Notes under the pieces: model-generated
What the model saw: only the letters and a program-made list of their open reading frames with translations
Told to the model about the DNA's origin: nothing
Databases searched by the model: none
DNA from: [Synechococcus] sp. NIES-970
Lineage (GTDB): Bacteria; Cyanobacteriota; Cyanobacteriia; Cyanobacteriales; MRBY01
Assembly (NCBI GenBank): GCA_002356215.1
Contig: AP017959.1
Span: forward strand, 1,054,001-1,118,000
Reading direction: 5' to 3'
DNA: 64,000 bases
Part shown: in pieces, positions 1-64,000 of the stretch
Position numbering within the stretch: position 1 is the stretch's first letter
How the letters are laid out: each line of letters opens with the position of its first letter
Program-made: the position numbers and the translations under genes

Positions 1-349
1 TATTGACGACTTTAGTGACATAGTGCTCCATTTCTGGGCTTTCGTCTCCATAGATGCTTTCGATATGTTCGAGGCAGCAGTCGATCGCAAACTGTTGGAG
101 CTCTTCGCCGGCGATATCAAACATTTCGGTAAAGGTCTCGGGGAGGACGCGGCAGAAACGGGGTCGGTCCGCATAGATTGTGCATTTGCGGCTAGTTTTG
201 CTGTAGTGGATACACCAGCCATCAGCTCCCACCATTGCCAAATACTGCTCTAGTTGCTCGGGGGTGAGGTAGTCTTCTAGGTCCGGGCGATCGCCTGGTT
301 CGAGGTGGCAGCAAGCACCACAATTTTCGATACATTGCCAAGTGGGCAT
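1..349 (-). CDS. YkgJ-family cysteine-cluster protein (3' end outside window)
   Basis: Reading the minus strand from an ATG at 349 gives an uninterrupted frame to base 1 (about 116 codons), so the C-terminus is missing. The start reads MPTWQCIENCGACCHLEP, the CxxxCGACC cysteine cluster of the YkgJ/UPF0153 family, with further cysteines in CTIYADRPRFCR and DCC. These proteins are thought to bind a zinc or iron-sulfur cofactor; the substrate is unknown. The motif is seen directly; family placement is from memory. The next gene, psb30, is divergent, with a 150-bp spacer between them. Confidence 0.8.
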   Translation of the reverse strand, partial: MPTWQCIENCGACCHLEPGDRPDLEDYLTPEQLEQYLAMVGADGWCIHYSKTSRKCTIYADRPRFCRVLPETFTEMFDIAGEELQQFAIDCCLEHIESIYGDESPEMEHYVTKVVN

Positions 350-499
350 GGGGATCGGCCTCCGGTGTGTTACAAAACTTCATTGTTTTTTCCCTATTCT
401 CAGCAAAGCAAGACAGGCCTGACAGGGTATGATAGACATTGATTTTTAGGAAAAAAAAATTTACCCTGTTTTTTGCATTAACTCAGGAATAGGAGAAAT

Positions 500-631
500 A
501 TGGATTTTATCACAGGTTTTTTTGGTAGCCTCAACTACGAAGTAATTTTCCAGTTGACCTTCGTCTCTTTGATCCTCATTTCGGGGCCTGTTGTCATCTT
601 TTTGTTGGCAATCCGTGGTGGCGACATGTAA
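500..631 (+). CDS. psb30: Photosystem II protein Psb30 (Ycf12)
   Basis: A 43-residue protein beginning [17 protein letters not shown] and continuing with one hydrophobic segment (about residues 17-37) that ends in LLAIRGGDM. The [14 protein letters not shown] pattern is that of Psb30/Ycf12, a single-span subunit at the edge of photosystem II near cytochrome b559. An AGGAG Shine-Dalgarno site lies 5 bases before the ATG. A TATGAT hexamer at 428-433 could be the -10 box, but no convincing -35 is visible. The gene is longer at the N-terminus than the roughly 33-residue plastid form. It is followed at once by a hairpin terminator, so it is probably monocistronic. Confidence 0.88.
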
Positions 632-660
632 TTTTTTTCAGCTACAAACTACCAGCTTAA

Positions 661-693
661 GGCAACAAACCTCCGGGACTGTTGTCTTTTTTT
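661..693 (+). terminator. Rho-independent terminator of psb30
   Basis: A 7-bp stem (GGCAACA with TGTTGTC, one G-U pair) with a 12-base loop is followed by seven T residues. It lies 30 bases after the psb30 stop and in front of the convergent recJ 3' end. Confidence 0.65.
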
Positions 694-708
694 GTGACCA
701 ATGAGTTT

Positions 709-2706
709 CTATTTTTCTAGGGTGGCGATCGCTGTTTTTATCATTTGAAAAAAGGGGGGTTGGGTGATATCAACGATTTGGTCTCCGAGTTTACCCCGCC
801 GTTGGCCTTTTTTAATGGTGAGTAATTTGCCTTGATCATTACGAATTTTTAGGGTTTGTCCTTGATTTTCAAGGGTGCAAAAATAGGTGCGGTCATTAAA
901 CGAAAAGGTTTTCTCTTCCCCTAAGGCTGGATTGCTTTGGGGAACTGCCTGCGTAGGAGGATATTGTCTGGGGGTTATTGTGCTGGGTTGGGCTCCCACT
1001 AGCTCTAACTCTAGGGTGGTTTGGCCATTCCAGCGGTTTTCTTTGAGCTTGTAGGCTATGTCCAGGGGGGATGGGATGGGGAGATAGTCGCCCCATTGCC
1101 AGGCGATCGCCTTAATCGAAAAAATTTGGCCATTGAGGGTTTGGCCCAGGGTAAATTTCAGATGATTTTTACCGATTGTTTGCTGCTCTAAAATGCGCAC
1201 ATTTTTGGTGCAGAAAATAGGTTCTGGATTCCCAATACCCCAGGGATGCAATTGATCAATTTGTCGATAAAACTCCCCAGTGAGATCCGTAAAATCTACC
1301 ACTGCGTCAATTTTAACCAGGGGTTTGAGGTGTTCTGGTTCCAGTAATTGATGGGCAAATTCGCTGAGTTTTTCTGTAAAGGTGGCCAAATTATCTTTCG
1401 CGAGGGAAAAACCACCCGCCGCCTTGTGCCCCCCAAATTTGCCCAATAAATCTTGGCAGTAATTCAAGGCCTCAAAAACGTTAAATTCTTCAATGCCCCG
1501 GGCCGAACCTCGAATTTTGCCGTCTGCTTCATCGGTGCAGATAAACACCGGGACGCCGTAGCGTTCTACCAACCGGGAGGCCACAATACCGATCACGCCG
1601 TGGTGCCACTCGCTGTTACACACCACTAACACCCGTTGCCCCTGGTAATCGATAGGTGTATTTTCCACGAGGGCGATCGCCGCCGCCTCGATTTGGGTAC
1701 AGAGTTCTTGGCGCTGCTTGTTAATCTGTTCACATTGCATTGCCCGTTCCAACGCGAGCCCCTGATCCTCCGTGGTGAGCAGTTCGATCACCTTTTGGGG
1801 ATCATCGATGCGACCAATGGCATTGATACGTGGCCCCAGGCGAAAACCAATATCGTCAGGTTTGAGTTGTTTCTTTTGGTCATCCACCCCCGCCAACTGG
1901 ATTAAGGCTTGGATCCCAGGGAGAGCTGATTGAGGCAGTAATTTAAGGCCCCGCTTTAGCCAACGACGATTGACCCCCGTTAGGGGAGCTAAGTCGGCGA
2001 TCGTCCCCAGGGTAAACAACTCTAAAATTTGGCTCGTCAGTCCCTCTAATTTGCCCAGAGCTTGGGCCAGGGAAACCGCGAGGACATAGGCCACTCCCAC
2101 CCCTGCCAAACCAGCATAGGGAGACATGGTAGGCAGTAATTTCGGATTGAGAATCCCATTGGCTGGGGGGAGCTGCTCCGGCAAATCGTGGTGGTCAGTG
2201 ATGATCACATCTAGCCCGAGATCTCGGGCCAAGGCGATTGGTGCATAGGCAGAAATACCATTATCTACGGTGAGGATCAGGCCCACCCCTTCCTCGGCAA
2301 ATTCTGTGACAATGCGTTCATTGATGCCATAGCCATCTTTCATCCGACTGGGGATTGCGTAGGTCACATTGGCCCCCAGGTGGCGCAGTGCCCGCAACAA
2401 TAGCGCCGTACTGGTCATCCCATCGGCATCATAATCCCCACAAATGGCAATTAGGGTTTCGTCGGCGATCGCCTCCTGGAGCAGCTCTACACTGAGAGCG
2501 AGATCTTCAAACTCCACCAGTGGTGAGGGCAGCCGCTGGGATTCCGGTTGAATATATACTTGAGCCTGCTCTGCTGTGTGAATCTGACGATTGACCAACA
2601 CCTGAGCCACCAAGGGATGTAAGCCCACCGCCGCCACGAGGGTTTGGGTTAACTCCGGTTGGCGATCGGCAATCTGCCAGCGTTGTTGGGGAAGGCGATT
2701 CGTCAT
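709..2706 (-). CDS. recJ: Single-stranded-DNA-specific exonuclease RecJ
   Basis: RecJ is a 5'-3' single-strand exonuclease used in RecFOR recombination, base-excision and mismatch repair. The DHH phosphoesterase signature is complete: GDYDADG at about residues 90-96 (motif I), TVDNG near 147, DHH at 171-173 (motif III), and the DHHA1 motif GGHKAAGG at about 425-432. An OB-like region follows with PWGIGNPEP. The product is 665 residues, slightly longer than E. coli RecJ. The ATG start lies just before a long spacer of about 225 bp to rpaB, which is also on the minus strand, so co-transcription from rpaB is possible. Confidence 0.95.
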   Translation of the reverse strand: MTNRLPQQRWQIADRQPELTQTLVAAVGLHPLVAQVLVNRQIHTAEQAQVYIQPESQRLPSPLVEFEDLALSVELLQEAIADETLIAICGDYDADGMTSTALLLRALRHLGANVTYAIPSRMKDGYGINERIVTEFAEEGVGLILTVDNGISAYAPIALARDLGLDVIITDHHDLPEQLPPANGILNPKLLPTMSPYAGLAGVGVAYVLAVSLAQALGKLEGLTSQILELFTLGTIADLAPLTGVNRRWLKRGLKLLPQSALPGIQALIQLAGVDDQKKQLKPDDIGFRLGPRINAIGRIDDPQKVIELLTTEDQGLALERAMQCEQINKQRQELCTQIEAAAIALVENTPIDYQGQRVLVVCNSEWHHGVIGIVASRLVERYGVPVFICTDEADGKIRGSARGIEEFNVFEALNYCQDLLGKFGGHKAAGGFSLAKDNLATFTEKLSEFAHQLLEPEHLKPLVKIDAVVDFTDLTGEFYRQIDQLHPWGIGNPEPIFCTKNVRILEQQTIGKNHLKFTLGQTLNGQIFSIKAIAWQWGDYLPIPSPLDIAYKLKENRWNGQTTLELELVGAQPSTITPRQYPPTQAVPQSNPALGEEKTFSFNDRTYFCTLENQGQTLKIRNDQGKLLTIKKGQRRGKLGDQIVDITQPPFFQMIKTAIATLEK

Positions 2707-2932
2707 AGAAAATTGGGAATAAATAATTCAGTAAATGTGGGGTAGATAAAGCAGCCGTAGAGATCGACCAAGTAACCATGCCATCTACAAAACCTGAGAA
2801 TGCCGCCCACAGCCCATAAAGTATCAGGTGGTAATATCCAGCAACCGCCAATCATGCGAAGAAAAAGAAGATCATGGTGAGAATTTTTCCCGCGCCATGA
2901 TCTAGATCTGGGAATTGTCCAGTGACAGGAGC

Positions 2933-3661
2933 CTATTCATCACCCGGTTCAAGGATCCGTTGAAACAAATACCCTGTACCTCTCGCTGTCAAAATCAATT
3001 CTGGATTGCTGGGGTCATCTTCTAGCTTTGCCCTCAGGCGGGAAATATGCACATCCACAACGCGGGTGTCCACATGGCGCTCAGGGGTATAGCCCCAAAC
3101 TTCCTGGAGGATTTCTGAGCGGGAAAAGGGCTCCCCAGAACGACTCACCAGTAATTCAAGCAAGCTAAATTCCATACCTGTGAGCCGAATGCGCTCATCA
3201 CCTTTGTATACTTGGCGCTTATTGGTATCAATGCGGATTGAACCCACATGGATCACTCCAGAGCTGGGAATGCCCGTCACTCCATTTTTTTCAACCCGGC
3301 GGAGCACCGAGCGAATTCTTGCTTCGAGCTCCTTCGGAGAAAAGGGTTTGACCACATAGTCATCGGCTCCGAGTTCCAAACCGGTAATTCGATCCGCTAC
3401 GTCCCCCAGGGCCGTTAACATGATAATGGGCACATCAGACTCTTTGCGGAGTTCTTGGCAGACGCCGTAGCCATCAAGCTTCGGCATCATTACGTCGAGC
3501 ACCACAAGGTCAGGGTCAGTTTCATCAAAGGTAGCCAGGGCTTCTTCGCCATCAGCGGCCGTCACAACCTCATAACCGATCATGGAGAGGCGGGTTTCGA
3601 GAATGCGTCGGATGCTGGCCTCGTCGTCAACGACTAGAATTCTTTCTTTATGATTTTCCAA
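2933..3661 (-). CDS. rpaB: Response regulator RpaB (OmpR family, Ycf27)
   Basis: RpaB is the essential cyanobacterial OmpR-type regulator (partner of histidine kinase Hik33/NblS) that binds HLR1 boxes and controls high-light genes and excitation transfer. Receiver domain about 1-120: acidic pair DD at 12-13, phosphoacceptor D56 in VVLDVMMP, conserved lysine in VVKPFSP. The C-terminal winged-helix carries RLTGMEFSLLELLV and RVVDVHISRLRAKLEDDP and ends in GTGYLF. At 242 residues it matches known RpaB almost throughout. The start codon is TTG (bases 3659-3661), chosen because it gives the family N-terminus MENHKE and no in-frame ATG exists before residue 27; an AGGAG lies about 11 bases upstream. 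Confidence 0.95.
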   Translation of the reverse strand: MENHKERILVVDDEASIRRILETRLSMIGYEVVTAADGEEALATFDETDPDLVVLDVMMPKLDGYGVCQELRKESDVPIIMLTALGDVADRITGLELGADDYVVKPFSPKELEARIRSVLRRVEKNGVTGIPSSGVIHVGSIRIDTNKRQVYKGDERIRLTGMEFSLLELLVSRSGEPFSRSEILQEVWGYTPERHVDTRVVDVHISRLRAKLEDDPSNPELILTARGTGYLFQRILEPGDE

Positions 3662-3741
3662 GTTCCTTTACGCTCCTGTTGACTTTCGGTAAGTGTTATT
3701 GAAGTTTATTAAGTAGAGTGCTCTAGATATAAGAATATCGC

Positions 3742-3785
3742 TTTCCTGAAATCTGACGAGGGTTGTGGCCGTGGTTTTCAGGAAA
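3742..3785. repeat. 10-bp inverted repeat between rpaB and radA
   Basis: TTTCCTGAAA at 3742-3751 is the exact reverse complement of TTTCAGGAAA at 3776-3785, with 24 bases between the arms. It lies about 80 bp upstream of the rpaB start (minus strand) and about 100 bp upstream of the radA start, so it could be an operator for either gene or a hairpin in a leader. No T-run follows, so it does not look like a terminator. Confidence 0.5.
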
Positions 3786-3882
3786 ATAAGCCATTTTTTA
3801 AGATTTATTTCGGAAAGTTTGGGTTGCGCTGGAGTACGAGTGCCACAAATTGAAATCTGTTGTGAGGAGAGACCCAAAAATC

Positions 3883-5301
3883 ATGGCCAAGGCCAAAACT
3901 GTTTATATCTGTCGTGAGTGTGGGGCGGAGGCCCGCCAGTGGCTTGGAAAATGTCCAGACTGCGGTGTTTATGGTTCTCTCCAAGAGGAAATCCGTGAGA
4001 AGGAAAGTAGTGCTGGGGTTAGCCGCACTTGGCATCAAAAACCGTCTACCCATTCTAAAAGTGCTGCCCCCATACCCCGTACAGCGATTAAGTTTTCAGA
4101 AATTGATACAGGCCGACAGATGCGGTTTGGGTCTGGATTTGGGGAACTAGACCGTGTTCTTGGGGGGGGCTTAGTGCCGGGATCTCTGGTACTGATTGGT
4201 GGTGATCCGGGCATTGGTAAATCTACTTTATTACTCCAGGTCGCTTATCAACTCAGTGCGGATTTACCACGGATTTTGTATGTGTCGGCGGAGGAGTCGG
4301 GCCAACAAATTAAACTGCGGGGCGATCGCCTCCGGTCTGCGGACCAGAACCCTGAGGAAAATTTATATATCCTCACAGAAACCGGCCTAGAAACAATTTT
4401 GGGGGAACTGGAAACCCTGCGGCCCCAGGTGGCGGTGATCGACAGTATTCAAACCCTATATTATTCGGCGTTGGGTTCTGCGCCAGGGTCGGTGTCCCAG
4501 GTGCGGGAATGCACGTCGGCATTGATGCAGGTGGCAAAGCGGGAAAATATCACTCTTTTTATCGTCGGCCATGTGACCAAAGAGGGGGCGATCGCCGGGC
4601 CACGGGTCTTAGAGCATTTGGTTGATACAGTCTTGTATTTTGAGGGCGATCGCTATGCCTCCCATCGTCTGTTGCGGTCGGTAAAAAATCGCTTCGGAGC
4701 GACCCATGAGGTCGGTATTTTTGAGATGGGGGAAGGGGGTTTAGAAGAAGTCCTTAATCCCTCGGAACTCTTTCTCGGTAACCGCGATGAAGTCACCCCA
4801 GGGACAGCCACCGTCGTCGCCTGTGAAGGAACCCGTCCTCTGTTGGTAGAACTGCAAGCCCTCGTTAGTCCCACCAGCTACGCTTCCCCTAGGCGATCGA
4901 CGACGGGGGTAGATTATTCGCGCCTCCAACAAATTTTGGCGGTCTTGGAAAAACGGGTTGGTATTCCCCTCTCGAAGCTCGATGCCTATGTTGCCTCAGC
5001 GGGCGGACTCACGGTTTCAGAGCCTGCCGTTGACCTGGGGATGGCTGTTTCTCTAGTGGCGAGTTTTCGCGATCGCCTGGTTTCTCCCCAAACGGTGATT
5101 ATTGGCGAAGTGGGCCTGGGGGGGCAGATTCGGCCTGTGTCTCACCTGGAAACCCGACTGCGGGAAGCGATGAAACTAGGCTTTACCCGGGCGATTGTAC
5201 CCAAAGGGCAAAAATTACCGGACGGTCTTGACCTGGATATCATTCCCGTGGGCAGGATCTTAGATGCGATTGTCGCGGCCCTACCCGCTGCCCAGGAGTA
5301 A
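3883..5301 (+). CDS. radA: DNA repair protein RadA (Sms)
   Basis: RadA is a RecA-like ATPase and helicase that promotes branch migration in recombination repair. From the ATG at 3883 the product has 472 residues: a four-cysteine zinc finger (C10, C13, C24, C27), Walker A GGDPGIGKST, the RadA-specific KNRFG motif, and a C-terminal Lon-like domain (VGLGGQIRPV). An upstream in-frame TTG at 3850 would add 11 residues, but GAGGAG at 3864-3869 sits 13 bases before the ATG and the family begins MAK-K, so the ATG is preferred. It is divergent from rpaB and convergent with the downstream protease gene, with only 5 bases between them. Confidence 0.95.
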   Translation: MAKAKTVYICRECGAEARQWLGKCPDCGVYGSLQEEIREKESSAGVSRTWHQKPSTHSKSAAPIPRTAIKFSEIDTGRQMRFGSGFGELDRVLGGGLVPGSLVLIGGDPGIGKSTLLLQVAYQLSADLPRILYVSAEESGQQIKLRGDRLRSADQNPEENLYILTETGLETILGELETLRPQVAVIDSIQTLYYSALGSAPGSVSQVRECTSALMQVAKRENITLFIVGHVTKEGAIAGPRVLEHLVDTVLYFEGDRYASHRLLRSVKNRFGATHEVGIFEMGEGGLEEVLNPSELFLGNRDEVTPGTATVVACEGTRPLLVELQALVSPTSYASPRRSTTGVDYSRLQQILAVLEKRVGIPLSKLDAYVASAGGLTVSEPAVDLGMAVSLVASFRDRLVSPQTVIIGEVGLGGQIRPVSHLETRLREAMKLGFTRAIVPKGQKLPDGLDLDIIPVGRILDAIVAALPAAQE

Positions 5302-5306
5302 GCCTG

Positions 5307-6521
5307 TTAAGATTCCGCTTGCAGTTGCTGGGCAATTTCTACGAGGGGAAAGCCAGTAGGGTAGATCCGTTCTGTGCGGATTCGCTGAAGCTCCTGGGGG
5401 GGGAGAATAATGGCGTATTCTTTGGCGATCGCCTGGACAATATTGGCCCGGTCAATGATCCCCGCCACTGCTCCGGCTGGGGAAAGCACCGTGATAAAAG
5501 GATCTTCTAAGGCTTCTAGGGCACAGATCACCGTGGCTAAATTGTCCTGTTCTGTGACCGCGGGGATTTCTGTCAAGGGGGAGGCGATCGCCGTTAATTC
5601 CAACTGTTCCCACTGGCTCCGTTCGATGTGATGGAGAGCTTGGGGCCGAATGAGACCGCGATAACGGCCTTCGGAGCTGGCATAGGTGGGCCGGGTGGGT
5701 TTTGTTGCCAAGACTAGATATTGATCTGCGAATTCCCGCAGGGAAAGGTGAGCATTCACCACCCGAAAATCTCGGGCCATGACCACCTCTGCCTTGAGGT
5801 GCAATAAAACATTCTGTAAATCACTGATCCGTTCGTAGGCGTTGGCATTACGCAGCACAAACCAACCAATCAGTGCTAGCCACAAGCCGCCAAATTCGCC
5901 AACGAGCAACACGACCAACAGACCAAAGGCGATCGCCATTGTCCCCAGAAATTTGCCACTGGCCGCCGCATAACGAACTCCCTTAAGGCGATCGCCCGTC
6001 CATTGCCAAACAACGGCTTTCAACATTTGTCCCCCATCTAGAGGCAAACCAGGAATCAAGTTAAACAGTGCTAAAACTAAATTCAAACGGGCCATATCCC
6101 GCGTGAAAAAGATGCCCACTTCCCCCAGAGGCACATATTGCCACAGCAACCAAAATAGGCAAAATAAACTCAAACTCACCAAGGGCCCGGCAATCGCCAC
6201 CGCAAAAGCACCTAGGGGATTTTGGGATTCGCGGTCAATGGCCGCTACCCCCCCAAATAAAAAAAGAGTGATTGATTTAACGCCGATCCCCTGGGATTTT
6301 GCCACCAAACTATGGCCCAATTCGTGGAGCAGCACCGAACTAAACAGCAACAACGCCATGGTTAGCCCCACAACCATCGCCCAAAAAGGCGATCGCACTA
6401 AACCCTGGGCGAGGACATCATTGGCATCCACCGCCGTAATCAAAATTAAAATTACAAACCAGGAACGATCCAGGTATAACGGGATGCCAAAGAGCGATCC
6501 CACTTGCCAATTCTTTTGCAT
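5307..6521 (-). CDS. Site-2 protease (M50 family) with CBS domains
   Basis: An intramembrane zinc metalloprotease of the rhomboid-independent S2P group III type. The catalytic HELGH is at residues 66-70 and the second zinc ligand motif is PGLPLDGGQ near 158-165. Five or so hydrophobic segments fill residues 20-225, and a pair of CBS-like repeats, probable nucleotide sensors, fills about 240-400. S2Ps release membrane-bound regulators such as anti-sigma factors; the substrate here is unknown. The ATG at 6521 is used; a GTG three codons earlier is possible. Total 404 residues. The neighbour tRNA-Pro lies on the opposite strand. Confidence 0.85.
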   Translation of the reverse strand: MQKNWQVGSLFGIPLYLDRSWFVILILITAVDANDVLAQGLVRSPFWAMVVGLTMALLLFSSVLLHELGHSLVAKSQGIGVKSITLFLFGGVAAIDRESQNPLGAFAVAIAGPLVSLSLFCLFWLLWQYVPLGEVGIFFTRDMARLNLVLALFNLIPGLPLDGGQMLKAVVWQWTGDRLKGVRYAAASGKFLGTMAIAFGLLVVLLVGEFGGLWLALIGWFVLRNANAYERISDLQNVLLHLKAEVVMARDFRVVNAHLSLREFADQYLVLATKPTRPTYASSEGRYRGLIRPQALHHIERSQWEQLELTAIASPLTEIPAVTEQDNLATVICALEALEDPFITVLSPAGAVAGIIDRANIVQAIAKEYAIILPPQELQRIRTERIYPTGFPLVEIAQQLQAES

Positions 6522-6660
6522 AGCACCCACAGAAACCGTCGGCGAAAATATTCAGAGAAGGGTCACCTGCGATCATAACAACTTTGGGCGATCGCCTTTT
6601 TTAAAGAAAAATCTTGCCATTTCAAAAAACATCGCCTACAATGTAACACTGTTGACAAAA

Positions 6661-6734
6661 CGGGGCGTAGCGCAGCTTGGTAGCGCACCACTTTGGGGTA
6701 GTGGGGGTCGTGGGTTCAAATCCCGCCGCTCCGA
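6661..6734 (+). tRNA. tRNA-Pro (anticodon GGG)
   Basis: A full cloverleaf: acceptor stem CGGGGCG with CGCTCCG (one G-U), D stem GCGC/GCGC, anticodon stem CCACT/AGTGG around the 7-base loop TTGGGGT, giving anticodon GGG at positions 34-36, and a T arm GTGGG-TTCAAAT-CCCGC. The discriminator base is A and the CCA end is not encoded. Predicted to read CCC and CCU codons. Confidence 0.93.
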
Positions 6735-6801
6735 TACAAATTCAAAAAAATCCCCCCGCGAGCTTCTGGACTATCCAGGAGCTCTCTTTGGTTTTCTGTC
6801 C

Positions 6802-7749
6802 CTAGCGACCTGTCAAAACAACTCGACCGGCCAAAACGATCGCCGCCGGATCTTCTTTACTCGGACGAAAAGCCCCAATACCGAGGCAATGATTTGCCAG
6901 ATCATAAATGGCAAGGGGGGCTTCCAGGGGCTCTGCCAGATCAGGGTCCCAGGCAATTTTTTGGCCATAGCTCCACTGTTCCACCTGGGTCGCTGTTAAA
7001 ACCAATCGGGGTAAATGGGCCAGAATTTGATCGGGTGGGAGAAATTTGAATGATCCCGCTTCTCGCTGGGCCGCAATCTCTTCAAGGGTTACACTTTCTG
7101 CCAAGGCAAAACCACCGCTCAATGTCCGGGTTAACCCAGATAGGGTGGCCCCTACCCCTAATTTTTCGCCTAGGTCCCTGGCGATCGCCCGGATGTAGGT
7201 GCCTTCGCCGCAATGAATATCAAGGGTTAATTCTGGAAAATCCCCCGGTTGCCAAGCATGGATCTTCAGAGAACTAACCTCCACTTGGCGACTGGGTACA
7301 TCCACCGCAATGCCCTGGCGAGCTAACTCATACAGCCGCTTTCCATCCCGTTGAATCGCGCTAAAAGCAGGTGGAATTTGGGTAATCGTCCCTAAAAAAT
7401 TCGGTAAAACAGCTTCAATCTGCGTCAGAGTTAAAGCACCACAGGCTTGCTGGAAAATCACATCTCCTTCCAAATCATCTGTGGTTGTCTTGACCCCAAA
7501 GCGGACGATGCCCCGATAAGCCTTTTGTTTAGGTAAATATTGCAACAGACGAGTGGCTTTACTGACGGCGATCGGTAGTACCCCCGTCGCCATTGGATCT
7601 AGGGTTCCTCCATGGCCAATTTTTTTTGTCCCCAGGAGCCGCCGCATTTTTCCTACACAGTCATGGGATGTCCAACCAGCATCTTTATATAAATTGATAA
7701 ATCCCCAGTCATGATTCCCCTGGAGTTCTGGGGTGGGTTGCTGTTCCAA
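6802..7749 (-). CDS. truB: tRNA pseudouridine(55) synthase TruB
   Basis: TruB converts U55 in the T loop of nearly all tRNAs to pseudouridine. The catalytic motif GGTLDPMATGVLP lies at about residues 47-59, with D51 as the nucleophile. Further family blocks KAYRG, PPAFSAIQRDGKRLYELARQG and GTYIRAIARDLGE are present. The product has 315 residues. The start is a TTG at 7747-7749 with a strong GGAGG four bases upstream; no in-frame ATG occurs before the conserved region. It is convergent with the tRNA-Pro gene. Confidence 0.95.
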   Translation of the reverse strand: MEQQPTPELQGNHDWGFINLYKDAGWTSHDCVGKMRRLLGTKKIGHGGTLDPMATGVLPIAVSKATRLLQYLPKQKAYRGIVRFGVKTTTDDLEGDVIFQQACGALTLTQIEAVLPNFLGTITQIPPAFSAIQRDGKRLYELARQGIAVDVPSRQVEVSSLKIHAWQPGDFPELTLDIHCGEGTYIRAIARDLGEKLGVGATLSGLTRTLSGGFALAESVTLEEIAAQREAGSFKFLPPDQILAHLPRLVLTATQVEQWSYGQKIAWDPDLAEPLEAPLAIYDLANHCLGIGAFRPSKEDPAAIVLAGRVVLTGR

Positions 7750-7809
7750 ATGACCTCCTTTTTCGCCCTGTTAACGGCAACAAACCCTTGTATTTTGCCC
7801 TATCCTGGC

Positions 7810-7839
7810 TTGGCACGACAAAAAAGATCTTGCTATACT
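7810..7839 (+). promoter_or_regulatory. Sigma-70-type promoter of the RpaB-like regulator gene
   Basis: TTGGCA (7810-7815) and TATACT (7834-7839) are separated by 18 bases, close to the TTGACA/TATAAT consensus. The expected transcription start is near 7846, about 60 bases before the GTG start of the response regulator at 7908. Confidence 0.65.
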
Positions 7840-7840
7840 T

Positions 7841-7858
7841 CTTGTAACGAAATGTAAA
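7841..7858 (-). promoter_or_regulatory. HLR1-like RpaB binding site
   Basis: On the minus strand the sequence reads TTTACATTTCGTTACAAG: two direct 8-base units with a 2-base spacer. The published HLR1 pattern is (G/T)TTACA(T/A)(T/A)-NN-(G/T)TTACA(T/A)(T/A); unit 1 matches 8 of 8 and unit 2 matches 7 of 8. The site starts one base after the -10 hexamer and covers the likely transcription start, a place where binding would be expected to repress. Confidence 0.65.
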
Positions 7859-7907
7859 GAATCGTTTCTAAGAAACCCCACCGTTGCAACAAGGAGTTCC
7901 GTCCATC

Positions 7908-8654
7908 GTGGTAGACAATAAGGCAACCATCCTCGTGGTCGATGACGAAATCGCCGTACGTCGTATTTTACAAACCCGTCTATCCATGATTGGCTATGAA
8001 ATCATGACAGCTGCTGATGGCGATGAGGCCCTTGAGTTGTTTTGGCGCGAGGATCCAGACTTAGTCATCTTAGATGTGATGATGCCGAAGCGGGATGGCT
8101 ATTATGTGTGCCAAGAAATCCGCCGGGAATCAAATACGCCGATTATTATGCTGACAGCCCTCGGTGATGTGGCAGACCGGATTACGGGCCTCCGCTTTGG
8201 GGCGGATGATTACCTCATCAAGCCTTTTTCGCCTAAAGAGCTTGAAGTGCGGATCCAATGTATTCTCCGACGTACCCAAAAAACCATTGCCCCCACTGAG
8301 GAATCAGGCATTCTCCGGACGGCAAACCTGGTGATCGACACAAACCGCCGCAAGGTCACCCAAAATAACAAGCCCCTGCGCTTAACCCATATTGAGTTTA
8401 ATTTGCTGGAATTACTGGTGAATCAAGCGGGAGAACCCCTTAGCCGAACGGATATCCTCACGGCTATTTGGGGCTATGTGCCGCGTCGCCACAGTGATCT
8501 ACGGGTGGTGGATGTTCATGTGTCGCGTCTCCGGTCAAAAATCGAAAATGATCCGCGCCAGCCGGAATTTATCATCACGGAACGGGGTACAGGCTATCTT
8601 TTCCGAAAGTTACCGCTGGCGATCGCCTCTAATACTCCATCAATCGCCGTCTAG
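7908..8654 (+). CDS. OmpR-family response regulator, close paralogue of RpaB
   Basis: A receiver (residues 1-120, phosphoacceptor D56 in VILDVMMP, lysine in LIKPFSPKE) plus winged-helix output (RLTHIEFNLLELLV, RVVDVHVSRLRSKIENDP, GTGYLF). In residues 8-60 about three quarters of positions equal RpaB encoded 4 kb away. The GTG at 7908 is preferred over the TTG at 7884: AAGGAG at 7891-7896 precedes it, and it places seven residues before ILVVDDE exactly as in RpaB. The product has 248 residues. The C-terminal tail and linker diverge from RpaB. Its promoter carries an HLR1 box, so it may be under RpaB control. No cognate kinase is adjacent. Confidence 0.9.
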   Translation: MVDNKATILVVDDEIAVRRILQTRLSMIGYEIMTAADGDEALELFWREDPDLVILDVMMPKRDGYYVCQEIRRESNTPIIMLTALGDVADRITGLRFGADDYLIKPFSPKELEVRIQCILRRTQKTIAPTEESGILRTANLVIDTNRRKVTQNNKPLRLTHIEFNLLELLVNQAGEPLSRTDILTAIWGYVPRRHSDLRVVDVHVSRLRSKIENDPRQPEFIITERGTGYLFRKLPLAIASNTPSIAV

Positions 8655-8675
8655 TTTTCAGTTGTTTTAAAGATT

Positions 8676-9061
8676 AGGAGAGTCAGACATAAGCCGGGTT
8701 CTGTTCCCTTGCAACGCAAGAGGGCAGTTATCTATCTAGGATGGCTGTTACCAACCACCTCCAGCGGCACTCCAATAGCGGGATCGGAAAAAGACCAACC
8801 ATTATCCCTCCGTCCTTGCTCCCCACCGGGGTTTACCGAGCCAGCACCTCACGATACTGCTGGTGCGCTCTTACCGCACCTTTGCACCCTTACCAGATCG
8901 TCTAGGTGAACCTGTCGGATCTTCGGCGGTATGTTTCTGTGGCACTATCCTCACGCTCACGCGCACTGGGCGTTACCCAGCAAGTTTGGTCTTTCGGGAG
9001 CCCGGACTTTCCTCAGAGCTGATCTCAAGGTCAACCCTGCAACTGCCACGCTCACTCTCCT
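8676..9061 (-). ncRNA. rnpB: RNase P RNA (type A)
   Basis: The catalytic RNA of RNase P, which matures tRNA 5' ends. On the minus strand the 5' end AGGAGAGT (9054-9061) pairs perfectly over 8 bp with the 3' end at 8676-8683 (helix P1). The universal block GAGGAAAGTCCGGGCTCC is seen as its complement near 8996-9014, and the AGATAACTGCC block near 8728-8745 likewise. The 3' part contains ACAGAACCCGGCTTATG, as in cyanobacterial rnpB. Length is about 386 nt. It is convergent with the response regulator, 21 bases apart. No clear hairpin terminator follows. Confidence 0.93.
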
Positions 9062-9068
9062 ATGGATC

Positions 9069-9098
9069 AGTGTAGCGGTATTTTATTTGCGGCGTCTA
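9069..9098 (-). promoter_or_regulatory. Probable rnpB promoter
   Basis: On the minus strand TAGACG (9093-9098) and TACACT (9069-9074) are 18 bases apart, and the -10 hexamer ends 7 bases before the RNA 5' end at 9061. The -35 element lies inside the last codons of hisIE. Confidence 0.45.
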
Positions 9099-9718
9099 TC
9101 CTGGAGCTTTTTGTACACGTCCCGCAGCTCGACCCCATGGTGGGCGATCGCCACGAGGGAATGATAAAAGAGATCGGCCACTTCCCCAGCGATATCGTCT
9201 TTATCGTCGTCCTTGCAGGCCATCACCACCTCAGCGGCTTCCTCGCCGATTTTCTTGAGGATCTTGTTATCCCCGGCGTCAAAAAGGCTGTTGGTATAGG
9301 ATCCGGCCTGGGGGTTATCGCGGCGATCGCGAATCACGTTAAAGACTTCCGAGAGAGTATCAGCGACGGGGGCAGACTTGCTGTGGTCAACTTGGTGAAA
9401 ACAGCTCCGTTCCCCCGTGTGGCAGGCGATATCACCAATCTGCTCAATGGCCATTAAAATCGCGTCACTGTCGCAGTCATAGCGGAGAGATTGCACCTTT
9501 TGAATATGACCAGAGGTGGCGCCTTTGTGCCAAAGCCCCTGGCGAGAACGGCTCCAGTACCAGGCTTCCCCTGTTTCCATGGTTTTCTGGAGAGATTCGC
9601 GGTTCATCCAGGCCAACATCAGCACCGTACCATCGAGATAATCTTGGGCGATCGCCGGCACCAATCCCTGTTCATTAAAACGTACTTGATCCAGTGGAAT
9701 AGCACCTAGCAAACTCAT
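9083..9718 (-). CDS. hisIE: Bifunctional phosphoribosyl-AMP cyclohydrolase / phosphoribosyl-ATP pyrophosphatase
   Basis: Performs steps 2 and 3 of histidine synthesis in one protein. The N-terminal HisI half has [23 protein letters not shown]-type sequence and the metal-binding region YDCDSDA...CHTGERSCF; the C-terminal HisE half, from about residue 115, has [16 protein letters not shown] and ADLFYHSLV, typical of the MazG-like fold. The ATG at 9718 gives 211 residues; GGAG lies 9 bases upstream and the TTG at 9733 overlaps that site, so it is rejected. The stop is 22 bases upstream of rnpB, whose promoter overlaps this 3' end. Confidence 0.95.
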
Positions 9719-9877
9719 GTTGACGGTCTCCAATGTCGAAAAATAGCAGATGGATAAATAGGGCTAGTGGCACAGTTGCCAATAAAAAAAGAAAGCCCAG
9801 TTTTTGAGCTTTCCCAGTATAAATGTAAACCCTGGCGAATGATGTAGCCAAGGATTTAATCAAAGAGCAGAGAAGAT

Positions 9878-10144
9878 TTATGCAGTCGCGTCAGCGGGAT
9901 AAACGCTCACTTTACGGCGGCCTTTTTTGTAAAACTCAAACTTAACAACGCCATCGATCAAGGCGAAGAGAGTGTCATCACCACCGCGACCAACATTGTT
10001 ACCGGGGTGAACTTTGGTGCCCCGTTGACGAATCAAGATGCTGCCTGAGGTTACGGCTTCACCACCATAACGCTTTACACCGAGGCGTTGGGCGCGGGAG
10101 TCGCGACCGTTACGAGTACTACCTGTACCTTTCTTATGTGCCAT
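9878..10144 (-). CDS. rpmA: 50S ribosomal protein L27
   Basis: 88 residues beginning [16 protein letters not shown], the standard L27 N-terminus that reaches the peptidyl-transferase centre, followed by [28 protein letters not shown]. There is no Firmicutes-type cleaved N-terminal extension. It lies 73 bases downstream of rplU on the same strand, the usual rplU-rpmA operon. Confidence 0.97.
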
Positions 10145-10217
10145 TGCTATTGTTCTCCAGTTGCGAGGAATCTAGGAATGTATTGTAACAGTGAAATTTT
10201 GGGTGCAGCTACCAGAA

Positions 10218-10565
10218 CTAGGCTTCTGCTTTGGCGGCGATAACTTTACCACCGACACTGATGCTGTCGATCATGAAGCGGGTGAAATACTGACGGTGAC
10301 CACGCTTTTTCCGGGTCTTTTTCTTGGGCAGCATTTTGTAAACTAACACTTTTTTGGCACGACGCTGGGCCACAACGGTGCCTTCGACGGTGGCGCCTTC
10401 GATGAAGGGTTGGCCGATGGTGATGCCATTGTCATCGCTGATCAGTAGCACTTTATCGATGGTGTAGTTGCCATCGATATCAACGTCGAGTCTTTCGATG
10501 TCATAGAAACGGCCGGGTTCGACGCGGACTTGCTTACCGCCGGTTTCAACAATTGCGTAACTCAT
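10218..10565 (-). CDS. rplU: 50S ribosomal protein L21
   Basis: 115 residues starting MSYAIVETGGKQVRVEPG, with the typical RAKKVLVYKMLPKKKTRKKRGHRQYFT block near the C-terminus. The frame extends 25 codons upstream, but the family starts at this Met (10565), so the upstream part is treated as leader. First gene of rplU-rpmA; a long unusual spacer with direct repeats lies upstream. Confidence 0.97.
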   Translation of the reverse strand: MSYAIVETGGKQVRVEPGRFYDIERLDVDIDGNYTIDKVLLISDDNGITIGQPFIEGATVEGTVVAQRRAKKVLVYKMLPKKKTRKKRGHRQYFTRFMIDSISVGGKVIAAKAEA

Positions 10566-10739
10566 AAAAATAGTGATTTTTCTATAGGGTTGCCGTACAG
10601 GTAGCAATCGTCTTTTTGTCTGTGGTTCTGAGCCAAGCAAGGCGATCGCATTTTACTGTGTCACCTGATCCGAGCAGGATATAAAGACACAATCATCTAC
10701 TATAGGTTTAATTTAGGCGAAGCGTCAACAATAATGGTA

Positions 10740-10776
10740 GGCAACGACCCCGTAACTACTACATTTGTTGTTGGGA
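10740..10776. repeat. 37-bp direct repeat, copy 1
   Basis: Begins GGCAACGACCCCGTAACT and ends TTGTTGTTGGGA. It is identical over 37 bases to the copy at 10873-10909; the repeat period is 133 bases. The ends carry a partial inverted symmetry (CAAC / GTTG). Confidence 0.85.
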
Positions 10777-10856
10777 ACGAATCCTGACAACATACTCTGA
10801 TGTCTTTCTGTGTCCACCAAAACATTGCGGTGGAAGCATCATCAAAAAATTTAGTC

Positions 10857-10875
10857 GCCAACAAAACTTGTTGGC
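10857..10875. repeat. Perfect 8-bp hairpin beside repeat copy 2
   Basis: GCCAACAA (10857-10864), a 3-base loop AAC, then TTGTTGGC (10868-10875). The right arm overlaps the first three bases of the second 37-bp repeat. No T-run follows on either strand. Confidence 0.7.
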
Positions 10876-10909
10876 AACGACCCCGTAACTACTACATTTG
10901 TTGTTGGGA
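10873..10909. repeat. 37-bp direct repeat, copy 2
   Basis: Identical to 10740-10776 over its full length. It ends 18 bases before the pcrA stop codon region. The 96-base spacer between copies is too long for a CRISPR spacer and no third unit was seen in the window. Confidence 0.85.
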
Positions 10910-10927
10910 GTAAATTCTCAAGCTACC

Positions 10928-13297
10928 CTAAATTTTTTTCATGGGGGCCACCCGGGGATCGATAATTTTTTTACCCAGATTCGGGAAGGCGATCGCCAAG
11001 TTCATTTTTTGATCATCGCCAAAAATTTTGATCACTTCCCCTTCGCCGAAAACATTATGCTGAACGCGATCGCCTACGGCCCATTGTTGTTGTATCACTT
11101 GGCGCTGGGCAGTTTGTCGCACCTGCTTTGTCTGGGAGCGTTGCTTTTGGCTAATGGACATCATTTTAGGTTCCTGCTGCGGGGCCGCCTTCGCCAAGGA
11201 TTTCACATTAGAAGTAACCAAATCGCTGGGTAATTCAGCCAGGAATTGAGAAGCGACTGCAGGTTCACGGTAACCCCACATGTATCGTTCTCTGGTGTAG
11301 CTAAGGAAAAGCTGTTCCTGGGCACGGGTTAAGCCCACATAGCACAGCCGCCGTTCTTCTTCTAGGGCGACGGGATCATCAAGCGATCGCGAATGGGGAA
11401 ACAGCCCCTGTTCCAAGCCGACAAGAAACACGACGGGAAATTCTAAACCTTTAGCCGAATGGAGGGTCATGAGCGAAACTTGCTGGGCTTCATCATCGAG
11501 ATTGTCTAAATCCGAGGCGAGGGAAGCATTTTCTAAAAAGCCGTTTAAACTGCCGTCCTCGTTTTCTTCTTGGAACTGCAGCATGGCGTTATACAGTTCA
11601 GAAATATTTTCGACGCGGCTGTCAGCTTCCTCCGTACCCTGCATTCTTAGATCATCGACATAGCCAGAATTTTCCATCACATAATCGAGGATATCCGCCG
11701 CGCGCATAGTGGACATTTTTTCTTGCATTTCGCGAATCAGGCCGGAAAATTCATTGATTTTTCGGGCAGCCCGGCCAGCAATGGTGGCGACGGAGGTTTC
11801 ATCGCTGAGGATTTCCCAGAGGGGGCAGCCTAATTCTTGGGCGGCATGGTTGAGCTTATCGACGGTGGTTTTACCAATGCCCCGCTTGGGAGTATTGATC
11901 ACCCGCATCAGGCTGAGGGTATCGGCGGGGTTGGCGATCGCCTTCAGGTAGGCCAAGGCATCTTTGATTTCTTTGCGATCGTAGAACTTGAAGCCGCCGA
12001 CCACTTGGTAGGGAATATTGCCCCGAATCAGGAGATCTTCAAAAGGCCGGGACTGGGCATTGGTGCGGTAAAGGATCGCAAAATCACCCCAATCTAGTTC
12101 TGGGTTACTGCGCCGCAGGCCAAGAATTTGGTTGATCACAAAGCGGGCTTCTTCGTTTTCGTTGTCCGCCTTGTGGCAATAGATTTCCTCACCGCTGCCC
12201 CGGGTGGCCTTGAGAACTTTATCAATGCGTTGGCTATTTTGTTCGATGAGGGCATTGGCCGCCCGGAGAATATTTTCCCGGGAGCGGTAATTTTCCTCCA
12301 GTTTGACCATTGTTTGGGTCGCATCATCGGGGAGGCGATCGCCAAAATTTTCCTGAAATTCCAGCAGAATCGTAAAGTCCGCCATCCGAAACGAATAGAT
12401 CGACTGGTCCGCATCGCCGACGACAAACAAAGAACGATTATTCCAACTGAGCGCCCCTTGATCCGTTTCCCCATTGGTACTAAGCAAGCGGATCAGCTCG
12501 TACTGAATCCGGTTCGTATCTTGGTATTCATCAACGAGAATGTGGTGAAACTGACTATGCCAATAGCCGAGGATCGATTCATTCTGTTGAAATAGGCGCA
12601 CCGGAATCAAGATTAAATCATCAAAATCAAGGGAATTATTTGCCGCCAATTCATTTTGATAGACCTCATAGACCTCCGCCGTTACCTTTGCTTTGTAACC
12701 GCCCCCTTCCGAGCGGAGGTAATCATTGGGGGAAAGGCCGAGGTTTTTTGCATTGCTAATCTGATAGCGGATCGTGCGGGGATTAAACTTTTTATCGTCG
12801 AGGTTCAGTTGCTGGGTGACGATTCTTTTGATCAGGGTTTGAACGTCGCTATCGTCCATGATCGTAAAATTACGCTCCCAGGTGCGGCCCCGTTCATCTT
12901 GGTATTTGTTGATGTCATAGCGGAGGATCCGCGCACAAAGGCTGTGAAACGTGCCAATCCAAAGCTGTTTGGTGACCTGTTTATAAACTTGCGATCGCAA
13001 TTTCTTTTGTTCCAGCTCTGACAAGGCACTGAGGGGCTTGGCATGGTGCAAGTCTGCCAACTGTTGCGCATAGAGCAGTTCTACCCGTTCTTTCATTTCC
13101 CGGGCGGCCTTGTTGGTAAAGGTCACCGCCAAAATATTTTCGGGGTCAACGCGGTGATTCCGAATTAAATGGGCGATGCGAAAAGTTAACGCCCTGGTTT
13201 TCCCTGATCCGGCCCCGGCCACCACCAGGAGCGGCCCGCAAAAATGTTCGACGGCACGGCGTTGGGAGGCATTGAGTTGGGCTAACAGATCAGACAT
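10928..13297 (-). CDS. pcrA: UvrD/PcrA-type ATP-dependent DNA helicase
   Basis: A superfamily 1A 3'-5' helicase for nucleotide-excision repair, replication restart and removal of RecA. Motifs in order: Q motif LNASQRRAV, Walker A GAGSGKT at 28-34, motif Ia FTNKAAREM, motif II DEYQDTN, motif III GDADQSIYSFR, motif IV YRTNAQSR, motif V TLHSAKGLEF, motif VI YVGLTRA. The C-terminal tail ends with the PcrA-type VGDRVQHNVFGEGEVIKI Tudor-like segment, which in PcrA contacts RNA polymerase. 789 residues, ATG start. Confidence 0.95.
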   Translation of the reverse strand: MSDLLAQLNASQRRAVEHFCGPLLVVAGAGSGKTRALTFRIAHLIRNHRVDPENILAVTFTNKAAREMKERVELLYAQQLADLHHAKPLSALSELEQKKLRSQVYKQVTKQLWIGTFHSLCARILRYDINKYQDERGRTWERNFTIMDDSDVQTLIKRIVTQQLNLDDKKFNPRTIRYQISNAKNLGLSPNDYLRSEGGGYKAKVTAEVYEVYQNELAANNSLDFDDLILIPVRLFQQNESILGYWHSQFHHILVDEYQDTNRIQYELIRLLSTNGETDQGALSWNNRSLFVVGDADQSIYSFRMADFTILLEFQENFGDRLPDDATQTMVKLEENYRSRENILRAANALIEQNSQRIDKVLKATRGSGEEIYCHKADNENEEARFVINQILGLRRSNPELDWGDFAILYRTNAQSRPFEDLLIRGNIPYQVVGGFKFYDRKEIKDALAYLKAIANPADTLSLMRVINTPKRGIGKTTVDKLNHAAQELGCPLWEILSDETSVATIAGRAARKINEFSGLIREMQEKMSTMRAADILDYVMENSGYVDDLRMQGTEEADSRVENISELYNAMLQFQEENEDGSLNGFLENASLASDLDNLDDEAQQVSLMTLHSAKGLEFPVVFLVGLEQGLFPHSRSLDDPVALEEERRLCYVGLTRAQEQLFLSYTRERYMWGYREPAVASQFLAELPSDLVTSNVKSLAKAAPQQEPKMMSISQKQRSQTKQVRQTAQRQVIQQQWAVGDRVQHNVFGEGEVIKIFGDDQKMNLAIAFPNLGKKIIDPRVAPMKKI

Positions 13298-13348
13298 GGA
13301 CAGGGGAGGTTACAGAACAAAAGGATTCCCCATTGTAAGATATTGCCT

Positions 13349-13789
13349 TCAGTCTGACGGGTCCGGCGATTCGATCTCGGCGATCGCCCCTTTGTAGAGT
13401 TTTTGAATTGATTTCATGACCCGGTTCAATAGAGGATGAGCTTGGGGCTGACCCGGATCGAGGGACTGGATTCGATGTAGCAGTTTGGCTTCCGCCGTTT
13501 CAATTTGACTATCGCTATAGACCATATGACTGACTGCATCAAGTAACTCTTGGTACTCGGCGGCATCGGTATGGTCTTCGATGTATTCTTCCAGAAGTTG
13601 ATAGCAAGCCTCTGGTTTCATGGGAACGACTTCACACAACAACGCGCGAATATCTGGATCCTGAGTCAAATTTTTTTGGGCGGCGATTTGATGCAGATAT
13701 TGCCGCTCTTCCGGTTGGATTTCCCCATCGATCCAAGCCGCGCTACAGAGAATTTTAAATAGCTGTTTATCTTTGTCTGTTATCTGCAC
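13349..13789 (-). CDS. TerB-like (tellurite-resistance TerB family) protein
   Basis: A small helical acidic protein with the TerB pattern: LFKILCSAAWIDGEIQPEERQYL near the start (acidic metal-binding loop DGEIQPEE) and a second copy VSHMVYSDSQIETAEAKLLHRI. The role in cyanobacteria is unknown; TerB folds bind metal ions and associate with membranes or stress responses. The GTG at 13787-13789 is preferred because GGAGGA lies 6 bases upstream; the ATG at 13819 would place that site inside the gene. 146 residues. It lies 51 bases upstream of pcrA on the same strand and may be co-transcribed. Confidence 0.75.
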   Translation of the reverse strand: MQITDKDKQLFKILCSAAWIDGEIQPEERQYLHQIAAQKNLTQDPDIRALLCEVVPMKPEACYQLLEEYIEDHTDAAEYQELLDAVSHMVYSDSQIETAEAKLLHRIQSLDPGQPQAHPLLNRVMKSIQKLYKGAIAEIESPDPSD

Positions 13790-14009
13790 AGCGTTTCCTC
13801 CCCAAATGCTAAACGTCATAAAAATTGCCTGAATGCCTCTACCCTAAACCGCCTCCCTCTAGTGGGGGGATTTTTGTTGGATATCTTATAGCTTGGCCCC
13901 AAGGTTAATGGAAATAAGAGAAAGAAAAGCGATCGCCCCCCAGGGGAATCCCGGCGATCGTTTACAATATTTAATACTTTTTTGAGAATCAAACCCTAGG
14001 ACAAAAGTA

Positions 14010-15470
14010 ATGCGTGTAGCAATCGTTGGAGCAGGCCTTGCCGGACTCAGCACCGCCATCGAACTGGTCGATGCAGGCCATGAAGTCGAAATCTTTGAAG
14101 CTCGTCCCTTTGTCGGTGGAAAAGTTGGCAGTTGGGTCGACAAAGACGGCAATCACATCGAAATGGGCCTCCATGTCTTCTTCGGCTGCTACTACAACCT
14201 CTTTGCCTTGATGGAAAAAGTCGGTGCAGGCAATAACCTCCGCCTTAAGGAACATACCCACCAATTCATCAATGAAGGAGGCAAAATAGGTGAACTTGAT
14301 TTCCGTTTCCCCTTCGGAGCCCCATTCCATGGCCTAAAAGCCTTCTTTACCTCTTCTCAACTTTCAGCGATCGACAAAGCCGCCAACTCCCTCGCACTGG
14401 GTACAAGCCCCATTGTGCGTGGGTTAGTCGATTTCGAAGGCGCCATGAAAACAATCCGGGAACTCGATCGCATTAGCTTTGCCGACTGGTTCCGCAGCCA
14501 CGGTGGCAACGACGGCAGTCTCAAGAAAATGTGGAATCCGATCGCCTATGCCCTAGGTTTTATCGATACCGAAAATATTTCTGCCCGTTGCATGCTGACG
14601 ATCTTCATGTTCTTCGCCGCAAAAACAGAAGCCTCTGTCTTACGGATGCTGGAAGGTTCGCCCCATGAATATCTGCACAAACCGATCACCGATTATCTCG
14701 AAGCTCGCGGCACAAAAATTCATACTCGCCGCCGCGTCACTGACGTGAACTACTCCCTCGAAGGGGAAGCAAAAATTAATAGTATTGTCGTCAACAATGG
14801 TGAAACGAACGACACTATTACCGCTGATACCTATGTTTTTGCGCTGGATATCCCCGGCATTCAACGGATTATTCCCAATGCCTGGCGAAAATGGTCAGAA
14901 TTTGACAACATCTACAAATTAGATGCAGTTCCCGTAGCCACAGTGCAACTGCGCTTTGACGGTTGGGTAACCGAATTAAACGACCCCGAAAAACGCAAGC
15001 AACTAGAAAACGCCGCAGGCATTGATAACTTGCTCTATACCCATCAAGCTGATTTTTCTTGTTTTTCAGATCTTGCCCTTTCTAGCCCTAGTAGCTATTA
15101 CAAAGAAGGTGAAGGTTCTTTAATGCAGTTGGTGCTCACCCCTGGCGATCCCTTCATCAAGAAAAGCAATGAAGAAATTACCCAACATGTTCTGAATCAA
15201 GTGCATAAACTTTTCCCTTCCTCCCGTGAGTTAAACATGACCTGGTCAAGCGTGGTGAAACTGGCCCAATCTCTCTACCGAGAAGCGCCAGGAATGGATC
15301 CCTACCGTCCTGCGCAGACAACTCCTATCAGTAATCTATTCCTCGCGGGCAGCTATACCCAACAGGACTACATTGATAGCATGGAAGGCGCGACTATTTC
15401 TGGACGCCAGGCTGCCGCCGCGATTCTAAGTAAAGTAGGACAACTCAATAAAACCCCTGCGACGGTTTAA
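14010..15470 (+). CDS. crtQ: Zeta-carotene desaturase
   Basis: Introduces two double bonds in zeta-carotene to form lycopene, in the carotenoid pathway at thylakoid and cytoplasmic membranes. The N-terminus [16 protein letters not shown] is an FAD-binding Rossmann motif, followed by [16 protein letters not shown] and [11 protein letters not shown], typical of CrtQ/ZDS rather than phytoene desaturase CrtP. The C-terminus has [27 protein letters not shown]. 486 residues, the family length. It is followed by a clear terminator. Confidence 0.93.
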
Positions 15471-15517
15471 AGACACTCTTTGGGGGAACCCGGCTTAAAC
15501 TCGATCATAATCTGTAT

Positions 15518-15547
15518 AAATCTCTCCGTGCTTGGGGAGATTTTTTT
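15518..15547 (+). terminator. Terminator of crtQ
   Basis: AAATCTC-CC stem around a short GTGCTT loop with matching GG-GAGATTT, then a run of T residues, 48 bases after the crtQ stop. Confidence 0.7.
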
Positions 15548-15583
15548 ATTTTGAGCACCATTGAACTTCGGCTCAATTTCAAT

Positions 15584-15612
15584 AAAAAAAGAGAGAAGAT
15601 TTTTCCTCTCTC
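15584..15612 (-). terminator. Terminator of the HLIP gene
   Basis: On the minus strand GAGAGAGG, loop AAAAAT, CTTCTCTC, then seven T residues, about 75 bases after the hli stop codon. Confidence 0.7.
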
Positions 15613-15685
15613 ACAGCTTTATTTACGGCGTTAACCGTTGATTTAGGTTAATGAGTCTTGAAAAGTAAGTTTCAGTTTCTAAAAT

Positions 15686-15829
15686 CTACATTAGGCCGAG
15701 CTGAGCCAGAATTCCTTTCCCCGTCAACAGTTCAGTCAACAGACCAATAATGAATCCAAGCATCGCTAAACGGCCATTCCAATTTTCGGCAAATGCACTG
15801 AAGCCAAATTTGCTTTCTTGATTTTCCAT
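15686..15829 (-). CDS. hliC: High-light-inducible protein (HliC/ScpB type)
   Basis: 47 residues with one membrane helix carrying the chlorophyll-binding signature FAENWNGRLAMLGF (about 13-26). HLIPs bind chlorophyll and carotenoid and protect new photosystem II and chlorophyll synthase; the 47-residue length and N-terminus ENQESKFGF resemble HliC/ScpB. The frame continues 43 codons upstream, but AGGA lies just before the ATG at 15829 and the family starts here. One HLR1-like half-site (GTTAAATT near 15895-15902, minus strand) lies upstream, but the second half is poor. ChlG, a known HLIP partner, is elsewhere in this window at 41 kb. Confidence 0.9.
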   Translation of the reverse strand: MENQESKFGFSAFAENWNGRLAMLGFIIGLLTELLTGKGILAQLGLM

Positions 15830-15979
15830 GATTATGTTCCTCAGAAGACTTAGTAAGGGGATAATTGTTTTTGAGTCAATTGTCTTGACATTTAATTTAA
15901 CAAATATTTCTTCTATGGCGCAATATTTTGTTACCTTTTCCTGATAACTAGGCTTCAAGCAGTCCTTAGAGCTGAGATG

Positions 15980-16609
15980 TCAAGAATTCTTGCCTGCATC
16001 TTGTTCGTAGGCTTGCCAAGCAAGGTGAATCAAGCCATTCATAATGGCAACAGCAACTACGACTCCACCTTTACGACCTTGAATACAGATGTAGGGGATG
16101 TCTGCTTCTTCGAGGAGACGTTGGGGAATCGTTCCTGTGAGAAAGTTAGCAGGGGTCAACACGACTAAGGCTGGACGAATGATTTCTTTTTTGACCAAGG
16201 TAACGACACTGGAAAGGGCGGTCTGGGATTGACCAACAAGAAAAATGGCTTCGGGATAACGACGCGCGAGGGTTTCAATGCCCCAAGATGTTTGGGTTTT
16301 ACCTTTTTGGGGGCGGGTAAGGGTTTCGGCACTGCAATAGACGGGGTTGGCAAAAGTGCTTTGTAAGTTTTCTGTGATGCCAACTCGCACCATTGGTACA
16401 TCAACCACAATGGTGCTGCGAGCGGCTAAGGCAGCGGCTCCTGCCTGAAGAGCCTGTTCAGAGAAACGAATGAGCTGGGCATATTCAAAGTCAGCGGTAT
16501 GGTAAATGACTTGGCGAACGATTTCGTATTCGGCCGGGGAAAAAGCGTGCTTGCCAATTTCACGGTCGATGATCGCTAGACTTTGGGCGTCAGTGATATG
16601 CCATTCCAT
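15980..16609 (-). CDS. cbiC: Precorrin-8X methylmutase
   Basis: Moves the C11 methyl group to C12 in cobalamin (pseudo-B12) synthesis, making hydrogenobyrinate or cobyrinate. The sequence has the family features IYHTADFEYAQLIRF (catalytic histidine region), IVVDVPMVRVGIT, and the C-terminal RKGGVVVAVAIMNGLI. 209 residues, matching CbiC/CobH. It stands alone: no other cob/cbi gene is in the window, as is common in cyanobacteria where the pathway genes are scattered. Confidence 0.93.
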   Translation of the reverse strand: MEWHITDAQSLAIIDREIGKHAFSPAEYEIVRQVIYHTADFEYAQLIRFSEQALQAGAAALAARSTIVVDVPMVRVGITENLQSTFANPVYCSAETLTRPQKGKTQTSWGIETLARRYPEAIFLVGQSQTALSSVVTLVKKEIIRPALVVLTPANFLTGTIPQRLLEEADIPYICIQGRKGGVVVAVAIMNGLIHLAWQAYEQDAGKNS

Positions 16610-16739
16610 AGTGGTGGGATTTTCCTCTTCGTTTTTCGAGGCGCTTTGGGGCAGTTCTTATTCTGGCATACCCAAAAAGCGGTCAGGCTTTTCTCTGGGA
16701 AAATTTAACCTGATGGGGTGACTGGCAGTTAAGACGACT

Positions 16740-18032
16740 TTAGAGAGGAGCGACTTGGATGCGATCGAGATTACCAAAATAGTCTTGGGACTCTTGGTCT
16801 TGGGGCAAAATCAATTGCCACTGTTGGTTCAGGTTTTGCAACAGTTGATCTTGTTGCTGACGATAGCCGCTCACATCCCAGGTGCCATTGTTGATAATCG
16901 CAAACCAGATATTGCCTTGCTCTTGGGTGGGAATGACGCCAGCAAGGGCACTGACTTGGTTGAGGGTTCCTGTTTTGATGGCGATGCCTGGGGGAATAGT
17001 ACGCTGACGGAGAGTACCACCTTGGTCTTGACCCGCGATGGGAAATAATTCAAAGATGTTTAGGGGTTGACCTTGGAGCTTGGTTTCGATCGCCTGAAGC
17101 ATTGCCACGGTCGCCCGGGGAGAGATTTGATTTTCGACGCCGAGGCCAGAGCCATTGATCAGTTGAATTTCGGCCTCTGGAATTTCGAGAGTCTGGGCAA
17201 TTTGTCGACCGATCGCTGGCCCCCCCCCTAATTGGTCGGCGATCGCCTCGGCCATGGCATTGTTGCTATAGAGATTGAGCTGTTTGAGGATTGTTGTGAG
17301 GGGCAGCGATTGATGGGTCAGTAAAAGTTCCGCCTCCTCGGGCACAACGGCCTGTGCTAACACCTGGCCAGAAATAGCGACCTGGGGTTGGGGCGGCTCC
17401 CCGGGGATTTGGTTATATTGTCCCCGGATTTCTAAGTCCCAGAACCGTTGGTCGAAGGCGCGGCGCAGATTATCACCAGACTGTTTTGCCTCGGCGACAA
17501 AATTGAGCATTAACTCGCCGACAATCACTAGGTCACCTTCTACCTGACGAATTCCGGCCTGATTGAGGGCATTCCCAATGGCGATCGCCTCTTCCCAGAC
17601 AAACAGCGGGTTTCCGCCCGATTCAACGATTAAATTGCCCCGTAAAATGCCATTTTCAACACTTCCCACCTGATAAACCTTGGTTGTAAATTGATGGTTA
17701 ACGGGCCAAGTTTCTAAGGCCGCCAAGGTCGTCGCAATTTTCGTGAGAGAGGCCGCCGCCAAGGGCTTCTCTCCCTGGTAAGTGCCGAGGGTAGACCAGG
17801 CTGACTCGAACCAAATCCCTTGCAAGGCAAGATCTTTGTCCCCTTCAGCGAGGCCCTCAAGGTATTGATTAATGGTCTCTTGGGTGCGGCGATCGGGTTT
17901 ATGGCGAATCTCAAAAAGACTCGCTTCTTGCCATTGCAAGCTTGGGTAGGGGGCGATCGCCATTTCGGTGCCATCCGGCTGTAAAGACAGCCCCAAAAAT
18001 CCCAAAACCCCCAATCCTAGCCCATAGAGCAT
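16740..18032 (-). CDS. dacB: D-alanyl-D-alanine carboxypeptidase/endopeptidase, PBP4 (S13) family
   Basis: A periplasmic low-molecular-weight penicillin-binding protein that trims or cleaves peptidoglycan crosslinks. An N-terminal hydrophobic segment (residues 1-17) should direct export. The three active-site motifs are present: SLTK (S95, K98), SNN in LYSNNAMAE, and KTG in IKTGTLNQVSALAG. The region between motifs 1 and 2 is long, as in class C PBPs with an inserted domain. 430 residues, ATG start. Divergent from plsX. Confidence 0.9.
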   Translation of the reverse strand: MLYGLGLGVLGFLGLSLQPDGTEMAIAPYPSLQWQEASLFEIRHKPDRRTQETINQYLEGLAEGDKDLALQGIWFESAWSTLGTYQGEKPLAAASLTKIATTLAALETWPVNHQFTTKVYQVGSVENGILRGNLIVESGGNPLFVWEEAIAIGNALNQAGIRQVEGDLVIVGELMLNFVAEAKQSGDNLRRAFDQRFWDLEIRGQYNQIPGEPPQPQVAISGQVLAQAVVPEEAELLLTHQSLPLTTILKQLNLYSNNAMAEAIADQLGGGPAIGRQIAQTLEIPEAEIQLINGSGLGVENQISPRATVAMLQAIETKLQGQPLNIFELFPIAGQDQGGTLRQRTIPPGIAIKTGTLNQVSALAGVIPTQEQGNIWFAIINNGTWDVSGYRQQQDQLLQNLNQQWQLILPQDQESQDYFGNLDRIQVAPL

Positions 18033-18177
18033 GCTCTGTCCCTCAAAAATCTGTGTTGATCCAAAATCACAATCAAAATTTGGGTCAATGATACCAACAT
18101 TGAAATCTTCTTGGCCGCCCCTTCAGTGACCCAACAGGGTTCTGGTAATATGTTGAAGGCTTCTATTCCTGATAACA

Positions 18178-19269
18178 ATGCCATCGACACGCGCGAAAAT
18201 AGCCATAGACGCTATGGGAGGAGATCATGCTCCAGACGAGATCGTCGCCGGGGCGATCCGAGCTGTAGAAGAACTCGATGTGGAAGTTTTTCTCGTCGGG
18301 GATCCGATCCAAATCCAAAAATACCTAGATGGCCATGGCGCCACCTCCCCGTTTCTCCATGTGGTAGAAGCCGAAGGAGTGGTTGAGATGTGTGAAGAAC
18401 CCCTCGTGGCTATCCGCCGTAAGCCGAAGGCGTCGATCAATGTTTCTATGCAATTGGTACGTAAAAAACAAGCCGATGCCGTAGTTTCAGCCGGACATTC
18501 TGGGGCGGCAATGGCCTCTGCACTTCTCAAACTTGGACGTATTAAAGGAATTGATCGCCCGGCCATTGGCGCCGTCTTTCCGACCCTTGATCCCGAGCGG
18601 TCTGTGATTGTCCTGGACGTGGGGGCAAATGTCGATAGTCGTCCTAAATATCTCGAACAGTTCGCCTTGATGGGAACGATTTATAGTAAATATGTCCTGG
18701 GCAACAAAGAGCCCCAGGTGGGTTTACTCAACATTGGGGAAGAGCCTTCTAAGGGCAATGAACTGGCCCTCAAGACCCATGAACTCTTAATGAGTAACCC
18801 CGCGATTCCTTTCAAAGGAAATGCTGAAGGGCGTGATGTCCTCTCTGGGGAATTTGATGTGGTGGTCTGCGACGGCTTTGTTGGGAATATTCTCCTGAAA
18901 TTTGCTGAATCAGTGGGTTCTGTGCTGCTACAAATCCTCAAAGAAGAAATTCCCCGTGGTATCCGGGGCAAGGTAGGGGCGGCGGTCTTAATGCCCAACC
19001 TCAAGCAGATTAAGCAGCGGGTTGACCATGCAGAACATGGCGGGGCTTTGCTTTTTGGGGTGGCTGGCGTTTGTATTATCAGCCATGGCAGCTCGAAAGC
19101 TCCCTCAATTTTTAACGCGATTCGCCTTGCAAAAGAGGCGATCGACAATCAGGTAATCCAGCGGATTCAAAATTATACCGAAGAACATCAAGCTCTGCTT
19201 GGGCAGGAAAACCAGGGGGCAGAGCTCTCTGAGGTGGCTTCTGGTACAACGATAGAAAAAAGCGAGTGA
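18178..19269 (+). CDS. plsX: Phosphate acyltransferase PlsX
   Basis: Makes acyl-phosphate from acyl-ACP for the PlsX-PlsY route to lysophosphatidic acid. The start KIAIDAMGGDHAP is diagnostic, and VVSAGHSGAAMASALLKLGRIKG and CDGFVGNILLKFAE are conserved blocks. 363 residues; the last 25 residues are a variable polar tail. fabH starts 49 bases downstream on the same strand, the common plsX-fabH arrangement coupling phospholipid and fatty-acid synthesis. Confidence 0.96.
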   Translation: MPSTRAKIAIDAMGGDHAPDEIVAGAIRAVEELDVEVFLVGDPIQIQKYLDGHGATSPFLHVVEAEGVVEMCEEPLVAIRRKPKASINVSMQLVRKKQADAVVSAGHSGAAMASALLKLGRIKGIDRPAIGAVFPTLDPERSVIVLDVGANVDSRPKYLEQFALMGTIYSKYVLGNKEPQVGLLNIGEEPSKGNELALKTHELLMSNPAIPFKGNAEGRDVLSGEFDVVVCDGFVGNILLKFAESVGSVLLQILKEEIPRGIRGKVGAAVLMPNLKQIKQRVDHAEHGGALLFGVAGVCIISHGSSKAPSIFNAIRLAKEAIDNQVIQRIQNYTEEHQALLGQENQGAELSEVASGTTIEKSE

Positions 19270-19318
19270 ATAGATTACTATCAGATGAATCATCTCCGAG
19301 GAGAAAGGGAGTCGAGCA

Positions 19319-20323
19319 TTGAAATTTGATGGGGCAGGGATTGCCATTACAGGAAGTGGCTCTGCCACACCGAAAGCAGTTGTCCATAACGATGATTTAA
19401 GTCAACTGATGGACACATCGGATGAGTGGATTCGGACGCGGACAGGAATTCGTAACCGCCACTTAATGGCAGAAAATGGCAGTCTCAGTGAGCTGGCTGC
19501 AACTGCGGCAAAAAAGGCGATCGCCGCGGCCCATCTCCAACCAGAAGACATAGATTTAATTTTGCTCGCCACTTCTACCCCCGATGATCTATTTGGTAGT
19601 GCAGGGAAGGTGCAGAACCTAATTGGGGCTAAAAACGCCGTCGCCTTTGACCTGACGGCAGCTTGTTCTGGGTTTGTGTTTGGCCTTGTTACCGCCGCCC
19701 AATATCTCCGCACAGGTACGTTTCAAAAAATTGTTGTGATCGGTGCTGATGTTTTATCTCGGTGGGTAGACTGGGGCGATCGCAGCACCTGTGTACTTTT
19801 TGGCGATGGGGCTGGGGCCATCGTTTGCCAAAGTAGCCCCCAGGATCAGCTCCTCGGCTTTGAAATGTATAGTGATGGCAGCCAAAATGACTGCTTGAAT
19901 CTTCCCTATAAAGGTCATCCAAAATATTTGATCCATGACGTTTCGGTCCAGCAGGGAAACTATCAGGCGATCGCCATGAATGGTCGTGAAGTTTATCGCT
20001 TTGCCGTGGCAAAAGTACCAGAAGTCATTGAAAAAACCCTGTTCCGTGCCAATTTGACGACCGAAGATATTGACTGGCTCATTCTCCACCAGGCAAATCA
20101 ACGGATTATCGATGCGGTGGCCAAGCGGCTAAAGTTACCCTCCGAGAAAGTGATCGCCAATCTCCAGGAATATGGCAATACTTCAGCAGCATCTATTCCC
20201 ATTGCCCTCGATGAAGCGGTACGGGGTGGCAAAATTAAACCAGGTCAAACCATTGTTACCTCTGGATTTGGGGCAGGTTTATCCTGGGGATCAGCTATTT
20301 TCAAATGGGGCATGTCCCACTAG
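19319..20323 (+). CDS. fabH: Beta-ketoacyl-ACP synthase III
   Basis: Condenses acetyl-CoA with malonyl-ACP to begin fatty-acid synthesis. Active-site residues: Cys at about 116 in LTAACSGFV, His in LILHQANQRIID, Asn in YGNTSAAS. The C-terminus GFGAGLSWGSAIFKWG is typical. 334 residues. The start is a TTG at 19319; GAGGAGAAAGGGAG upstream supplies the ribosome-binding site, and no ATG precedes the conserved ITGSGSATP. A fabD/fabF pair is not in this window. Confidence 0.95.
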   Translation: MKFDGAGIAITGSGSATPKAVVHNDDLSQLMDTSDEWIRTRTGIRNRHLMAENGSLSELAATAAKKAIAAAHLQPEDIDLILLATSTPDDLFGSAGKVQNLIGAKNAVAFDLTAACSGFVFGLVTAAQYLRTGTFQKIVVIGADVLSRWVDWGDRSTCVLFGDGAGAIVCQSSPQDQLLGFEMYSDGSQNDCLNLPYKGHPKYLIHDVSVQQGNYQAIAMNGREVYRFAVAKVPEVIEKTLFRANLTTEDIDWLILHQANQRIIDAVAKRLKLPSEKVIANLQEYGNTSAASIPIALDEAVRGGKIKPGQTIVTSGFGAGLSWGSAIFKWGMSH

Positions 20324-20482
20324 GGGATTGCCGTCGCCGCTTGAAACAAGCTAAAACACATTTTTGATCTCAGTATTCTTTATCTCAGTATTCTTTCGGC
20401 TGTAAGCTGCGGGCCCAGGCCATTTGAGAAGCGAATAGGAGGAATATGTCACCATAGGGGATGTTGTTTGTCAATTTTCCCC

Positions 20483-20968
20483 ATGCTGCGTTCTATTCTC
20501 ATGATTTGTTTAACCTTGTGCCTATGGACGATTGCTCCCCTGGCAAGTTGGGCCGCTTCTCCTTTCGCAGGGACAGCACCGACTAATCTAGGGGTTCAGG
20601 CAGAACACCTGGCACCCTGTCCGAGCACTCCCAATTGTGTTGTTAGCCAAGGTGGTGATCGTGAACATCAAATTGCGCCCATCGTTTATCAAGGCGATCG
20701 CCCACAGGCTTACCAAGCCCTAGTGCAAGTTCTGGGTGTGGTCCCCCGCACAGAGATTATCAAGCAGACAGATGACTATATCCGTGCTGAATCTCGCAGC
20801 CGTATTTTTGGTTTTGTAGATGATGTGGAATTTTATTTTCCAGCAACAGAACCAGTCATCCAAATGCGTTCCGCCTCCCGCCTTGGGGAATCCGATTTAG
20901 GCGTCAACCGTCGCCGTCTTGAACAAATTCGCTTGGCCCTGAAAGATCTCGGCATTGCCCAAAATTAA
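20483..20968 (+). CDS. DUF1499 domain protein with signal peptide
   Basis: An exported protein: residues 1-23 are a typical signal peptide (MLRSILMICLTLCLWTIAPLASWA) ending in an Ala-X-Ala-like site. The mature part has the DUF1499 pattern: LAPCPSTPNCVVSQ, then AYQALVQVLG, TEIIKQTDDYIRAESRSRIFGFVDDVEFYF and SASRLGESDLGVNRRRLEQIR. Function is unknown. The ATG at 20483 is chosen over the TTG at 20468, giving a shorter signal peptide; no clear ribosome-binding site is visible for either. 161 residues. Confidence 0.8.
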   Translation: MLRSILMICLTLCLWTIAPLASWAASPFAGTAPTNLGVQAEHLAPCPSTPNCVVSQGGDREHQIAPIVYQGDRPQAYQALVQVLGVVPRTEIIKQTDDYIRAESRSRIFGFVDDVEFYFPATEPVIQMRSASRLGESDLGVNRRRLEQIRLALKDLGIAQN

Positions 20969-20991
20969 TTGGCCAGATTTAAATAAACCAC

Positions 20992-21019
20992 AAAAAAGGT
21001 GGGCCAGCTCTGACCCACC
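20992..21019 (-). terminator. Terminator of glgP
   Basis: On the minus strand GGTGGG-T-CA around GAGC and TG-G-CCCACC, followed by six T residues, about 53 bases after the glgP stop. On the plus strand the same hairpin follows the DUF1499 gene, so it may work for both. Confidence 0.7.
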
Positions 21020-21071
21020 CACTATGCTAGGCATTTATTGAAGTGAAACCAATTAGGCGATCACCTATCGC

Positions 21072-23597
21072 CTAGAGGGTCACAGGTACTGACTTAGCGC
21101 ACCAAATTTCCTTCACATATTCATCAATGGTGCGATCAGAGGAAAATTTACCCACCCGCGCTGCGTTGAGAATCGACATCCGCGTCCAACGCTCCGTTTC
21201 TGTATAGGCATTGGCGACATCCTGCTGACATTCCACATAGGATTCATAATCGGCTAATAGCACGTACTGATCGTCATAAAGGAGAGAATTAACAATCGGC
21301 TTAAACATCTCCGTATCCCCGTGGGAAAAATCACCTCGGGCAATGCGATCAATCACACCCTTAAGCTCAGCATTATTGTTGTAATAGTGCATCGGGTCGT
21401 AGCCATTAGCCTTGAGGTGATAAACTTCCTCCGCCGTAAGCCCAAAGAGGAAGAAATTATCTTCGCCCACCTCTTCACGGATTTCGATATTAGCCCCATC
21501 TAAAGTACCGATGGTCAAAGCACCATTCATCGCAAATTTCATATTGCCCGTGCCAGAGGCTTCCTTCCCAGCAGTGGAAATCTGTTCCGAGAGATCGGCG
21601 GCGGGGTAGATTTTTTGACCGAGGGAAACATTGAAATTTTCGAGGAAAACAACCTTGAGGCGATTGTGAGTGTCGGGGTCATTATTAACCACCTCTGCCA
21701 CAGCATTGACCAATTTAATGATCAGTTTGGCCATAAAATAACCAGGCGCCGCTTTCCCACCAAAGATCATCGTCCGAGGCACCATCTTAATGGCTGGGTT
21801 GTGTTTAATGCGGTTGTAGAGGGTGATGATAAACAGCACATCCAACAATTGGCGCTTATATTCGTGGATGCGCTTAACCTGGATGTCAAAAATCGAATTA
21901 GGGTTCACCTCAATGCCGTTGTGGTACTCGATGTAGCTGGCCAGCTTGATTTTGTTTTGGTGCTTAATTTCGCGCCACTGACGACGGAATTCTGGATCAT
22001 CGACAAATTCTTCGATGCGTCGTACCTGTTCTAGGTTCTTAATCCAGCCAGTGCCGATCTTACTCGAGATCAAGTTTGCCAACTGAGGATTACATTGACG
22101 GATCCAGCGGCGGGGGGTCACACCATTGGTTTTATTTTTGAATTTTTCAGGCCAAATGCGGGCAAACCCTTTGAGGGTATCAGCTTTCAACAAGTCTGTA
22201 TGGAGGGCCGCAACCCCGTTAATGGCATGGCTGCCCACACAGGCTAAGTTTGCCATCCGGATTGACTTTTGGGGATATTCTTCGATAATCGACAGTTCGC
22301 TAATCAGGGCATCGAGGTCATTGCTATCGGCGTACCAGGTTTTTAGATTTTCGATGAACCGGAAGTTGATTTCATAGATGATTTCCAGGTGGCGGGGCAA
22401 GAGCTGCTCGAACATCTCAACGGGCCAACGCTCTAATGCTTCAGGCATTAGGGTGTGGTTAGTATAGGCGAGGGTTTTTTGGGTAATATGCCAAGCGCGA
22501 TCCCAGGGGAGATTGTGTTCATCAATTAACAAACGCATCAACTCAGCAACGGCGATCGCCGGGTGGGTGTCGTTGAGCTGGATAGTATAGAAATCGAAGA
22601 AATTATCAAGATTGGGCTGCTTCTTTAGGTGAGAACGAATCATGTCCTGGAGGGAAGCAGACACAAAGAAGAATTGTTGCTCAAGGCGCAGCTGACGCCC
22701 CTGGGGGGTGTTGTCATTGGGGTAGAGCACCTTAGAAATATTTTCTGAAGAAATTTGGTTCGCGACCGCGCCGTCATAATCTCCGGCATTAAAAGCATCG
22801 AAATTAAAGCCTTCATCTTCGGCGGCCATAGCACTCCAGAGACGGAGAACGTTGACGGTGTTGTTGCCATAGCCAGGGACGGGAGTATCGTAGGGTACAG
22901 CTTTCACCCGACGGGCCGGCACCCAAACAGCACAGGGATAGCCTTTATCGCAGTGGTAAACTTCCGTATGGCCACCAAAGGGAATTTCCAGGGCTTCGGC
23001 TTGGCGACAAATTTCCCAGGGGTTACCATTGCGTAGCCATTTGTCGGGGACTTCTACCTGCCAGCCGTTGCGGATGTACTGATGAAAAATCCCAAATTCA
23101 TAGCGAATACCATAGCCGATCGCCGGAATTTCGAGGCAAGCGAGGGAGTCCAAAAAGCAAGCTGCAAGGCGGCCCAGGCCACCATTGCCCAAGCCAGGAT
23201 CGACTTCTTCTTCGAGAATGCTTTCAAGTTTAATGCCGCTTTCAGCCAGCATTTCGGCAATGGTTTCGTAAATGCCTAGGCTAATTAGATTATTACCCAG
23301 ATAGCGCCCCATCAAAAATTCGGCGGAGAGGTAGCAGACGGTTTTGGCACCAGTCTCTAGGTAAGTCTGTTCAGTTTTTTTCCACCGCTCTAGGAGGCGA
23401 TCGCGCACCACATTGGCTAGGGCAATGTAATAATCCCGTTGTTGAGCGGCATCTTTATCAATACCAGCAGAATAGAAAAGGTGTTCGAAAAATGCACGGC
23501 GGAGACTTTCTTTATCCATCCCAGTGCGATCGCCACTCACACCGAGGGAAGATAAGCCGTGGGTATTTACTGAGGGTGTGGAAGATTGTGTTTGCAC
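21072..23597 (-). CDS. glgP: Glycogen phosphorylase
   Basis: Removes glucose-1-phosphate from glycogen using pyridoxal phosphate; needed to use stored carbon in the dark. The PLP lysine is in the signature EASGTGNMKFAMNGALTIGT near residue 690. Other GT35 blocks: AACFLDSLA, DTHPAIAVAELMR, NGVTPRRWI and KRIHEYKRQ. 841 residues, the usual length. The start is a GTG with AGGAG 12 bases upstream. Monocistronic, with its own terminator and a 307-bp upstream spacer. Confidence 0.96.
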   Translation of the reverse strand: MQTQSSTPSVNTHGLSSLGVSGDRTGMDKESLRRAFFEHLFYSAGIDKDAAQQRDYYIALANVVRDRLLERWKKTEQTYLETGAKTVCYLSAEFLMGRYLGNNLISLGIYETIAEMLAESGIKLESILEEEVDPGLGNGGLGRLAACFLDSLACLEIPAIGYGIRYEFGIFHQYIRNGWQVEVPDKWLRNGNPWEICRQAEALEIPFGGHTEVYHCDKGYPCAVWVPARRVKAVPYDTPVPGYGNNTVNVLRLWSAMAAEDEGFNFDAFNAGDYDGAVANQISSENISKVLYPNDNTPQGRQLRLEQQFFFVSASLQDMIRSHLKKQPNLDNFFDFYTIQLNDTHPAIAVAELMRLLIDEHNLPWDRAWHITQKTLAYTNHTLMPEALERWPVEMFEQLLPRHLEIIYEINFRFIENLKTWYADSNDLDALISELSIIEEYPQKSIRMANLACVGSHAINGVAALHTDLLKADTLKGFARIWPEKFKNKTNGVTPRRWIRQCNPQLANLISSKIGTGWIKNLEQVRRIEEFVDDPEFRRQWREIKHQNKIKLASYIEYHNGIEVNPNSIFDIQVKRIHEYKRQLLDVLFIITLYNRIKHNPAIKMVPRTMIFGGKAAPGYFMAKLIIKLVNAVAEVVNNDPDTHNRLKVVFLENFNVSLGQKIYPAADLSEQISTAGKEASGTGNMKFAMNGALTIGTLDGANIEIREEVGEDNFFLFGLTAEEVYHLKANGYDPMHYYNNNAELKGVIDRIARGDFSHGDTEMFKPIVNSLLYDDQYVLLADYESYVECQQDVANAYTETERWTRMSILNAARVGKFSSDRTIDEYVKEIWCAKSVPVTL

Positions 23598-23904
23598 GGT
23601 AAATTATTACTCCTAACAAGATAAACGGTGGTTTAGGGTTCTTTGCATGGCGGTAGTGGGGATGATCCCGTAGCCTGACAACGCGCCTGATCAGTCAACG
23701 ACATCCAAACGAATCAAGGATGAAAATTTTTGTCCCTCCGAGGCCCACCGTTGTACTGCCATTTTGCAGTCTGCCCCGTCATCATGCAAAGCAATGGTTA
23801 ATAGAACATGACATAGTCGGGACTTATTTGTGTTTTGGGGGAACCTCAAAGGCTTGGTGATGGGCTAATTTGCAGTGATGATTCTGCTCAATTGAAAGCG
23901 GAGT
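23598..23904. other. Spacer upstream of glgP
   Basis: 307 bases between glgP and the DUF2839 gene, both on the minus strand. It should contain the glgP promoter. Only short ORFs (at most 46 codons, without proper ribosome-binding sites) occur, and no HLR1 pair, strong terminator or repeat was seen. Confidence 0.4.
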
Positions 23905-24117
23905 CTAATCAACAATCCACCAGCCCAGTCCGGGGCCAATGATCCGGACTGTCACCCAGACAGCAACCATGAGGCCAATCCCAATCCAAGCCCCTTTGGT
24001 GGTCAGGGTATAGGCCTGCTCCGCTTGGGTTTTGGTTAGGGGCAACCAAGGGTAAAGGCGCTGTTCTTTACCATAGTCTCCCCCCATGGATTTTTTGCGG
24101 CGCTTTGCTTCTCCCAT
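23905..24117 (-). CDS. DUF2839 small membrane protein
   Basis: 70 residues, opening MGEAKRRKKSMGGDYGKEQRLYPWLPLTK and ending in one hydrophobic helix (WIGIGLMVAVWVTVRIIG). The GEAKRRK start and the overall form match the cyanobacterial DUF2839 family, of unknown function. The basic N-terminus should remain in the cytoplasm. VWA-domain gene upstream on the same strand, 114 bases away. Confidence 0.75.
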   Translation of the reverse strand: MGEAKRRKKSMGGDYGKEQRLYPWLPLTKTQAEQAYTLTTKGAWIGIGLMVAVWVTVRIIGPGLGWWIVD

Positions 24118-24231
24118 TGTTCTTTGTCCTAATTATTTTGAATGATTGATGTGGTGGGTGCTTCGCTAGCCATCATACCAAAGTCACCCCAGGCGATCGC
24201 CCACCTGTTGTGATCATCGAAAACCAACGGC

Positions 24232-24864
24232 CTAATCCAATAGAGCTTTCAACAGCACTTCTGGCAGAGACATAGTGGCCATTTCATCGATAGTGACAGT
24301 GTCCACGATGTCAAATTTTGCGCCGGCCTGTTCGAGCTGATTATCAAGGGCCTTAAGGTAAGCCGTGGCTTTGCGGTCTTTACCGACCTGAATCAGAGAA
24401 ATTCCAATCTCTTCATCACGGTCAATTTTATTAGCCGCTTCAATGATCACCCGCATGACTGCCTTGCCATCGTCCGGCTCACCATCGGTAATCACCAAAA
24501 AAGTTTCGCCGTTGGGTTTTGCTTCCCCCTGGGCTTTTCGCTCGAAATAATTATCAAGGGCATCCTGGAGCACAGCGGCGAGATCGGTTCGTCCCATGGG
24601 CTCATTTTCGGCATAGACCTGGGTCACTTTGTCCGCCGTTACATTGTCATAGCGCCGAAACCGCCCGGAAAATAAGTAGACGGTGATGCCATCGGGATCG
24701 ATTTTTTCGCAGGTCTGGGCTAAAGCGAGGGTAGATTCTTGGGCAATGTCCCAACGGGTTTTTGTGGAACTGGGCAGATCACAAGTGTACATGCTGCCGC
24801 TTTTATCAATAATGAGGGTGTAGTCTCGATTTTCAACAAGGGAAATTTCTGAAATATCTACCAT
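24232..24864 (-). CDS. VWA-domain protein
   Basis: A single von Willebrand factor A domain over nearly the whole 210 residues. The metal-ion-dependent adhesion site is complete: DKSGS at 20-24, a Thr in MGRTDLAA and an Asp in ITDGEPDD. There is no signal peptide or membrane segment, so it is cytoplasmic. Cytosolic VWA proteins often work with AAA or MoxR ATPases or in tellurite-type stress systems; no such partner is adjacent, and the role is unknown. Confidence 0.85.
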   Translation of the reverse strand: MVDISEISLVENRDYTLIIDKSGSMYTCDLPSSTKTRWDIAQESTLALAQTCEKIDPDGITVYLFSGRFRRYDNVTADKVTQVYAENEPMGRTDLAAVLQDALDNYFERKAQGEAKPNGETFLVITDGEPDDGKAVMRVIIEAANKIDRDEEIGISLIQVGKDRKATAYLKALDNQLEQAGAKFDIVDTVTIDEMATMSLPEVLLKALLD

Positions 24865-25072
24865 GGGCCGACTCCGTCACAGGTTAGGGATGCAAAAATG
24901 AATCCCTTCCGTCTTAGCCTAGCGAATTTCTTTGGGAAAAATTGCTCGGGTAACAATAGTTTTTAGATATTCCACCACAAAATGATTCTTGATTAAATCG
25001 CTTTAAAAAGTTCTTTTCTTTCTGTTAATTTATGCCAAAACTGGTGACGATCGTGGAGGCACTGAAAACGGA

Positions 25073-25100
25073 GGCGCTCACGGCAGAACATTTGAGCGCC
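25073..25100 (-). terminator. Hairpin after mtnC
   Basis: A perfect 8-bp stem, GGCGCTCA (25073-25080) with TGAGCGCC (25093-25100), loop 12 bases, starting at the base after the mtnC stop codon. The T-run on the minus strand is weak (CCGTTTTC), so efficiency is uncertain, but position and GC-rich stem suggest the end of the mtnBDC transcript. Confidence 0.55.
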
Positions 25101-25787
25101 CTAGCCTAGGATTTCAATGGTCGAAAAATCGGATTCTTGGCGATAATTAGGGGCCGGGGCTGTCCCCGGGCGCACCAAGTGAATTGTCTGATAACCTGCT
25201 TGGGTAGCGGCATCAAGTTCAGCAGGGACATCCGACAAAAATAAAATATTTGTGGGGGGAATATTCGCCGTCTGGGCGATCGCCTGGTAGGATTTGACGT
25301 CCCGTTTTTGGCCCACCTTGAGATCAAAAAAGTAGTCGAAATAACCCGTCAGATCGCCGTAATCAGAATAGCCAAAAAGCAATTTTTGCGCCTTCACCGA
25401 TCCAGAAGAATAAATGCCAAGCTGAATACCCTGGGTACGCCATTGTTTGAGCTTGGGCAACACGTCGGGGTAAATATGACCCCGGAAATCGCCTTTTTTA
25501 TAACCCTCTTCCCAGAGAAACCCCTGCATCGCCTTGAGGGGGGCGACTTTCCGATCCTCTACGGACCATTGATGCAGTTGGGCGATCGCCCCAGCCTGAT
25601 CGAGGGATTCTCCCGTTTCTGCGGAGGTTAAATCCTGCACCTGTTTGAGGATGGTGGCAATTTCTGGTTCTGCAGCCCGGGCCACAATGCTCTGAATATT
25701 TTCCCGGAAGTAAGGAAATAGCACATCAAACACAAAACTCACGGAAGTGGTTGTGCCCTCGATATCCATCAAAACAAGCTGAATCAT
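25101..25787 (-). CDS. mtnC: Enolase-phosphatase E1 (acireductone synthase)
   Basis: A HAD-superfamily enzyme that enolises and dephosphorylates 2,3-diketo-5-methylthiopentyl-1-phosphate to acireductone in methionine salvage. HAD motif 1 is LMDIEGTTTSV with D8 and E10; motif 2 YSSGSVKAQKLLFG; motif 3 FLSDVPAELDAA. 228 residues. The start codon overlaps the mtnD stop by 4 bases (ATGA), so the three genes mtnB-mtnD-mtnC are translationally coupled. Confidence 0.94.
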   Translation of the reverse strand: MIQLVLMDIEGTTTSVSFVFDVLFPYFRENIQSIVARAAEPEIATILKQVQDLTSAETGESLDQAGAIAQLHQWSVEDRKVAPLKAMQGFLWEEGYKKGDFRGHIYPDVLPKLKQWRTQGIQLGIYSSGSVKAQKLLFGYSDYGDLTGYFDYFFDLKVGQKRDVKSYQAIAQTANIPPTNILFLSDVPAELDAATQAGYQTIHLVRPGTAPAPNYRQESDFSTIEILG

Positions 25788-26314
25788 AGGGAAATGTCGC
25801 GGTACTGTTGCTCAACCTGGGACTCAGTGTAATGGGGCGTCCAGCCCGTCGTATCAGAAAAGATCCGGATTGCTTTCACATCAGGCACAGCACCCGCATC
25901 AAACCAATGCTTTGTCCCCTGGGGCACGGAGATCAAATCACCGGCTTCACAACACACATTGAAGACTTCCATTCCATCTAGGTTGAACCAAAATAGTCCT
26001 TTCCCCGCAACAAAAAAGCGCACTTCATCTTCGGAATGGGTATGCTCAGCTAGAAACTTGGCTCGAATCGCTGGGTAATTCTCAATGCCACTGTGAATAT
26101 TCACCACATCGGCGCCCTGGTAGCCATTAGCCGCCATGTAGGGATCGAGCACTGCCCCATAGGCCGCTAAAACTTCTTCCTGGGAAGCATCTTGGGCTAA
26201 TTCTGCTGGGGTTTCCCACTGCTCAAACCAAATGCCCTGTTGATTTAATAAGTCTTTGATCGCAGCGGCATCGGTTAGGGTCTGTTTTGATTCAGTCAGA
26301 TATAACGTCGTCAT
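25784..26314 (-). CDS. mtnD: Acireductone dioxygenase
   Basis: A cupin metalloenzyme that oxidises acireductone to the keto acid precursor of methionine (iron form) or off-pathway products (nickel form). Metal ligands are visible: H91 and H93 in HTH, E97 in EDEVR, and H136 in GTKHWFD. 176 residues, typical ARD length. Overlaps its neighbours by 4 bases on both sides. Confidence 0.94.
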   Translation of the reverse strand: MTTLYLTESKQTLTDAAAIKDLLNQQGIWFEQWETPAELAQDASQEEVLAAYGAVLDPYMAANGYQGADVVNIHSGIENYPAIRAKFLAEHTHSEDEVRFFVAGKGLFWFNLDGMEVFNVCCEAGDLISVPQGTKHWFDAGAVPDVKAIRIFSDTTGWTPHYTESQVEQQYRDISL

Positions 26315-26949
26315 CGGGAAGCCAGTGGGGGATTGATTTTCAGTTGTTCAAGCTCGCATTCTAACATGAACTCCCAGACCTCTAAATGGCGCTTGGCGAT
26401 CGCCAGGGTTTCCCCCCAGGCATAGAGGCCATGTTTCGCAATGAGAAAGCCGTAGTTGCTCAATTCCCCCTGTCGCTGGGCCAGTTTTTCACAAAAGGCC
26501 ACCATATCCTGATCATTGGCAAAAATCGGCAGGGTGATCGCCGTGGCATGGGTAGTCTGGCCCGCAATTCCCTTAATGACCTCGTAGTCCCTAAAGGCGA
26601 TCGCCTCTTTTTGTTCAAAGAAACTAGATAACAAGGTCGCGGCCACAGAATGGGTGTGCAAAACGCAGGTCATCCCAGGAAAATGTTCATAAATAAAACA
26701 GTGAATCAGCGTCTCCGCCGATGGTTTGATCTGGGCATAATCCGGTAACGGTTGCCCTTGGCGATTCACCACCAAAAAATCCTCTGGCTGAAATTGAGAT
26801 TTGTCCACACCACTACGGGAAACAAAAATTGAACCATCATCCCCTAAAAATGAATAATTTGTTGAAGTGGCTGGTGATTTTTTTTGGTGATAAAGCTCTC
26901 GAATGAGCTCAGATAAACTTGCTTTTTGGAATTGTTGCACTGTAGCCAT
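26311..26949 (-). CDS. mtnB: Methylthioribulose-1-phosphate dehydratase
   Basis: A class II aldolase-fold zinc enzyme that dehydrates methylthioribulose-1-phosphate in methionine salvage. The motif STNYSF and zinc ligands in CVLHTHSVAATLLS are present, as is KHGLYAWGETLAIAKRHLE near the C-terminus. The ATG at 26949 gives 212 residues; an in-frame TTG at 26970 is less likely. First gene of mtnB-mtnD-mtnC. The isomerase mtnA and a nucleosidase or phosphorylase are not in the window. Confidence 0.93.
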   Translation of the reverse strand: MATVQQFQKASLSELIRELYHQKKSPATSTNYSFLGDDGSIFVSRSGVDKSQFQPEDFLVVNRQGQPLPDYAQIKPSAETLIHCFIYEHFPGMTCVLHTHSVAATLLSSFFEQKEAIAFRDYEVIKGIAGQTTHATAITLPIFANDQDMVAFCEKLAQRQGELSNYGFLIAKHGLYAWGETLAIAKRHLEVWEFMLECELEQLKINPPLASR

Positions 26950-27246
26950 CGGCAAAATCGAAGTAATCAAGGATAGCTCAATATTCTACTAATAAATATA
27001 CCCTTACCGCAGGGCGTTAAGATTCCTTTGATTCCGCCATTTTAGCCCTGAACTCAGCGATCAAAGAATACCGTTGCAAGCTAAGTGTTTTTGCTTAGGA
27101 TATGAACCTAGTTTACATATTTGTTAATTGATGTTGCAGCTTTGGGCAGGGCCTCTCATAAATCGTTTACAACCAGAACATAGTGCTGGTAATTAGCAGC
27201 AACTTTTGGCTTAAGAAAATAAAAAACTAAAAAACGATTACGAACT

Positions 27247-27561
27247 ATGGATAACGAAATTAAGAAATATCGGATGGTCTGTACTCTGACCTTTGGGGAT
27301 ATTTACGGTCAAATTATTGTTTGGTTAATTGTTATTTTTCTGAGTTTGGCAACAACCCTAGCTTTATGGAGCGCAACCCGGCAAGTTTATGCCTTAGCAA
27401 CTGTTGCTTTAGTGGTTGTATTATCCTTGCCATTTCTCCTTTTCGCCTTTGTAACGACACTCCTCAATCACATTGAATTTGTCCCTATGGGCGAATTTGA
27501 ATCATCTAAAACCTTTGCGAACCGACGCACGACACCTGTCAAGCCTGCCACGGCGAGTTAG
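27247..27561 (+). CDS. Small membrane protein of unknown function
   Basis: 104 residues with two hydrophobic segments (about 21-42 and 47-74) and a basic C-terminal tail. The N-terminus MDNEIKKYRMVCTLTFGD is polar. I do not recognise the family. It has a clean ATG after an A-rich leader, and it is divergent from mtnB across nearly 300 bp and convergent with the RsbW-like gene. Composition is like the neighbours, so recent transfer is not indicated. Confidence 0.65.
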   Translation: MDNEIKKYRMVCTLTFGDIYGQIIVWLIVIFLSLATTLALWSATRQVYALATVALVVVLSLPFLLFAFVTTLLNHIEFVPMGEFESSKTFANRRTTPVKPATAS

Positions 27562-27671
27562 TCTTCAACGTAAATACGAACTGCAACTACTGCGGATCTA
27601 ATGCTCATATTAAGTCATAACAAACCTAAGAGTATTATTCGCGGTAGTTATTTTTTTGACTAAACTTAGAA

Positions 27672-28133
27672 TTAATATGAAACCGAGACATCTAGGGGAA
27701 TCACTGGGGTACAACTGAAGCGCTTGGTGAGACGCAGTTGGTTTCCGGTCGGATTCCAGTGAACTTGGTCAAAAATTTGGTGGAGTAAACAAAAGCCGCG
27801 ACCACATTCGTTGTCTTCTGGGGGGAGGAGATGGTCATCGAGTTGACAGCATTGGGCCTGACGGTCAAACCCTTCTCCTTCATCGGTGATAATCCAAGAG
27901 CATTGCTCGCTACTCATGGAGAAGTGCACAATCACTTTTTTGCGGGGATCGAGATCATTGCCATGTCTCGCTGCGTTGACCAGGGCTTCTTGGAGGCCGA
28001 GCTGCACTTCATAGCGCCATTCCCGGGGAATGCGGTCAAGTAGAAGGTCGAGAATCGGTACAAGATAAAGGGTGGAAGCAAAACTGAGGGTTGTCCAGTG
28101 GGACTTTAACGGTGGCAATGAGATCGCAATCAC
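27672..28133 (-). CDS. RsbW-like ATP-binding protein (anti-sigma kinase family)
   Basis: A GHKL-fold ATPase: N box EALVNAARHGN, G1 box DEGEGFD, G2 box ECGRGFCLLHQIFD. This is the form of RsbW/SpoIIAB serine kinases that act on anti-anti-sigma factors; in cyanobacteria the target is not established. The start is set at GTG 28131-28133 because AAGGAG lies 8 bases before it, giving 153 residues starting at IAISLPPLKSHW. The longer frame from 28223 has no ribosome-binding site and overlaps the spacer to rlmD. Confidence 0.82.
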   Translation of the reverse strand: MIAISLPPLKSHWTTLSFASTLYLVPILDLLLDRIPREWRYEVQLGLQEALVNAARHGNDLDPRKKVIVHFSMSSEQCSWIITDEGEGFDRQAQCCQLDDHLLPPEDNECGRGFCLLHQIFDQVHWNPTGNQLRLTKRFSCTPVIPLDVSVSY

Positions 28134-28302
28134 AGTTGGTGCTCCTTTCCGGATAGATGCGCAGGGATTGGCAAAAAAGCTGATTTCGGCGACCTGGTGT
28201 GGGGCAAAGCCCAGATGGTTCAACCGCAGGGCCTAGACTACTTACTTGTAGGGGATCCCGAACAAATTTGTTGTGGTTTCTGCCTTGTATTATACAAAAA
28301 AA

Positions 28303-29670
28303 TCAGGGAGCAGCGAAATTTAGGAGGACGGCGCATTCGACGTGGGGGGTTTGGGGGAAGAAGTCAGCGGGCTGTACCCACTGGATTTGATATTGTTGGG
28401 TTTCGCAGAGAATCTTGAGATCACGGGCGAGGGTAGAGGGATTACAACTGACATAAAGGATTTGTTTGGGTTGGGTCGTCAAGAGATGCTCGAGCACTTG
28501 GCGATCGCATCCTTTGCGGGGCGGATCGAGGAGGACAATGTCGGCGGCTACATCTAGGCTGGGTAAGACAGATTCGACAGTACCAGTGTAGAACTCGACA
28601 TTATGAATCTCGTTATGGTGGGCATTTTCCCAGGCCTGCTGGATCGAGCTGGCTTGCACTTCAATGCCGATCGCCTGTTTAATTTTTTGGGCGAGGGGCA
28701 GGGTAAAGGTTCCCACACCACAGTAGGCATCCACAAGAATTTCGTTACCCGTGAGGGTGAGCTGTTGGGTTATGGCCTCCAAGAGGGCTTCGGCCGCGCT
28801 GGTATTAACTTGAAAAAAGGTGTCGGGGCGCAGCTTGAGGGTGAGTCCGGCGAAGCATTCTTCGAGGTAAGGGCGGCCGGCGATCGCCTTTGTTTGTTCC
28901 CCCCAGATGAGATTCCCTTTGTTCGGGTTTTCGTTGAGACAGACCCCCACAAGACCAGGGTATTCTGCTAGCCAAGTTTCGGCTTGGGTTTCTAAGTTGA
29001 CCAAATCTCCACTGGTGGAAATCAAGGTCAATAGCATTTCTCCGGTGCGCTGACCGATGCGGAGGGAGAGGTGGCGTAATTTGCCTTGATGCTTGGTTTC
29101 GTTGTAGATCGACCAGCCTTGATTTTGGATATCGATTTTGATGTTGCCCAGAATAGGGTTGAGGCGGGGATCTTGCACAGGGCATTGGTTGAGGTTCACC
29201 AATTGGTGACTACCTTTGCGGTAATAGCCGGCCTGCACATTGCCCATGCTGGCGGAGCGGCCAAAGGGGTAGGTGGCTTTGTTGCGATAACCCAGAGGCG
29301 CATCCCCACAGATGATCGGCTGAATTTCAGTCCCTTGAAAGCCGCCAATGCGTTGGAGAGCTTGTTTGACTTCATTGGTTTTAATCTGCTGCTGGAGTGT
29401 GTCTTCCACTTGGAGCCACTGACAGCCGCCACATTTATCGGCAACAATGCAAGGGGGGCGGCGCCGCTCTGGGCCGGGCTCTAAAATCTTTTGTAGTTGG
29501 CCAATCGCATATTGGCGCTTCAGTCGCACAAGCCGCACCTGGAGGCGATCGCCTGGCACCGTATCTGGCACAAAGACCACCTGATCGCCATAGCGACCTA
29601 CCCCAGCCCCTTGGCTATTGAGGTCATGGATGGAGAGTTCAATTAGATCGCCTTGGTGCATGGTGCTCAT
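28303..29670 (-). CDS. rlmD: 23S rRNA (uracil1939-C5)-methyltransferase, RlmD/RumA type
   Basis: A SAM-dependent RNA m5U methyltransferase. An N-terminal TRAM domain (DLIELSIHDLNSQGAGVGR) is followed by an iron-sulfur cluster site (C in PPCIVADKCGGCQW), then the Rossmann core with DAYCGVGTFTLPLA, LLDPPRKGCD and the catalytic motif VSCNPSTLARDL. 455 residues. In many bacteria the same fold also modifies U747 or tRNA U54, so the exact target is inferred. Confidence 0.88.
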   Translation of the reverse strand: MSTMHQGDLIELSIHDLNSQGAGVGRYGDQVVFVPDTVPGDRLQVRLVRLKRQYAIGQLQKILEPGPERRRPPCIVADKCGGCQWLQVEDTLQQQIKTNEVKQALQRIGGFQGTEIQPIICGDAPLGYRNKATYPFGRSASMGNVQAGYYRKGSHQLVNLNQCPVQDPRLNPILGNIKIDIQNQGWSIYNETKHQGKLRHLSLRIGQRTGEMLLTLISTSGDLVNLETQAETWLAEYPGLVGVCLNENPNKGNLIWGEQTKAIAGRPYLEECFAGLTLKLRPDTFFQVNTSAAEALLEAITQQLTLTGNEILVDAYCGVGTFTLPLAQKIKQAIGIEVQASSIQQAWENAHHNEIHNVEFYTGTVESVLPSLDVAADIVLLDPPRKGCDRQVLEHLLTTQPKQILYVSCNPSTLARDLKILCETQQYQIQWVQPADFFPQTPHVECAVLLNFAAP

Positions 29671-29695
29671 TTCAGTTTCAACGTGCCTTCACACT

Positions 29696-30310
29696 TTAGC
29701 TTTTCTTGTTACCAATCCCGTCGTTTTGGGAGGCAAAATAATCATGTGCTGTCTTTGGGTCTGGAACCATCGTGCGATCGCCCATGTGCCAATCCACAGG
29801 ACAGACTTCATTTTGGTGTTTTTGTACATGCTGAATTGCCTGGAGCACCCGCAACGTTTCGTCAATGCTGCGGCCAAAGGCGAAGTTGTTCACTGTGATG
29901 TGTTGAATGACTCCGGCTGGATCGATAATAAACAATCCCCGCAGGGCGATCCCCGCTTGCGGATCTAGGACACCATAGTTCGTGCTGATTGTCTTATTGA
30001 GGTCAGACACCAGCGGAAACGCCAAATCTCCAACACCGCCTAGTTTCCGTTCCGTTTGAATCCAGGCCAAATGGGCAAATTCACTATCAACGGAAACCCC
30101 TAAGACCTCGGTATTGAGTTGTTTAAACTCCCCATGGCGATCGCTAAAGGCTCCCACCTCCGTCGGACAGACAAAGGTGAAATCGAGGGGATAGAAAAAC
30201 AACACCACATACTGTCCCCGATAGTCGGACAGTTTGAGGCGCCTGAACTCTTGATCAATAACGGCAGTGGCGCCAAAATCCGGTGCCAGTTGTCCCACTT
30301 GTGCAGCCAT
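29696..30310 (-). CDS. Typical 2-Cys peroxiredoxin
   Basis: A thiol peroxidase that reduces hydrogen peroxide and organic peroxides, recycled by thioredoxin. The peroxidatic Cys48 is in FVCPTE and the resolving Cys170 in EVCPVDW. The C-terminal HDYF (YF motif) is characteristic of overoxidation-sensitive forms, but the matching GGLG loop reads GGVG. 204 residues. Upstream of it, ndhL is divergent. Confidence 0.9.
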
Positions 30311-30486
30311 GGCGATCGCCTGCTAACAAAATTTTCCCTAAGGTATCACAGGTATCTTATTCTCGCGAAAACCCTCTAAACCTCAAGGGAGAACAAAATA
30401 TCTGGGTTTGAAACGATCATCACTTGGATCTGACCAGGGAAGCACTGCGGTAAAATAATCTCCAGGTAAATCATGATCACAAATCC

Positions 30487-30720
30487 ATGCCCTTTGATAT
30501 TCCTTTCGACACCCTACTCCTGGCAACCCTCTACCTCAGCCTGAGCATCACCTACCTTCTTGTACTTCCGGCAGGTCTGTACTACTACCTTAACAATCGT
30601 TGGTATGTGGCTAGTTCCGTTGAACGACTCATCATGTATTTCTTCGTTTTCTTCCTGTTCCCTGGAATGCTGCTCCTGAGCCCTTTCCTCAACTTTCGCC
30701 CCCGCCGCCGCGAAGTCTAA
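30487..30720 (+). CDS. ndhL: NAD(P)H-quinone oxidoreductase subunit L
   Basis: A 77-residue membrane subunit of the cyanobacterial NDH-1 complex, which works in respiration, cyclic electron flow and CO2 uptake. Two hydrophobic segments (about 10-32 and 45-68) with the conserved stretches [17 protein letters not shown]-like and [19 protein letters not shown] identify NdhL (IctA). TAAAAT near 30452 may be a -10 box. First of three genes with DUF3007 and trpA, a grouping conserved in cyanobacteria. Confidence 0.93.
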
Positions 30721-30776
30721 AATCTTCGCCACGCAACTGCCGTTACTAACCCTTGCCCATCCCCTCATACAAAACC

Positions 30777-31097
30777 ATGCGTCGCATTGATATTCTGGCC
30801 ATCAGTCTTGGTATTTTTCTCGTTGGCGGTCTCCTGTACGGTGGCTTTAAAGTGGCTGGTCTCGAAAGCTTAGATGCCGGCATTTGGTCCCAAGCACTAT
30901 TGGTGCTGGTGGTTTTTGTGTGGGTCGGCACCTACCTATTCCGGGTCGGCACGCGCACAATGACTTTTCACAAACAACGGGCAGACTATGAGGAAGCGGC
31001 CCTACAACGGCGTTTAGATGCCATGAGCCCAGAGGAGTTGGCCCAACTTCAAGCAGAAATCGAAGCGGCGGAAGAAAAATCTGCCCCAAAAAAGTAA
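30777..31097 (+). CDS. DUF3007 membrane protein
   Basis: From ATG 30777 the protein has 106 residues: two hydrophobic helices (about 7-27 and 40-60) and a charged, probably helical tail rich in Glu and Ala. The pattern and its position between ndhL and trpA match cyanobacterial DUF3007, whose function is unknown; the neighbourhood hints at NDH-1. The upstream in-frame TTG at 30753 is less likely. Confidence 0.8.
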
Positions 31098-31167
31098 GGG
31101 AGATCTTTTCCGAAGGGGGAGCCAGGGCCGTACAATAACCCCTTGTGTATTTTTATCGAACAAAATC

Positions 31168-31962
31168 ATGACCTCCGTTTCTGAACGTTTCCAATCTCTC
31201 AAGCAAGCGGGCCAATGTGCGCTGATTCCCTTCATTACAGCGGGCGATCCAGATTTGGAAACAACGGAAAAAGCCCTGAAAATCTTGGATGCAGCGGGGG
31301 CAGATTTTATTGAGCTGGGTGTGCCTTATTCTGATCCCCTTGCGGACGGCCCCACCATTCAGGCGGCAGCAACCCGGGCCCTGAGTCGAGGCGTCACCCT
31401 AGAGCAAGTTTTGGCAATTGTGCGGCGCGTACACCAGGAATTAACGGCGCCGATTATTTTGTTTACTTACTACAACCCGATTTTCTATCGGGGTATTGAC
31501 GCTTTTATGGCTGAGGTGGCAGCGGCGGGGGTCAAAGGTTTGGTCGTCCCTGACCTGCCCCTGGAGGAATCACAACTGGTGTTGGATGCGGCGGCTAACC
31601 ATGGTTTGGATTTGATTTTGTTAGTGGCTCCCACCAGTCCAACGGAGCGGATTGAAGCGATCGCCAATGCTTCCCAAGGATTTATTTACCTAGTGAGTGT
31701 AACCGGAGTGACCGGGGTGAGAACCTCCGTTGCCAACCGGGTCGGGGAGCTGCTGCCAAAATTGCGTCAAGTAACAGATAAGCCAATTGGCGTCGGTTTT
31801 GGGGTTTCTGACCCAGACCAAGCCCGACAAATTAAAGATTGGGGCGCTGATGGGGTGATTGTCGGTAGTGCCGTGGTAAAGCGCTTGGCTACCGGAACTC
31901 CGGCTGAAGGCTTGGCGGCGGTCAAGACGTTTTGTGAGGCATTGAAGGCGGCGATCGCCTAG
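31168..31962 (+). CDS. trpA: Tryptophan synthase alpha subunit
   Basis: Cleaves indole-3-glycerol phosphate to indole and glyceraldehyde-3-phosphate. Catalytic E49 in [11 protein letters not shown] and D60 in DPLADGP are present, as is the phosphate site [11 protein letters not shown]. 264 residues. Separated from trpB, as is usual in cyanobacteria. Ends 12 bases from the convergent MFS gene. Confidence 0.97.
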
Positions 31963-31974
31963 ATTTTTTCATGT

Positions 31975-33207
31975 CTAGGACTCCGTTCTTTTGGGTTTCG
32001 TCAAATTTTCCAAGTAACGCAACACCAGTAAGCAAGGCACAATGCTCACCGCTGCTGCCAGCCAAAAGCTGTGGGCGATCGCCGGCCCTTGATCCAAGGC
32101 CCAACCCCCGAGGGGCGGCCCAATCAGATAGCCGATCGCCCAACACTGAGAATTCAACGCCAGATAAATTCCCCGCTGGGAAACAGGTGCTAGGTCCACC
32201 ACCAGGGCCGAAGCCGCCGGGGTGTAAGCATCCGTTGCTAAAGCTAAAATTCCAAGGCTGACGATGGCTCCCAGGAGCACGGGCAAAGCTGTTAATGCAG
32301 TGCCCCCCATCACTGTAAAGCCAATTCCCCATAGCAAAAGAGACACCATTAAAGCGCGGGGTCGACTCAAAAAATTGAGACTACGGGCAATGGGTAACTG
32401 ACAAATAGAAGCAAAAACAATGTGCCAAGCAAAAAGACCACTAATCACTTGGGGAGAAAAACCCACAAAATTCGTCAGGTAGAGGGGAGCTGTACTTTGA
32501 ATTTGGGCAATGTACAGCGTAAAGATAATATTTACGGCCATGTAAATGAGCAGTCGCCGGTCTCGCAGGGCCAACAGCCAACTGTTTCCCTGGGATTTCG
32601 TCTCGTCATGGGCTTGGTACGTTTCGGCGATCGCCACCCAGATCACCCCAAAAAAGACCACAAAACTAATCCCGTCAAGCACAAAGAGCAAGCGGTAATT
32701 TTCGATAGTGGCGATAATCAGGCCACCAAGCATAACTCCAGTTCCCAGGCCAATATTATCGGCCAGACGCACCACCGCAAAGGCTTCATTGCGCTGATTG
32801 CCCGTCGTTAAATCGGCAACCACCGTTTCCGTGGCAGGCCAATAGAGGCCGATCCCCAAACCCATCAACAGGTTACCCAGCACAAGTAATTCAAAATTGT
32901 CCGCCGCCGCTAAAGCCACATCGGCGATCGCCGACACCGCCGCTGCTGTTAGGAGTGTTTTCTTACGCCCCCAGGCAGGATTATCTGCCCCTGTGCCCCC
33001 CAAAAAACGCCCCAGTACCCCAGAAATCGAGGCACTCCCTAGGGCAAGGCCCACTTGGGTCGCGGAAAGACCCACCTGATTGACAAAGTAAATCGGGGCG
33101 TAGAAAGCCGTAAAGCCCGTGCCAATCTGAGAAAGTAGTCGCCCTGCCGCGAGGATCCAGACCTGATAATCAAGACCCAGCAGCCAAGTTTTTTTGGGAT
33201 TACCCAT
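31975..33207 (-). CDS. Major facilitator superfamily transporter
   Basis: 410 residues with about twelve membrane segments. Signature loop between helices 2 and 3 includes GRFLGGTGADNPAWGRKK, and the second half contains YTPAASALVVDLAPVSQRGIYLA. This resembles drug or sugar efflux MFS members; the substrate cannot be read from the sequence. ATG start. Convergent with trpA. Confidence 0.85.
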   Translation of the reverse strand: MGNPKKTWLLGLDYQVWILAAGRLLSQIGTGFTAFYAPIYFVNQVGLSATQVGLALGSASISGVLGRFLGGTGADNPAWGRKKTLLTAAAVSAIADVALAAADNFELLVLGNLLMGLGIGLYWPATETVVADLTTGNQRNEAFAVVRLADNIGLGTGVMLGGLIIATIENYRLLFVLDGISFVVFFGVIWVAIAETYQAHDETKSQGNSWLLALRDRRLLIYMAVNIIFTLYIAQIQSTAPLYLTNFVGFSPQVISGLFAWHIVFASICQLPIARSLNFLSRPRALMVSLLLWGIGFTVMGGTALTALPVLLGAIVSLGILALATDAYTPAASALVVDLAPVSQRGIYLALNSQCWAIGYLIGPPLGGWALDQGPAIAHSFWLAAAVSIVPCLLVLRYLENLTKPKRTES

Positions 33208-33242
33208 GGAATTTGCGTAGTGTGGTGTTTATTAACGTGAAT

Positions 33243-35762
33243 TTAGCGCTCGGTTAGTTGAAACCCGTTGGCCGTCGGATGGGGTAAATCTAAGGTGTTG
33301 GTGCGGACTTCGTTAATCAGTTGGTCTAAGGTGGGGAAGGTGCGGGGATAGCCTCGTTCCAGCCCCAGGAGAGTCAGTAACTGGAAAGTTTCGAGGCCTT
33401 CAGGGCGGAGCACCGTATCGACGGCATCAAAATCTTCGCTGCGGTACAGCAACCGGGAAGCTAGGCGATCGCTACCGATGGGCCGGGCGATTTGGGGAAT
33501 TTGCTTCAGCCATGTTTGGAGGGTCATGCCCTCGGCGCGGCGGGACGAAAGCAGATAGCTTTGGGGCTCTGTTTCATTCGCCAGTTGTACATTTAAATTC
33601 AGTTCAAAATCCACCTGAAACCAGGCTTTAAGAATCAGCCAACGGGTATTGTTATCCGGGTTTGTGGCAATTTGCTGGTCGATAATCTCTAGGGCCTGCT
33701 CCGGTTGGCGATCGCCTAAAATCAAGGCCTGAACCATGGGAGAAAATTGAGACAGATTGTTTTGGTGGGGAATCGGCAGTCCATGCCACCATGCCAACCA
33801 AGCCATACGCTCTTGGAGAGTGAGGATATAGGGATCCTGGGGATCGAGGCGGTCAATGAGGGTCTGATAGAGAACGAGGGACGCTTCCACAGCCTCGATG
33901 CGGATTGCCGCCAACGGTTCCCGCTCCCACTGGCCAAAGGTCATCACCGTTGGGTCTACCAATCCCTGGAGCGCAAACGAGGTGATCGCCTTTTCTGGTT
34001 CATTGGTCTGGAGGTAGGTCTGGCCCAACAGGAAGTAGGTGGGTTCTGATTCTCGGGATAGCATTTGGACTGCCCGCTCGAAGTAACCCTGGGCCAAGCT
34101 GGGATCTAGGTCTAACAGGACAATTCCGGCATTGACATTGGCGTAGTAATCGTAGGGAATACGCGCCTGGGTTTCAAGGAAATATGCCGCCGCCAGCTCT
34201 GTGGTGCGTTGTTTGTCTGCCGGGCGATCGCCTGCCAAAGAGCGCGTTTCCCAGAGCCAGAGACCCAGTCTTAGGGGATAGTTCACATTCCAATCATTGA
34301 GGCCATAGGCTTGGGTGACTTTCGTAAAGGCTTCTTCCGGTTGCCCCTGGGCCCAGAGCGCTTGCCCCCGTGCAAAAAGATACATCCCCACGCTGTAAGG
34401 CGCCCCCACCAAGAGTGCCCCCAAAATTCCTGCCAGACTGCCAATGCTCCACAGGCGTCGCTGGCCCATGGCGAGAGGTTCAGGCTGGGCTTCACACAAC
34501 CCTTGATCCGCGACAGTGATTAACAGAATGACGGATAGGGCTAGGGTTAAACTAATCGGAATATTTTCCAGCTGGTAATCGGTGAGAGTCGCCATGGCAT
34601 AGGCAAACCAACCACCCCCCAAACCGTAGAGCAGTCGCCGCACTGCGGGATCGCTCGTTTGTTGATGCACCCGCCAACCCAAACGAACCAGTTGCACTAC
34701 CAAAAAAGCGATCGCCAGCCCACCGATTAAGCCCAGTTCCCCCAGCAGCTGCATCGGATTGCTGTGGAGCTGCTGGATATGGGCCGCCCCGGAGCCCACT
34801 TCTAAGGGGCGATAGCGGTTATATTCCCGGGACATATTGCCCAGGCCAATTCCAGTGAGGGGGCGATCTTTGAGAATATTCAGGCCTGCTTGCCACATAA
34901 ACAAGCGGTCTTCCGTTTCGCCATCGACGGTCACCTGGATATTCGGCAAGCCATTGTTAAAATTCACCTGCAAAAGCTGTTGCACCCGGGGATGTTGTAA
35001 ACCTGCTGTGACCATGATCCCCAAGAAAAATAGGGCGATCGCCCCGGAAGTGATGCGCCTTTTCCCTTTGGTGCGGCCAATCACAAAAGCAATGGTGGCG
35101 ATCGCCCAGAGGAGAATCCCCACAAAGCCCCCCCGAGAAGAACAGCTGTAGAGGAGATAAGGAAAAATACCGACCAATAAGGTTAAAAGAAGCAAGCGAA
35201 TTTTGTGCTGTTGGGCGAGGGCGAAACTGAGGATTATCGGCACCACCAGGCAAAAATAGGCCGCCATGAAATTGTGGTGACCAAAGGGTATCGAGTTGCG
35301 ATCGAGGCTGTGATTACCCAGGAGCCAACCTCCCAAGCTAACCAGACCAATCCCAAAACCGATTCCCACCAAGCCCCGCCATTGATTGTCCCAAGTCCAG
35401 AAACCCTGGCCGCTGAAATTCCGCAAGCCATAGAGCGCGACCCCATAGCCCGAGACGGTGACCAGATTAAATAGGGCTACCCCTTTATGCGGGGCAAAAA
35501 TTGCGGATAATATGCAGGCGATCGCCACCGCTAAAACACCCCAATCCAAGCCATAGCCCAGGGGCAGAAAAGGTCGCGCAAATTGCCGGAGCAGCACCAT
35601 CAGACCGATGCCCAGGAGTAAAAAGCCACCCTGCCAGAGGAGAATCCAGGGGAAGGCCGCCATCAGGTAATAACTCGGGGGCAGAAACATGAAAATTACG
35701 AGAATCCCCAGCCCCCCAAAGGTGAGCCATTTTCCCACTGTTGTCTCAGAAGAAGTATTCAT
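33243..35762 (-). CDS. O-antigen ligase-family membrane protein with TPR tail
   Basis: 839 residues. About twelve hydrophobic segments fill residues 15-450, with the Wzy_C/WaaL signature ILKDRPLTGIGLGNMSREY between helices. The C-terminal part from about 470 to 800 is soluble and repetitive with TPR-like helices (for example PEEAFTKVTQAYGLND, SLAQGYFERAVQML, PEKAITSFALQGL). Members polymerise or ligate surface polysaccharides; the cyanobacterial homologue IctB was once proposed as a bicarbonate transporter. Which role applies is not shown by sequence. Confidence 0.82.
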   Translation of the reverse strand: MNTSSETTVGKWLTFGGLGILVIFMFLPPSYYLMAAFPWILLWQGGFLLLGIGLMVLLRQFARPFLPLGYGLDWGVLAVAIACILSAIFAPHKGVALFNLVTVSGYGVALYGLRNFSGQGFWTWDNQWRGLVGIGFGIGLVSLGGWLLGNHSLDRNSIPFGHHNFMAAYFCLVVPIILSFALAQQHKIRLLLLTLLVGIFPYLLYSCSSRGGFVGILLWAIATIAFVIGRTKGKRRITSGAIALFFLGIMVTAGLQHPRVQQLLQVNFNNGLPNIQVTVDGETEDRLFMWQAGLNILKDRPLTGIGLGNMSREYNRYRPLEVGSGAAHIQQLHSNPMQLLGELGLIGGLAIAFLVVQLVRLGWRVHQQTSDPAVRRLLYGLGGGWFAYAMATLTDYQLENIPISLTLALSVILLITVADQGLCEAQPEPLAMGQRRLWSIGSLAGILGALLVGAPYSVGMYLFARGQALWAQGQPEEAFTKVTQAYGLNDWNVNYPLRLGLWLWETRSLAGDRPADKQRTTELAAAYFLETQARIPYDYYANVNAGIVLLDLDPSLAQGYFERAVQMLSRESEPTYFLLGQTYLQTNEPEKAITSFALQGLVDPTVMTFGQWEREPLAAIRIEAVEASLVLYQTLIDRLDPQDPYILTLQERMAWLAWWHGLPIPHQNNLSQFSPMVQALILGDRQPEQALEIIDQQIATNPDNNTRWLILKAWFQVDFELNLNVQLANETEPQSYLLSSRRAEGMTLQTWLKQIPQIARPIGSDRLASRLLYRSEDFDAVDTVLRPEGLETFQLLTLLGLERGYPRTFPTLDQLINEVRTNTLDLPHPTANGFQLTER

Positions 35763-35817
35763 CCGTTGTGCTGCAGTTCCCTAAGATTTCAATAAAAGCT
35801 GGATTGAGGTTGCCAGA

Positions 35818-36339
35818 TTGCCATCAACATTATTGCCTTCGCATTTTCTCATTGGTGCCCCCGCTTCTGGTAAATCTACCTTGGCCCGGTGGCTACACAC
35901 TCAACAGCCCGCCTCCCACCTCATTTCCACCGATGAAATTCGAGCCGAGCTATACGGCGATCAAAGTATTCAAGGGGACTGGCTCACCATTGAACAGGTG
36001 GTGTTGCATCGGATCCACCAGGCGATCGCCCAGGGTAAACCGGTGATCTATGATGCAACAAACTGTTACCAGCCCTGGCGTTTAGAATTTCTCCAGAAAT
36101 GTCCCCCCATGCCATGGGTTGCTTGGTATTTAGCCTGTCCGTTGGCGCTTTGCCTAAGACGAAACCAGAGGCGATCGCGCCAAGTGTCCCCGGCGGTGAT
36201 CCAGAAAATGTGCCTCCATTTAGAAGAAGCGCCTCCCCAGATCACAGAAGGCTTTGTGGCTTTAATCACCCTCCCCGATGTCACACCGGCAATATTCAGG
36301 GCCCTGAAAAAACGGCATCCTGAATATCTCGGCGGCTGA
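35818..36339 (+). CDS. P-loop kinase-like protein
   Basis: 173 residues of the polynucleotide-kinase/zeta-toxin-like AAA_33 group. Walker A is GAPASGKST (13-21), followed by STDEIRAELYGD and VIYDATN (Walker B region). It probably phosphorylates a small molecule or nucleic acid; the substrate is unknown. The start is a TTG (no earlier ATG), so the N-terminus is uncertain. Its 3' end overlaps the convergent DUF3143 gene by 44 bases. Confidence 0.75.
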   Translation: MPSTLLPSHFLIGAPASGKSTLARWLHTQQPASHLISTDEIRAELYGDQSIQGDWLTIEQVVLHRIHQAIAQGKPVIYDATNCYQPWRLEFLQKCPPMPWVAWYLACPLALCLRRNQRRSRQVSPAVIQKMCLHLEEAPPQITEGFVALITLPDVTPAIFRALKKRHPEYLGG

Positions 36340-36574
36340 GGGAATATTTAAACGAACGTTGAATATCACTACCATCGGCCCCAGCTTTGAGATAAGACAC
36401 CGATAGCTCTTCGACTTCGAGGCGAATTTCTGCTTGCCAGGTGGGGCGAGTGGCCGTCCAGCAGTGGAGTTGTTGGGGATCTTGCTCACAGCCCATCTCC
36501 CTTAGCCACTGCTCAATTTTTGGGAGGGGATGGTTGTAGAGAGGGCTATCGAGGGAAGGCATGGTAGACATCAT
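36296..36574 (-). CDS. DUF3143 domain protein
   Basis: A 92-residue cytoplasmic protein containing LYNHPLPKIEQWLREMGCEQD, WQAEIRLEVEELSVSYLKAG and RSFKYSLSRRDIQDAVFSGP, matching DUF3143 of cyanobacteria (unknown function). Three possible ATGs exist (36574, 36571, 36562). It follows the J-domain gene on the same strand, a pairing I recall in other cyanobacteria. Confidence 0.82.
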   Translation of the reverse strand: MMSTMPSLDSPLYNHPLPKIEQWLREMGCEQDPQQLHCWTATRPTWQAEIRLEVEELSVSYLKAGADGSDIQRSFKYSLSRRDIQDAVFSGP

Positions 36575-36659
36575 GGTTGGGTTCAGGACGCGACGGTGTT
36601 TAAGGCCAAAATAAGAGAACACGGTCTAGTCTATCAATTCTTTTTCGCGGGGGGTTAGC

Positions 36660-37145
36660 CTAAAAAAGACCGTTTAGGTCTAATGCTTGGCGACTAATCC
36701 CAAGGGCGATCGCCAGTATTAAACAGCCTACAAAGGTGGTGGCCATGATAAAAAGGGCAAAAATTTCCCCCGCCGAAAGGGGCCGATCGGTGGGGTCGAG
36801 GTAAGCAGAGTTAGAATAAGCATTCTCTCCTTGCTGATCCGGGAGCGGTTGGATCACGCTGTACCGCGAAAAACCAATTTTTAGATCATAAAGTGATCGC
36901 CGCTCTGGGTTACTCAAGATGCCATAGGCTTCATTGAGCCGCTGGAACTTAGCTGTGGCCTCCGCTTCCGGTAGCACCGTCGTATCCGGGTGATATTGTT
37001 TACTCAGTTCCCGGTACCGTTGCCGAATTTCGATCACAGAAGCTGTCGGGCTTAGGCCAAATAGACCATAGTGGCTCTGGGCAATGCGGGTTTTGACATC
37101 AACTAAAGTTTGGGTTGTGCGAGACTGGTGGGGAGAACTAGCCAT
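36660..37145 (-). CDS. J-domain protein with C-terminal membrane anchor
   Basis: 161 residues. A J domain at about 25-95 with HPD at 52-54 recruits and stimulates an Hsp70; there is no Gly/Phe or zinc-finger region. A single hydrophobic helix near 133-152 anchors it, so it should bring DnaK to a membrane. The ATG at 37145 is used, a TTG three codons earlier is possible. An Hsp70-like gene occurs 12 kb away in this window, but no direct link is shown. Confidence 0.85.
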   Translation of the reverse strand: MASSPHQSRTTQTLVDVKTRIAQSHYGLFGLSPTASVIEIRQRYRELSKQYHPDTTVLPEAEATAKFQRLNEAYGILSNPERRSLYDLKIGFSRYSVIQPLPDQQGENAYSNSAYLDPTDRPLSAGEIFALFIMATTFVGCLILAIALGISRQALDLNGLF

Positions 37146-37260
37146 CGTTAACAAATCGCAGGGGTTGCCCCATATTTTACCGCTCCCCCCTCAGGCCGTA
37201 AGCCAGGGGCGATCGCCCAAGTTTTTTATCCTCATAAATTATCCCTAAGCCAAATTTTCC

Positions 37261-37875
37261 ATGGGACTCATCTCTTCTGGCCAACTCCTTAAACAACTCC
37301 TCAGTCAGCCCGCCTGGTCGCACCAAAAACGTTTTGCTGCCGTTGCCCAGTGCTGGCAAGAGATCTTGCCCCAAAAAAGCCTCGCTAACAGTTTGCCAGT
37401 GCAGATTATCGACGATGTTCTCTGGATTGCCACCCCTAACCACACCTGGTCTCAGCACCTCAATCTCCAGCGCCGTCGTATTCTCCATCAACTGAACGCC
37501 CAGATTGACCCCCCCCTCAAAGAAATTCGTTTTTCTACGATTCACTGGCATCATAAGCCGGCCTATTCACCCCTAGCTGCTGACCCAAATTTGCCCCATC
37601 CCAGTCAAATTCCCTTATCTGAGACAATCCAGGCGATCGCCCCGTGCGACTCCCAAGACCCCGTCGCCGTCGTCCGACATTGGGCAGAAACCCAACAAAA
37701 AATGTTGGCAGGACTACCCCCCTGTCCCCGCTGCCATCGACCCACGCCCCCCGGAGAATTAACTCGCTGGCAGATGTGTACCTGTTGCATTGTGCAGGTT
37801 TGGCAAACAGAGCAGTCTGATTTCTGTCTTGGTTTACCCCCCACATACCCAGGGTCTGAAGCATCAACAGACTAG
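37261..37875 (+). CDS. DUF721/DciA-like protein with C-terminal zinc ribbon
   Basis: The first 100 residues follow the DUF721 pattern: WSHQKRFAAVAQCWQEILP, ANSLPVQIIDDVLWIATPNHTWSQHLNLQRRRIL. DciA proteins of this family load or assist the DnaB replicative helicase in many bacteria. A second part ends in a likely zinc ribbon: C155, C158 in CPRCHRPTPPGEL and C173, C175, C176 in MCTCC. 204 residues. Helicase-loader function is inferred from the family, not shown. Divergent from the J-domain gene. Confidence 0.72.
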   Translation: MGLISSGQLLKQLLSQPAWSHQKRFAAVAQCWQEILPQKSLANSLPVQIIDDVLWIATPNHTWSQHLNLQRRRILHQLNAQIDPPLKEIRFSTIHWHHKPAYSPLAADPNLPHPSQIPLSETIQAIAPCDSQDPVAVVRHWAETQQKMLAGLPPCPRCHRPTPPGELTRWQMCTCCIVQVWQTEQSDFCLGLPPTYPGSEASTD

Positions 37876-38219
37876 TCACCATCGACTAATGCTCTTGTTT
37901 TTTTAGCTTTTAACCCTTCGTTAATTTGATTTTTTAAAAAAAGATAAAAAACAACCTTTTGCTTAAAAAATGATCCCCGACCATAATGGTGTGTTTTTTA
38001 GGCAAATCTTGGAGGTTTTTCTGTATATATGCCTAGTAATTTTTATTGTTAAGAAATCGACATAACAAATGTAAAAAAAAACCAAACTTTATTTGTGTCC
38101 CGATCTTGGTTAACAGGGGATGCTTATTGCGTTCTAAGGTTTTTTGTCTCCCCGGGAGTCAGCACATAATGGAGACATTAATAAAAATCCGATGAAATTG
38201 TATTCTTTCAGGAGTATTT
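37876..38219. other. AT-rich spacer and leader of the Cys-rich gene
   Basis: 344 bases, AT-rich. It contains a 7-bp inverted repeat TGTCTCC/GGAGACA (38145-38177, 19-base loop) about 45 bases upstream of the next ATG, and AGGAG (38211-38215) as that gene's ribosome-binding site. A 31-codon ORF (37970-38065) with a hydrophobic C-terminal half occurs but has no ribosome-binding site. Confidence 0.4.
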
Positions 38220-38486
38220 ATGAAGCCGCCCAGTTGCTCAACTTCTACATGTAAGCATTGCCGCTACTTTCAGGCAGAAGGGCGTCGTGGCGGCATTTGT
38301 AAGCGTTTTGAGACCTTTGCTGCGGGAGATTGGACGAGCTGTGACTTTGCCCTACCGATTTTTGGCGAAGAATGGGAAGCTGCAACAGATCTAATACACC
38401 TCGAAAAGTCTTTTTCGTTGGAGTTCGCAACCCAAAAATCACCGACTACCATCACTGGCCACCAGTCAACCTATTCAGAAATTTAA
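38220..38486 (+). CDS. Small cysteine-rich cyanobacterial protein
   Basis: 88 residues. The first half holds five cysteines (6, 11, 14, 27, 41) in CKHCRYFQAEGRRGGICKRF and WTSCDFALPIF; the CxxC-x12-C-x13-C spacing suggests a zinc or iron-sulfur site. I recall similar small proteins across cyanobacteria without an assigned function. The second half is polar and variable. AGGAG 4-5 bases before the ATG and a GAAA-tetraloop terminator after it support a real, separately transcribed gene. Confidence 0.78.
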   Translation: MKPPSCSTSTCKHCRYFQAEGRRGGICKRFETFAAGDWTSCDFALPIFGEEWEAATDLIHLEKSFSLEFATQKSPTTITGHQSTYSEI

Positions 38487-38570
38487 GCGTGTTAATTGTG
38501 CAATTGTCTCTTTGCTCGCCTATCGTCACCTAAGACCAAAGAAAAACGATATTCAAATAGATCAAAGTTT

Positions 38571-38593
38571 GCATGGGAAACCGTGCTTTTTTT
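38571..38593 (+). terminator. GAAA-tetraloop terminator
   Basis: GCATGG, GAAA, CCGTGC (6 bp with one T-G pair) followed by seven T residues, 84 bases after the Cys-rich gene. Confidence 0.8.
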
Positions 38594-38894
38594 GTGGCCA
38601 TTAATTTGAAAAAAATTTCGAGGCGATCGCCCTTAGAATAACTAGATCACATAAAAAAATATGCCGGGCGACTGTAGAAACTTAATATTTTTTTAATAAA
38701 AAATCATAGTGAATGATGTAGTTAGTTATTTTTTCTGGAAAAGAAAAATAACTAGCTTAATTCCAAGCCAGAAAAAATCGACGTTAATCCCCAAAAATCG
38801 CTAAAATAAAGGCTATGGGGATCAGCACTGCAGCTCAGCAACTCGATTCGTTTTTCCCCACATCCCTAGTCGTTTTTCTAAGCTTCCCGTAACT
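38594..38894. other. AT-rich spacer with a long AT hairpin
   Basis: 301 bases without a convincing gene. It includes a 14-bp hairpin at 38720-38757. A 25-codon ORF (38815-38892) ends two bases before the next gene's ATG; it has only a weak AAAGG signal and may be part of the leader. Confidence 0.4.
38720..38757. repeat. 14-bp AT-rich inverted repeat
   Basis: AGTTAGTTATTTTT (38720-38733) pairs with AAAAATAACTAGCT (38744-38757) with one G-T pair, loop 10 bases. No T-run follows the stem, so it is not a standard terminator. Confidence 0.6.
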
Positions 38895-39158
38895 ATGCTC
38901 CAAGACAGTGCCTCCATCCGCTATTACCAACGCTTAACGGACGCCATGGTAGAACTGTGGCGCAGAGGTAGCCGCTATGAGGATATTCGCCAGTATATGG
39001 ATGGCTACATTGCTTGTCTCCACCATACGGGAGCCCTAGAGATTTATAAAATTCACCGTCTCGAAGAAGAAGTTTTTCGTTTCCTACGAGACCCGTCTAA
39101 CTTTGAAATCGCTTATCCCCAGACCCAAACTCAAACAGAAACAGACTTTTACTATTAA
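38895..39158 (+). CDS. DUF6761-type small cyanobacterial protein
   Basis: 87 residues, mostly helical and cytoplasmic: SIRYYQRLTDAMVELWRRGSRYEDIRQYMDGYIACLHHTGALEIYKIHRLEEEVFRFLRDPSNFE, a pattern I associate with cyanobacterial DUF6761. The C-terminus is a short Gln/Thr-rich tail (QTQTQTETD). Function is unknown. A strong terminator follows. Confidence 0.75.
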   Translation: MLQDSASIRYYQRLTDAMVELWRRGSRYEDIRQYMDGYIACLHHTGALEIYKIHRLEEEVFRFLRDPSNFEIAYPQTQTQTETDFYY

Positions 39159-39169
39159 ATAGAAATGCT

Positions 39170-39215
39170 AAAAGGGCCCCTAGATCTCCAATATTGGAAA
39201 TCTAGGGGCCTTTTT
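39170..39215. terminator. Strong, probably bidirectional terminator
   Basis: A 15-bp nearly perfect stem (AAAAGGCCCCTAGAT-type arms) with an A-run before and a T-run after, between the DUF6761 gene and the convergent grxD gene. Confidence 0.8.
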
Positions 39216-39336
39216 GAGGTTGCTAACTCACCCTAAGCAAGACATTGTGATGGGCAGGAAGCCCCATCTAAAACACACGCTATTTTTCTGGGTTCACTAG
39301 CACATGGAGATTCCCAGTGCCTAAAGGAAGCTTCCT

Positions 39337-39666
39337 TTAGGAGGCAAGGGCAACTTCCAGCATTTCGTGGAGTTCTCTGGAGTTGTACAGTTCGACCATA
39401 ATGTCAGAACCGCCGATAAACTCACCATTGACATAGACCTGGGGAATCGTCGGCCAGTTAGAGTAGTCCTTGATACCCTGGCGCACGTCATAGTCTTCGA
39501 GGACATCAAACGTAGCATAATCAACGCCAAGGCTATTGAGAATCTGAACAACGTTGTTGGAAAAGCCGCACTGGGGCATCAGCTTACTGCCCTTCATGAA
39601 AACAAAAATTTTGCTGCTGTTAACCAACTGGTCAATTTTTTCGCGGGTTTCAGGGGTTAAAGACAT
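39337..39666 (-). CDS. grxD: Monothiol glutaredoxin (Grx4/CGFS type)
   Basis: 109 residues with active site CGFS (C33) in MPQCGFSNNVV and the glutathione-binding WPTIPQVYV and GGSDI. CGFS glutaredoxins carry a shared [2Fe-2S] cluster and act with BolA proteins in iron sensing and cluster delivery. The bolA gene is 59 bases upstream on the same strand, so the pair is probably an operon. Confidence 0.95.
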   Translation of the reverse strand: MSLTPETREKIDQLVNSSKIFVFMKGSKLMPQCGFSNNVVQILNSLGVDYATFDVLEDYDVRQGIKDYSNWPTIPQVYVNGEFIGGSDIMVELYNSRELHEMLEVALAS

Positions 39667-39725
39667 GAATTTTCCTCGTGATCTAAGGTTGATATTTTGA
39701 GAGACAATGGTGCTGTCTGGACTAT

Positions 39726-39986
39726 CTAAATAGATTGGTCTGCTTCAGCCCACTTGTCTGGAGTAAATGTCCGTAGGGCCAAGGCATGGATTGCTTCTGT
39801 CGCTAAGTCTTCCTTGAGGGCAGCGTAAACCATTTGGTGCTGGCGCACCCGAGATTGCCCTGCAAAATCAGGAGAAACAACGGTGGCTTCGAGGTGATCG
39901 CCGCCACCAGTAAGATCCTTCACAAAAACTTGGGCTTCGGAAAGATGGGCTTCAATGGAGCTTTTGACTGCCGATAGGCTAACCAT
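39726..39986 (-). CDS. bolA: BolA-family protein
   Basis: 86 residues with the BolA fold pattern: [39 protein letters not shown] and [15 protein letters not shown]. The conserved RxxxHxxVY region supplies the cluster-ligand histidine. Probable partner of GrxD, encoded next. The C-terminus with HALAL(R/K)T is typical of the BolA2-like type. Confidence 0.93.
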
Positions 39987-40106
39987 AGGTATCTGTTTTG
40001 AATAAATCTTAGATGTAAGCAGGAATATTCAGACTATTGTATCTTTAGTTTTTCTTTCTTCTGGGGATTACCCGGCAAATTGGGTCTAGTTCAATCCCTA
40101 AGACCC

Positions 40107-40799
40107 TCAGCCAGCGATCGCCAACTCTGCTTGAATTTTTTGCCAAGCAACTTGGGGATCCGCCGCCTGGGTGATCGGTCGCCCAATAACCAAGTGATTG
40201 GCACCCTGTTGAAGGGCTTGGTGGGGGGTCATGACCCGCTGTTGATCTCCGGCCTGGGCCCAGGTGGGGCGGACTCCCGGACAAACCAAAGTGAACTCTT
40301 CACCGCAACATTGCCGCAACATTGCCACTTCTTGGGGAGAACACACCGCCCCATCTAAACCAACCCCTTGAGCTAGTTTTGCCATATGTTGGGCAAAGGC
40401 CTCAAGGGAAAGATTAACCTGGAGTTCCTCTTTGAGTTGGGTAGAGCTAATGCTGGTCAGTACTGTAATCGCGATGAGTTTAGTGGGCGAATCACCTAAA
40501 GCTTCTTTGGCAGCAGTGAGAGCAACTTGGCCCGCTGCCCCATGGATCGTCAATAAATCGACTCCATAGCCGCGGGCAGAACGGCATGCCCCAGCGACAG
40601 TGTTGGGGATATCATGAAATTTGAGGTCAAGGAAGATACGTTTGCCTTGATCTTTGAGATAGCGCAAAATATCTGGCCCAGTGGCGACAAAGAGCTCTAA
40701 ACCGACTTTCCAAAAAGTGACTTCCGGTAAGGTTTCTACGAGGGCGATCGCCGTCGGGAGATCCGGGACATCCAGAGGCACAATCACAGTATCTTGCAT
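40107..40799 (-). CDS. pyrF: Orotidine-5'-phosphate decarboxylase
   Basis: The last step of UMP synthesis. The catalytic signature [10 protein letters not shown] contains D58, K60 and D63; GVDLLTIHG and CPGVRP-type phosphate-binding regions follow. 230 residues, ATG start. Divergent from chlG over about 200 bp. Confidence 0.96.
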
Positions 40800-41006
40800 G
40801 GGCTTTGGGGTGATTTCAATTCCGTTGATTTAGGTTGTTTCCCAGCATAACGGTGTTTTGTTCTTTTTTAATCAGTTAACCCCTGGGCACAAATCCTGTC
40901 GGGGAGCTGGGTTAAAATGAACCCTCTGAGGCGCGAGATGCCAAATTGATCCCAGTTTTTGGGCCAGTTACTTTCTTTACTTGAAAAAAAATTTACCCGA
41001 ATCACC

Positions 41007-42008
41007 ATGACAGAAACGCCTAATCCAGATGCAACACCGCTCACCCCAACGGATGAGCAAGGGTCTAAAACTCGCCAACTTTTGGGGATGAAGGGGGCCG
41101 CCGGCGGGGAAACTTCCATCTGGAAAATTCGCCTCCAGTTGATGAAACCAATTACCTGGATCCCGCTCATTTGGGGGGTCATCTGCGGGGCTGCTTCCTC
41201 CGGCGGCTATGTGTGGGGAGTCGAAGATTTCCTCAAGGCCATAACGTGCATGCTCCTGTCTGGCCCTCTGCTAACGGGCTATACCCAAACCCTCAATGAC
41301 TTCTATGACCGGGAAATCGATGCGATCAATGAACCCTACAGACCGATTCCCTCGGGGGCGATTTCTGTGCCCCAGGTGGTGACCCAAATTTTAGTGCTCT
41401 TAGGGACGGGGATCGGCTTGAGTTACCTGTTAGATCTTTGGGCAGGTCATGACTTTCCCATTATGTTGGTGCTGACGGTAGGCGGTTGTTTTATTGCCTA
41501 CATCTATTCGGCGCCTCCCTTGAAACTGAAACAAAATGGCTGGCTCGGGAACTACGCTTTGGGAGCAAGCTACATTGCACTTCCTTGGTGGGCCGGTCAT
41601 GCGCTGTTTGGTACTTTAACGCCGACGGTAATGGTTGTGACCTTGATTTATAGCTTCGCAGGTCTTGGGATCGCCGTTGTGAATGATTTTAAAAGTGTGG
41701 AAGGCGATCGCCAATTAGGTTTGAAGTCTCTGCCCGTAATGTTTGGGGTTAGCACAGCTGCTTGGATTTGTGTCTTGATGATCGATATTTTCCAAGTGGG
41801 AATTGCTGGCTATCTCATCAGCATTCACCAACAGTTATACGCAACAATTTTGCTCCTTTTTGTGATTCCCCAGATTACTTTCCAAGATATGTATTTTCTG
41901 CGGGATCCGCTCAAAAATGATGTGAAATACCAAGCCAGCGCCCAGCCTTTTTTGGTGTTGGGGATGTTAGTGGCAGGTCTAGCTATGGGCCATGCAGGGA
42001 TTTCCTAG
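41007..42008 (+). CDS. chlG: Chlorophyll synthase (chlorophyllide geranylgeranyl/phytyl transferase)
   Basis: A UbiA-family prenyltransferase that attaches the phytyl or geranylgeranyl tail to chlorophyllide, the last step of chlorophyll synthesis in the thylakoid. The substrate-binding motif NDFYDREID lies at 97-105 and the second aspartate motif NDFKSVEGD near 230. Eight or so membrane segments. From the ATG at 41007 it has 333 residues; the family starts MTET-type, so the upstream TTG at 40959 is not used. In other cyanobacteria ChlG forms a complex with an HLIP. Confidence 0.95.
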   Translation: MTETPNPDATPLTPTDEQGSKTRQLLGMKGAAGGETSIWKIRLQLMKPITWIPLIWGVICGAASSGGYVWGVEDFLKAITCMLLSGPLLTGYTQTLNDFYDREIDAINEPYRPIPSGAISVPQVVTQILVLLGTGIGLSYLLDLWAGHDFPIMLVLTVGGCFIAYIYSAPPLKLKQNGWLGNYALGASYIALPWWAGHALFGTLTPTVMVVTLIYSFAGLGIAVVNDFKSVEGDRQLGLKSLPVMFGVSTAAWICVLMIDIFQVGIAGYLISIHQQLYATILLLFVIPQITFQDMYFLRDPLKNDVKYQASAQPFLVLGMLVAGLAMGHAGIS

Positions 42009-42084
42009 GCCGTGATGACGGCTACTGGTGCGCGCTCGTGAGCCTATTTCGAATATTGAACAAGGACTTCTGAAGCTACCTTTC

Positions 42085-42123
42085 CCTCCCTGGGTCATGA
42101 TGATGTTGGGGAGGATTTTTTTT
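42085..42123 (+). terminator. Terminator of chlG
   Basis: CCTCCC (42085-42090) and GGGAGG (42109-42114) with an 18-base loop, then a run of eight T residues. Confidence 0.65.
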
Positions 42124-42271
42124 GATCCTGGGCTCAAGGGAGAAATTTTTTGTTATCTTGTGTGTAACAATTTGCAATACATAAACTTTTTTTAGCTTTC
42201 CTTTAAGATTTTATTACGATCTATTTTCTGCTCGCTCTTTAGCTTTGCGATCACCAAGGATCGCCTTCGCC

Positions 42272-42961
42272 ATGACTTCTACTCTGTCAGTTTCAAGTGC
42301 GGCTCAAGATCTGCAAGCGCTCAAAAAGGCCTGGCGTAGTCTAACGGCAACCAGTTGCCCCACCCAGTACAACTTCCACATGCATTCGGTTTGTTCTGAC
42401 GGTCAGCTTACCCCCACAGAAATTGTCGACCAGGCGATCGCCATCGGTCTCCAAGGTCTCGCCCTCACCGACCACCACACCGTCAGCGGCTATTACCAGG
42501 CCCAAGCCTATCTCGACAGCCAACGCCGCCACGGACTTCAATCGCTTCCCCACCTCTGGACAGGCATCGAAATTAACGGCATCCTCCTAGAAACCACCAT
42601 CCATATCTTGGCCTATGGCTTCGAACCGGATCATCCTGCCCTCATGGATTATCGACAACAACTGATCCCCGGAGGCGACCGCGCAGCGGCGGCAGCGATT
42701 ATTGAAGCGATCCATGCAGCGGGGGGACTCGCTGTCTTGGCTCACCCAGCCCGTTACCGCCGCCCTGCTACCGAACTCATTCCGGCAGCAGCGGCCCTAG
42801 GCATCGATGGGGTAGAAGCCTACTATGCCTATGAAAATCCGAAACCTTGGGTGCCGAGCCCAAAACACACCGAAATCGTGACTCATCTGGGCCGGGATCA
42901 TAACCTCTGGCTAACCTGCGGCACTGATACCCATGGCCGTAACCTCCAACATCGCCTCTAG
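42272..42961 (+). CDS. PHP-domain phosphoesterase
   Basis: 229 residues with the PHP metal motifs: HMHSVCSDG (H36, H38, D43), LALTDHHTVSGY, GIEIN, VLAHPARYR and a C-terminal CGTDTHG. PHP proteins of this kind hydrolyse phosphoesters such as 3',5'-nucleoside bisphosphates or histidinol phosphate; the substrate is unknown. The ATG at 42272 follows AAGGA; the frame also extends to a TTG at 42245. Ends with LQHRL before a 250-bp spacer to purF. Confidence 0.85.
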   Translation: MTSTLSVSSAAQDLQALKKAWRSLTATSCPTQYNFHMHSVCSDGQLTPTEIVDQAIAIGLQGLALTDHHTVSGYYQAQAYLDSQRRHGLQSLPHLWTGIEINGILLETTIHILAYGFEPDHPALMDYRQQLIPGGDRAAAAAIIEAIHAAGGLAVLAHPARYRRPATELIPAAAALGIDGVEAYYAYENPKPWVPSPKHTEIVTHLGRDHNLWLTCGTDTHGRNLQHRL

Positions 42962-43213
42962 GGCCAGTCCCTAAAAATTAATCGCCGCTTAACAAATTTC
43001 TGGCTTAAAATAAACTAACCTAGGAAACATTTTTACAAATTGACCCCGCTGATCTATTGTTACTCGATTTAACACGAGATTAAGTGGGGTTAAGGTGTTT
43101 ATAAATTTTCGCGCCCATGGCGATCGCCGCCGTGGTATTGTAGCCAGCGTAAATTGTTCATATCTAAAATTCCCCTTCTTTCTTCCCCCGCAATTAGGAG
43201 TGCAACCTGTAGG

Positions 43214-44683
43214 ATGACTGTCCCTCAACCTGTCTATGCCAATGATCACCCCGATAAACCCAAGGAATACTGTGGTGTTTTCGGGATCTACGCCCCGACG
43301 GAAGAGGTGGCAAAGCTCGCATATTTCGGCCTCTTTGCGCTGCAGCATCGGGGTCAAGAATCCGCAGGGATCGCCACGTTTGATCACACCCAAACTCATA
43401 TTCACAAAGGCATGGGCCTTGTTTCTCAAGTTTTTAGTGAAGACAAGCTGAAGGAACTCCCTGGGGTGTGGGCCGTGGGTCACAATCGCTACTCCACTAC
43501 GGGCTCTAGCCACCAATGCAATGCCCAGCCTGCCCTCGAAGAAACTCGCCTTGGCACCTTAGCCCTCGCCCATAACGGTAATTTAGTGAATACCGTTGAA
43601 CTCAAAGAAAAATTGCTTTCCCTAGCCTCTGACTTAGATTTTCAGACGACTACTGACTCGGAAATGATCGCCAAGGCGATCGCCATTTATGTAAACCAGG
43701 GCAAAGATTGGACAACCGCGGCCATTGATGCTTTCAATCTTTGTTCCGGTGCTTATAGTCTCGTCATTGGTACCCCCGAAGGTTTGATCGGTGCGCGGGA
43801 TCCCCAAGGCGTTCGTCCCCTCGTCATTGGCACCTTTCAGGAAGAAGACGGTACAACCCGTTATGCCCTTGCTTCCGAAACCTGTGCCCTCGATATCATT
43901 GGGGCAGATTATGTGCGAGATGTGGAACCCGGAGAAATGGTCTGGATCACCGAATCAGGTTTAACAGCCCAACAATGGGCGGCAAAACCCGACCGGAAAC
44001 TCTGCGTCTTTGAGATGATCTACTTTGCTCGTCCCGATAGCATTGTCCATGACGAAACTCTTTTCAGCTATCGCCTCCGGTTAGGGGCTCAACTGGCGAA
44101 AGAATCTAATATCGAAGCAGACCTTGTGATGGGCGTTCCCGATTCTGGTATTCCGGCGGCGATCGGCTTTTCTCGCGCTTCTGGTATTCCCTATGGCGAA
44201 GGATTGATCAAAAACCGTTATGTGGGCCGCACTTTCATTCAACCCACCCAGCATATGCGGGAAGTGGGGATCCGGATGAAGCTCAATCCCCTTAAAGACG
44301 TTCTCCAGGGCAAACGCATCGTGATTGTCGATGATTCCATTGTGCGAGGAACCACCAGTCGTAAAATTGTCCGTGCTCTCCGACAAGCAGGGGCAGCGGA
44401 AGTACACATGTGTATCTCTTCGCCCCCAGTGACTCATCCCTGTTTCTATGGCATCGACACCGATAGTCAAGATCAACTGATTGCTGCCACAAAATCCCAA
44501 GCGGAGATCGCTGCCCAAATTGAGGTAGATTCCCTCACTTATCTAAGTAAAGAAGGCATGCTCGATGTGACCAATGAGCGCACTTCTAGCTTCTGTACCG
44601 CTTGCTTTGATGGTAACTATCCCATTGAAATTCCCGACGCGATCAAGTCATCTAAGCTAATGTTAGAGAAAGTCACTGTCTAA
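43214..44683 (+). CDS. purF: Amidophosphoribosyltransferase
   Basis: The first committed step of purine synthesis, making 5-phosphoribosylamine. A 19-residue propeptide precedes the catalytic Cys20 (CGVFGIYAP) of the glutamine amidotransferase domain; NGNLVN and TTDSEMIAK follow. The PRPP-binding loop is IVIVDDSIVRGTTS. Cysteines for a Bacillus-type [4Fe-4S] cluster are present in CVFEMIYF and FCTACF. 489 residues from ATG 43214. A metallopeptidase gene follows after 42 bases. Confidence 0.96.
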   Translation: MTVPQPVYANDHPDKPKEYCGVFGIYAPTEEVAKLAYFGLFALQHRGQESAGIATFDHTQTHIHKGMGLVSQVFSEDKLKELPGVWAVGHNRYSTTGSSHQCNAQPALEETRLGTLALAHNGNLVNTVELKEKLLSLASDLDFQTTTDSEMIAKAIAIYVNQGKDWTTAAIDAFNLCSGAYSLVIGTPEGLIGARDPQGVRPLVIGTFQEEDGTTRYALASETCALDIIGADYVRDVEPGEMVWITESGLTAQQWAAKPDRKLCVFEMIYFARPDSIVHDETLFSYRLRLGAQLAKESNIEADLVMGVPDSGIPAAIGFSRASGIPYGEGLIKNRYVGRTFIQPTQHMREVGIRMKLNPLKDVLQGKRIVIVDDSIVRGTTSRKIVRALRQAGAAEVHMCISSPPVTHPCFYGIDTDSQDQLIAATKSQAEIAAQIEVDSLTYLSKEGMLDVTNERTSSFCTACFDGNYPIEIPDAIKSSKLMLEKVTV

Positions 44684-44725
44684 CAACGCCGTTCTCCTGG
44701 GTTGAGGGCGGTACAGGAAAAAGCA

Positions 44726-45685
44726 ATGCCTACCTATCCCGGAATTTCTAGCGAAGCCTTTCGTCATCCCCTCGATCGCCAGGCCGAAGAAGCCCTCCGT
44801 AATCTCCCCGGATTCAAACTGCTGGCCAGTCGTTTTGTGGAATATATCTACGAGCGACCCCAGCAGGTTTTTTTGATGGGGAACAATATCAAGGCGGGGC
44901 CGCGCCAATATTCCACCCTCTATGGCATTTTTCGGGAATGTGTCCGCGATCTCGATATTTCCCTAGAACCGGCTCTTTACGTAAACCAAAACCCGATGGT
45001 GAATAGCTATGCCCTCGGCCACGAAAATCCTTATATTGTGGTGAATACAGGTCTGATGGATCTCCTCGATGAAGCGGAGCTACGGACAGTGATGGCCCAT
45101 GAATTAGGGCATATCAAATGTGACCACACGACCTTGATTCAGATGGCGATGTGGGCCATGGGAGCAGCTTCTTTTGTTGGGGAAATTACCTTGGGCCTTG
45201 GTAATGTGATCACAACGGGTTTACTCTATGCCTTTTATGAGTGGCGACGAAAAGCAGAGCTATCAGCAGACCGGGCTGCCCTTCTGGTCATGGATGACCT
45301 CAACCCGATTCTTCAGACGATGATGAAGCTGGCGGGGGGTAGTAACAAATACAGCCATGAATTGAGCTTATCTGAATTTACCCAACAGTCCGAAAATTAC
45401 GATGCTTTAGACCAAGATCAACTGAATCAGATTTATAAATTTCTGATTTATAACGGCAGCAATGGGACATTTTTGAGCCATCCTTTTCCAGTGGAGCGGC
45501 TAAGTTTTATTAAAAACTGGGAAGCTTCTGCAGAATACCAACAGATTAAGCAGGGTCATTATGATCAAGCTGGGACTGGGTCTGTAGATGTGGCTGTCGA
45601 AAATGAAGATACAGTAGAAAGTTTGCGTCGCCAAATTGAAGCATTAAAGGCAGAAATTAGACAAGCTCAGAATAAAGCCCCATAG
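44726..45685 (+). CDS. M48-family metallopeptidase
   Basis: 319 residues with the zinc site HELGH (125-129) followed by a downstream glutamate in KAELSADRAAL. The upstream WYVNQNPMVNSYALGHENPYIVVNTGL-type region is typical of HtpX/Ste24-like peptidases. One or two weak hydrophobic segments near 138-165 suggest membrane association. The tail (about 285-319) is a charged coiled-coil. ATG 44726 with AGGAAA upstream. Possible co-transcription with purF. Confidence 0.88.
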   Translation: MPTYPGISSEAFRHPLDRQAEEALRNLPGFKLLASRFVEYIYERPQQVFLMGNNIKAGPRQYSTLYGIFRECVRDLDISLEPALYVNQNPMVNSYALGHENPYIVVNTGLMDLLDEAELRTVMAHELGHIKCDHTTLIQMAMWAMGAASFVGEITLGLGNVITTGLLYAFYEWRRKAELSADRAALLVMDDLNPILQTMMKLAGGSNKYSHELSLSEFTQQSENYDALDQDQLNQIYKFLIYNGSNGTFLSHPFPVERLSFIKNWEASAEYQQIKQGHYDQAGTGSVDVAVENEDTVESLRRQIEALKAEIRQAQNKAP

Positions 45686-45932
45686 GAAAAGCTTGAATGT
45701 CATTGCAAGATCATATGCTCACAAGTGTTGCTTAAATTGGCATGGAGTGGGCATATGGCCTACTGTGTAGAAATTTTAGGGCGTAGAAGTGCCTGCATTA
45801 CGTCGGGAATTCTTGCTAAACTTCATATTACTTCCCTAAATTTTCTTTTGTGAATGAGACGTGGGATTTCAGCTTGTTTGAAATTGTTGTACATTCTCAT
45901 GGGTCTTCCGTTGTGGGGAAAAGTGGAAAGAG

Positions 45933-46190
45933 ATGAATTTTGAAATGTTAGATGATGTCACTGTTGACCGTGTGATTGAAATGGCATGGGAAGATCGCAC
46001 AACTTTTGAGGCGATTGAGATGCAATTTGGTCTTCAGGAAAAGGAAGTGATTCAGATCATGCGCCGTTATATGAAGCGTTCTAGTTTTAAGATGTGGCGC
46101 AAGCGGGTGGCAGGTCGCAAGACGAAGCATGTTCAAAGGCGTGATTTTCTGGAAGGACGATTTCGATCGCCTAACCAAAAAGGTTCATAA
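45933..46190 (+). CDS. TIGR03643 family small protein
   Basis: 85 residues, basic: VDRVIEMAWEDRTTFEAIEMQFGLQEKEVIQIMRRYMKRSSFKMWRKRVAGRKTKH. The pattern matches TIGR03643, a small helix-turn-helix-like family of unknown function. AAAGAG precedes the ATG at 45933; a second in-frame ATG is four codons on. A long 247-bp spacer precedes it. Confidence 0.85.
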   Translation: MNFEMLDDVTVDRVIEMAWEDRTTFEAIEMQFGLQEKEVIQIMRRYMKRSSFKMWRKRVAGRKTKHVQRRDFLEGRFRSPNQKGS

Positions 46191-46263
46191 TTGTAGCCAA
46201 AACTTTAACCCGCTATTCCATTAGGTGGTTAAGGTTTAAGGCAAACGATATGGCCGCAAGAAA

Positions 46264-47382
46264 TTAATGATTATTTTCGTTTCTGGGATTTGCTTTGGCG
46301 ATCGCCTGAATATCCGCCATTGTTGCCGTCGTTTTAATCGCCTGGGGGTTGATATGGGTGCGACTAGAAGAAAACCCCTGTTGACGTAGCATTTCGAGAA
46401 ACCAATCTAGCTTGGGCAAATCAATTTTGGCCCGGGCGCCAATTTCTTTTAAAGGGAAAAAATAGGGTGGTAACTCGTTTTCCGCTTGCATCGTTTCTAG
46501 GATCTTAAACACGTCTTGCCAGTCCCACCGTTGGGCGATCGTCGCCATTTCTTCAAGGTAATCGCCATTGTGCAACGCCCCAAGCCACATCGGACCGCTG
46601 AGGGTCAAAGGGAACTGGTCATAGTCACAGGCGGCCTGGGATAACTTGCGCCAAGAAGGGAGGCCGTAGTTTCCACAATGGTGACAATAGCCAAGGAACC
46701 CATAGTTTTCTGCCGTGAGATTTGGCTTCGGTTGTAAACGCACCATCACCCGGCAAGTGTCTCCCCAAAAGAGCGAAAAAATGGGCTCAATGCCCAAATC
46801 TCGCTGGGCTGCCTGTTGCGCCAAACTCCCCAACAACAGCCGTAGACCCTGCTCCTGCACAGAGGGATGCGATCGCCCGTAGGCACCATATTTTCGCAGC
46901 GCCCGTTGGGGTTCCCGGCCGCTGTAGGTGCGGCCATCGGTACTCGTGAGATAGATCAAACCTCCCAGGGTGGTAATGCCCAGAGCCTCCTGCACAAACG
47001 CTGCCCCTGAGCCAAAGCCATCGATATCCACCAGGTCATAGCGATCGCCCATTAGTTGCCGCTCCAGACAGAGGCGCCGGAGAGAGAGGGCACTAACAAA
47101 CTGCTGGTCTGGGGGAATACAACGTAAATTTGTCGTCAGGGTTTCCAGGAGCTCCGGATTTCCCTCATTAGCCCAGACCCAATCCGCCTTTGCCTCTTGG
47201 AAATACCGAAGTGAGCGCACCCCCGTTGCCGACATCCCATCAAGTACCTGTAAACGGCCCTGTTCCCGTTGATAAACAGCGGCCGCGAGGACACCGAGAT
47301 CACGCACCAGCCGGCTTTTGGGTCGATAGAAACCTGTGCCGACCTGAAACTGTACCGACCGCTCTTGTACCAGTTGGGTCAC
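46264..47382 (-). CDS. trm1: tRNA (guanine26-N2)-dimethyltransferase, Trm1 type
   Basis: 372 residues. The N-terminal Rossmann domain has FYRPKSRLVRDLGVLA, VLDGMSATGVRSLRYFQEA, WANEGNPE, and YDLVDIDGFGSGAAFV; the Trm1 C-terminal domain has CHHCGNYG and WLGALHNGDYLEEM. Trm1 dimethylates G26, and in Aquifex also G27, of tRNA. It is common in archaea and eukaryotes and restricted in bacteria, with cyanobacteria and Aquifex as known exceptions. Start ATG 47382, 8 bases after the convergent... same-strand M16 gene stop, so the two may share a transcript. Confidence 0.88.
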   Translation of the reverse strand: MTQLVQERSVQFQVGTGFYRPKSRLVRDLGVLAAAVYQREQGRLQVLDGMSATGVRSLRYFQEAKADWVWANEGNPELLETLTTNLRCIPPDQQFVSALSLRRLCLERQLMGDRYDLVDIDGFGSGAAFVQEALGITTLGGLIYLTSTDGRTYSGREPQRALRKYGAYGRSHPSVQEQGLRLLLGSLAQQAAQRDLGIEPIFSLFWGDTCRVMVRLQPKPNLTAENYGFLGYCHHCGNYGLPSWRKLSQAACDYDQFPLTLSGPMWLGALHNGDYLEEMATIAQRWDWQDVFKILETMQAENELPPYFFPLKEIGARAKIDLPKLDWFLEMLRQQGFSSSRTHINPQAIKTTATMADIQAIAKANPRNENNH

Positions 47383-47390
47383 GGTAGTTC

Positions 47391-48899
47391 CTACTCCGGA
47401 ATAGTGATATCTACGGGCGTCACCTCACTGAAGATGCTGGTGAGAGATGGATCCATCCCCGCGCCATTACCCACCACTAAAACTGTCAATTCATCAGGTT
47501 TGAGATAGGTCTGGGCAACCCGCTGCACATCGGCAATCGTTGTTGCTTCCACTTCTTGCTGGTATTGGAAAATAAAATCTGCGGGGTAATCATAGTATTC
47601 GTAGCGCATCAGGCGAGAAAGGGTCTGGCTTGGGTCAGCGAAGTTAAACACAAAAGAATTGAGGATCGAATCCTTCGCATAGGCCAGCTCCGCCTGGGTG
47701 ATGGGCTCTGTCTGGATGCGTTGCATTTCCCCCTTGAGCGCAGTGATAAAGGGGATGGTGGCCTCGGTACGAGTCGAACCGCCAGCGATAAATTGACCAT
47801 CGTAGTCATAGCCTGGACTCCAAACCCCATAGACAGAATAGGCCAGTCCCTGGCGGGAGCGAATTTCGTTAAATAGTCGCCCACCAAAACCATTGAGAAC
47901 CCCGTTCATCACCGACAACTCGGCGTAATCGGGGTTACTGAGTTGCCCTCCCTGGTGGCCGATAAAAATACTACTTTGAGTCAGTTGGGGTTGATCTACC
48001 AAAAAAGCACCGGTGCGGGCGGGCTGATCCACAGCTGGGGGTGTGAGGTCGGTACCGGGATTTTCATTGGTCCAACTGCCGAAAACCGCCTCGATTTTTG
48101 CTTTGGTGGCAGCTTTATCAATGTCGCCGACGATGCCCAGGATCATCTGGTCTGGGCGAATATAGGTGCGGTAAAAAGCAATGAGGTCATCCCGCTCAAT
48201 GTTAGCGAGGGTGGCGTATTCGGTGGTGCGAGCGTAGGGACTATCGGCCCCATAAATCAATTTGCTAAATTCGCGGCCGGCGATCGCATCGGGTTCATCA
48301 TTACGGCGGGAAATGCTGCCAGCGGTCTGACGCTTGGCCAGATCCAGTTTGTCCTGGGGGAAAGCGGGTTGTTGAAGAACTTCGGCAAATAGGTCAAAAA
48401 CGAGGTCAAAGTCTTCTTTGAGAGCAGAAAAAGAAGCACTACCAGAACTTTCACCGATGCTGGTTTCGATGCTGGCGGCCCGTTGCTCGAGGATATTGTT
48501 TAATGTGTCGGCGGGATGATTGAGTGTGCCACCACTGCGCATCACAGTGCCTGTGATCCCAGCTAGACCCACTTGTTCGGCAGGTTCAAGCCGGGAGCCA
48601 GTGCGCATGATCGCTGAACCACTGACCAGCGGCAAACGGTGATCTTCCATGAGGTAAATCACCATGCCATTATTGAGTTCATAGCGCTCATAGTCAGGAA
48701 TGCTGAGCTCCGGCAGGGGCGGAAATTCTAATTCATCGTAACTTTTGGGGGTAAGGGCGATCGCCGGACTGGGGAGCAGTTGCACCACCACTAAACCGAC
48801 AAAAAACAGTGTCCAACCCCGTCGATACCATTTGGTAAAAAAGTAGCGCAGTTGTTTTAGTTGGGGCGTTTGCATCGGTTTTGTGAGGGTGAAGGGCAT
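47391..48899 (-). CDS. M16-like (pitrilysin family) protein without the zinc motif
   Basis: 502 residues: an N-terminal hydrophobic anchor (about 31-49) then an exported two-domain M16 fold. The catalytic HXXEH expected after GLAH is replaced by GLAGITGTVM (111-120), so it is probably not an active protease. The partner-type R/Y motif is present near the C-terminal half (RSRQGLAYSVYGVW). This is the pattern of a non-catalytic subunit that works with an active M16 partner; that partner is not in the window. TAG/ATG spacing to trm1 is short. Confidence 0.82.
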   Translation of the reverse strand: MPFTLTKPMQTPQLKQLRYFFTKWYRRGWTLFFVGLVVVQLLPSPAIALTPKSYDELEFPPLPELSIPDYERYELNNGMVIYLMEDHRLPLVSGSAIMRTGSRLEPAEQVGLAGITGTVMRSGGTLNHPADTLNNILEQRAASIETSIGESSGSASFSALKEDFDLVFDLFAEVLQQPAFPQDKLDLAKRQTAGSISRRNDEPDAIAGREFSKLIYGADSPYARTTEYATLANIERDDLIAFYRTYIRPDQMILGIVGDIDKAATKAKIEAVFGSWTNENPGTDLTPPAVDQPARTGAFLVDQPQLTQSSIFIGHQGGQLSNPDYAELSVMNGVLNGFGGRLFNEIRSRQGLAYSVYGVWSPGYDYDGQFIAGGSTRTEATIPFITALKGEMQRIQTEPITQAELAYAKDSILNSFVFNFADPSQTLSRLMRYEYYDYPADFIFQYQQEVEATTIADVQRVAQTYLKPDELTVLVVGNGAGMDPSLTSIFSEVTPVDITIPE

Positions 48900-48936
48900 C
48901 TATTGGATTTTAGCAGGGGAGCTTGGGGATGGGCAG

Positions 48937-50541
48937 TCAACTCAGCTCAGCCACTTTTTGATTTTCCAACAAGGTGATATTACGCAGGAGATCTTCGACG
49001 GTGACCCGCAGCGTGCGATCGCCATCGACGAGAAATTGTAACTTGATGCGATCGCTCCCCGGATAGCCCACCGGATCGAGCTTGGCCACGGTGCGCGCCC
49101 CCTCCCGGTCGTTGAGGGGTTTGACGTTGGTCTGGTCAGCTCCCAGTTGCCGGGTCACCAGGCGATCGCCATCGAAATAAACCTCTGTGCCGGTGCTCTG
49201 TTCCCCCAGTTCACCGATGATCAGTTCAATGCTGGGCTGCTGATCCATCGATGCTCCTAGGGTAATTTCAATGGGTTCGGCCATAGGGTAGGGTTGACCT
49301 TGGTTAATGATCGGCTGCCAATCGTGGCGATTGTAGCGGCGGTTCCAGTAGCGGATCCCATAGCTGTGATAAAGGAAATCTTTGAGCTCAAACCCCTGGG
49401 CCAACTGCAACGCCCCACAGGCGATCGCCCCAAAGGGATTATCTCGTTTAATTTTTTCAGCGGGGAAATAACCCTCTAGCCAGCTTTGCACCAGGGGAAT
49501 TTGACTCGTGCCCCCCACCAGCAGTACCGCCTCGATGTCTTCTTTACCGATGCCATTGCGCCGGGCCTGTTGCAACACCTGGGTCATCAGGTCATCCAGC
49601 TGGGTAAGAAAACCTTGATTTTCTAAAATGTCTTCAAATTCCGCCCGGTTGAGGCTTAATTCGTAACTTTCAAAGGTTTCACTGTTGTAATAGACCTCCG
49701 TCGCCTTCATTTTTTGGGAAAGGGCAATTTTTAAGCGTTCTACGAGGCGAAAACTTAAGGCATCCTGGGGGAGCTTTTGCCGGCTTTGGAAATATTCAAA
49801 CAGCCAGTTATCGAGATCCGCACCGCCTAAGTTTTTGCCAGCCTTGGCGATCACCTTCGCCGTTTTCACTTTTTGGGTTTTACTCTCAGCAAAAGATTTG
49901 CGGCCCCACTTCAAAATAAAACCCGTCGGTTTGCTCTGGCCCTGGGCGAGGTTGAGATCCACCAAGGAAAAATCCACTGTTCCCCCCCCAAAGTCCACCA
50001 CTAAAATCCGTTTTAGATTTTCGTCTAAGGCCCCATAGCCCAGGGCCGCCGCTGTGGGTTCGTCCAAAAGCTGAATTTTTTCTAACTCTGGCAGGGTTTC
50101 ACAAACGCCACTGAGCCAACTGCGATACGCCTCAAAGCTATCGACAGGAACGGTTAAAACAAGGCTATCGAGGCTTTCCCCCTGGGCCTTAAGTTGCTGA
50201 AAAATGCGGTTGAGGAAATATTCTCCCATCTTCTCAAAGGTGATTTTTTCACCGTCTAACTCCGGTAAAAAACCTTGAATCGCCGTGCCGATCCCCCGTT
50301 TAAAGTTGCGAAAGTAGCGGGGATCCTGGGGGCGGTCTAAACCGCGATCGCCAATGGCCTGACCGATGACAACTTTCTGGGCCGCGGCATCTTCCACATA
50401 GAGCAAACTGGGGATCAGGGGTGGGTTGGGGGCAAGCTGTTGGGAGAGGCCGTCGAGTTTGAGAATTTCTGGAGCGCCTTTGGCGGCATTCCACCGGGTC
50501 ACTAGGGTATTGCTCGTCCCAAAATCCACTGCGATCGCCAT
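48937..50541 (-). CDS. Hsp70-family protein, truncated DnaK-like
   Basis: 534 residues. The actin-like ATPase is complete: phosphate 1 loop VDFGTSNT, phosphate 2 VVDFGGGTVDFS, adenosine loop VLLVGGTSQIP. The C-terminal substrate domain is shorter and diverges from DnaK after about residue 390, with no lid. It is an Hsp70-like protein of the cyanobacterial Hsp70 family; it is not expected to replace DnaK. ATG start. Confidence 0.85.
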   Translation of the reverse strand: MAIAVDFGTSNTLVTRWNAAKGAPEILKLDGLSQQLAPNPPLIPSLLYVEDAAAQKVVIGQAIGDRGLDRPQDPRYFRNFKRGIGTAIQGFLPELDGEKITFEKMGEYFLNRIFQQLKAQGESLDSLVLTVPVDSFEAYRSWLSGVCETLPELEKIQLLDEPTAAALGYGALDENLKRILVVDFGGGTVDFSLVDLNLAQGQSKPTGFILKWGRKSFAESKTQKVKTAKVIAKAGKNLGGADLDNWLFEYFQSRQKLPQDALSFRLVERLKIALSQKMKATEVYYNSETFESYELSLNRAEFEDILENQGFLTQLDDLMTQVLQQARRNGIGKEDIEAVLLVGGTSQIPLVQSWLEGYFPAEKIKRDNPFGAIACGALQLAQGFELKDFLYHSYGIRYWNRRYNRHDWQPIINQGQPYPMAEPIEITLGASMDQQPSIELIIGELGEQSTGTEVYFDGDRLVTRQLGADQTNVKPLNDREGARTVAKLDPVGYPGSDRIKLQFLVDGDRTLRVTVEDLLRNITLLENQKVAELS

Positions 50542-50702
50542 AATTTTCTGCGGTTATTTGCTGAAGTGCTGAAATGTATAGACAGCTGAACAATTTTTGT
50601 ATTGTATCGACTCCAATGGTTCCCGGTATGCCAAAACAATATCCGAAAGCCCCAGCCACCCAGTAGACTGAAAATAATGGCGGTGTTTTAGGAAAAAATA
50701 TT

Positions 50703-51563
50703 TTGGCGAAACAACGATTAGATCTCCTCCTGGTAGAGCGAAAGCTGTGTGATTCCCGGCAACAGGCCCAGCGGGTAATCCGGGCTGGGGAGGTGAAGGT
50801 CAAGCAGCAAGTCGTTGATAAACCGGGCACATTAATTGCCACCGATGCGGCGATCGAAGTCCAGGCAAAACCACCCTTTGTGTCCCGTGGCGGCGAAAAA
50901 CTCGCCAAGGCGATCGCCCACTTTCAGATTTCCATCCAAGACCGCATTTGTCTCGATGGCGGTATTTCCACTGGGGGCTTTACGGACTGTCTTTTCCAAG
51001 CCGGCGCCCAAAAAGTCTATGGTATCGATGTGGGCTATGGCCAAGTGGCCTGGAGCATCCGCCAAGATCCGCGCCTGGTTTTGCGGGAACGGACTAATTT
51101 TCGTCACCTCAACCCTGAAGACCTCTATCAAGCAGGGGATCCCCGTCCGACCCTCGGTGTGATGGATTTATCGTTTATTTCCCTCACGAAAGTTTTACCG
51201 ACGCTCTGGAGCCTTTTGGCGGAGCCTAAGGAAGTGATTTTGCTGGTGAAGCCCCAGTTTGAGGTGGGCCGCGCCCAGGTGGGCAAAAATGGCGTTGTTC
51301 GTGATCCTGATGCCCAGGCCGGAGCAATTTTATCAGTCCTAGAAAGTGCCCAAGCCCTCGGTTGGCTCGCCCAAGGCCTGACCTATTCGCCGATCACTGG
51401 CCCAGCCGGAAATATTGAATACCTCCTGTGGTTATCAATGGCCGAACCCCAGGTGAGTGTTGATCAAGGCACCATTCAACAGCTCGCACAGTCAGCCCTG
51501 ACAGCGCTCAAAAAACCAGATTCATCAGATTTGGTAACGCCACAATCAGGTAATTCAGTTTAA
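50703..51563 (+). CDS. TlyA-family rRNA methyltransferase
   Basis: 286 residues: an S4 RNA-binding domain (about 3-60, RLDLLLVERKLCDSRQQAQRVI) and an FtsJ-type methyltransferase domain. TlyA methylates 2'-O ribose at 16S C1409 and 23S C1920 in some bacteria. Motif I reads LDGGISTGGFTDCL, where the family usually has LDIGASTGG. The start is a TTG (50703) giving AKQRLD; no ATG is available. Transcription is divergent from the Hsp70-like gene. Confidence 0.88.
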   Translation: MAKQRLDLLLVERKLCDSRQQAQRVIRAGEVKVKQQVVDKPGTLIATDAAIEVQAKPPFVSRGGEKLAKAIAHFQISIQDRICLDGGISTGGFTDCLFQAGAQKVYGIDVGYGQVAWSIRQDPRLVLRERTNFRHLNPEDLYQAGDPRPTLGVMDLSFISLTKVLPTLWSLLAEPKEVILLVKPQFEVGRAQVGKNGVVRDPDAQAGAILSVLESAQALGWLAQGLTYSPITGPAGNIEYLLWLSMAEPQVSVDQGTIQQLAQSALTALKKPDSSDLVTPQSGNSV

Positions 51564-51633
51564 ACAAAGACATCGCGACTCCCATTACACCCAAGGCAAC
51601 GAATGAAGCTCCCTGGGGCGCATTTAGAATCAT
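51508..51633 (-). CDS. Possible small hydrophobic protein, antisense to tlyA 3' end
   Basis: A 41-codon frame starting ATG at 51631-51633 with GAGG 10 bases upstream; the protein begins MILNAPQGASFVALGVM and has a hydrophobic span over about 10-35. It overlaps the last 56 bases of tlyA on the other strand and lies in the FHA gene's downstream region. No homologue is recognised; it could be chance. Confidence 0.25.
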   Translation of the reverse strand: MILNAPQGASFVALGVMGVAMSLFKLNYLIVALPNLMNLVF

Positions 51634-51794
51634 TGGTTTATGTCCTCAATCTCTCAAGTTGGAGGTCATGTGAGACAGCCCCTAAAAGCTCTGAATTTGC
51701 CTTTTCTGTCGAGGGGATTTAGATATAAATTTTTCAAACTGGCTAGGAATCACTGTAACTAAAAGAATTAGCGCAGTAGCCGCATTGGTTGCCC

Positions 51795-52190
51795 TTAAAA
51801 CTGGGCGAAGGTATCCCGGGAAGGGTCGGGACTAGGGGATTTTTTGGCTCTCTGGGTACGGTGTTCGGCTTCATCGCCCGTGAGCTGTCGGCCCCGGATA
51901 CGGACAAGAATTTTCGGCCCGGATGTGGCTAAACGAAAAACGAGGCCATCTTCTGCAACACATTGCTCGATCCGTTGGTCATCAATGTAAGTGCCATTGG
52001 TGCCGAGGTTTACGACCTGCCATTTTTCCCCCTCTAGACGCAATTCAACATGGTGCCGAGAGACAACGGCGCTGTAGAGAACTACATCGTTATCCGTCGA
52101 GCGACCAATGCTGATATTGGTCTCGGTCTCAAAGGACCAATTTTGCATAGGGGTCGCCTGAATAGGATGCAATAGAGTAAGAGTAATCAC
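51795..52190 (-). CDS. FHA-domain protein
   Basis: 131 residues. A forkhead-associated phosphothreonine-binding domain spans about 25-95: ISIGRSTDNDVVL, VVSRHHVELRL and NLGTNGTYIDD. The C-terminal 30 residues are polar (SPSPDPSRDT). Start is a GTG. It may read out phosphorylation by the Ser/Thr kinase encoded 2 kb away, but that link is only proximity. Confidence 0.88.
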   Translation of the reverse strand: MITLTLLHPIQATPMQNWSFETETNISIGRSTDNDVVLYSAVVSRHHVELRLEGEKWQVVNLGTNGTYIDDQRIEQCVAEDGLVFRLATSGPKILVRIRGRQLTGDEAEHRTQRAKKSPSPDPSRDTFAQF

Positions 52191-52346
52191 AGATGGTTTA
52201 AAGGCTCGATATTAAGCGTTTGGCCAGGATTTGCTTTGAATGTGAAGGGATACACACCTTTCCCTTCATTCTACCGCCAAGGGTCAACGAACCGGATAGT
52301 ATTTCCGCAACTTCTGGGGTCTGGGGTTCTAAACAAAGACCCAAGG

Positions 52347-53963
52347 TTAATTTTGCTTGCGTTCTGCGAGTTTGAGGCGAATTTCTTCGTGATATTGCTG
52401 GGTAATTGGATAAAAATAAGCCAATCCTAGGCCAACGAATAGGGCGAGGGTCGGTACAGGGGCGATCGCCATGCGGATCGCAAAGAGAGCCGATTCTGGT
52501 TGTACTGGGGGAGCTTGGCCCGGTACTGATTCTACAAATCCTGCCCAAGCCAGGGCTTGACCCACAAGAAATAAACTAATGGCGAGGCCCATCTTTTGCA
52601 AGAGCACCATAAATCCATAGAAAATGCCTTCCCGCCGCTGGCCTGTGGTTAGTTCATCCAATTCGATGACATCGGGAACCATCGACCAGGGAATTAGATA
52701 ACTCACCGAAACGCCACACCCAGCGAGAATTGCGCAGGTAAACATCAGCCCGATCTGACCAGGTTGTAAGAAAAATAGTCCCACTTGAGCAATGATCCAC
52801 AGGAGTACACCACCAAAATAAACGGCTTTTTTACCGAATTTTTTGCTGAGGGCACTGGCCACAAAAAGGAGAATTAAGGCTGTGCCCTGGACTGCGAGGG
52901 CCACATTGGGAAACATCGCTTCCGGTAACCCCATGAGGTTAATCACGAAGTAGGGCAAAATCGAGGCGGTCAGCTGAATCGCTAACCAAGACGCAAGATA
53001 AATGCCAATTACAAACAAAAAGGGTTTGTTGCTAAAAGCGATTTTGAGCTGTTGCCGAAAGGGAATGGGCACCACTGTTTCAGTAGGGGTTGCCGGATTG
53101 ACACTGAGGTGAGATTCGGGCACAGAATACACAAATGTCCAACCTGCCACAGCAAAGAGTAAACCCACTGATGTCAAGAGAAAGAGCCAGAGAAATTGAC
53201 CTTGGTTGAGGCCTAAAATAAGCACCGCTAAAAAACTGAGGACCGCCAGACCCCATAAAATTTGTCCTAACCGTTGTCGCTGCTTGAGTTGCAACATAGG
53301 CGATCGCCCCTTTTCTTGGAGTCGTAAGGTGCACCAAAGAAGGGTTAACCCCGCAAAACCAGAGCACACCAGGCCCAAGAGAGCATACTGAAAGAACAGA
53401 TCATCGGGATAAGCCGCAAAAATAAACCGCGCCACAATTAGCGAAAAAATACTGGCTCCAATGGAGAAGCTAAACCGAAAACTATTGAGGCTCGTGCGCT
53501 CATTGTAATCTTGGGTCAATTCTGGGGTCAGGGCCGTGTAGGGCAGATTCACCATCGTATAGGCGAGGTTAAAAATTACCCCCACCAAAACATAGTAAAC
53601 AAATAACAACCAATGATTTGTCTGTACTACAGGGCTGAATTGGGGAACCAACCACTGGCAAAAAAAGACAAGAACAAAGGGAAGTATTCCCCCCAGCATC
53701 CAGGGCAACCTCCTGCCCAAAGGATGCCGGGTGCGATCGCTCAAAATCCCAATAATCGGATCATTAATGGCATCAGAAATTTTGCCGATCATCAAAATGC
53801 TCCCCGCGAGGCCCGGCGGCAACCCTGCCACCTGAGTAAAAAAGTACAACAGAAAAAACACCAACACATTTGCGGTCAGGGCAGTCCCTACATCGCCTGC
53901 CCCAAAAGCAATTTTTGTAGAAAGGTTGAGTTTTTCGGCGGCGGGGGGAAGGGGATGATTCAT
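52347..53963 (-). CDS. GPH-family sugar:cation symporter
   Basis: 538 residues with about twelve membrane segments. The GPH (MelB-like) signature is visible: ISDAINDPIIGILSDRTRHPLGRRLPWML. A long C-terminal segment with SYLIPWSMVPDVIELDELTTGQRREGIFYG is typical. It probably transports a sugar with H+ or Na+; the sugar is unknown. Confidence 0.88.
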   Translation of the reverse strand: MNHPLPPAAEKLNLSTKIAFGAGDVGTALTANVLVFFLLYFFTQVAGLPPGLAGSILMIGKISDAINDPIIGILSDRTRHPLGRRLPWMLGGILPFVLVFFCQWLVPQFSPVVQTNHWLLFVYYVLVGVIFNLAYTMVNLPYTALTPELTQDYNERTSLNSFRFSFSIGASIFSLIVARFIFAAYPDDLFFQYALLGLVCSGFAGLTLLWCTLRLQEKGRSPMLQLKQRQRLGQILWGLAVLSFLAVLILGLNQGQFLWLFLLTSVGLLFAVAGWTFVYSVPESHLSVNPATPTETVVPIPFRQQLKIAFSNKPFLFVIGIYLASWLAIQLTASILPYFVINLMGLPEAMFPNVALAVQGTALILLFVASALSKKFGKKAVYFGGVLLWIIAQVGLFFLQPGQIGLMFTCAILAGCGVSVSYLIPWSMVPDVIELDELTTGQRREGIFYGFMVLLQKMGLAISLFLVGQALAWAGFVESVPGQAPPVQPESALFAIRMAIAPVPTLALFVGLGLAYFYPITQQYHEEIRLKLAERKQN

Positions 53964-54096
53964 AGCAATCAGGCTCTGGATTGGTGCGGGTGTTTAGCTG
54001 CCTGCAATTGTAATCGCTGGGGTGCGAACGGGCGATCGCCAACTCAGAAACGAGCCATGTAAAATAAAATCTGCGCCTCTTCCTACATCAATCCCT

Positions 54097-55815
54097 ATGC
54101 AATCTTCCTTGATCAATGGCCGTTACCAAATCGTGAAGACCCTCGGACAGGGGGGCTTTGGGGATACTTTCTTGGTGAAAGATTTACAGTTGCCTTCCCA
54201 ACGACAATGTGTGTTGAAATCCCTTAAGGTCAATGCCACAAACCCACAAATGGTTCAGGAAATGCAGCGGCGGTTTCAACGGGAAGCCGCGATTCTTGAA
54301 GGGTTAGGGGAAAAGCATAATCAAATTCCAAAACTCTACGCTTACTTCGAAGAACAAGGGCGCTTTTACCTGGTGCAGGAATGGATTGATGGCCTGACCC
54401 TACAGGACATTGTGAAAGAACAGGGAGCCTTGACCCCACCCCAGGTACAGCAAATTTTGACTGATCTCCTGCCAGTTTTACAGCTTGTCCATGACCAATA
54501 CATTATTCACCGGGATATCAAACCAGAAAATATTATTCTGCGCACCCGTGATCGCAAGCCCGTTTTGATCGATTTTGGGGCGGTCAAAGAAGCCCTCACT
54601 ACAGCGATCCATCTAGATCTAAGCCAACCAGTTTCGGTGGCGATCGGGACCCCTGGCTATATGGCCCCAGAACAGGGCACCGGGCGGCCTGTCTATTCCA
54701 GTGACCTCTATGGCCTTGGTTTTACGGCGATTTTTCTGCTTACGGGCCAAGCGCCCCAACAGTTTCCTAATGATCCGCAAACGGGGGAATTAATTTGGCA
54801 ACAGGATTTTCCTTATCTCCAGACACCCCTTGGTCAGGTGATCACTAAGGCGGTGAAATTTCATCCCCGTGATCGCTTTCCCACAGCCCAAGCGATGTTA
54901 AAAGCCCTTGGCGGAACAGGGATGGCCGCTGTGACCCCCGTTGCCATCGACCAGAACAGCAGCCAAACCACAGCAACTCGGGTTGTGGGAACTCCCAGAA
55001 GGCAAACGGTTCTGATGAACACCACCACTGCAGCGCAACCCCAAGAGGCGGAAAGTAGTGGTTGTTGGCGTTTGGCGATTTTAACGATCTTTTTCAGCGC
55101 GGTCGGTATCAGTGCAGGGATTTGGTTGACCTTTGCCCTAGTCGGGCGATCGCCTGAACCGCAAACATTTCCTGAAGATCCGGCCCTAAATACCGAACCA
55201 ATCTTACCCCCTGTGGATTTCAACCCCATTCCGGAGTCGGAACCGGAACCTATTCCCGAACCAGAACCGGAACCCATTCCTGAACCAGAGCCGGAACCGG
55301 AACCCGTCCCTGAACCCGATCCAGAGCCGGAACCGGAACCCGTCCCTGAACCCGATCCAGAGCAGCCCCCGGAGTCTTCACCCGGCGCTGTGCCCGAAGC
55401 GGAAGATATTCCTAACATTCCCGTAGGTACACCAGCTGATGCGATCCCGGAAATTATTCCTGTGCCGCCAACTCAGCAGAGTCGCGGGGTATGGGGAAAC
55501 AGCACGGCCCTGCTTTACAGTAACTATGGCGGCAAGAATGTTAGTCTCGGCTACATCATTGACAACAACACAGGGCGATTAGGCCAAACGGAGGTGTCTT
55601 TCCCCGCAGGGACTCCCCTCCGTGTGATTCAACAAACCCTCAGTGGCCTATTGCCGGAAGGAAGCTCGACAGAAGCGCGCCAAGCTTTAGAAAATGTCTA
55701 CCGACGCAATAGCAATAGCCAATCCTTTCGCACCAGTAGCCATCGGGGTCAAATTCAACGCAAAGAAGGCGATCGCCTCTACTTGGGGGTCTGGCATCCT
55801 TCTTTTCATGATTGA
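54097..55815 (+). CDS. Serine/threonine protein kinase with Pro-Glu linker
   Basis: 572 residues. Hanks-type kinase at about 10-270: GQGGFG (17-22), lysine in VLKSLK, catalytic HRDIKPEN (138-145), DFG (159-161), and APE in MAPEQG. A membrane helix at about 325-349 puts the rest outside. Then a PEPEP repeat linker (379-424) and a C-terminal domain of about 120 residues with [20 protein letters not shown], not recognised. The ATG 54097 is preferred over 54022. Confidence 0.9.
55231..55368 (+). repeat. Low-complexity Pro-Glu coding repeat
   Basis: Hexanucleotide-like CCNGAA units encode PE/PEP/PDP repeats between the membrane helix and the outer domain of the kinase. Such repeats change length by slippage and may span the peptidoglycan. 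Confidence 0.8.
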
Positions 55816-55827
55816 AAGGCCGCGCTG

Positions 55828-57081
55828 CTAACTTGAAGGTAAGCCCCCCTGGGCCAGGATTGCACTGCCATAGGCCGCTTCCGGTTGGGGAGAGACGTCG
55901 ACGGGGCAACCCAAATAACGGGCCCGGATCTTTGTCCAGGTAGGATTTTTGCCACCGCCGCCAGCGGTGAATACTGTTTTGACCGAGGGAGCGCCTAATG
56001 CCTCCAGTTGGCGATATCCCTGGGCTTCGATGCGGGCGATCGCCTCCAGCAGTCCCTGGAGAAACTGGCGAGAATCCGCAGGTCGGGGTGTTAATCGCGG
56101 TTGCAGATTGGGATCATTTACCGGAAAGCGATCGCCTGGTTTGAGCAAAGGATAATAGTTTAAGCCGCTATCCTGGCTGGGATCGATGGTGGCACTAAGT
56201 TCTTGCAATTGGGTTTCGTCAAAGTAATGTTTCAGGACAGCGCCCCCTGTATTAGAAGCCCCACCGACCAGCCAAAGCTTCCCAAAGCGGTGACTATAAA
56301 CCCCGGTCTCAAGATCCTGCACCGGGCGATCGCTTAATAATTTCAGGACCAAAGTCGATCCAAGGGATGTAACAGCTTCCCCAACCTGCTGAACACCACT
56401 GGCCATAAAAGCAGCAATGCTATCGGTCGTCCCGGCACAAACTTGACAGACAGGATTGATCCCAAAGCGTTGGGCGATCGCCGGGAGAATTGGTCGCCGT
56501 CCCCCCCCTGGGGTTTCCACCTGGGGCAGAAGGGAAAACAAAGCATGATTTTGTAACCAAGGGGGATAGGCGAGATTTTCCACGTCATAGCCTAATTTCA
56601 AGGCGTTGTGGTAATCGCTAAGGCCCCATTGACCATGGAGGAGGGCACTGAGCCAATCCGTCTGGTGGAGAAAATAACTGGCTTGATTCGCGAGTCCCTG
56701 GGCCTCAAACCAAATTAATTTCGCGAGGCTAGAGGTGGCTGAATACACCAAATGCTCAGGCGGGGCAAAATTGGTGAGACTCGATAAAACCGACCGACCA
56801 CGGTCATCGTTGTAGAGCAAGGCTTCCGTGGTGGGGTTTCCTGCGGCATCACAGAGTAGAACCGTGCCCGAGGTGCCATTGAGGGCGATCGCCTGGAGGT
56901 TTTGGCGAATGTCGCTGTCTAATTCTGCAAGTAAATACCAAAGGGCATCGCGCCAAGCCTGGGGGGTTTGGTCAATGGCATCGAGGCTCATGGTTTGGGC
57001 AATTTTTTGCTTCTCTGTAATCGCGATCGCCCGCACCCCAGAAGTGCCGAAATCAAGACCGAGATAAAACGGGGACGCCAT
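55828..57081 (-). CDS. FGGY-family sugar kinase (D-ribulose kinase-like)
   Basis: 417 residues, an FGGY carbohydrate kinase: DFGTSGVRA (10-18), LNGTSGTVLL, NDDRG, GTTDSIAAFMA, ASNTGGAVLK, TAGGGGKNPTW. It resembles the cyanobacterial sugar kinase SePSK and plant XK-1, reported to act on D-ribulose; that identity is from memory. Short for xylulokinase. Start overlaps the queD stop by one base (TAATG), so the two are coupled. Confidence 0.8.
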   Translation of the reverse strand: MASPFYLGLDFGTSGVRAIAITEKQKIAQTMSLDAIDQTPQAWRDALWYLLAELDSDIRQNLQAIALNGTSGTVLLCDAAGNPTTEALLYNDDRGRSVLSSLTNFAPPEHLVYSATSSLAKLIWFEAQGLANQASYFLHQTDWLSALLHGQWGLSDYHNALKLGYDVENLAYPPWLQNHALFSLLPQVETPGGGRRPILPAIAQRFGINPVCQVCAGTTDSIAAFMASGVQQVGEAVTSLGSTLVLKLLSDRPVQDLETGVYSHRFGKLWLVGGASNTGGAVLKHYFDETQLQELSATIDPSQDSGLNYYPLLKPGDRFPVNDPNLQPRLTPRPADSRQFLQGLLEAIARIEAQGYRQLEALGAPSVKTVFTAGGGGKNPTWTKIRARYLGCPVDVSPQPEAAYGSAILAQGGLPSS

Positions 57082-57458
57082 TAGTCTTCGGTGTAGATGC
57101 AGCCTGCGGTACAGGTTTCTTTGATTTCTACCGCCGCCAATCCAGGTAAGTTTACTTTTTTAAGTTCCCCATAAATCCACTGGGCGATCGCCTCACTGGT
57201 AGGACTTTCCATCCCCAGGGAATCATTGAGATGGTAGTGATCGAGATATTGGTCCAAGAGCGGCTGGACATATTTTTTGATGTCACCAAAATCAAAGAGC
57301 ATCCCCTGTTTCGGCCCTGTTGTATGTAGACGATCGCCCCGCAGATACACCCGCATTACCCAGCTATGGCCATGGAGCCGGGCACATTTGCCGTCATGGT
57401 GAGGCAGTTGGTGGGCCGCCTCAAACCGAAATTCCTTATACAGCTCCCATTGGGCCAT
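57081..57458 (-). CDS. queD: 6-carboxy-tetrahydropterin synthase QueD
   Basis: Converts 7,8-dihydroneopterin triphosphate to 6-carboxytetrahydropterin in queuosine synthesis. Zinc ligands H16, H29 and H31 are in AAHQLPHHDGKCARLHGH, with C25 as the catalytic cysteine. 125 residues; FDFGDIK and the ETCTAGCIY tail are typical. Located 3 bases after leuD, the middle gene of leuD-queD-kinase. Confidence 0.93.
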   Translation of the reverse strand: MAQWELYKEFRFEAAHQLPHHDGKCARLHGHSWVMRVYLRGDRLHTTGPKQGMLFDFGDIKKYVQPLLDQYLDHYHLNDSLGMESPTSEAIAQWIYGELKKVNLPGLAAVEIKETCTAGCIYTED

Positions 57459-57461
57459 GGT

Positions 57462-58055
57462 CTAAGCCCAGGCGAGGTAGGGCAGGTTTTGGGCCGTGGC
57501 TGCGATATCCGCTTCACTCGCGACCAGTTGGCCACAGCTATCCCAAGTCCCCCTGATCAAGGCCTGTCTTGCCCCTTCCCCAAGGCTGACCGAGCCAGAC
57601 CAATTGCCGCAGTGGACGGTTAGATTTTCCACATCAACCTTGGTCGCTGCCTGGGGATCCGCTTCCAACTGCGCCTGCAATGCTTCAACCGTGGCGCGAT
57701 CGGCGGTCACACAGGGGACCCCATTGGCAAGACAGTTACCAAAGAAAATTTCCGCAAAACTTTCGCCCACGACCGCTTGGATGCCCCATTTCAAGAGCGC
57801 TTGGGGGGCGTGTTCCCGGGAAGATCCACAACCAAAATTACCATTGACTACCAAAATATTCGCCCCTTGATATTGGGGTAAATCAAAGGGATGTTCGCCG
57901 TTTAGCTGCTGGCGATCGTCTGCAAAAGCCTGTTCCCCAAGGCCATCGAAGGTCACACATTTGAGGAAACGCGCCGGAATAATCCGGTCTGTGTCGATGT
58001 CGTTACCCCGGAGTGGGATCCCTGTGCCAGAAACTTGCTTAATTTCGCTGCTCAT
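57462..58055 (-). CDS. leuD: 3-isopropylmalate dehydratase small subunit
   Basis: With LeuC it isomerises isopropylmalate in leucine synthesis. The signature [13 protein letters not shown] and [14 protein letters not shown] identify it. 197 residues, ATG start. leuC is not in the window, as is frequent in cyanobacteria. First gene of a likely operon with queD and the kinase. Confidence 0.95.
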
Positions 58056-58232
58056 ATGTCCTTCAAATCGATGACCAGTGGGAAGATTGCTAATTTAACA
58101 TACTTTTCTGGCGCAATTATTTACAAGAGAATCCGGATCGCCCTGGTCATTGGTGAGGCGATCGCCACCAGACGAAAAAGGAAGGAAGTAGATATAATTT
58201 CTAACGAAACCCATTAAGAAATGTTGCGTCCC

Positions 58233-58562
58233 ATGAACAACCCCCTCTTCCAAGCCCTGTCCTACGGTCGTGCCTTTGCTGAAGTTCTCAAAGAACGCGT
58301 TGAAGAAAGTCTCACCGATCTCCTCAGTGACCTCGGTAAGCTCGATGCAGAGCGCAATCAATGGGTTCAAGAATTTATCAAAGAAGTTGAAACCCGGGCC
58401 GAACGAGATGCAAACAAACAAGGAAATGCGAGTCGCCCGATTACCATTGATATTGATGGCGATGATAATCCTACCGATTTGCAAGAAATGATCGATAACC
58501 TCCGGGCCGAAATTGCCAGCTTAAAAGCAGAATTAAAACAGTATCGCGATTCCCAAAACTAG
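58233..58562 (+). CDS. DUF6825-type small cyanobacterial protein
   Basis: 109 residues, mostly helical: NNPLFQALSYGRAFAEVLKERVEESLTDLLSDLGKLDAERNQWVQEFIKEVETRAERDANKQ, with a coiled-coil C-terminus. The pattern resembles DUF6825. Function unknown. The ATG at 58221 (four codons earlier) is equally possible; the family starts M(S/N)NP. Followed by the ABC1 kinase gene on the same strand. Confidence 0.75.
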   Translation: MNNPLFQALSYGRAFAEVLKERVEESLTDLLSDLGKLDAERNQWVQEFIKEVETRAERDANKQGNASRPITIDIDGDDNPTDLQEMIDNLRAEIASLKAELKQYRDSQN

Positions 58563-58615
58563 ACTTTTCCTGTTTTTGACTTCCCTGTATAACCATTTCG
58601 ATAGGCAAAATTTTT

Positions 58616-60361
58616 GTGTCTGCTCTGTCTCCCCAAGCCAATTCCAGGGTATCTAGCCCCAATCAAGCGACCCCTACACCGCACCTAGAACGGGCAAAAT
58701 CCACCTACCGCTGGAATCGGGGGAACTACTCCAAAACCCGGCGTCGCTTTGACATTTGGGTCTTTGTCCTTACTTTGATCTTCAAACTGATCCGTAATGG
58801 CAAAAAATGGACCTATGCCGGGGGCTTTACCGAAGAAAAGCTCACTGTCCGCCGTCGTATCCAGGCCAAATGGATTAAGGACAGCCTCCTAGAGTTGGGG
58901 CCAACCTTCATTAAAGTGGGTCAGCTTTTTTCCACCCGCGCTGATCTGTTTCCTGAAGAATATGTGAGTGAACTCTCCCAGCTCCAGGACCGAGTACCAG
59001 CCTCTTCCTACGAGCAGACCAGGCAAATTATCGAAGCTGATCTGGGTAAACCTCTCAATACCCTGTTTCGGAGCTTCGACCCAGTGCCCCTCGCGGCAGC
59101 TAGTCTCGGCCAAGTCCACAAAGCTCAACTCCACAGCGGCGAAGAGGTGGTGGTGAAAGTGCAGCGGCCTGGCCTGAAGCAGTTGTTCACCATTGACCTG
59201 GCAATCCTGAAGAAGATTGCTTGGTATTTCCAAAACCATCCCCGCTGGGGTAAAAATCGTGATTGGCTGGGTATTTATGACGAATGTTGTCGTATCCTCT
59301 GGCAGGAAGTGGACTATCTCAAGGAAGGTCGTAGTGCTGATACATTCCGCCGTAACTTTCGGGGCATGGATTGGGTGAAAGTGCCCAAGGTCTACTGGCG
59401 TTATGCTTCCCCCAGGGTTCTAACTTTAGAATATTTGCCCGGCATTAAAATCAGTCACTATGAGGCGATCGAGGCGGCGGGCCTAGAGCGGAAAGAATTG
59501 GCAAGACTGAGCGCACGGGCCTATCTACAACAACTGCTCAACGATGGCTTTTTCCATGCTGACCCTCACCCCGGAAATTTAGCTGTTAGTCCCGACGGAG
59601 CCTTGATTTTCTATGATTTTGGCATGATGGGAGAAATCAAAGCTAATGTGAAGGCGGGTTTAATGGAAACCATGATGGGGGTGACTGAAAAAAATGCGGA
59701 TCGTGTCTTAGATTCTCTTGTGACCCTCGGGGCTGTGGAGGCGACGGGGGATTTGGCCCCAGTGCGCCGTTCGATTCAATTTATGCTGGATAACTTCATG
59801 GATAAACCCTTTGAAGCCCAGTCGATCACGGCGATCAGTGATGATCTGTATGAAATTGCCTATGATCAACCTTTCCGCTTCCCAGCAACGTTCACTTTTG
59901 TGATGCGCGCTTTTTCAACCCTAGAAGGGGTCGGCAAAGGCCTTGATCCAGAGTTCAATTTTATGGCGGTGGCTCAGCCATTTGCCCTGCAAGTTATGAG
60001 TGAAAATTTCCCCAGTGGCAGCAACATCATTGATCAACTGGGTCGTCAGGCGGCCCAGTTGAGTACCTCAACCCTCGGTTTACCCAGACGCATTGAGGAT
60101 ACGATCGACAAGTTAGACCGGGGTGATATTCGAATTCGGGTGCGGGCCCAAGAATCAGATCGGTTGCTCCGGAAGCTGGGGGGCATGCAATTAGCGACGA
60201 ATTACACTTTGATTTTCTGTGCCCTGCTACTCTCGGCAACCCTGCTCTATGTGAATGGGGCTTGGATTCCGATGGCGGTAGTAGGGGCGATCGCCTTAGT
60301 CCCTGGCTGGGCTTTGTGGCGCCTCTTGCGAAAACTAGATCGCTATGACCGCAAATTTTAG
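58616..60361 (+). CDS. ABC1/UbiB (AarF) atypical kinase
   Basis: 581 residues. ABC1 family features: KXGQ in GPTFIKVGQLFSTRADLFP, alanine-rich loop AAASLGQVHKAQL, VKVQRPG, FHADPHPGN and YDFGMMG; two membrane helices at the C-terminus (about 525-570). Family members support quinone or plastid lipid and pigment metabolism. The GTG start is used. Cyanobacteria have several such genes; which role this one has is unknown. Confidence 0.9.
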   Translation: MSALSPQANSRVSSPNQATPTPHLERAKSTYRWNRGNYSKTRRRFDIWVFVLTLIFKLIRNGKKWTYAGGFTEEKLTVRRRIQAKWIKDSLLELGPTFIKVGQLFSTRADLFPEEYVSELSQLQDRVPASSYEQTRQIIEADLGKPLNTLFRSFDPVPLAAASLGQVHKAQLHSGEEVVVKVQRPGLKQLFTIDLAILKKIAWYFQNHPRWGKNRDWLGIYDECCRILWQEVDYLKEGRSADTFRRNFRGMDWVKVPKVYWRYASPRVLTLEYLPGIKISHYEAIEAAGLERKELARLSARAYLQQLLNDGFFHADPHPGNLAVSPDGALIFYDFGMMGEIKANVKAGLMETMMGVTEKNADRVLDSLVTLGAVEATGDLAPVRRSIQFMLDNFMDKPFEAQSITAISDDLYEIAYDQPFRFPATFTFVMRAFSTLEGVGKGLDPEFNFMAVAQPFALQVMSENFPSGSNIIDQLGRQAAQLSTSTLGLPRRIEDTIDKLDRGDIRIRVRAQESDRLLRKLGGMQLATNYTLIFCALLLSATLLYVNGAWIPMAVVGAIALVPGWALWRLLRKLDRYDRKF

Positions 60362-60415
60362 TTAAATTTTAGGTAAGCTTAAGGCTACCTTTCTCCACCT
60401 AATTTCCCCGAAACC

Positions 60416-61147
60416 ATGCTTATGAAATGTCGTTTTACGGGACACACTGACCCCGGATTAGTGCGTTCTGCTAACCAAGATTCTCACTATTGCGATCCCG
60501 AGGGGCGATTTTTCATTGTTGCCGATGGCATGGGTGGCCATGCGGGGGGGGAAGAGGCGAGTCGCATCGCTGTAGAGAGCATCAAACAATATTTAGAAGC
60601 AACCTGGGGGAATGCTGAAAGCGCGGAAAAAACCCTAGAGACAGCAATTTCCAAAGCCAACGAGGCGATTCTTGCAGATCAATTAGAAAATCCTGCGCGC
60701 CAGGATATGGGAACTACGGTTGTGCTCGTGCTTTTTCACGGAGACCAGGCGTGGCGGGCCCATGTAGGAGACTCGCGGCTCTATAGCTTCCATGGGGATG
60801 CATTAATTCAGGTAACTGGGGATCATACTTGGGTTTCCCAGGCCGTCCAATCGGGGGATATCACAGCGGAACAGGCAAAGGCCCACCCCTGGCGCCATGT
60901 ACTTTCCCAATGCCTGGGCCGGAAGGATTTGAGTTTGATTGATATTTCTCCCTTAGACATTAAGCCAGGCGATCGCCTCTTGTTGTGTAGTGATGGGCTC
61001 ACCGAAGAAGTAGATGACTCGGAAATTCAATTTATCCTGAGTGCTAATGATGACCTAGACCAAGCCGCTACGAATTTAATCGAAACGGCCAAAGATAATG
61101 GTGGGTCTGATAATGTGACAGTGGTGTTAGTGAGCATTGAATCTTAA
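60416..61147 (+). CDS. pphA: PP2C phosphatase, PphA type (PII phosphatase)
   Basis: 243 residues, a bare PP2C domain: VRSANQDSHY, IVADGMGGHAGGEEAS (metal aspartate D37), MGTTVV, HVGDSRLY, HTWVSQAVQ, LSQCLGRKDLS, LLLCSDGLTEEV and GGSDNVTVV. It closely follows the cyanobacterial PphA that dephosphorylates the nitrogen regulator PII. A second ATG two codons later (60422) is possible. Convergent with the mutarotase gene. Confidence 0.86.
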   Translation: MLMKCRFTGHTDPGLVRSANQDSHYCDPEGRFFIVADGMGGHAGGEEASRIAVESIKQYLEATWGNAESAEKTLETAISKANEAILADQLENPARQDMGTTVVLVLFHGDQAWRAHVGDSRLYSFHGDALIQVTGDHTWVSQAVQSGDITAEQAKAHPWRHVLSQCLGRKDLSLIDISPLDIKPGDRLLLCSDGLTEEVDDSEIQFILSANDDLDQAATNLIETAKDNGGSDNVTVVLVSIES

Positions 61148-61173
61148 CTCAGCCTGTGATTTTTCGGTGTCAG

Positions 61174-62076
61174 CTACAGGAGACGGTAGGTGACACCAAG
61201 GCTATGGCGATCGCCTGGGGTGAGGATAATCACCTCAGCAGCAGCATTCGCTGTTTCAACACAAAGAAATGATTTGTAGGCGTCGGGATGTAAATCCCCC
61301 ATGGTGGCCGTTTTCTCTGGGCCAGGGTTCCAGACGATCACCGTTGTACTGTTTCGACTTTGAATTTCGATCTTGCGGTCAAGGGCAGGATCTTCGATCA
61401 GTAATTTGTTGGGTGCCTGTTGGTAAATACGATCCACTTCCCCTTGGATCGAGACTTCTCCTAGTTGGTTTTTGAGGCGGTTGCCATCGACTTTATCGAG
61501 GTAATCTAAGCCAGCGAGACCGAACACTTTCACGCGTTGAATATCTCCCACGGTGAAATAGCTATGGAGAGCTTGGGTAAGACGAAAGGGCTGTTGATCG
61601 CGATTGTAGGTGGTGAGCTCAATCTCGAGGGTTTCACCAACAGTAATGGTAATTAGCAAATCAAAAGCATAATCCCAAATGTTGTGGGTATCAGCATCGT
61701 CCCCTAAACCTAAAATCACCTGGGTTGAACCATTGGCAAGGGTTATGGTTTGTCGGACTGCCCAAAGGCGATCGCGCCCAAAGCCGTGATTCGCCCGTCC
61801 AGAGCCCTCTGGATCAGCTCCGAACCAAGGCCAACAGAGGGGAATGCCACCGCGAATGGCTTTGCCCTTTTGATACTGACTGCGATCGCTAAGAAATAGA
61901 AGATTTGCAGCGGCTCCCTTAGGGCGATAGGAGAGAACTTGGCCCCCATAGAGGGAAATTTCTGCCACAGCATGGGAATTATCAATGGTGATACTGGGGA
62001 AACCAGGCTGGCGATCGCCAAAAGATAACATGCCCGGGATGCCATAATCCTGATTTAACTGCCTAAGAAGATCCAT
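61174..62076 (-). CDS. D-hexose-6-phosphate mutarotase (YeaD-like)
   Basis: 300 residues of the aldose-1-epimerase fold: SLYGGQVLSYRP, GGIPLCWPWFG, ANHGFGRDRLW, LHSYFTVGDIQ and VIVWNPGPEKTATMGDLHPDAYKSFLCVE. It interconverts alpha and beta hexose 6-phosphates, glucose-6-phosphate most likely. ATG start. Together with glgP it points to carbohydrate turnover. Confidence 0.9.
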   Translation of the reverse strand: MDLLRQLNQDYGIPGMLSFGDRQPGFPSITIDNSHAVAEISLYGGQVLSYRPKGAAANLLFLSDRSQYQKGKAIRGGIPLCWPWFGADPEGSGRANHGFGRDRLWAVRQTITLANGSTQVILGLGDDADTHNIWDYAFDLLITITVGETLEIELTTYNRDQQPFRLTQALHSYFTVGDIQRVKVFGLAGLDYLDKVDGNRLKNQLGEVSIQGEVDRIYQQAPNKLLIEDPALDRKIEIQSRNSTTVIVWNPGPEKTATMGDLHPDAYKSFLCVETANAAAEVIILTPGDRHSLGVTYRLL

Positions 62077-62234
62077 AAAGTTAAGGTAATGTAAATTTTA
62101 CGATCAAAGCAAAAAGGTGAATTGCCCATGCTTTCACAAATAATCATCCCAGGGGAATGAAAAAATCAGTCAATTAAAAAAATTAATTGGCAAAGATCAC
62201 AAGAATATAGTTATTTGAAATATCTCTCAAAAAT

Positions 62235-62270
62235 AAAAAAGGGCCGATCTCCTTGGGGAAACCAACCCTT
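62235..62270 (-). terminator. Probable terminator of ycf35
   Basis: On the minus strand AAGGG and CCCTT arms (with an inner TTGG/CCAA pair) followed by a run of T residues, 24 bases after the ycf35 stop. Confidence 0.5.
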
Positions 62271-62294
62271 ATTTTCGTGGGAACGCATTGGGAG

Positions 62295-62648
62295 TTACTT
62301 TTGCAACACCAGCTTCACGTTGGCATTGTTGAGACCACGTTGCTTCATGTCAGCAAGGGTCTTATTGATGGCATATTTTTGATTGATAGAATTGATCAAT
62401 TCAGTCTGATTGTGCTTCTTAGCAACGCCCCAAAGATCAGCAATGAGGTCAAAGCTACCATCGGCGTTGCGTGTCCAACCCAGGTCGTAGTCCCCTTCTA
62501 GGGTTGCCACAATATCTGCTTGGATCTGTTGGCCATTGTAACCACGAACTGCAGTGTCAGTATTCACTGAAATACCGAGATCCTGTAGGGAGGTCTTGAG
62601 GACTAAAGCATCGGTGATTTTAGTCCGGAGAGTGCTAAAGTGAGACAT
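62295..62648 (-). CDS. ycf35: DUF1257 protein Ycf35
   Basis: 117 residues starting MSHFSTLRTKITDALVL, with LGWTRNADGSFDLIADLWG and LADMKQRGLNN, the Ycf35/DUF1257 pattern. Found in cyanobacteria and red-algal plastids; function unknown. It follows ycf46 on the same strand with 127 bases between, so they may be co-transcribed. Confidence 0.93.
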   Translation of the reverse strand: MSHFSTLRTKITDALVLKTSLQDLGISVNTDTAVRGYNGQQIQADIVATLEGDYDLGWTRNADGSFDLIADLWGVAKKHNQTELINSINQKYAINKTLADMKQRGLNNANVKLVLQK

Positions 62649-62775
62649 TGGAATCGTTCTCCAAAAACAACAACATTTGAGTTTTTTTGTGTAAAGACCA
62701 CCTGTGAAAGTGGCTTTTAGGCTGTCAGCAAGCTGGGAATCTTACTGACCTTAATCTGGGACGAGATTAAGCTTG

Positions 62776-64000
62776 TTAGAACTCCAATCGCTGGTATTCA
62801 GCAACGGAGGCTGAAGCAGGCCGGGCTCTTTGTCTGGCCCAATCGCGGAGGCTATTGACCTGTTCAGTCATGGTGCGGGAAAGGGGAAGAGTCGCCTTGA
62901 TTGCCGCAATGATATCCAGTTGGGTGAACTCCCGCCCTTGGGCAAAAGCTTCATACATGGCGGCAATGATTGCCTGTTCAATTTCCGCACCGGAAAAACC
63001 TTCTGAAATATTCGCCAGTTGTGCTGTGTCGAAGCGATCGCCAACGGGCCGACGTTTGTGGAGATGGATGTTAAAAATGGCTTCCCGTTCACTGGGATTG
63101 GGCAGATCAACGAAAAAGATCTCATCAAAACGTCCCTTGCGGAGAAACTCTCCCGGTAAGCGATCGACGCGGTTTGCCGTCGCCATCACGAACACGGGCG
63201 ACTCTTTTTCCTGCATCCAAGTGAGAAAGGAGCCAAAGATCCGACTGGATGTGCCCCCATCAGAATCGGCAGAACCAGAGGAGCCAGCAAAAGCTTTATC
63301 TAATTCATCAATAAATAGGATGGCTGGGGAAATAGATTCAGCAGTTTTGAGGGCACTGCGGAGATTAGCCTCCGATTTGCCTACGGTAGAGCCGTCATAA
63401 ACGCGGCCCATATCTAAACGCAGCAGGGGCAGTCCCCAGAGCCGGGAGGTGGTTTTTGCGAGGAGAGATTTCCCACAACCGGGAACACCAAGAATCAGCA
63501 TTCCCTTGGGTTGGGGCAAGCCATATTCCCGGGCCGCTTCAGTGAAGGCGTTAGAGCGCTGCTTCAACCAGCGTTTTAGCTCTTCTAGGCCACCGATGGC
63601 GTCAATGGTTTCATCTTCTTCGATAAATTCGAGAATACCGTTGCGACGGATGAGCTGCTTTTTCTCAGAAAGGACAATCTCCACTTCCGATTCTGTCAAT
63701 TTTTTTGCCTTGACTTGGGCTTTGCGATAGACTTTTTCGGCTTCGTCTTTGGTGAGCCCTAGGGCAGCCTTGAGGAGTTTTTCTCGCACCACGGGGGAAA
63801 TGGGTTGCCGGGGGTTGAGGTATTGGCCCAAAACTTGGTCAAGTTCGTCGAGGGTCGGGAACGGAAAATCAAGGACAACGATGTCTTTTTCTAACTCCAG
63901 GGGCACTTTTTGGTAGGGAGACATCAGAATAATGTGCTTCTGGGCGCCTTTAAAGCTGGCGATCGCATCCCGCAACCACCGGACGGTGCTGGGATCATCG
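62776..64000 (-). CDS. ycf46: AAA+ ATPase Ycf46 (5' end outside window)
   Basis: The frame is open to base 64000, so the N-terminus is missing. The visible 408 residues hold Walker A GVPGCGKS, Walker B LFIDELDKA, the sensor ATANRVDRLPGEFLRKGRFDEIFF and a C-terminal FSGAEIEQAIIAAMYEAF. The earlier part is the Ycf46 N-terminal domain. Ycf46 is linked to regulation of photosynthesis and CO2 use in Synechocystis. It is upstream of ycf35. Confidence 0.92.
   Translation of the reverse strand, partial: DDPSTVRWLRDAIASFKGAQKHIILMSPYQKVPLELEKDIVVLDFPFPTLDELDQVLGQYLNPRQPISPVVREKLLKAALGLTKDEAEKVYRKAQVKAKKLTESEVEIVLSEKKQLIRRNGILEFIEEDETIDAIGGLEELKRWLKQRSNAFTEAAREYGLPQPKGMLILGVPGCGKSLLAKTTSRLWGLPLLRLDMGRVYDGSTVGKSEANLRSALKTAESISPAILFIDELDKAFAGSSGSADSDGGTSSRIFGSFLTWMQEKESPVFVMATANRVDRLPGEFLRKGRFDEIFFVDLPNPSEREAIFNIHLHKRRPVGDRFDTAQLANISEGFSGAEIEQAIIAAMYEAFAQGREFTQLDIIAAIKATLPLSRTMTEQVNSLRDWARQRARPASASVAEYQRLEF

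What the first reader, a model, noticed from the sequence alone, without database searches (positions are those of the whole stretch)
7810..7910. RpaB (HLR1) box placed on the promoter of an RpaB paralogue
Seen: a good sigma-70 promoter (TTGGCA-N18-TATACT) followed immediately by TTTACATTTCGTTACAAG on the minus strand, 15 of 16 fixed positions of the published HLR1 pattern. Known: HLR1 is bound by RpaB, which is encoded 4.2 kb away. Inference: RpaB (or the paralogue itself) represses this gene, giving a cross- or auto-regulated pair of nearly identical regulators.
Basis: partly seen in the sequence, partly recalled or inferred. Interest (0 to 1): 0.62.

Follow-up and report, generated by a model that had tools for sequence, protein, structure and literature searches.

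The report
RpaB-box on an RpaB-like gene's promoter
A probable binding site for the light-stress regulator RpaB sits on the start point of a related regulator gene in this cyanobacterium and is kept in close relatives, so RpaB probably switches that gene off in dim light, much like a circuit already described in another cyanobacterium.

Summary
Confirmed: TTTACATTTCGTTACAAG (7841-7858, minus) matches 15 of 16 fixed HLR1 positions. It starts one base after the -10 of a TTGGCA-N18-TATACT promoter and ends 49 bases before the GTG of an OmpR-type regulator 64% identical to the window's RpaB. The genome has 29 such sites (at most 1 mismatch) against 5 for the reversed pattern; about 0.0003 are expected in the 158-bp intergenic stretch. 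All 6 held genus genomes keep the box. It is the most conserved 16-mer upstream, though its distance to the -10 varies by up to 3 bp. None of 24 other loci of the order that were read has a site with at most 1 mismatch within 300 bp, so a strong promoter box looks genus-specific; weaker, far-upstream HLR1-like stretches occur in some (7 of 23 at shuffle p up to 0.05). Best reading: RpaB represses the gene in low light and releases it in high light. A 2026 review credits this circuit (RpaB represses srrA) to Synechococcus elongatus PCC 7942. Whether this gene is that SrrA's orthologue is unresolved. Binding, start site and light response are untested. A likely new member of a known kind; modest interest.

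The parts
7841..7858 (-). HLR1-type box TTTACATTTCGTTACAAG (15 of 16 fixed positions)
   Evidence: kept in 6 of 6 genus genomes
7810..7815 (+). -35 element TTGGCA (TTTGCA in three of the six genus genomes, same 18-bp spacer)
7834..7839 (+). -10 element TATACT, TG-extended, present in all six genus genomes
7846..7846 (+). presumed transcription start (7th base after the -10, an assumption); the box then spans about -5 to +13
   Evidence: no transcript data available
7908..8654 (+). RpaB paralogue (SrrA-like OmpR-family response regulator), GTG start, AAGGAG at 7891-7896
   Evidence: clade
2933..3661 (-). rpaB (NCBIfam RpaB model 398.8 bits, cut-off 330); no site with 2 or fewer mismatches in the 300 bp upstream
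6802..7749 (-). truB (tRNA pseudouridine synthase), divergent neighbour that shares the intergenic stretch holding the box; start codon as in the mechanical ORF list
   Evidence: NCBIfam TruB 244.6 bits, cut-off 151.45

Best explanation
The box is an RpaB operator. In low light, RpaB phosphorylated by the kinase NblS binds 7841-7858, over the start site, and blocks RNA polymerase at the TTGGCA/TATACT promoter. In high light RpaB loses phosphate and DNA affinity, and the paralogue is made. The paralogue, whose receiver is very like that of RpaB, then probably draws phosphate from the same kinase and damps or resets the RpaB response, as proposed for SrrA in S. elongatus. Shown here: the box, its place relative to the promoter elements, its conservation in the genus, and strict-motif enrichment in this genome, including sites near photosynthesis genes. 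Inferred: RpaB binding, direction of effect, light response, shared kinase.
For: Box and promoter geometry. 29 versus 5 sites genome-wide. For 15 of the 29 sites I profiled neighbouring proteins (chosen by eye); 9 of the 15 lie 12-291 bp from photosynthesis, pigment or quinone genes: psbD, psbB, psb35, psaC, an hli-type gene, phytoene desaturase, crtD, solanesyl diphosphate synthase, a CpeS-like gene. 6 of 6 genus genomes keep the box at 0-1 mismatch; it is the most conserved upstream 16-mer, 15/18 against 44/155 invariant columns, although its distance to the -10 varies by up to 3 bp. Review passages place repressing HLR1 sites at -38 to +23 and list srrA as repressed by RpaB in PCC 7942.
Against: No binding, start-site or expression data were available. 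A site with at most 1 mismatch is absent from the 300 bp upstream in 24 of 24 other order loci read, although the strict motif exceeds its control in all 24 of those genomes, at least twofold in 15. In three genus genomes (G001, G004, G005) the genome-wide motif count hardly exceeds the control (24 v 21, 24 v 16, 23 v 18). Six related genomes are not six independent observations. The candidate srrA of S. elongatus shows only a weak upstream stretch (3 mismatches, shuffle p about 0.05), so the precedent is not shown here to use the same kind of box. Eight of the 29 strict sites overlap a mechanical ORF of 90 aa or more, so not every strict site need be an operator.
Confidence: 0.72

Rival explanations
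1. The paralogue itself (alone or with RpaB) binds the box and represses its own gene, making a negative autoregulatory loop or a mutual switch.
For: The DNA-reading stretch differs from RpaB at 5 of 20 residues (DTRVVDVHISRLRAKLEDDP in RpaB, DLRVVDVHVSRLRSKIENDP here). None of the 5 is at a position that I recall as touching DNA in PhoB (recalled, no call), whereas the S. elongatus SrrA candidate changes H to Y and S to A there.
Against: No site near rpaB itself would close a two-way loop. Sequence cannot tell two factors with near-identical helices apart.
Confidence: 0.35
2. The box serves the divergent truB gene rather than the paralogue.
For: It lies in the shared intergenic stretch, and truB is the divergent neighbour in all six genus genomes.
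Against: It abuts the -10 and presumed start of the paralogue promoter in all six; 19 other SrrA-like loci keep the divergent truB arrangement without such a box.
Confidence: 0.05
3. The box is a chance match carried along by shared descent.
For: Close relatives share flanks too; no such box in the other order loci read.
Against: Expected about 0.0003 in the gap; conserved above flanks (Fisher p 8.6e-6); a perfect match in three relatives.
Confidence: 0.05

Closest known systems
RpaB repression of srrA in Synechococcus elongatus PCC 7942 (Lopez-Redondo et al. 2010, cited in review PMC13421787; I saw passages of the review only)
   Same: An OmpR-type RpaB homologue whose gene is reported to be repressed by RpaB; reported to compete with RpaB for NblS phosphate in vitro.
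   Different: Here the box is strong and over the promoter; upstream of the candidate srrA in the genome taken as S. elongatus only a 3-mismatch stretch is seen. No truB neighbour there within the locus held, about 1.5 kb each side. Orthology neither shown nor rejected (p-AU 0.44).
HLR1-repressed high-light genes (hli genes, rpoD3, nblA)
   Same: HLR1 box near or over the start site, read as low-light repression (passages).
   Different: The target here is a response regulator rather than an effector gene or sigma factor.

Membership tests
HLR1 / RpaB operator | 18-bp direct repeat KTTACAWW-N2-KTTACAWW | tested here: met
   15 of 16 fixed positions; 16 of 16 in three of the six genus genomes
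HLR1 / RpaB operator | repressing place, overlapping -38 to +23 of the start site | tested here: inconclusive
   about -5 to +13 if the start is the 7th base after the -10; start not mapped
HLR1 / RpaB operator | bound by RpaB in vitro or in vivo | not testable with these tools
   needs gel shift, footprint or ChIP
SrrA (S. elongatus PCC 7942) | RpaB homologue of the OmpR family, distinct from RpaB | tested here: met
   64% to RpaB; outside the RpaB clade
SrrA (S. elongatus PCC 7942) | common descent with S. elongatus SrrA | tested here: inconclusive
   the candidate shares AVRRIL, DYL, DLRVVDV, IIT with it; joined 81/0, placed with RpaB 99/97, unresolved (p-AU 0.44). The candidate is picked as the second-best hit in G177, not by a locus tag
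SrrA (S. elongatus PCC 7942) | phosphorylated by NblS | not testable with these tools
   review statement for PCC 7942 only
SrrA (S. elongatus PCC 7942) | gene repressed by RpaB | not testable with these tools
   the box is suggestive only
RpaB (NCBIfam NF045944) | score above the curated cut-off | tested here: met
   368 bits, cut-off 330; the S. elongatus SrrA candidate also passes, 386.3. The model does not separate such paralogues from RpaB
RpaB (NCBIfam NF045944) | falls in the RpaB clade of the trees | tested here: not met
   lies outside the RpaB clade (RpaB 92/84; 98/97; 88/95)

The most novel reading that the evidence does not exclude
Two cyanobacterial lineages put an RpaB paralogue under RpaB repression independently. 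In the window's genus, a truB-linked paralogue that is old in the order acquired a strong HLR1 box over its promoter, while relatives of it in other families lack such a box; the S. elongatus srrA circuit arose on a different copy. If the paralogue also binds the box, the result is a self-limiting reset of the high-light response. (Odds lowered from 0.40 to 0.35 on rechecking, because 7 of 23 non-genus upstream regions hold weaker HLR1-like stretches at shuffle p up to 0.05, which leaves an older, differently placed RpaB control open.)
Probability: 0.35. Interest if true: 0.5.

Novelty: new member of a known kind. Interest (0 to 1): 0.32.

Why it matters
It suggests that the RpaB-to-SrrA feedback, described in one model strain and reported absent from Synechocystis 6803, also operates in another cyanobacterial genus, and that its DNA wiring can differ between lineages that all keep the paralogue. 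It also flags that a database model names such paralogues RpaB, which could mislead regulon studies.

Tried and rejected
Chance match: disfavoured by the strict-pattern counts and genus conservation. truB as target: disfavoured. 'The gene is RpaA': rejected; the genome's RpaA-like gene is a separate hit (L003) that groups with the S. elongatus copy. Rooting the tree on RpaA or on regulators of other phyla gave conflicting places for the S. elongatus SrrA candidate, and on the RpaA root the SrrA-like rows of the order were not one clade, so I do not claim orthology. Five SrrA-profile rows were set aside or relabelled: L227, L212, L206 and L214 left out, L229 counted as RpaB. In f29-family loci I followed 2-mismatch sites 194-242 bp upstream (L218, L225, L228; shuffle p 0.00-0.03); with L208, L221, L226 and L227, 7 of 23 non-genus rows reach p up to 0.05 there, but only L225 (17.5) scores within the range of the genome's own sites (17.3-24.4), and all lie 158 bp or more from the gene start, so I could not interpret them. 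L222 could not be read and was examined (best 4 mismatches). The PDB search gave RpaA as best relative and nothing on HLR1 binding.

Full report
What was checked. The finding places an RpaB-type HLR1 box on the promoter of an RpaB paralogue. The sequence agrees: TTGGCA at 7810-7815, 18 bp, TATACT at 7834-7839, one base, then the 18-bp box on the minus strand from 7858 to 7841, TTTACATTTCGTTACAAG. It matches KTTACAWW-N2-KTTACAWW at 15 of 16 fixed positions. The consensus is as given in the review PMC13421787, of which I saw found passages only. The gene starts at GTG 7908 and ends at 8654.

Chance. Loose matching is uninformative: with up to 2 mismatches the genome has 118 matches against 99 for the pattern read backwards. 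With at most one mismatch it has 29 against 5. Five chance sites in 3.12 Mb give about 0.0003 in the 158-bp gap between truB and the paralogue, and about 0.1 in a 64-kb window. So the match is not surprising merely because a reader scanned 64 kb; its place on a promoter and its conservation carry the weight.

Conservation in the genus. Six genomes of the genus are held, the window's included; at E up to 1e-80 each has one RpaB and one paralogue, the latter 85-100% identical to the window's. All six have the box at 0 or 1 mismatch, on the same strand, 49-55 bases upstream of the GTG. In an alignment of the six upstream regions the box is the most conserved 16-mer: 15 of 18 columns invariant, against 44 of 155 others (Fisher p 8.6e-6). 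The -10 and a TTGGCA/TTTGCA -35 with an 18-bp spacer are kept too, while the gap from -10 to box is 1, 1, 1, 1, 2 and 4 bp. Caveat: these genomes are related, and two (G002, G003) are near-copies here. No site with 2 or fewer mismatches lies within 300 bp upstream of rpaB in the six.

Is HLR1 used in this genome? For 15 of the 29 strict sites I profiled neighbouring proteins, picked by eye. Nine lie 12-291 bp from photosynthesis, pigment or quinone genes: psbD, psbB, psb35, psaC, an hli-type protein, phytoene desaturase, crtD, solanesyl diphosphate synthase and a CpeS-like protein. The other six adjoin an MFS transporter and a molybdopterin oxidoreductase, an M50 peptidase, an ABC ATPase, a fatty-acid desaturase, an ABC1 kinase and a Rieske-type oxygenase. 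Fourteen sites were not profiled. Eight of the 29 overlap a mechanical ORF of 90 aa or more.

Beyond the genus. A profile of SrrA-like proteins was run on 388 order genomes. Loci were fetched for the best 30 places only (the cap), which is also about where the scores run into the RpaB background; SrrA-like genes below that are possible. Of the 24 loci outside the genus, 23 were read and one; none has a site with at most 1 mismatch within 300 bp. Five have a 2-mismatch site 158-297 bp upstream (L208, L218, L225, L226, L228). With a weight matrix made from 19 of this genome's sites, 7 of 23 non-genus rows reach shuffle p up to 0.05, more than the one or so expected, but only one (L225) scores within the range of those sites and none lies over the proximal promoter. 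One of the 24, L229, is an RpaB by its place in the trees. The strict motif exceeds its reversed control in all 24 of these genomes and at least twofold in 15, for example 42 v 14 in G090 and 30 v 6 in G106, but only 47 v 43 in G118; in the genus itself it hardly does so in G001 (24 v 21), G005 (23 v 18) and G004 (24 v 16).

Descent. The SrrA-like proteins of the order form one clade (99/97 each), with the window's gene next to the f25 family; on the distant RpaA root they did not hold together. In 25 of 28 SrrA-like loci examined, truB is the divergent upstream neighbour; one has it downstream and two show none in the 1.5 kb held. So this looks like an old, truB-linked copy whose strong promoter box is seen only in the window's genus. 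The S. elongatus SrrA candidate (second-best hit in G177, 61% to the window protein; genome recognised by identical KaiC) shares several diagnostic residues but has no truB neighbour in the stretch held. Its place in the tree depends on the outgroup, and holding it with the order clade is not rejected (p-AU 0.44). Its upstream region has a weak HLR1-like stretch, GTTACAGTTGATCACATA, 3 mismatches, shuffle p about 0.05.

What is known. [quoted passage not shown] The primary paper (Lopez-Redondo 2010) and the RpaB regulon paper (Riediger 2019) are not held. In the library searched, five papers hold both SYNPCC7002 and RpaB (listing only), and none of their titles concerns this promoter; nor do the titles listed for SrrA with RpaB, NblS or PCC 7002 (10 of 10, 20 of 39, 5 of 5). 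This does not show that nothing is in print.

Reading. Most likely the box is an RpaB operator that keeps the paralogue off in low light and lets it rise in high light, when it damps RpaB signalling. Box, geometry and genus-level conservation are shown; binding, sign and physiology are inferred. The recognition helix of the paralogue is close enough to that of RpaB that self-binding is a live possibility. The likeness of this genus to the PCC 7002 group (Picosynechococcus) is my recall; no call names the genus.

Noticed in passing
window 6802-8654; L203-L230, L056, L069: The SrrA-like regulator and truB are divergent neighbours in 25 of 28 SrrA-like loci across several families of the order.
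   Followed up: partly
L108, 211 bp upstream of the aligned rpaB start: In the genome taken as S. elongatus, rpaB itself has a 1-mismatch HLR1 site upstream; the window's rpaB has none with 2 or fewer mismatches in 300 bp.
   Followed up: no
L218, L225, L228, about 194-242 bp upstream: Three f29-family SrrA-like genes have 2-mismatch HLR1-like sites on the minus strand far upstream.
   Followed up: partly
window 7908-8651: NCBIfam's RpaB equivalog model accepts the paralogue (368 bits, cut-off 330) and the S. elongatus SrrA candidate (386.3), so both could be annotated as a second RpaB.
   Followed up: yes
window 8674-9059: RNase P RNA gene, minus strand, converges on the paralogue with a gap of about 19 bp; found beside it in G000, G002, G003 but not in the loci held for G001, G004, G005.
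   Followed up: no
G000 sites L021, L036, L233, L035: Strict HLR1 sites lie 12-58 bp from solanesyl diphosphate synthase, crtD, phytoene desaturase and an hli-type gene.
   Followed up: partly
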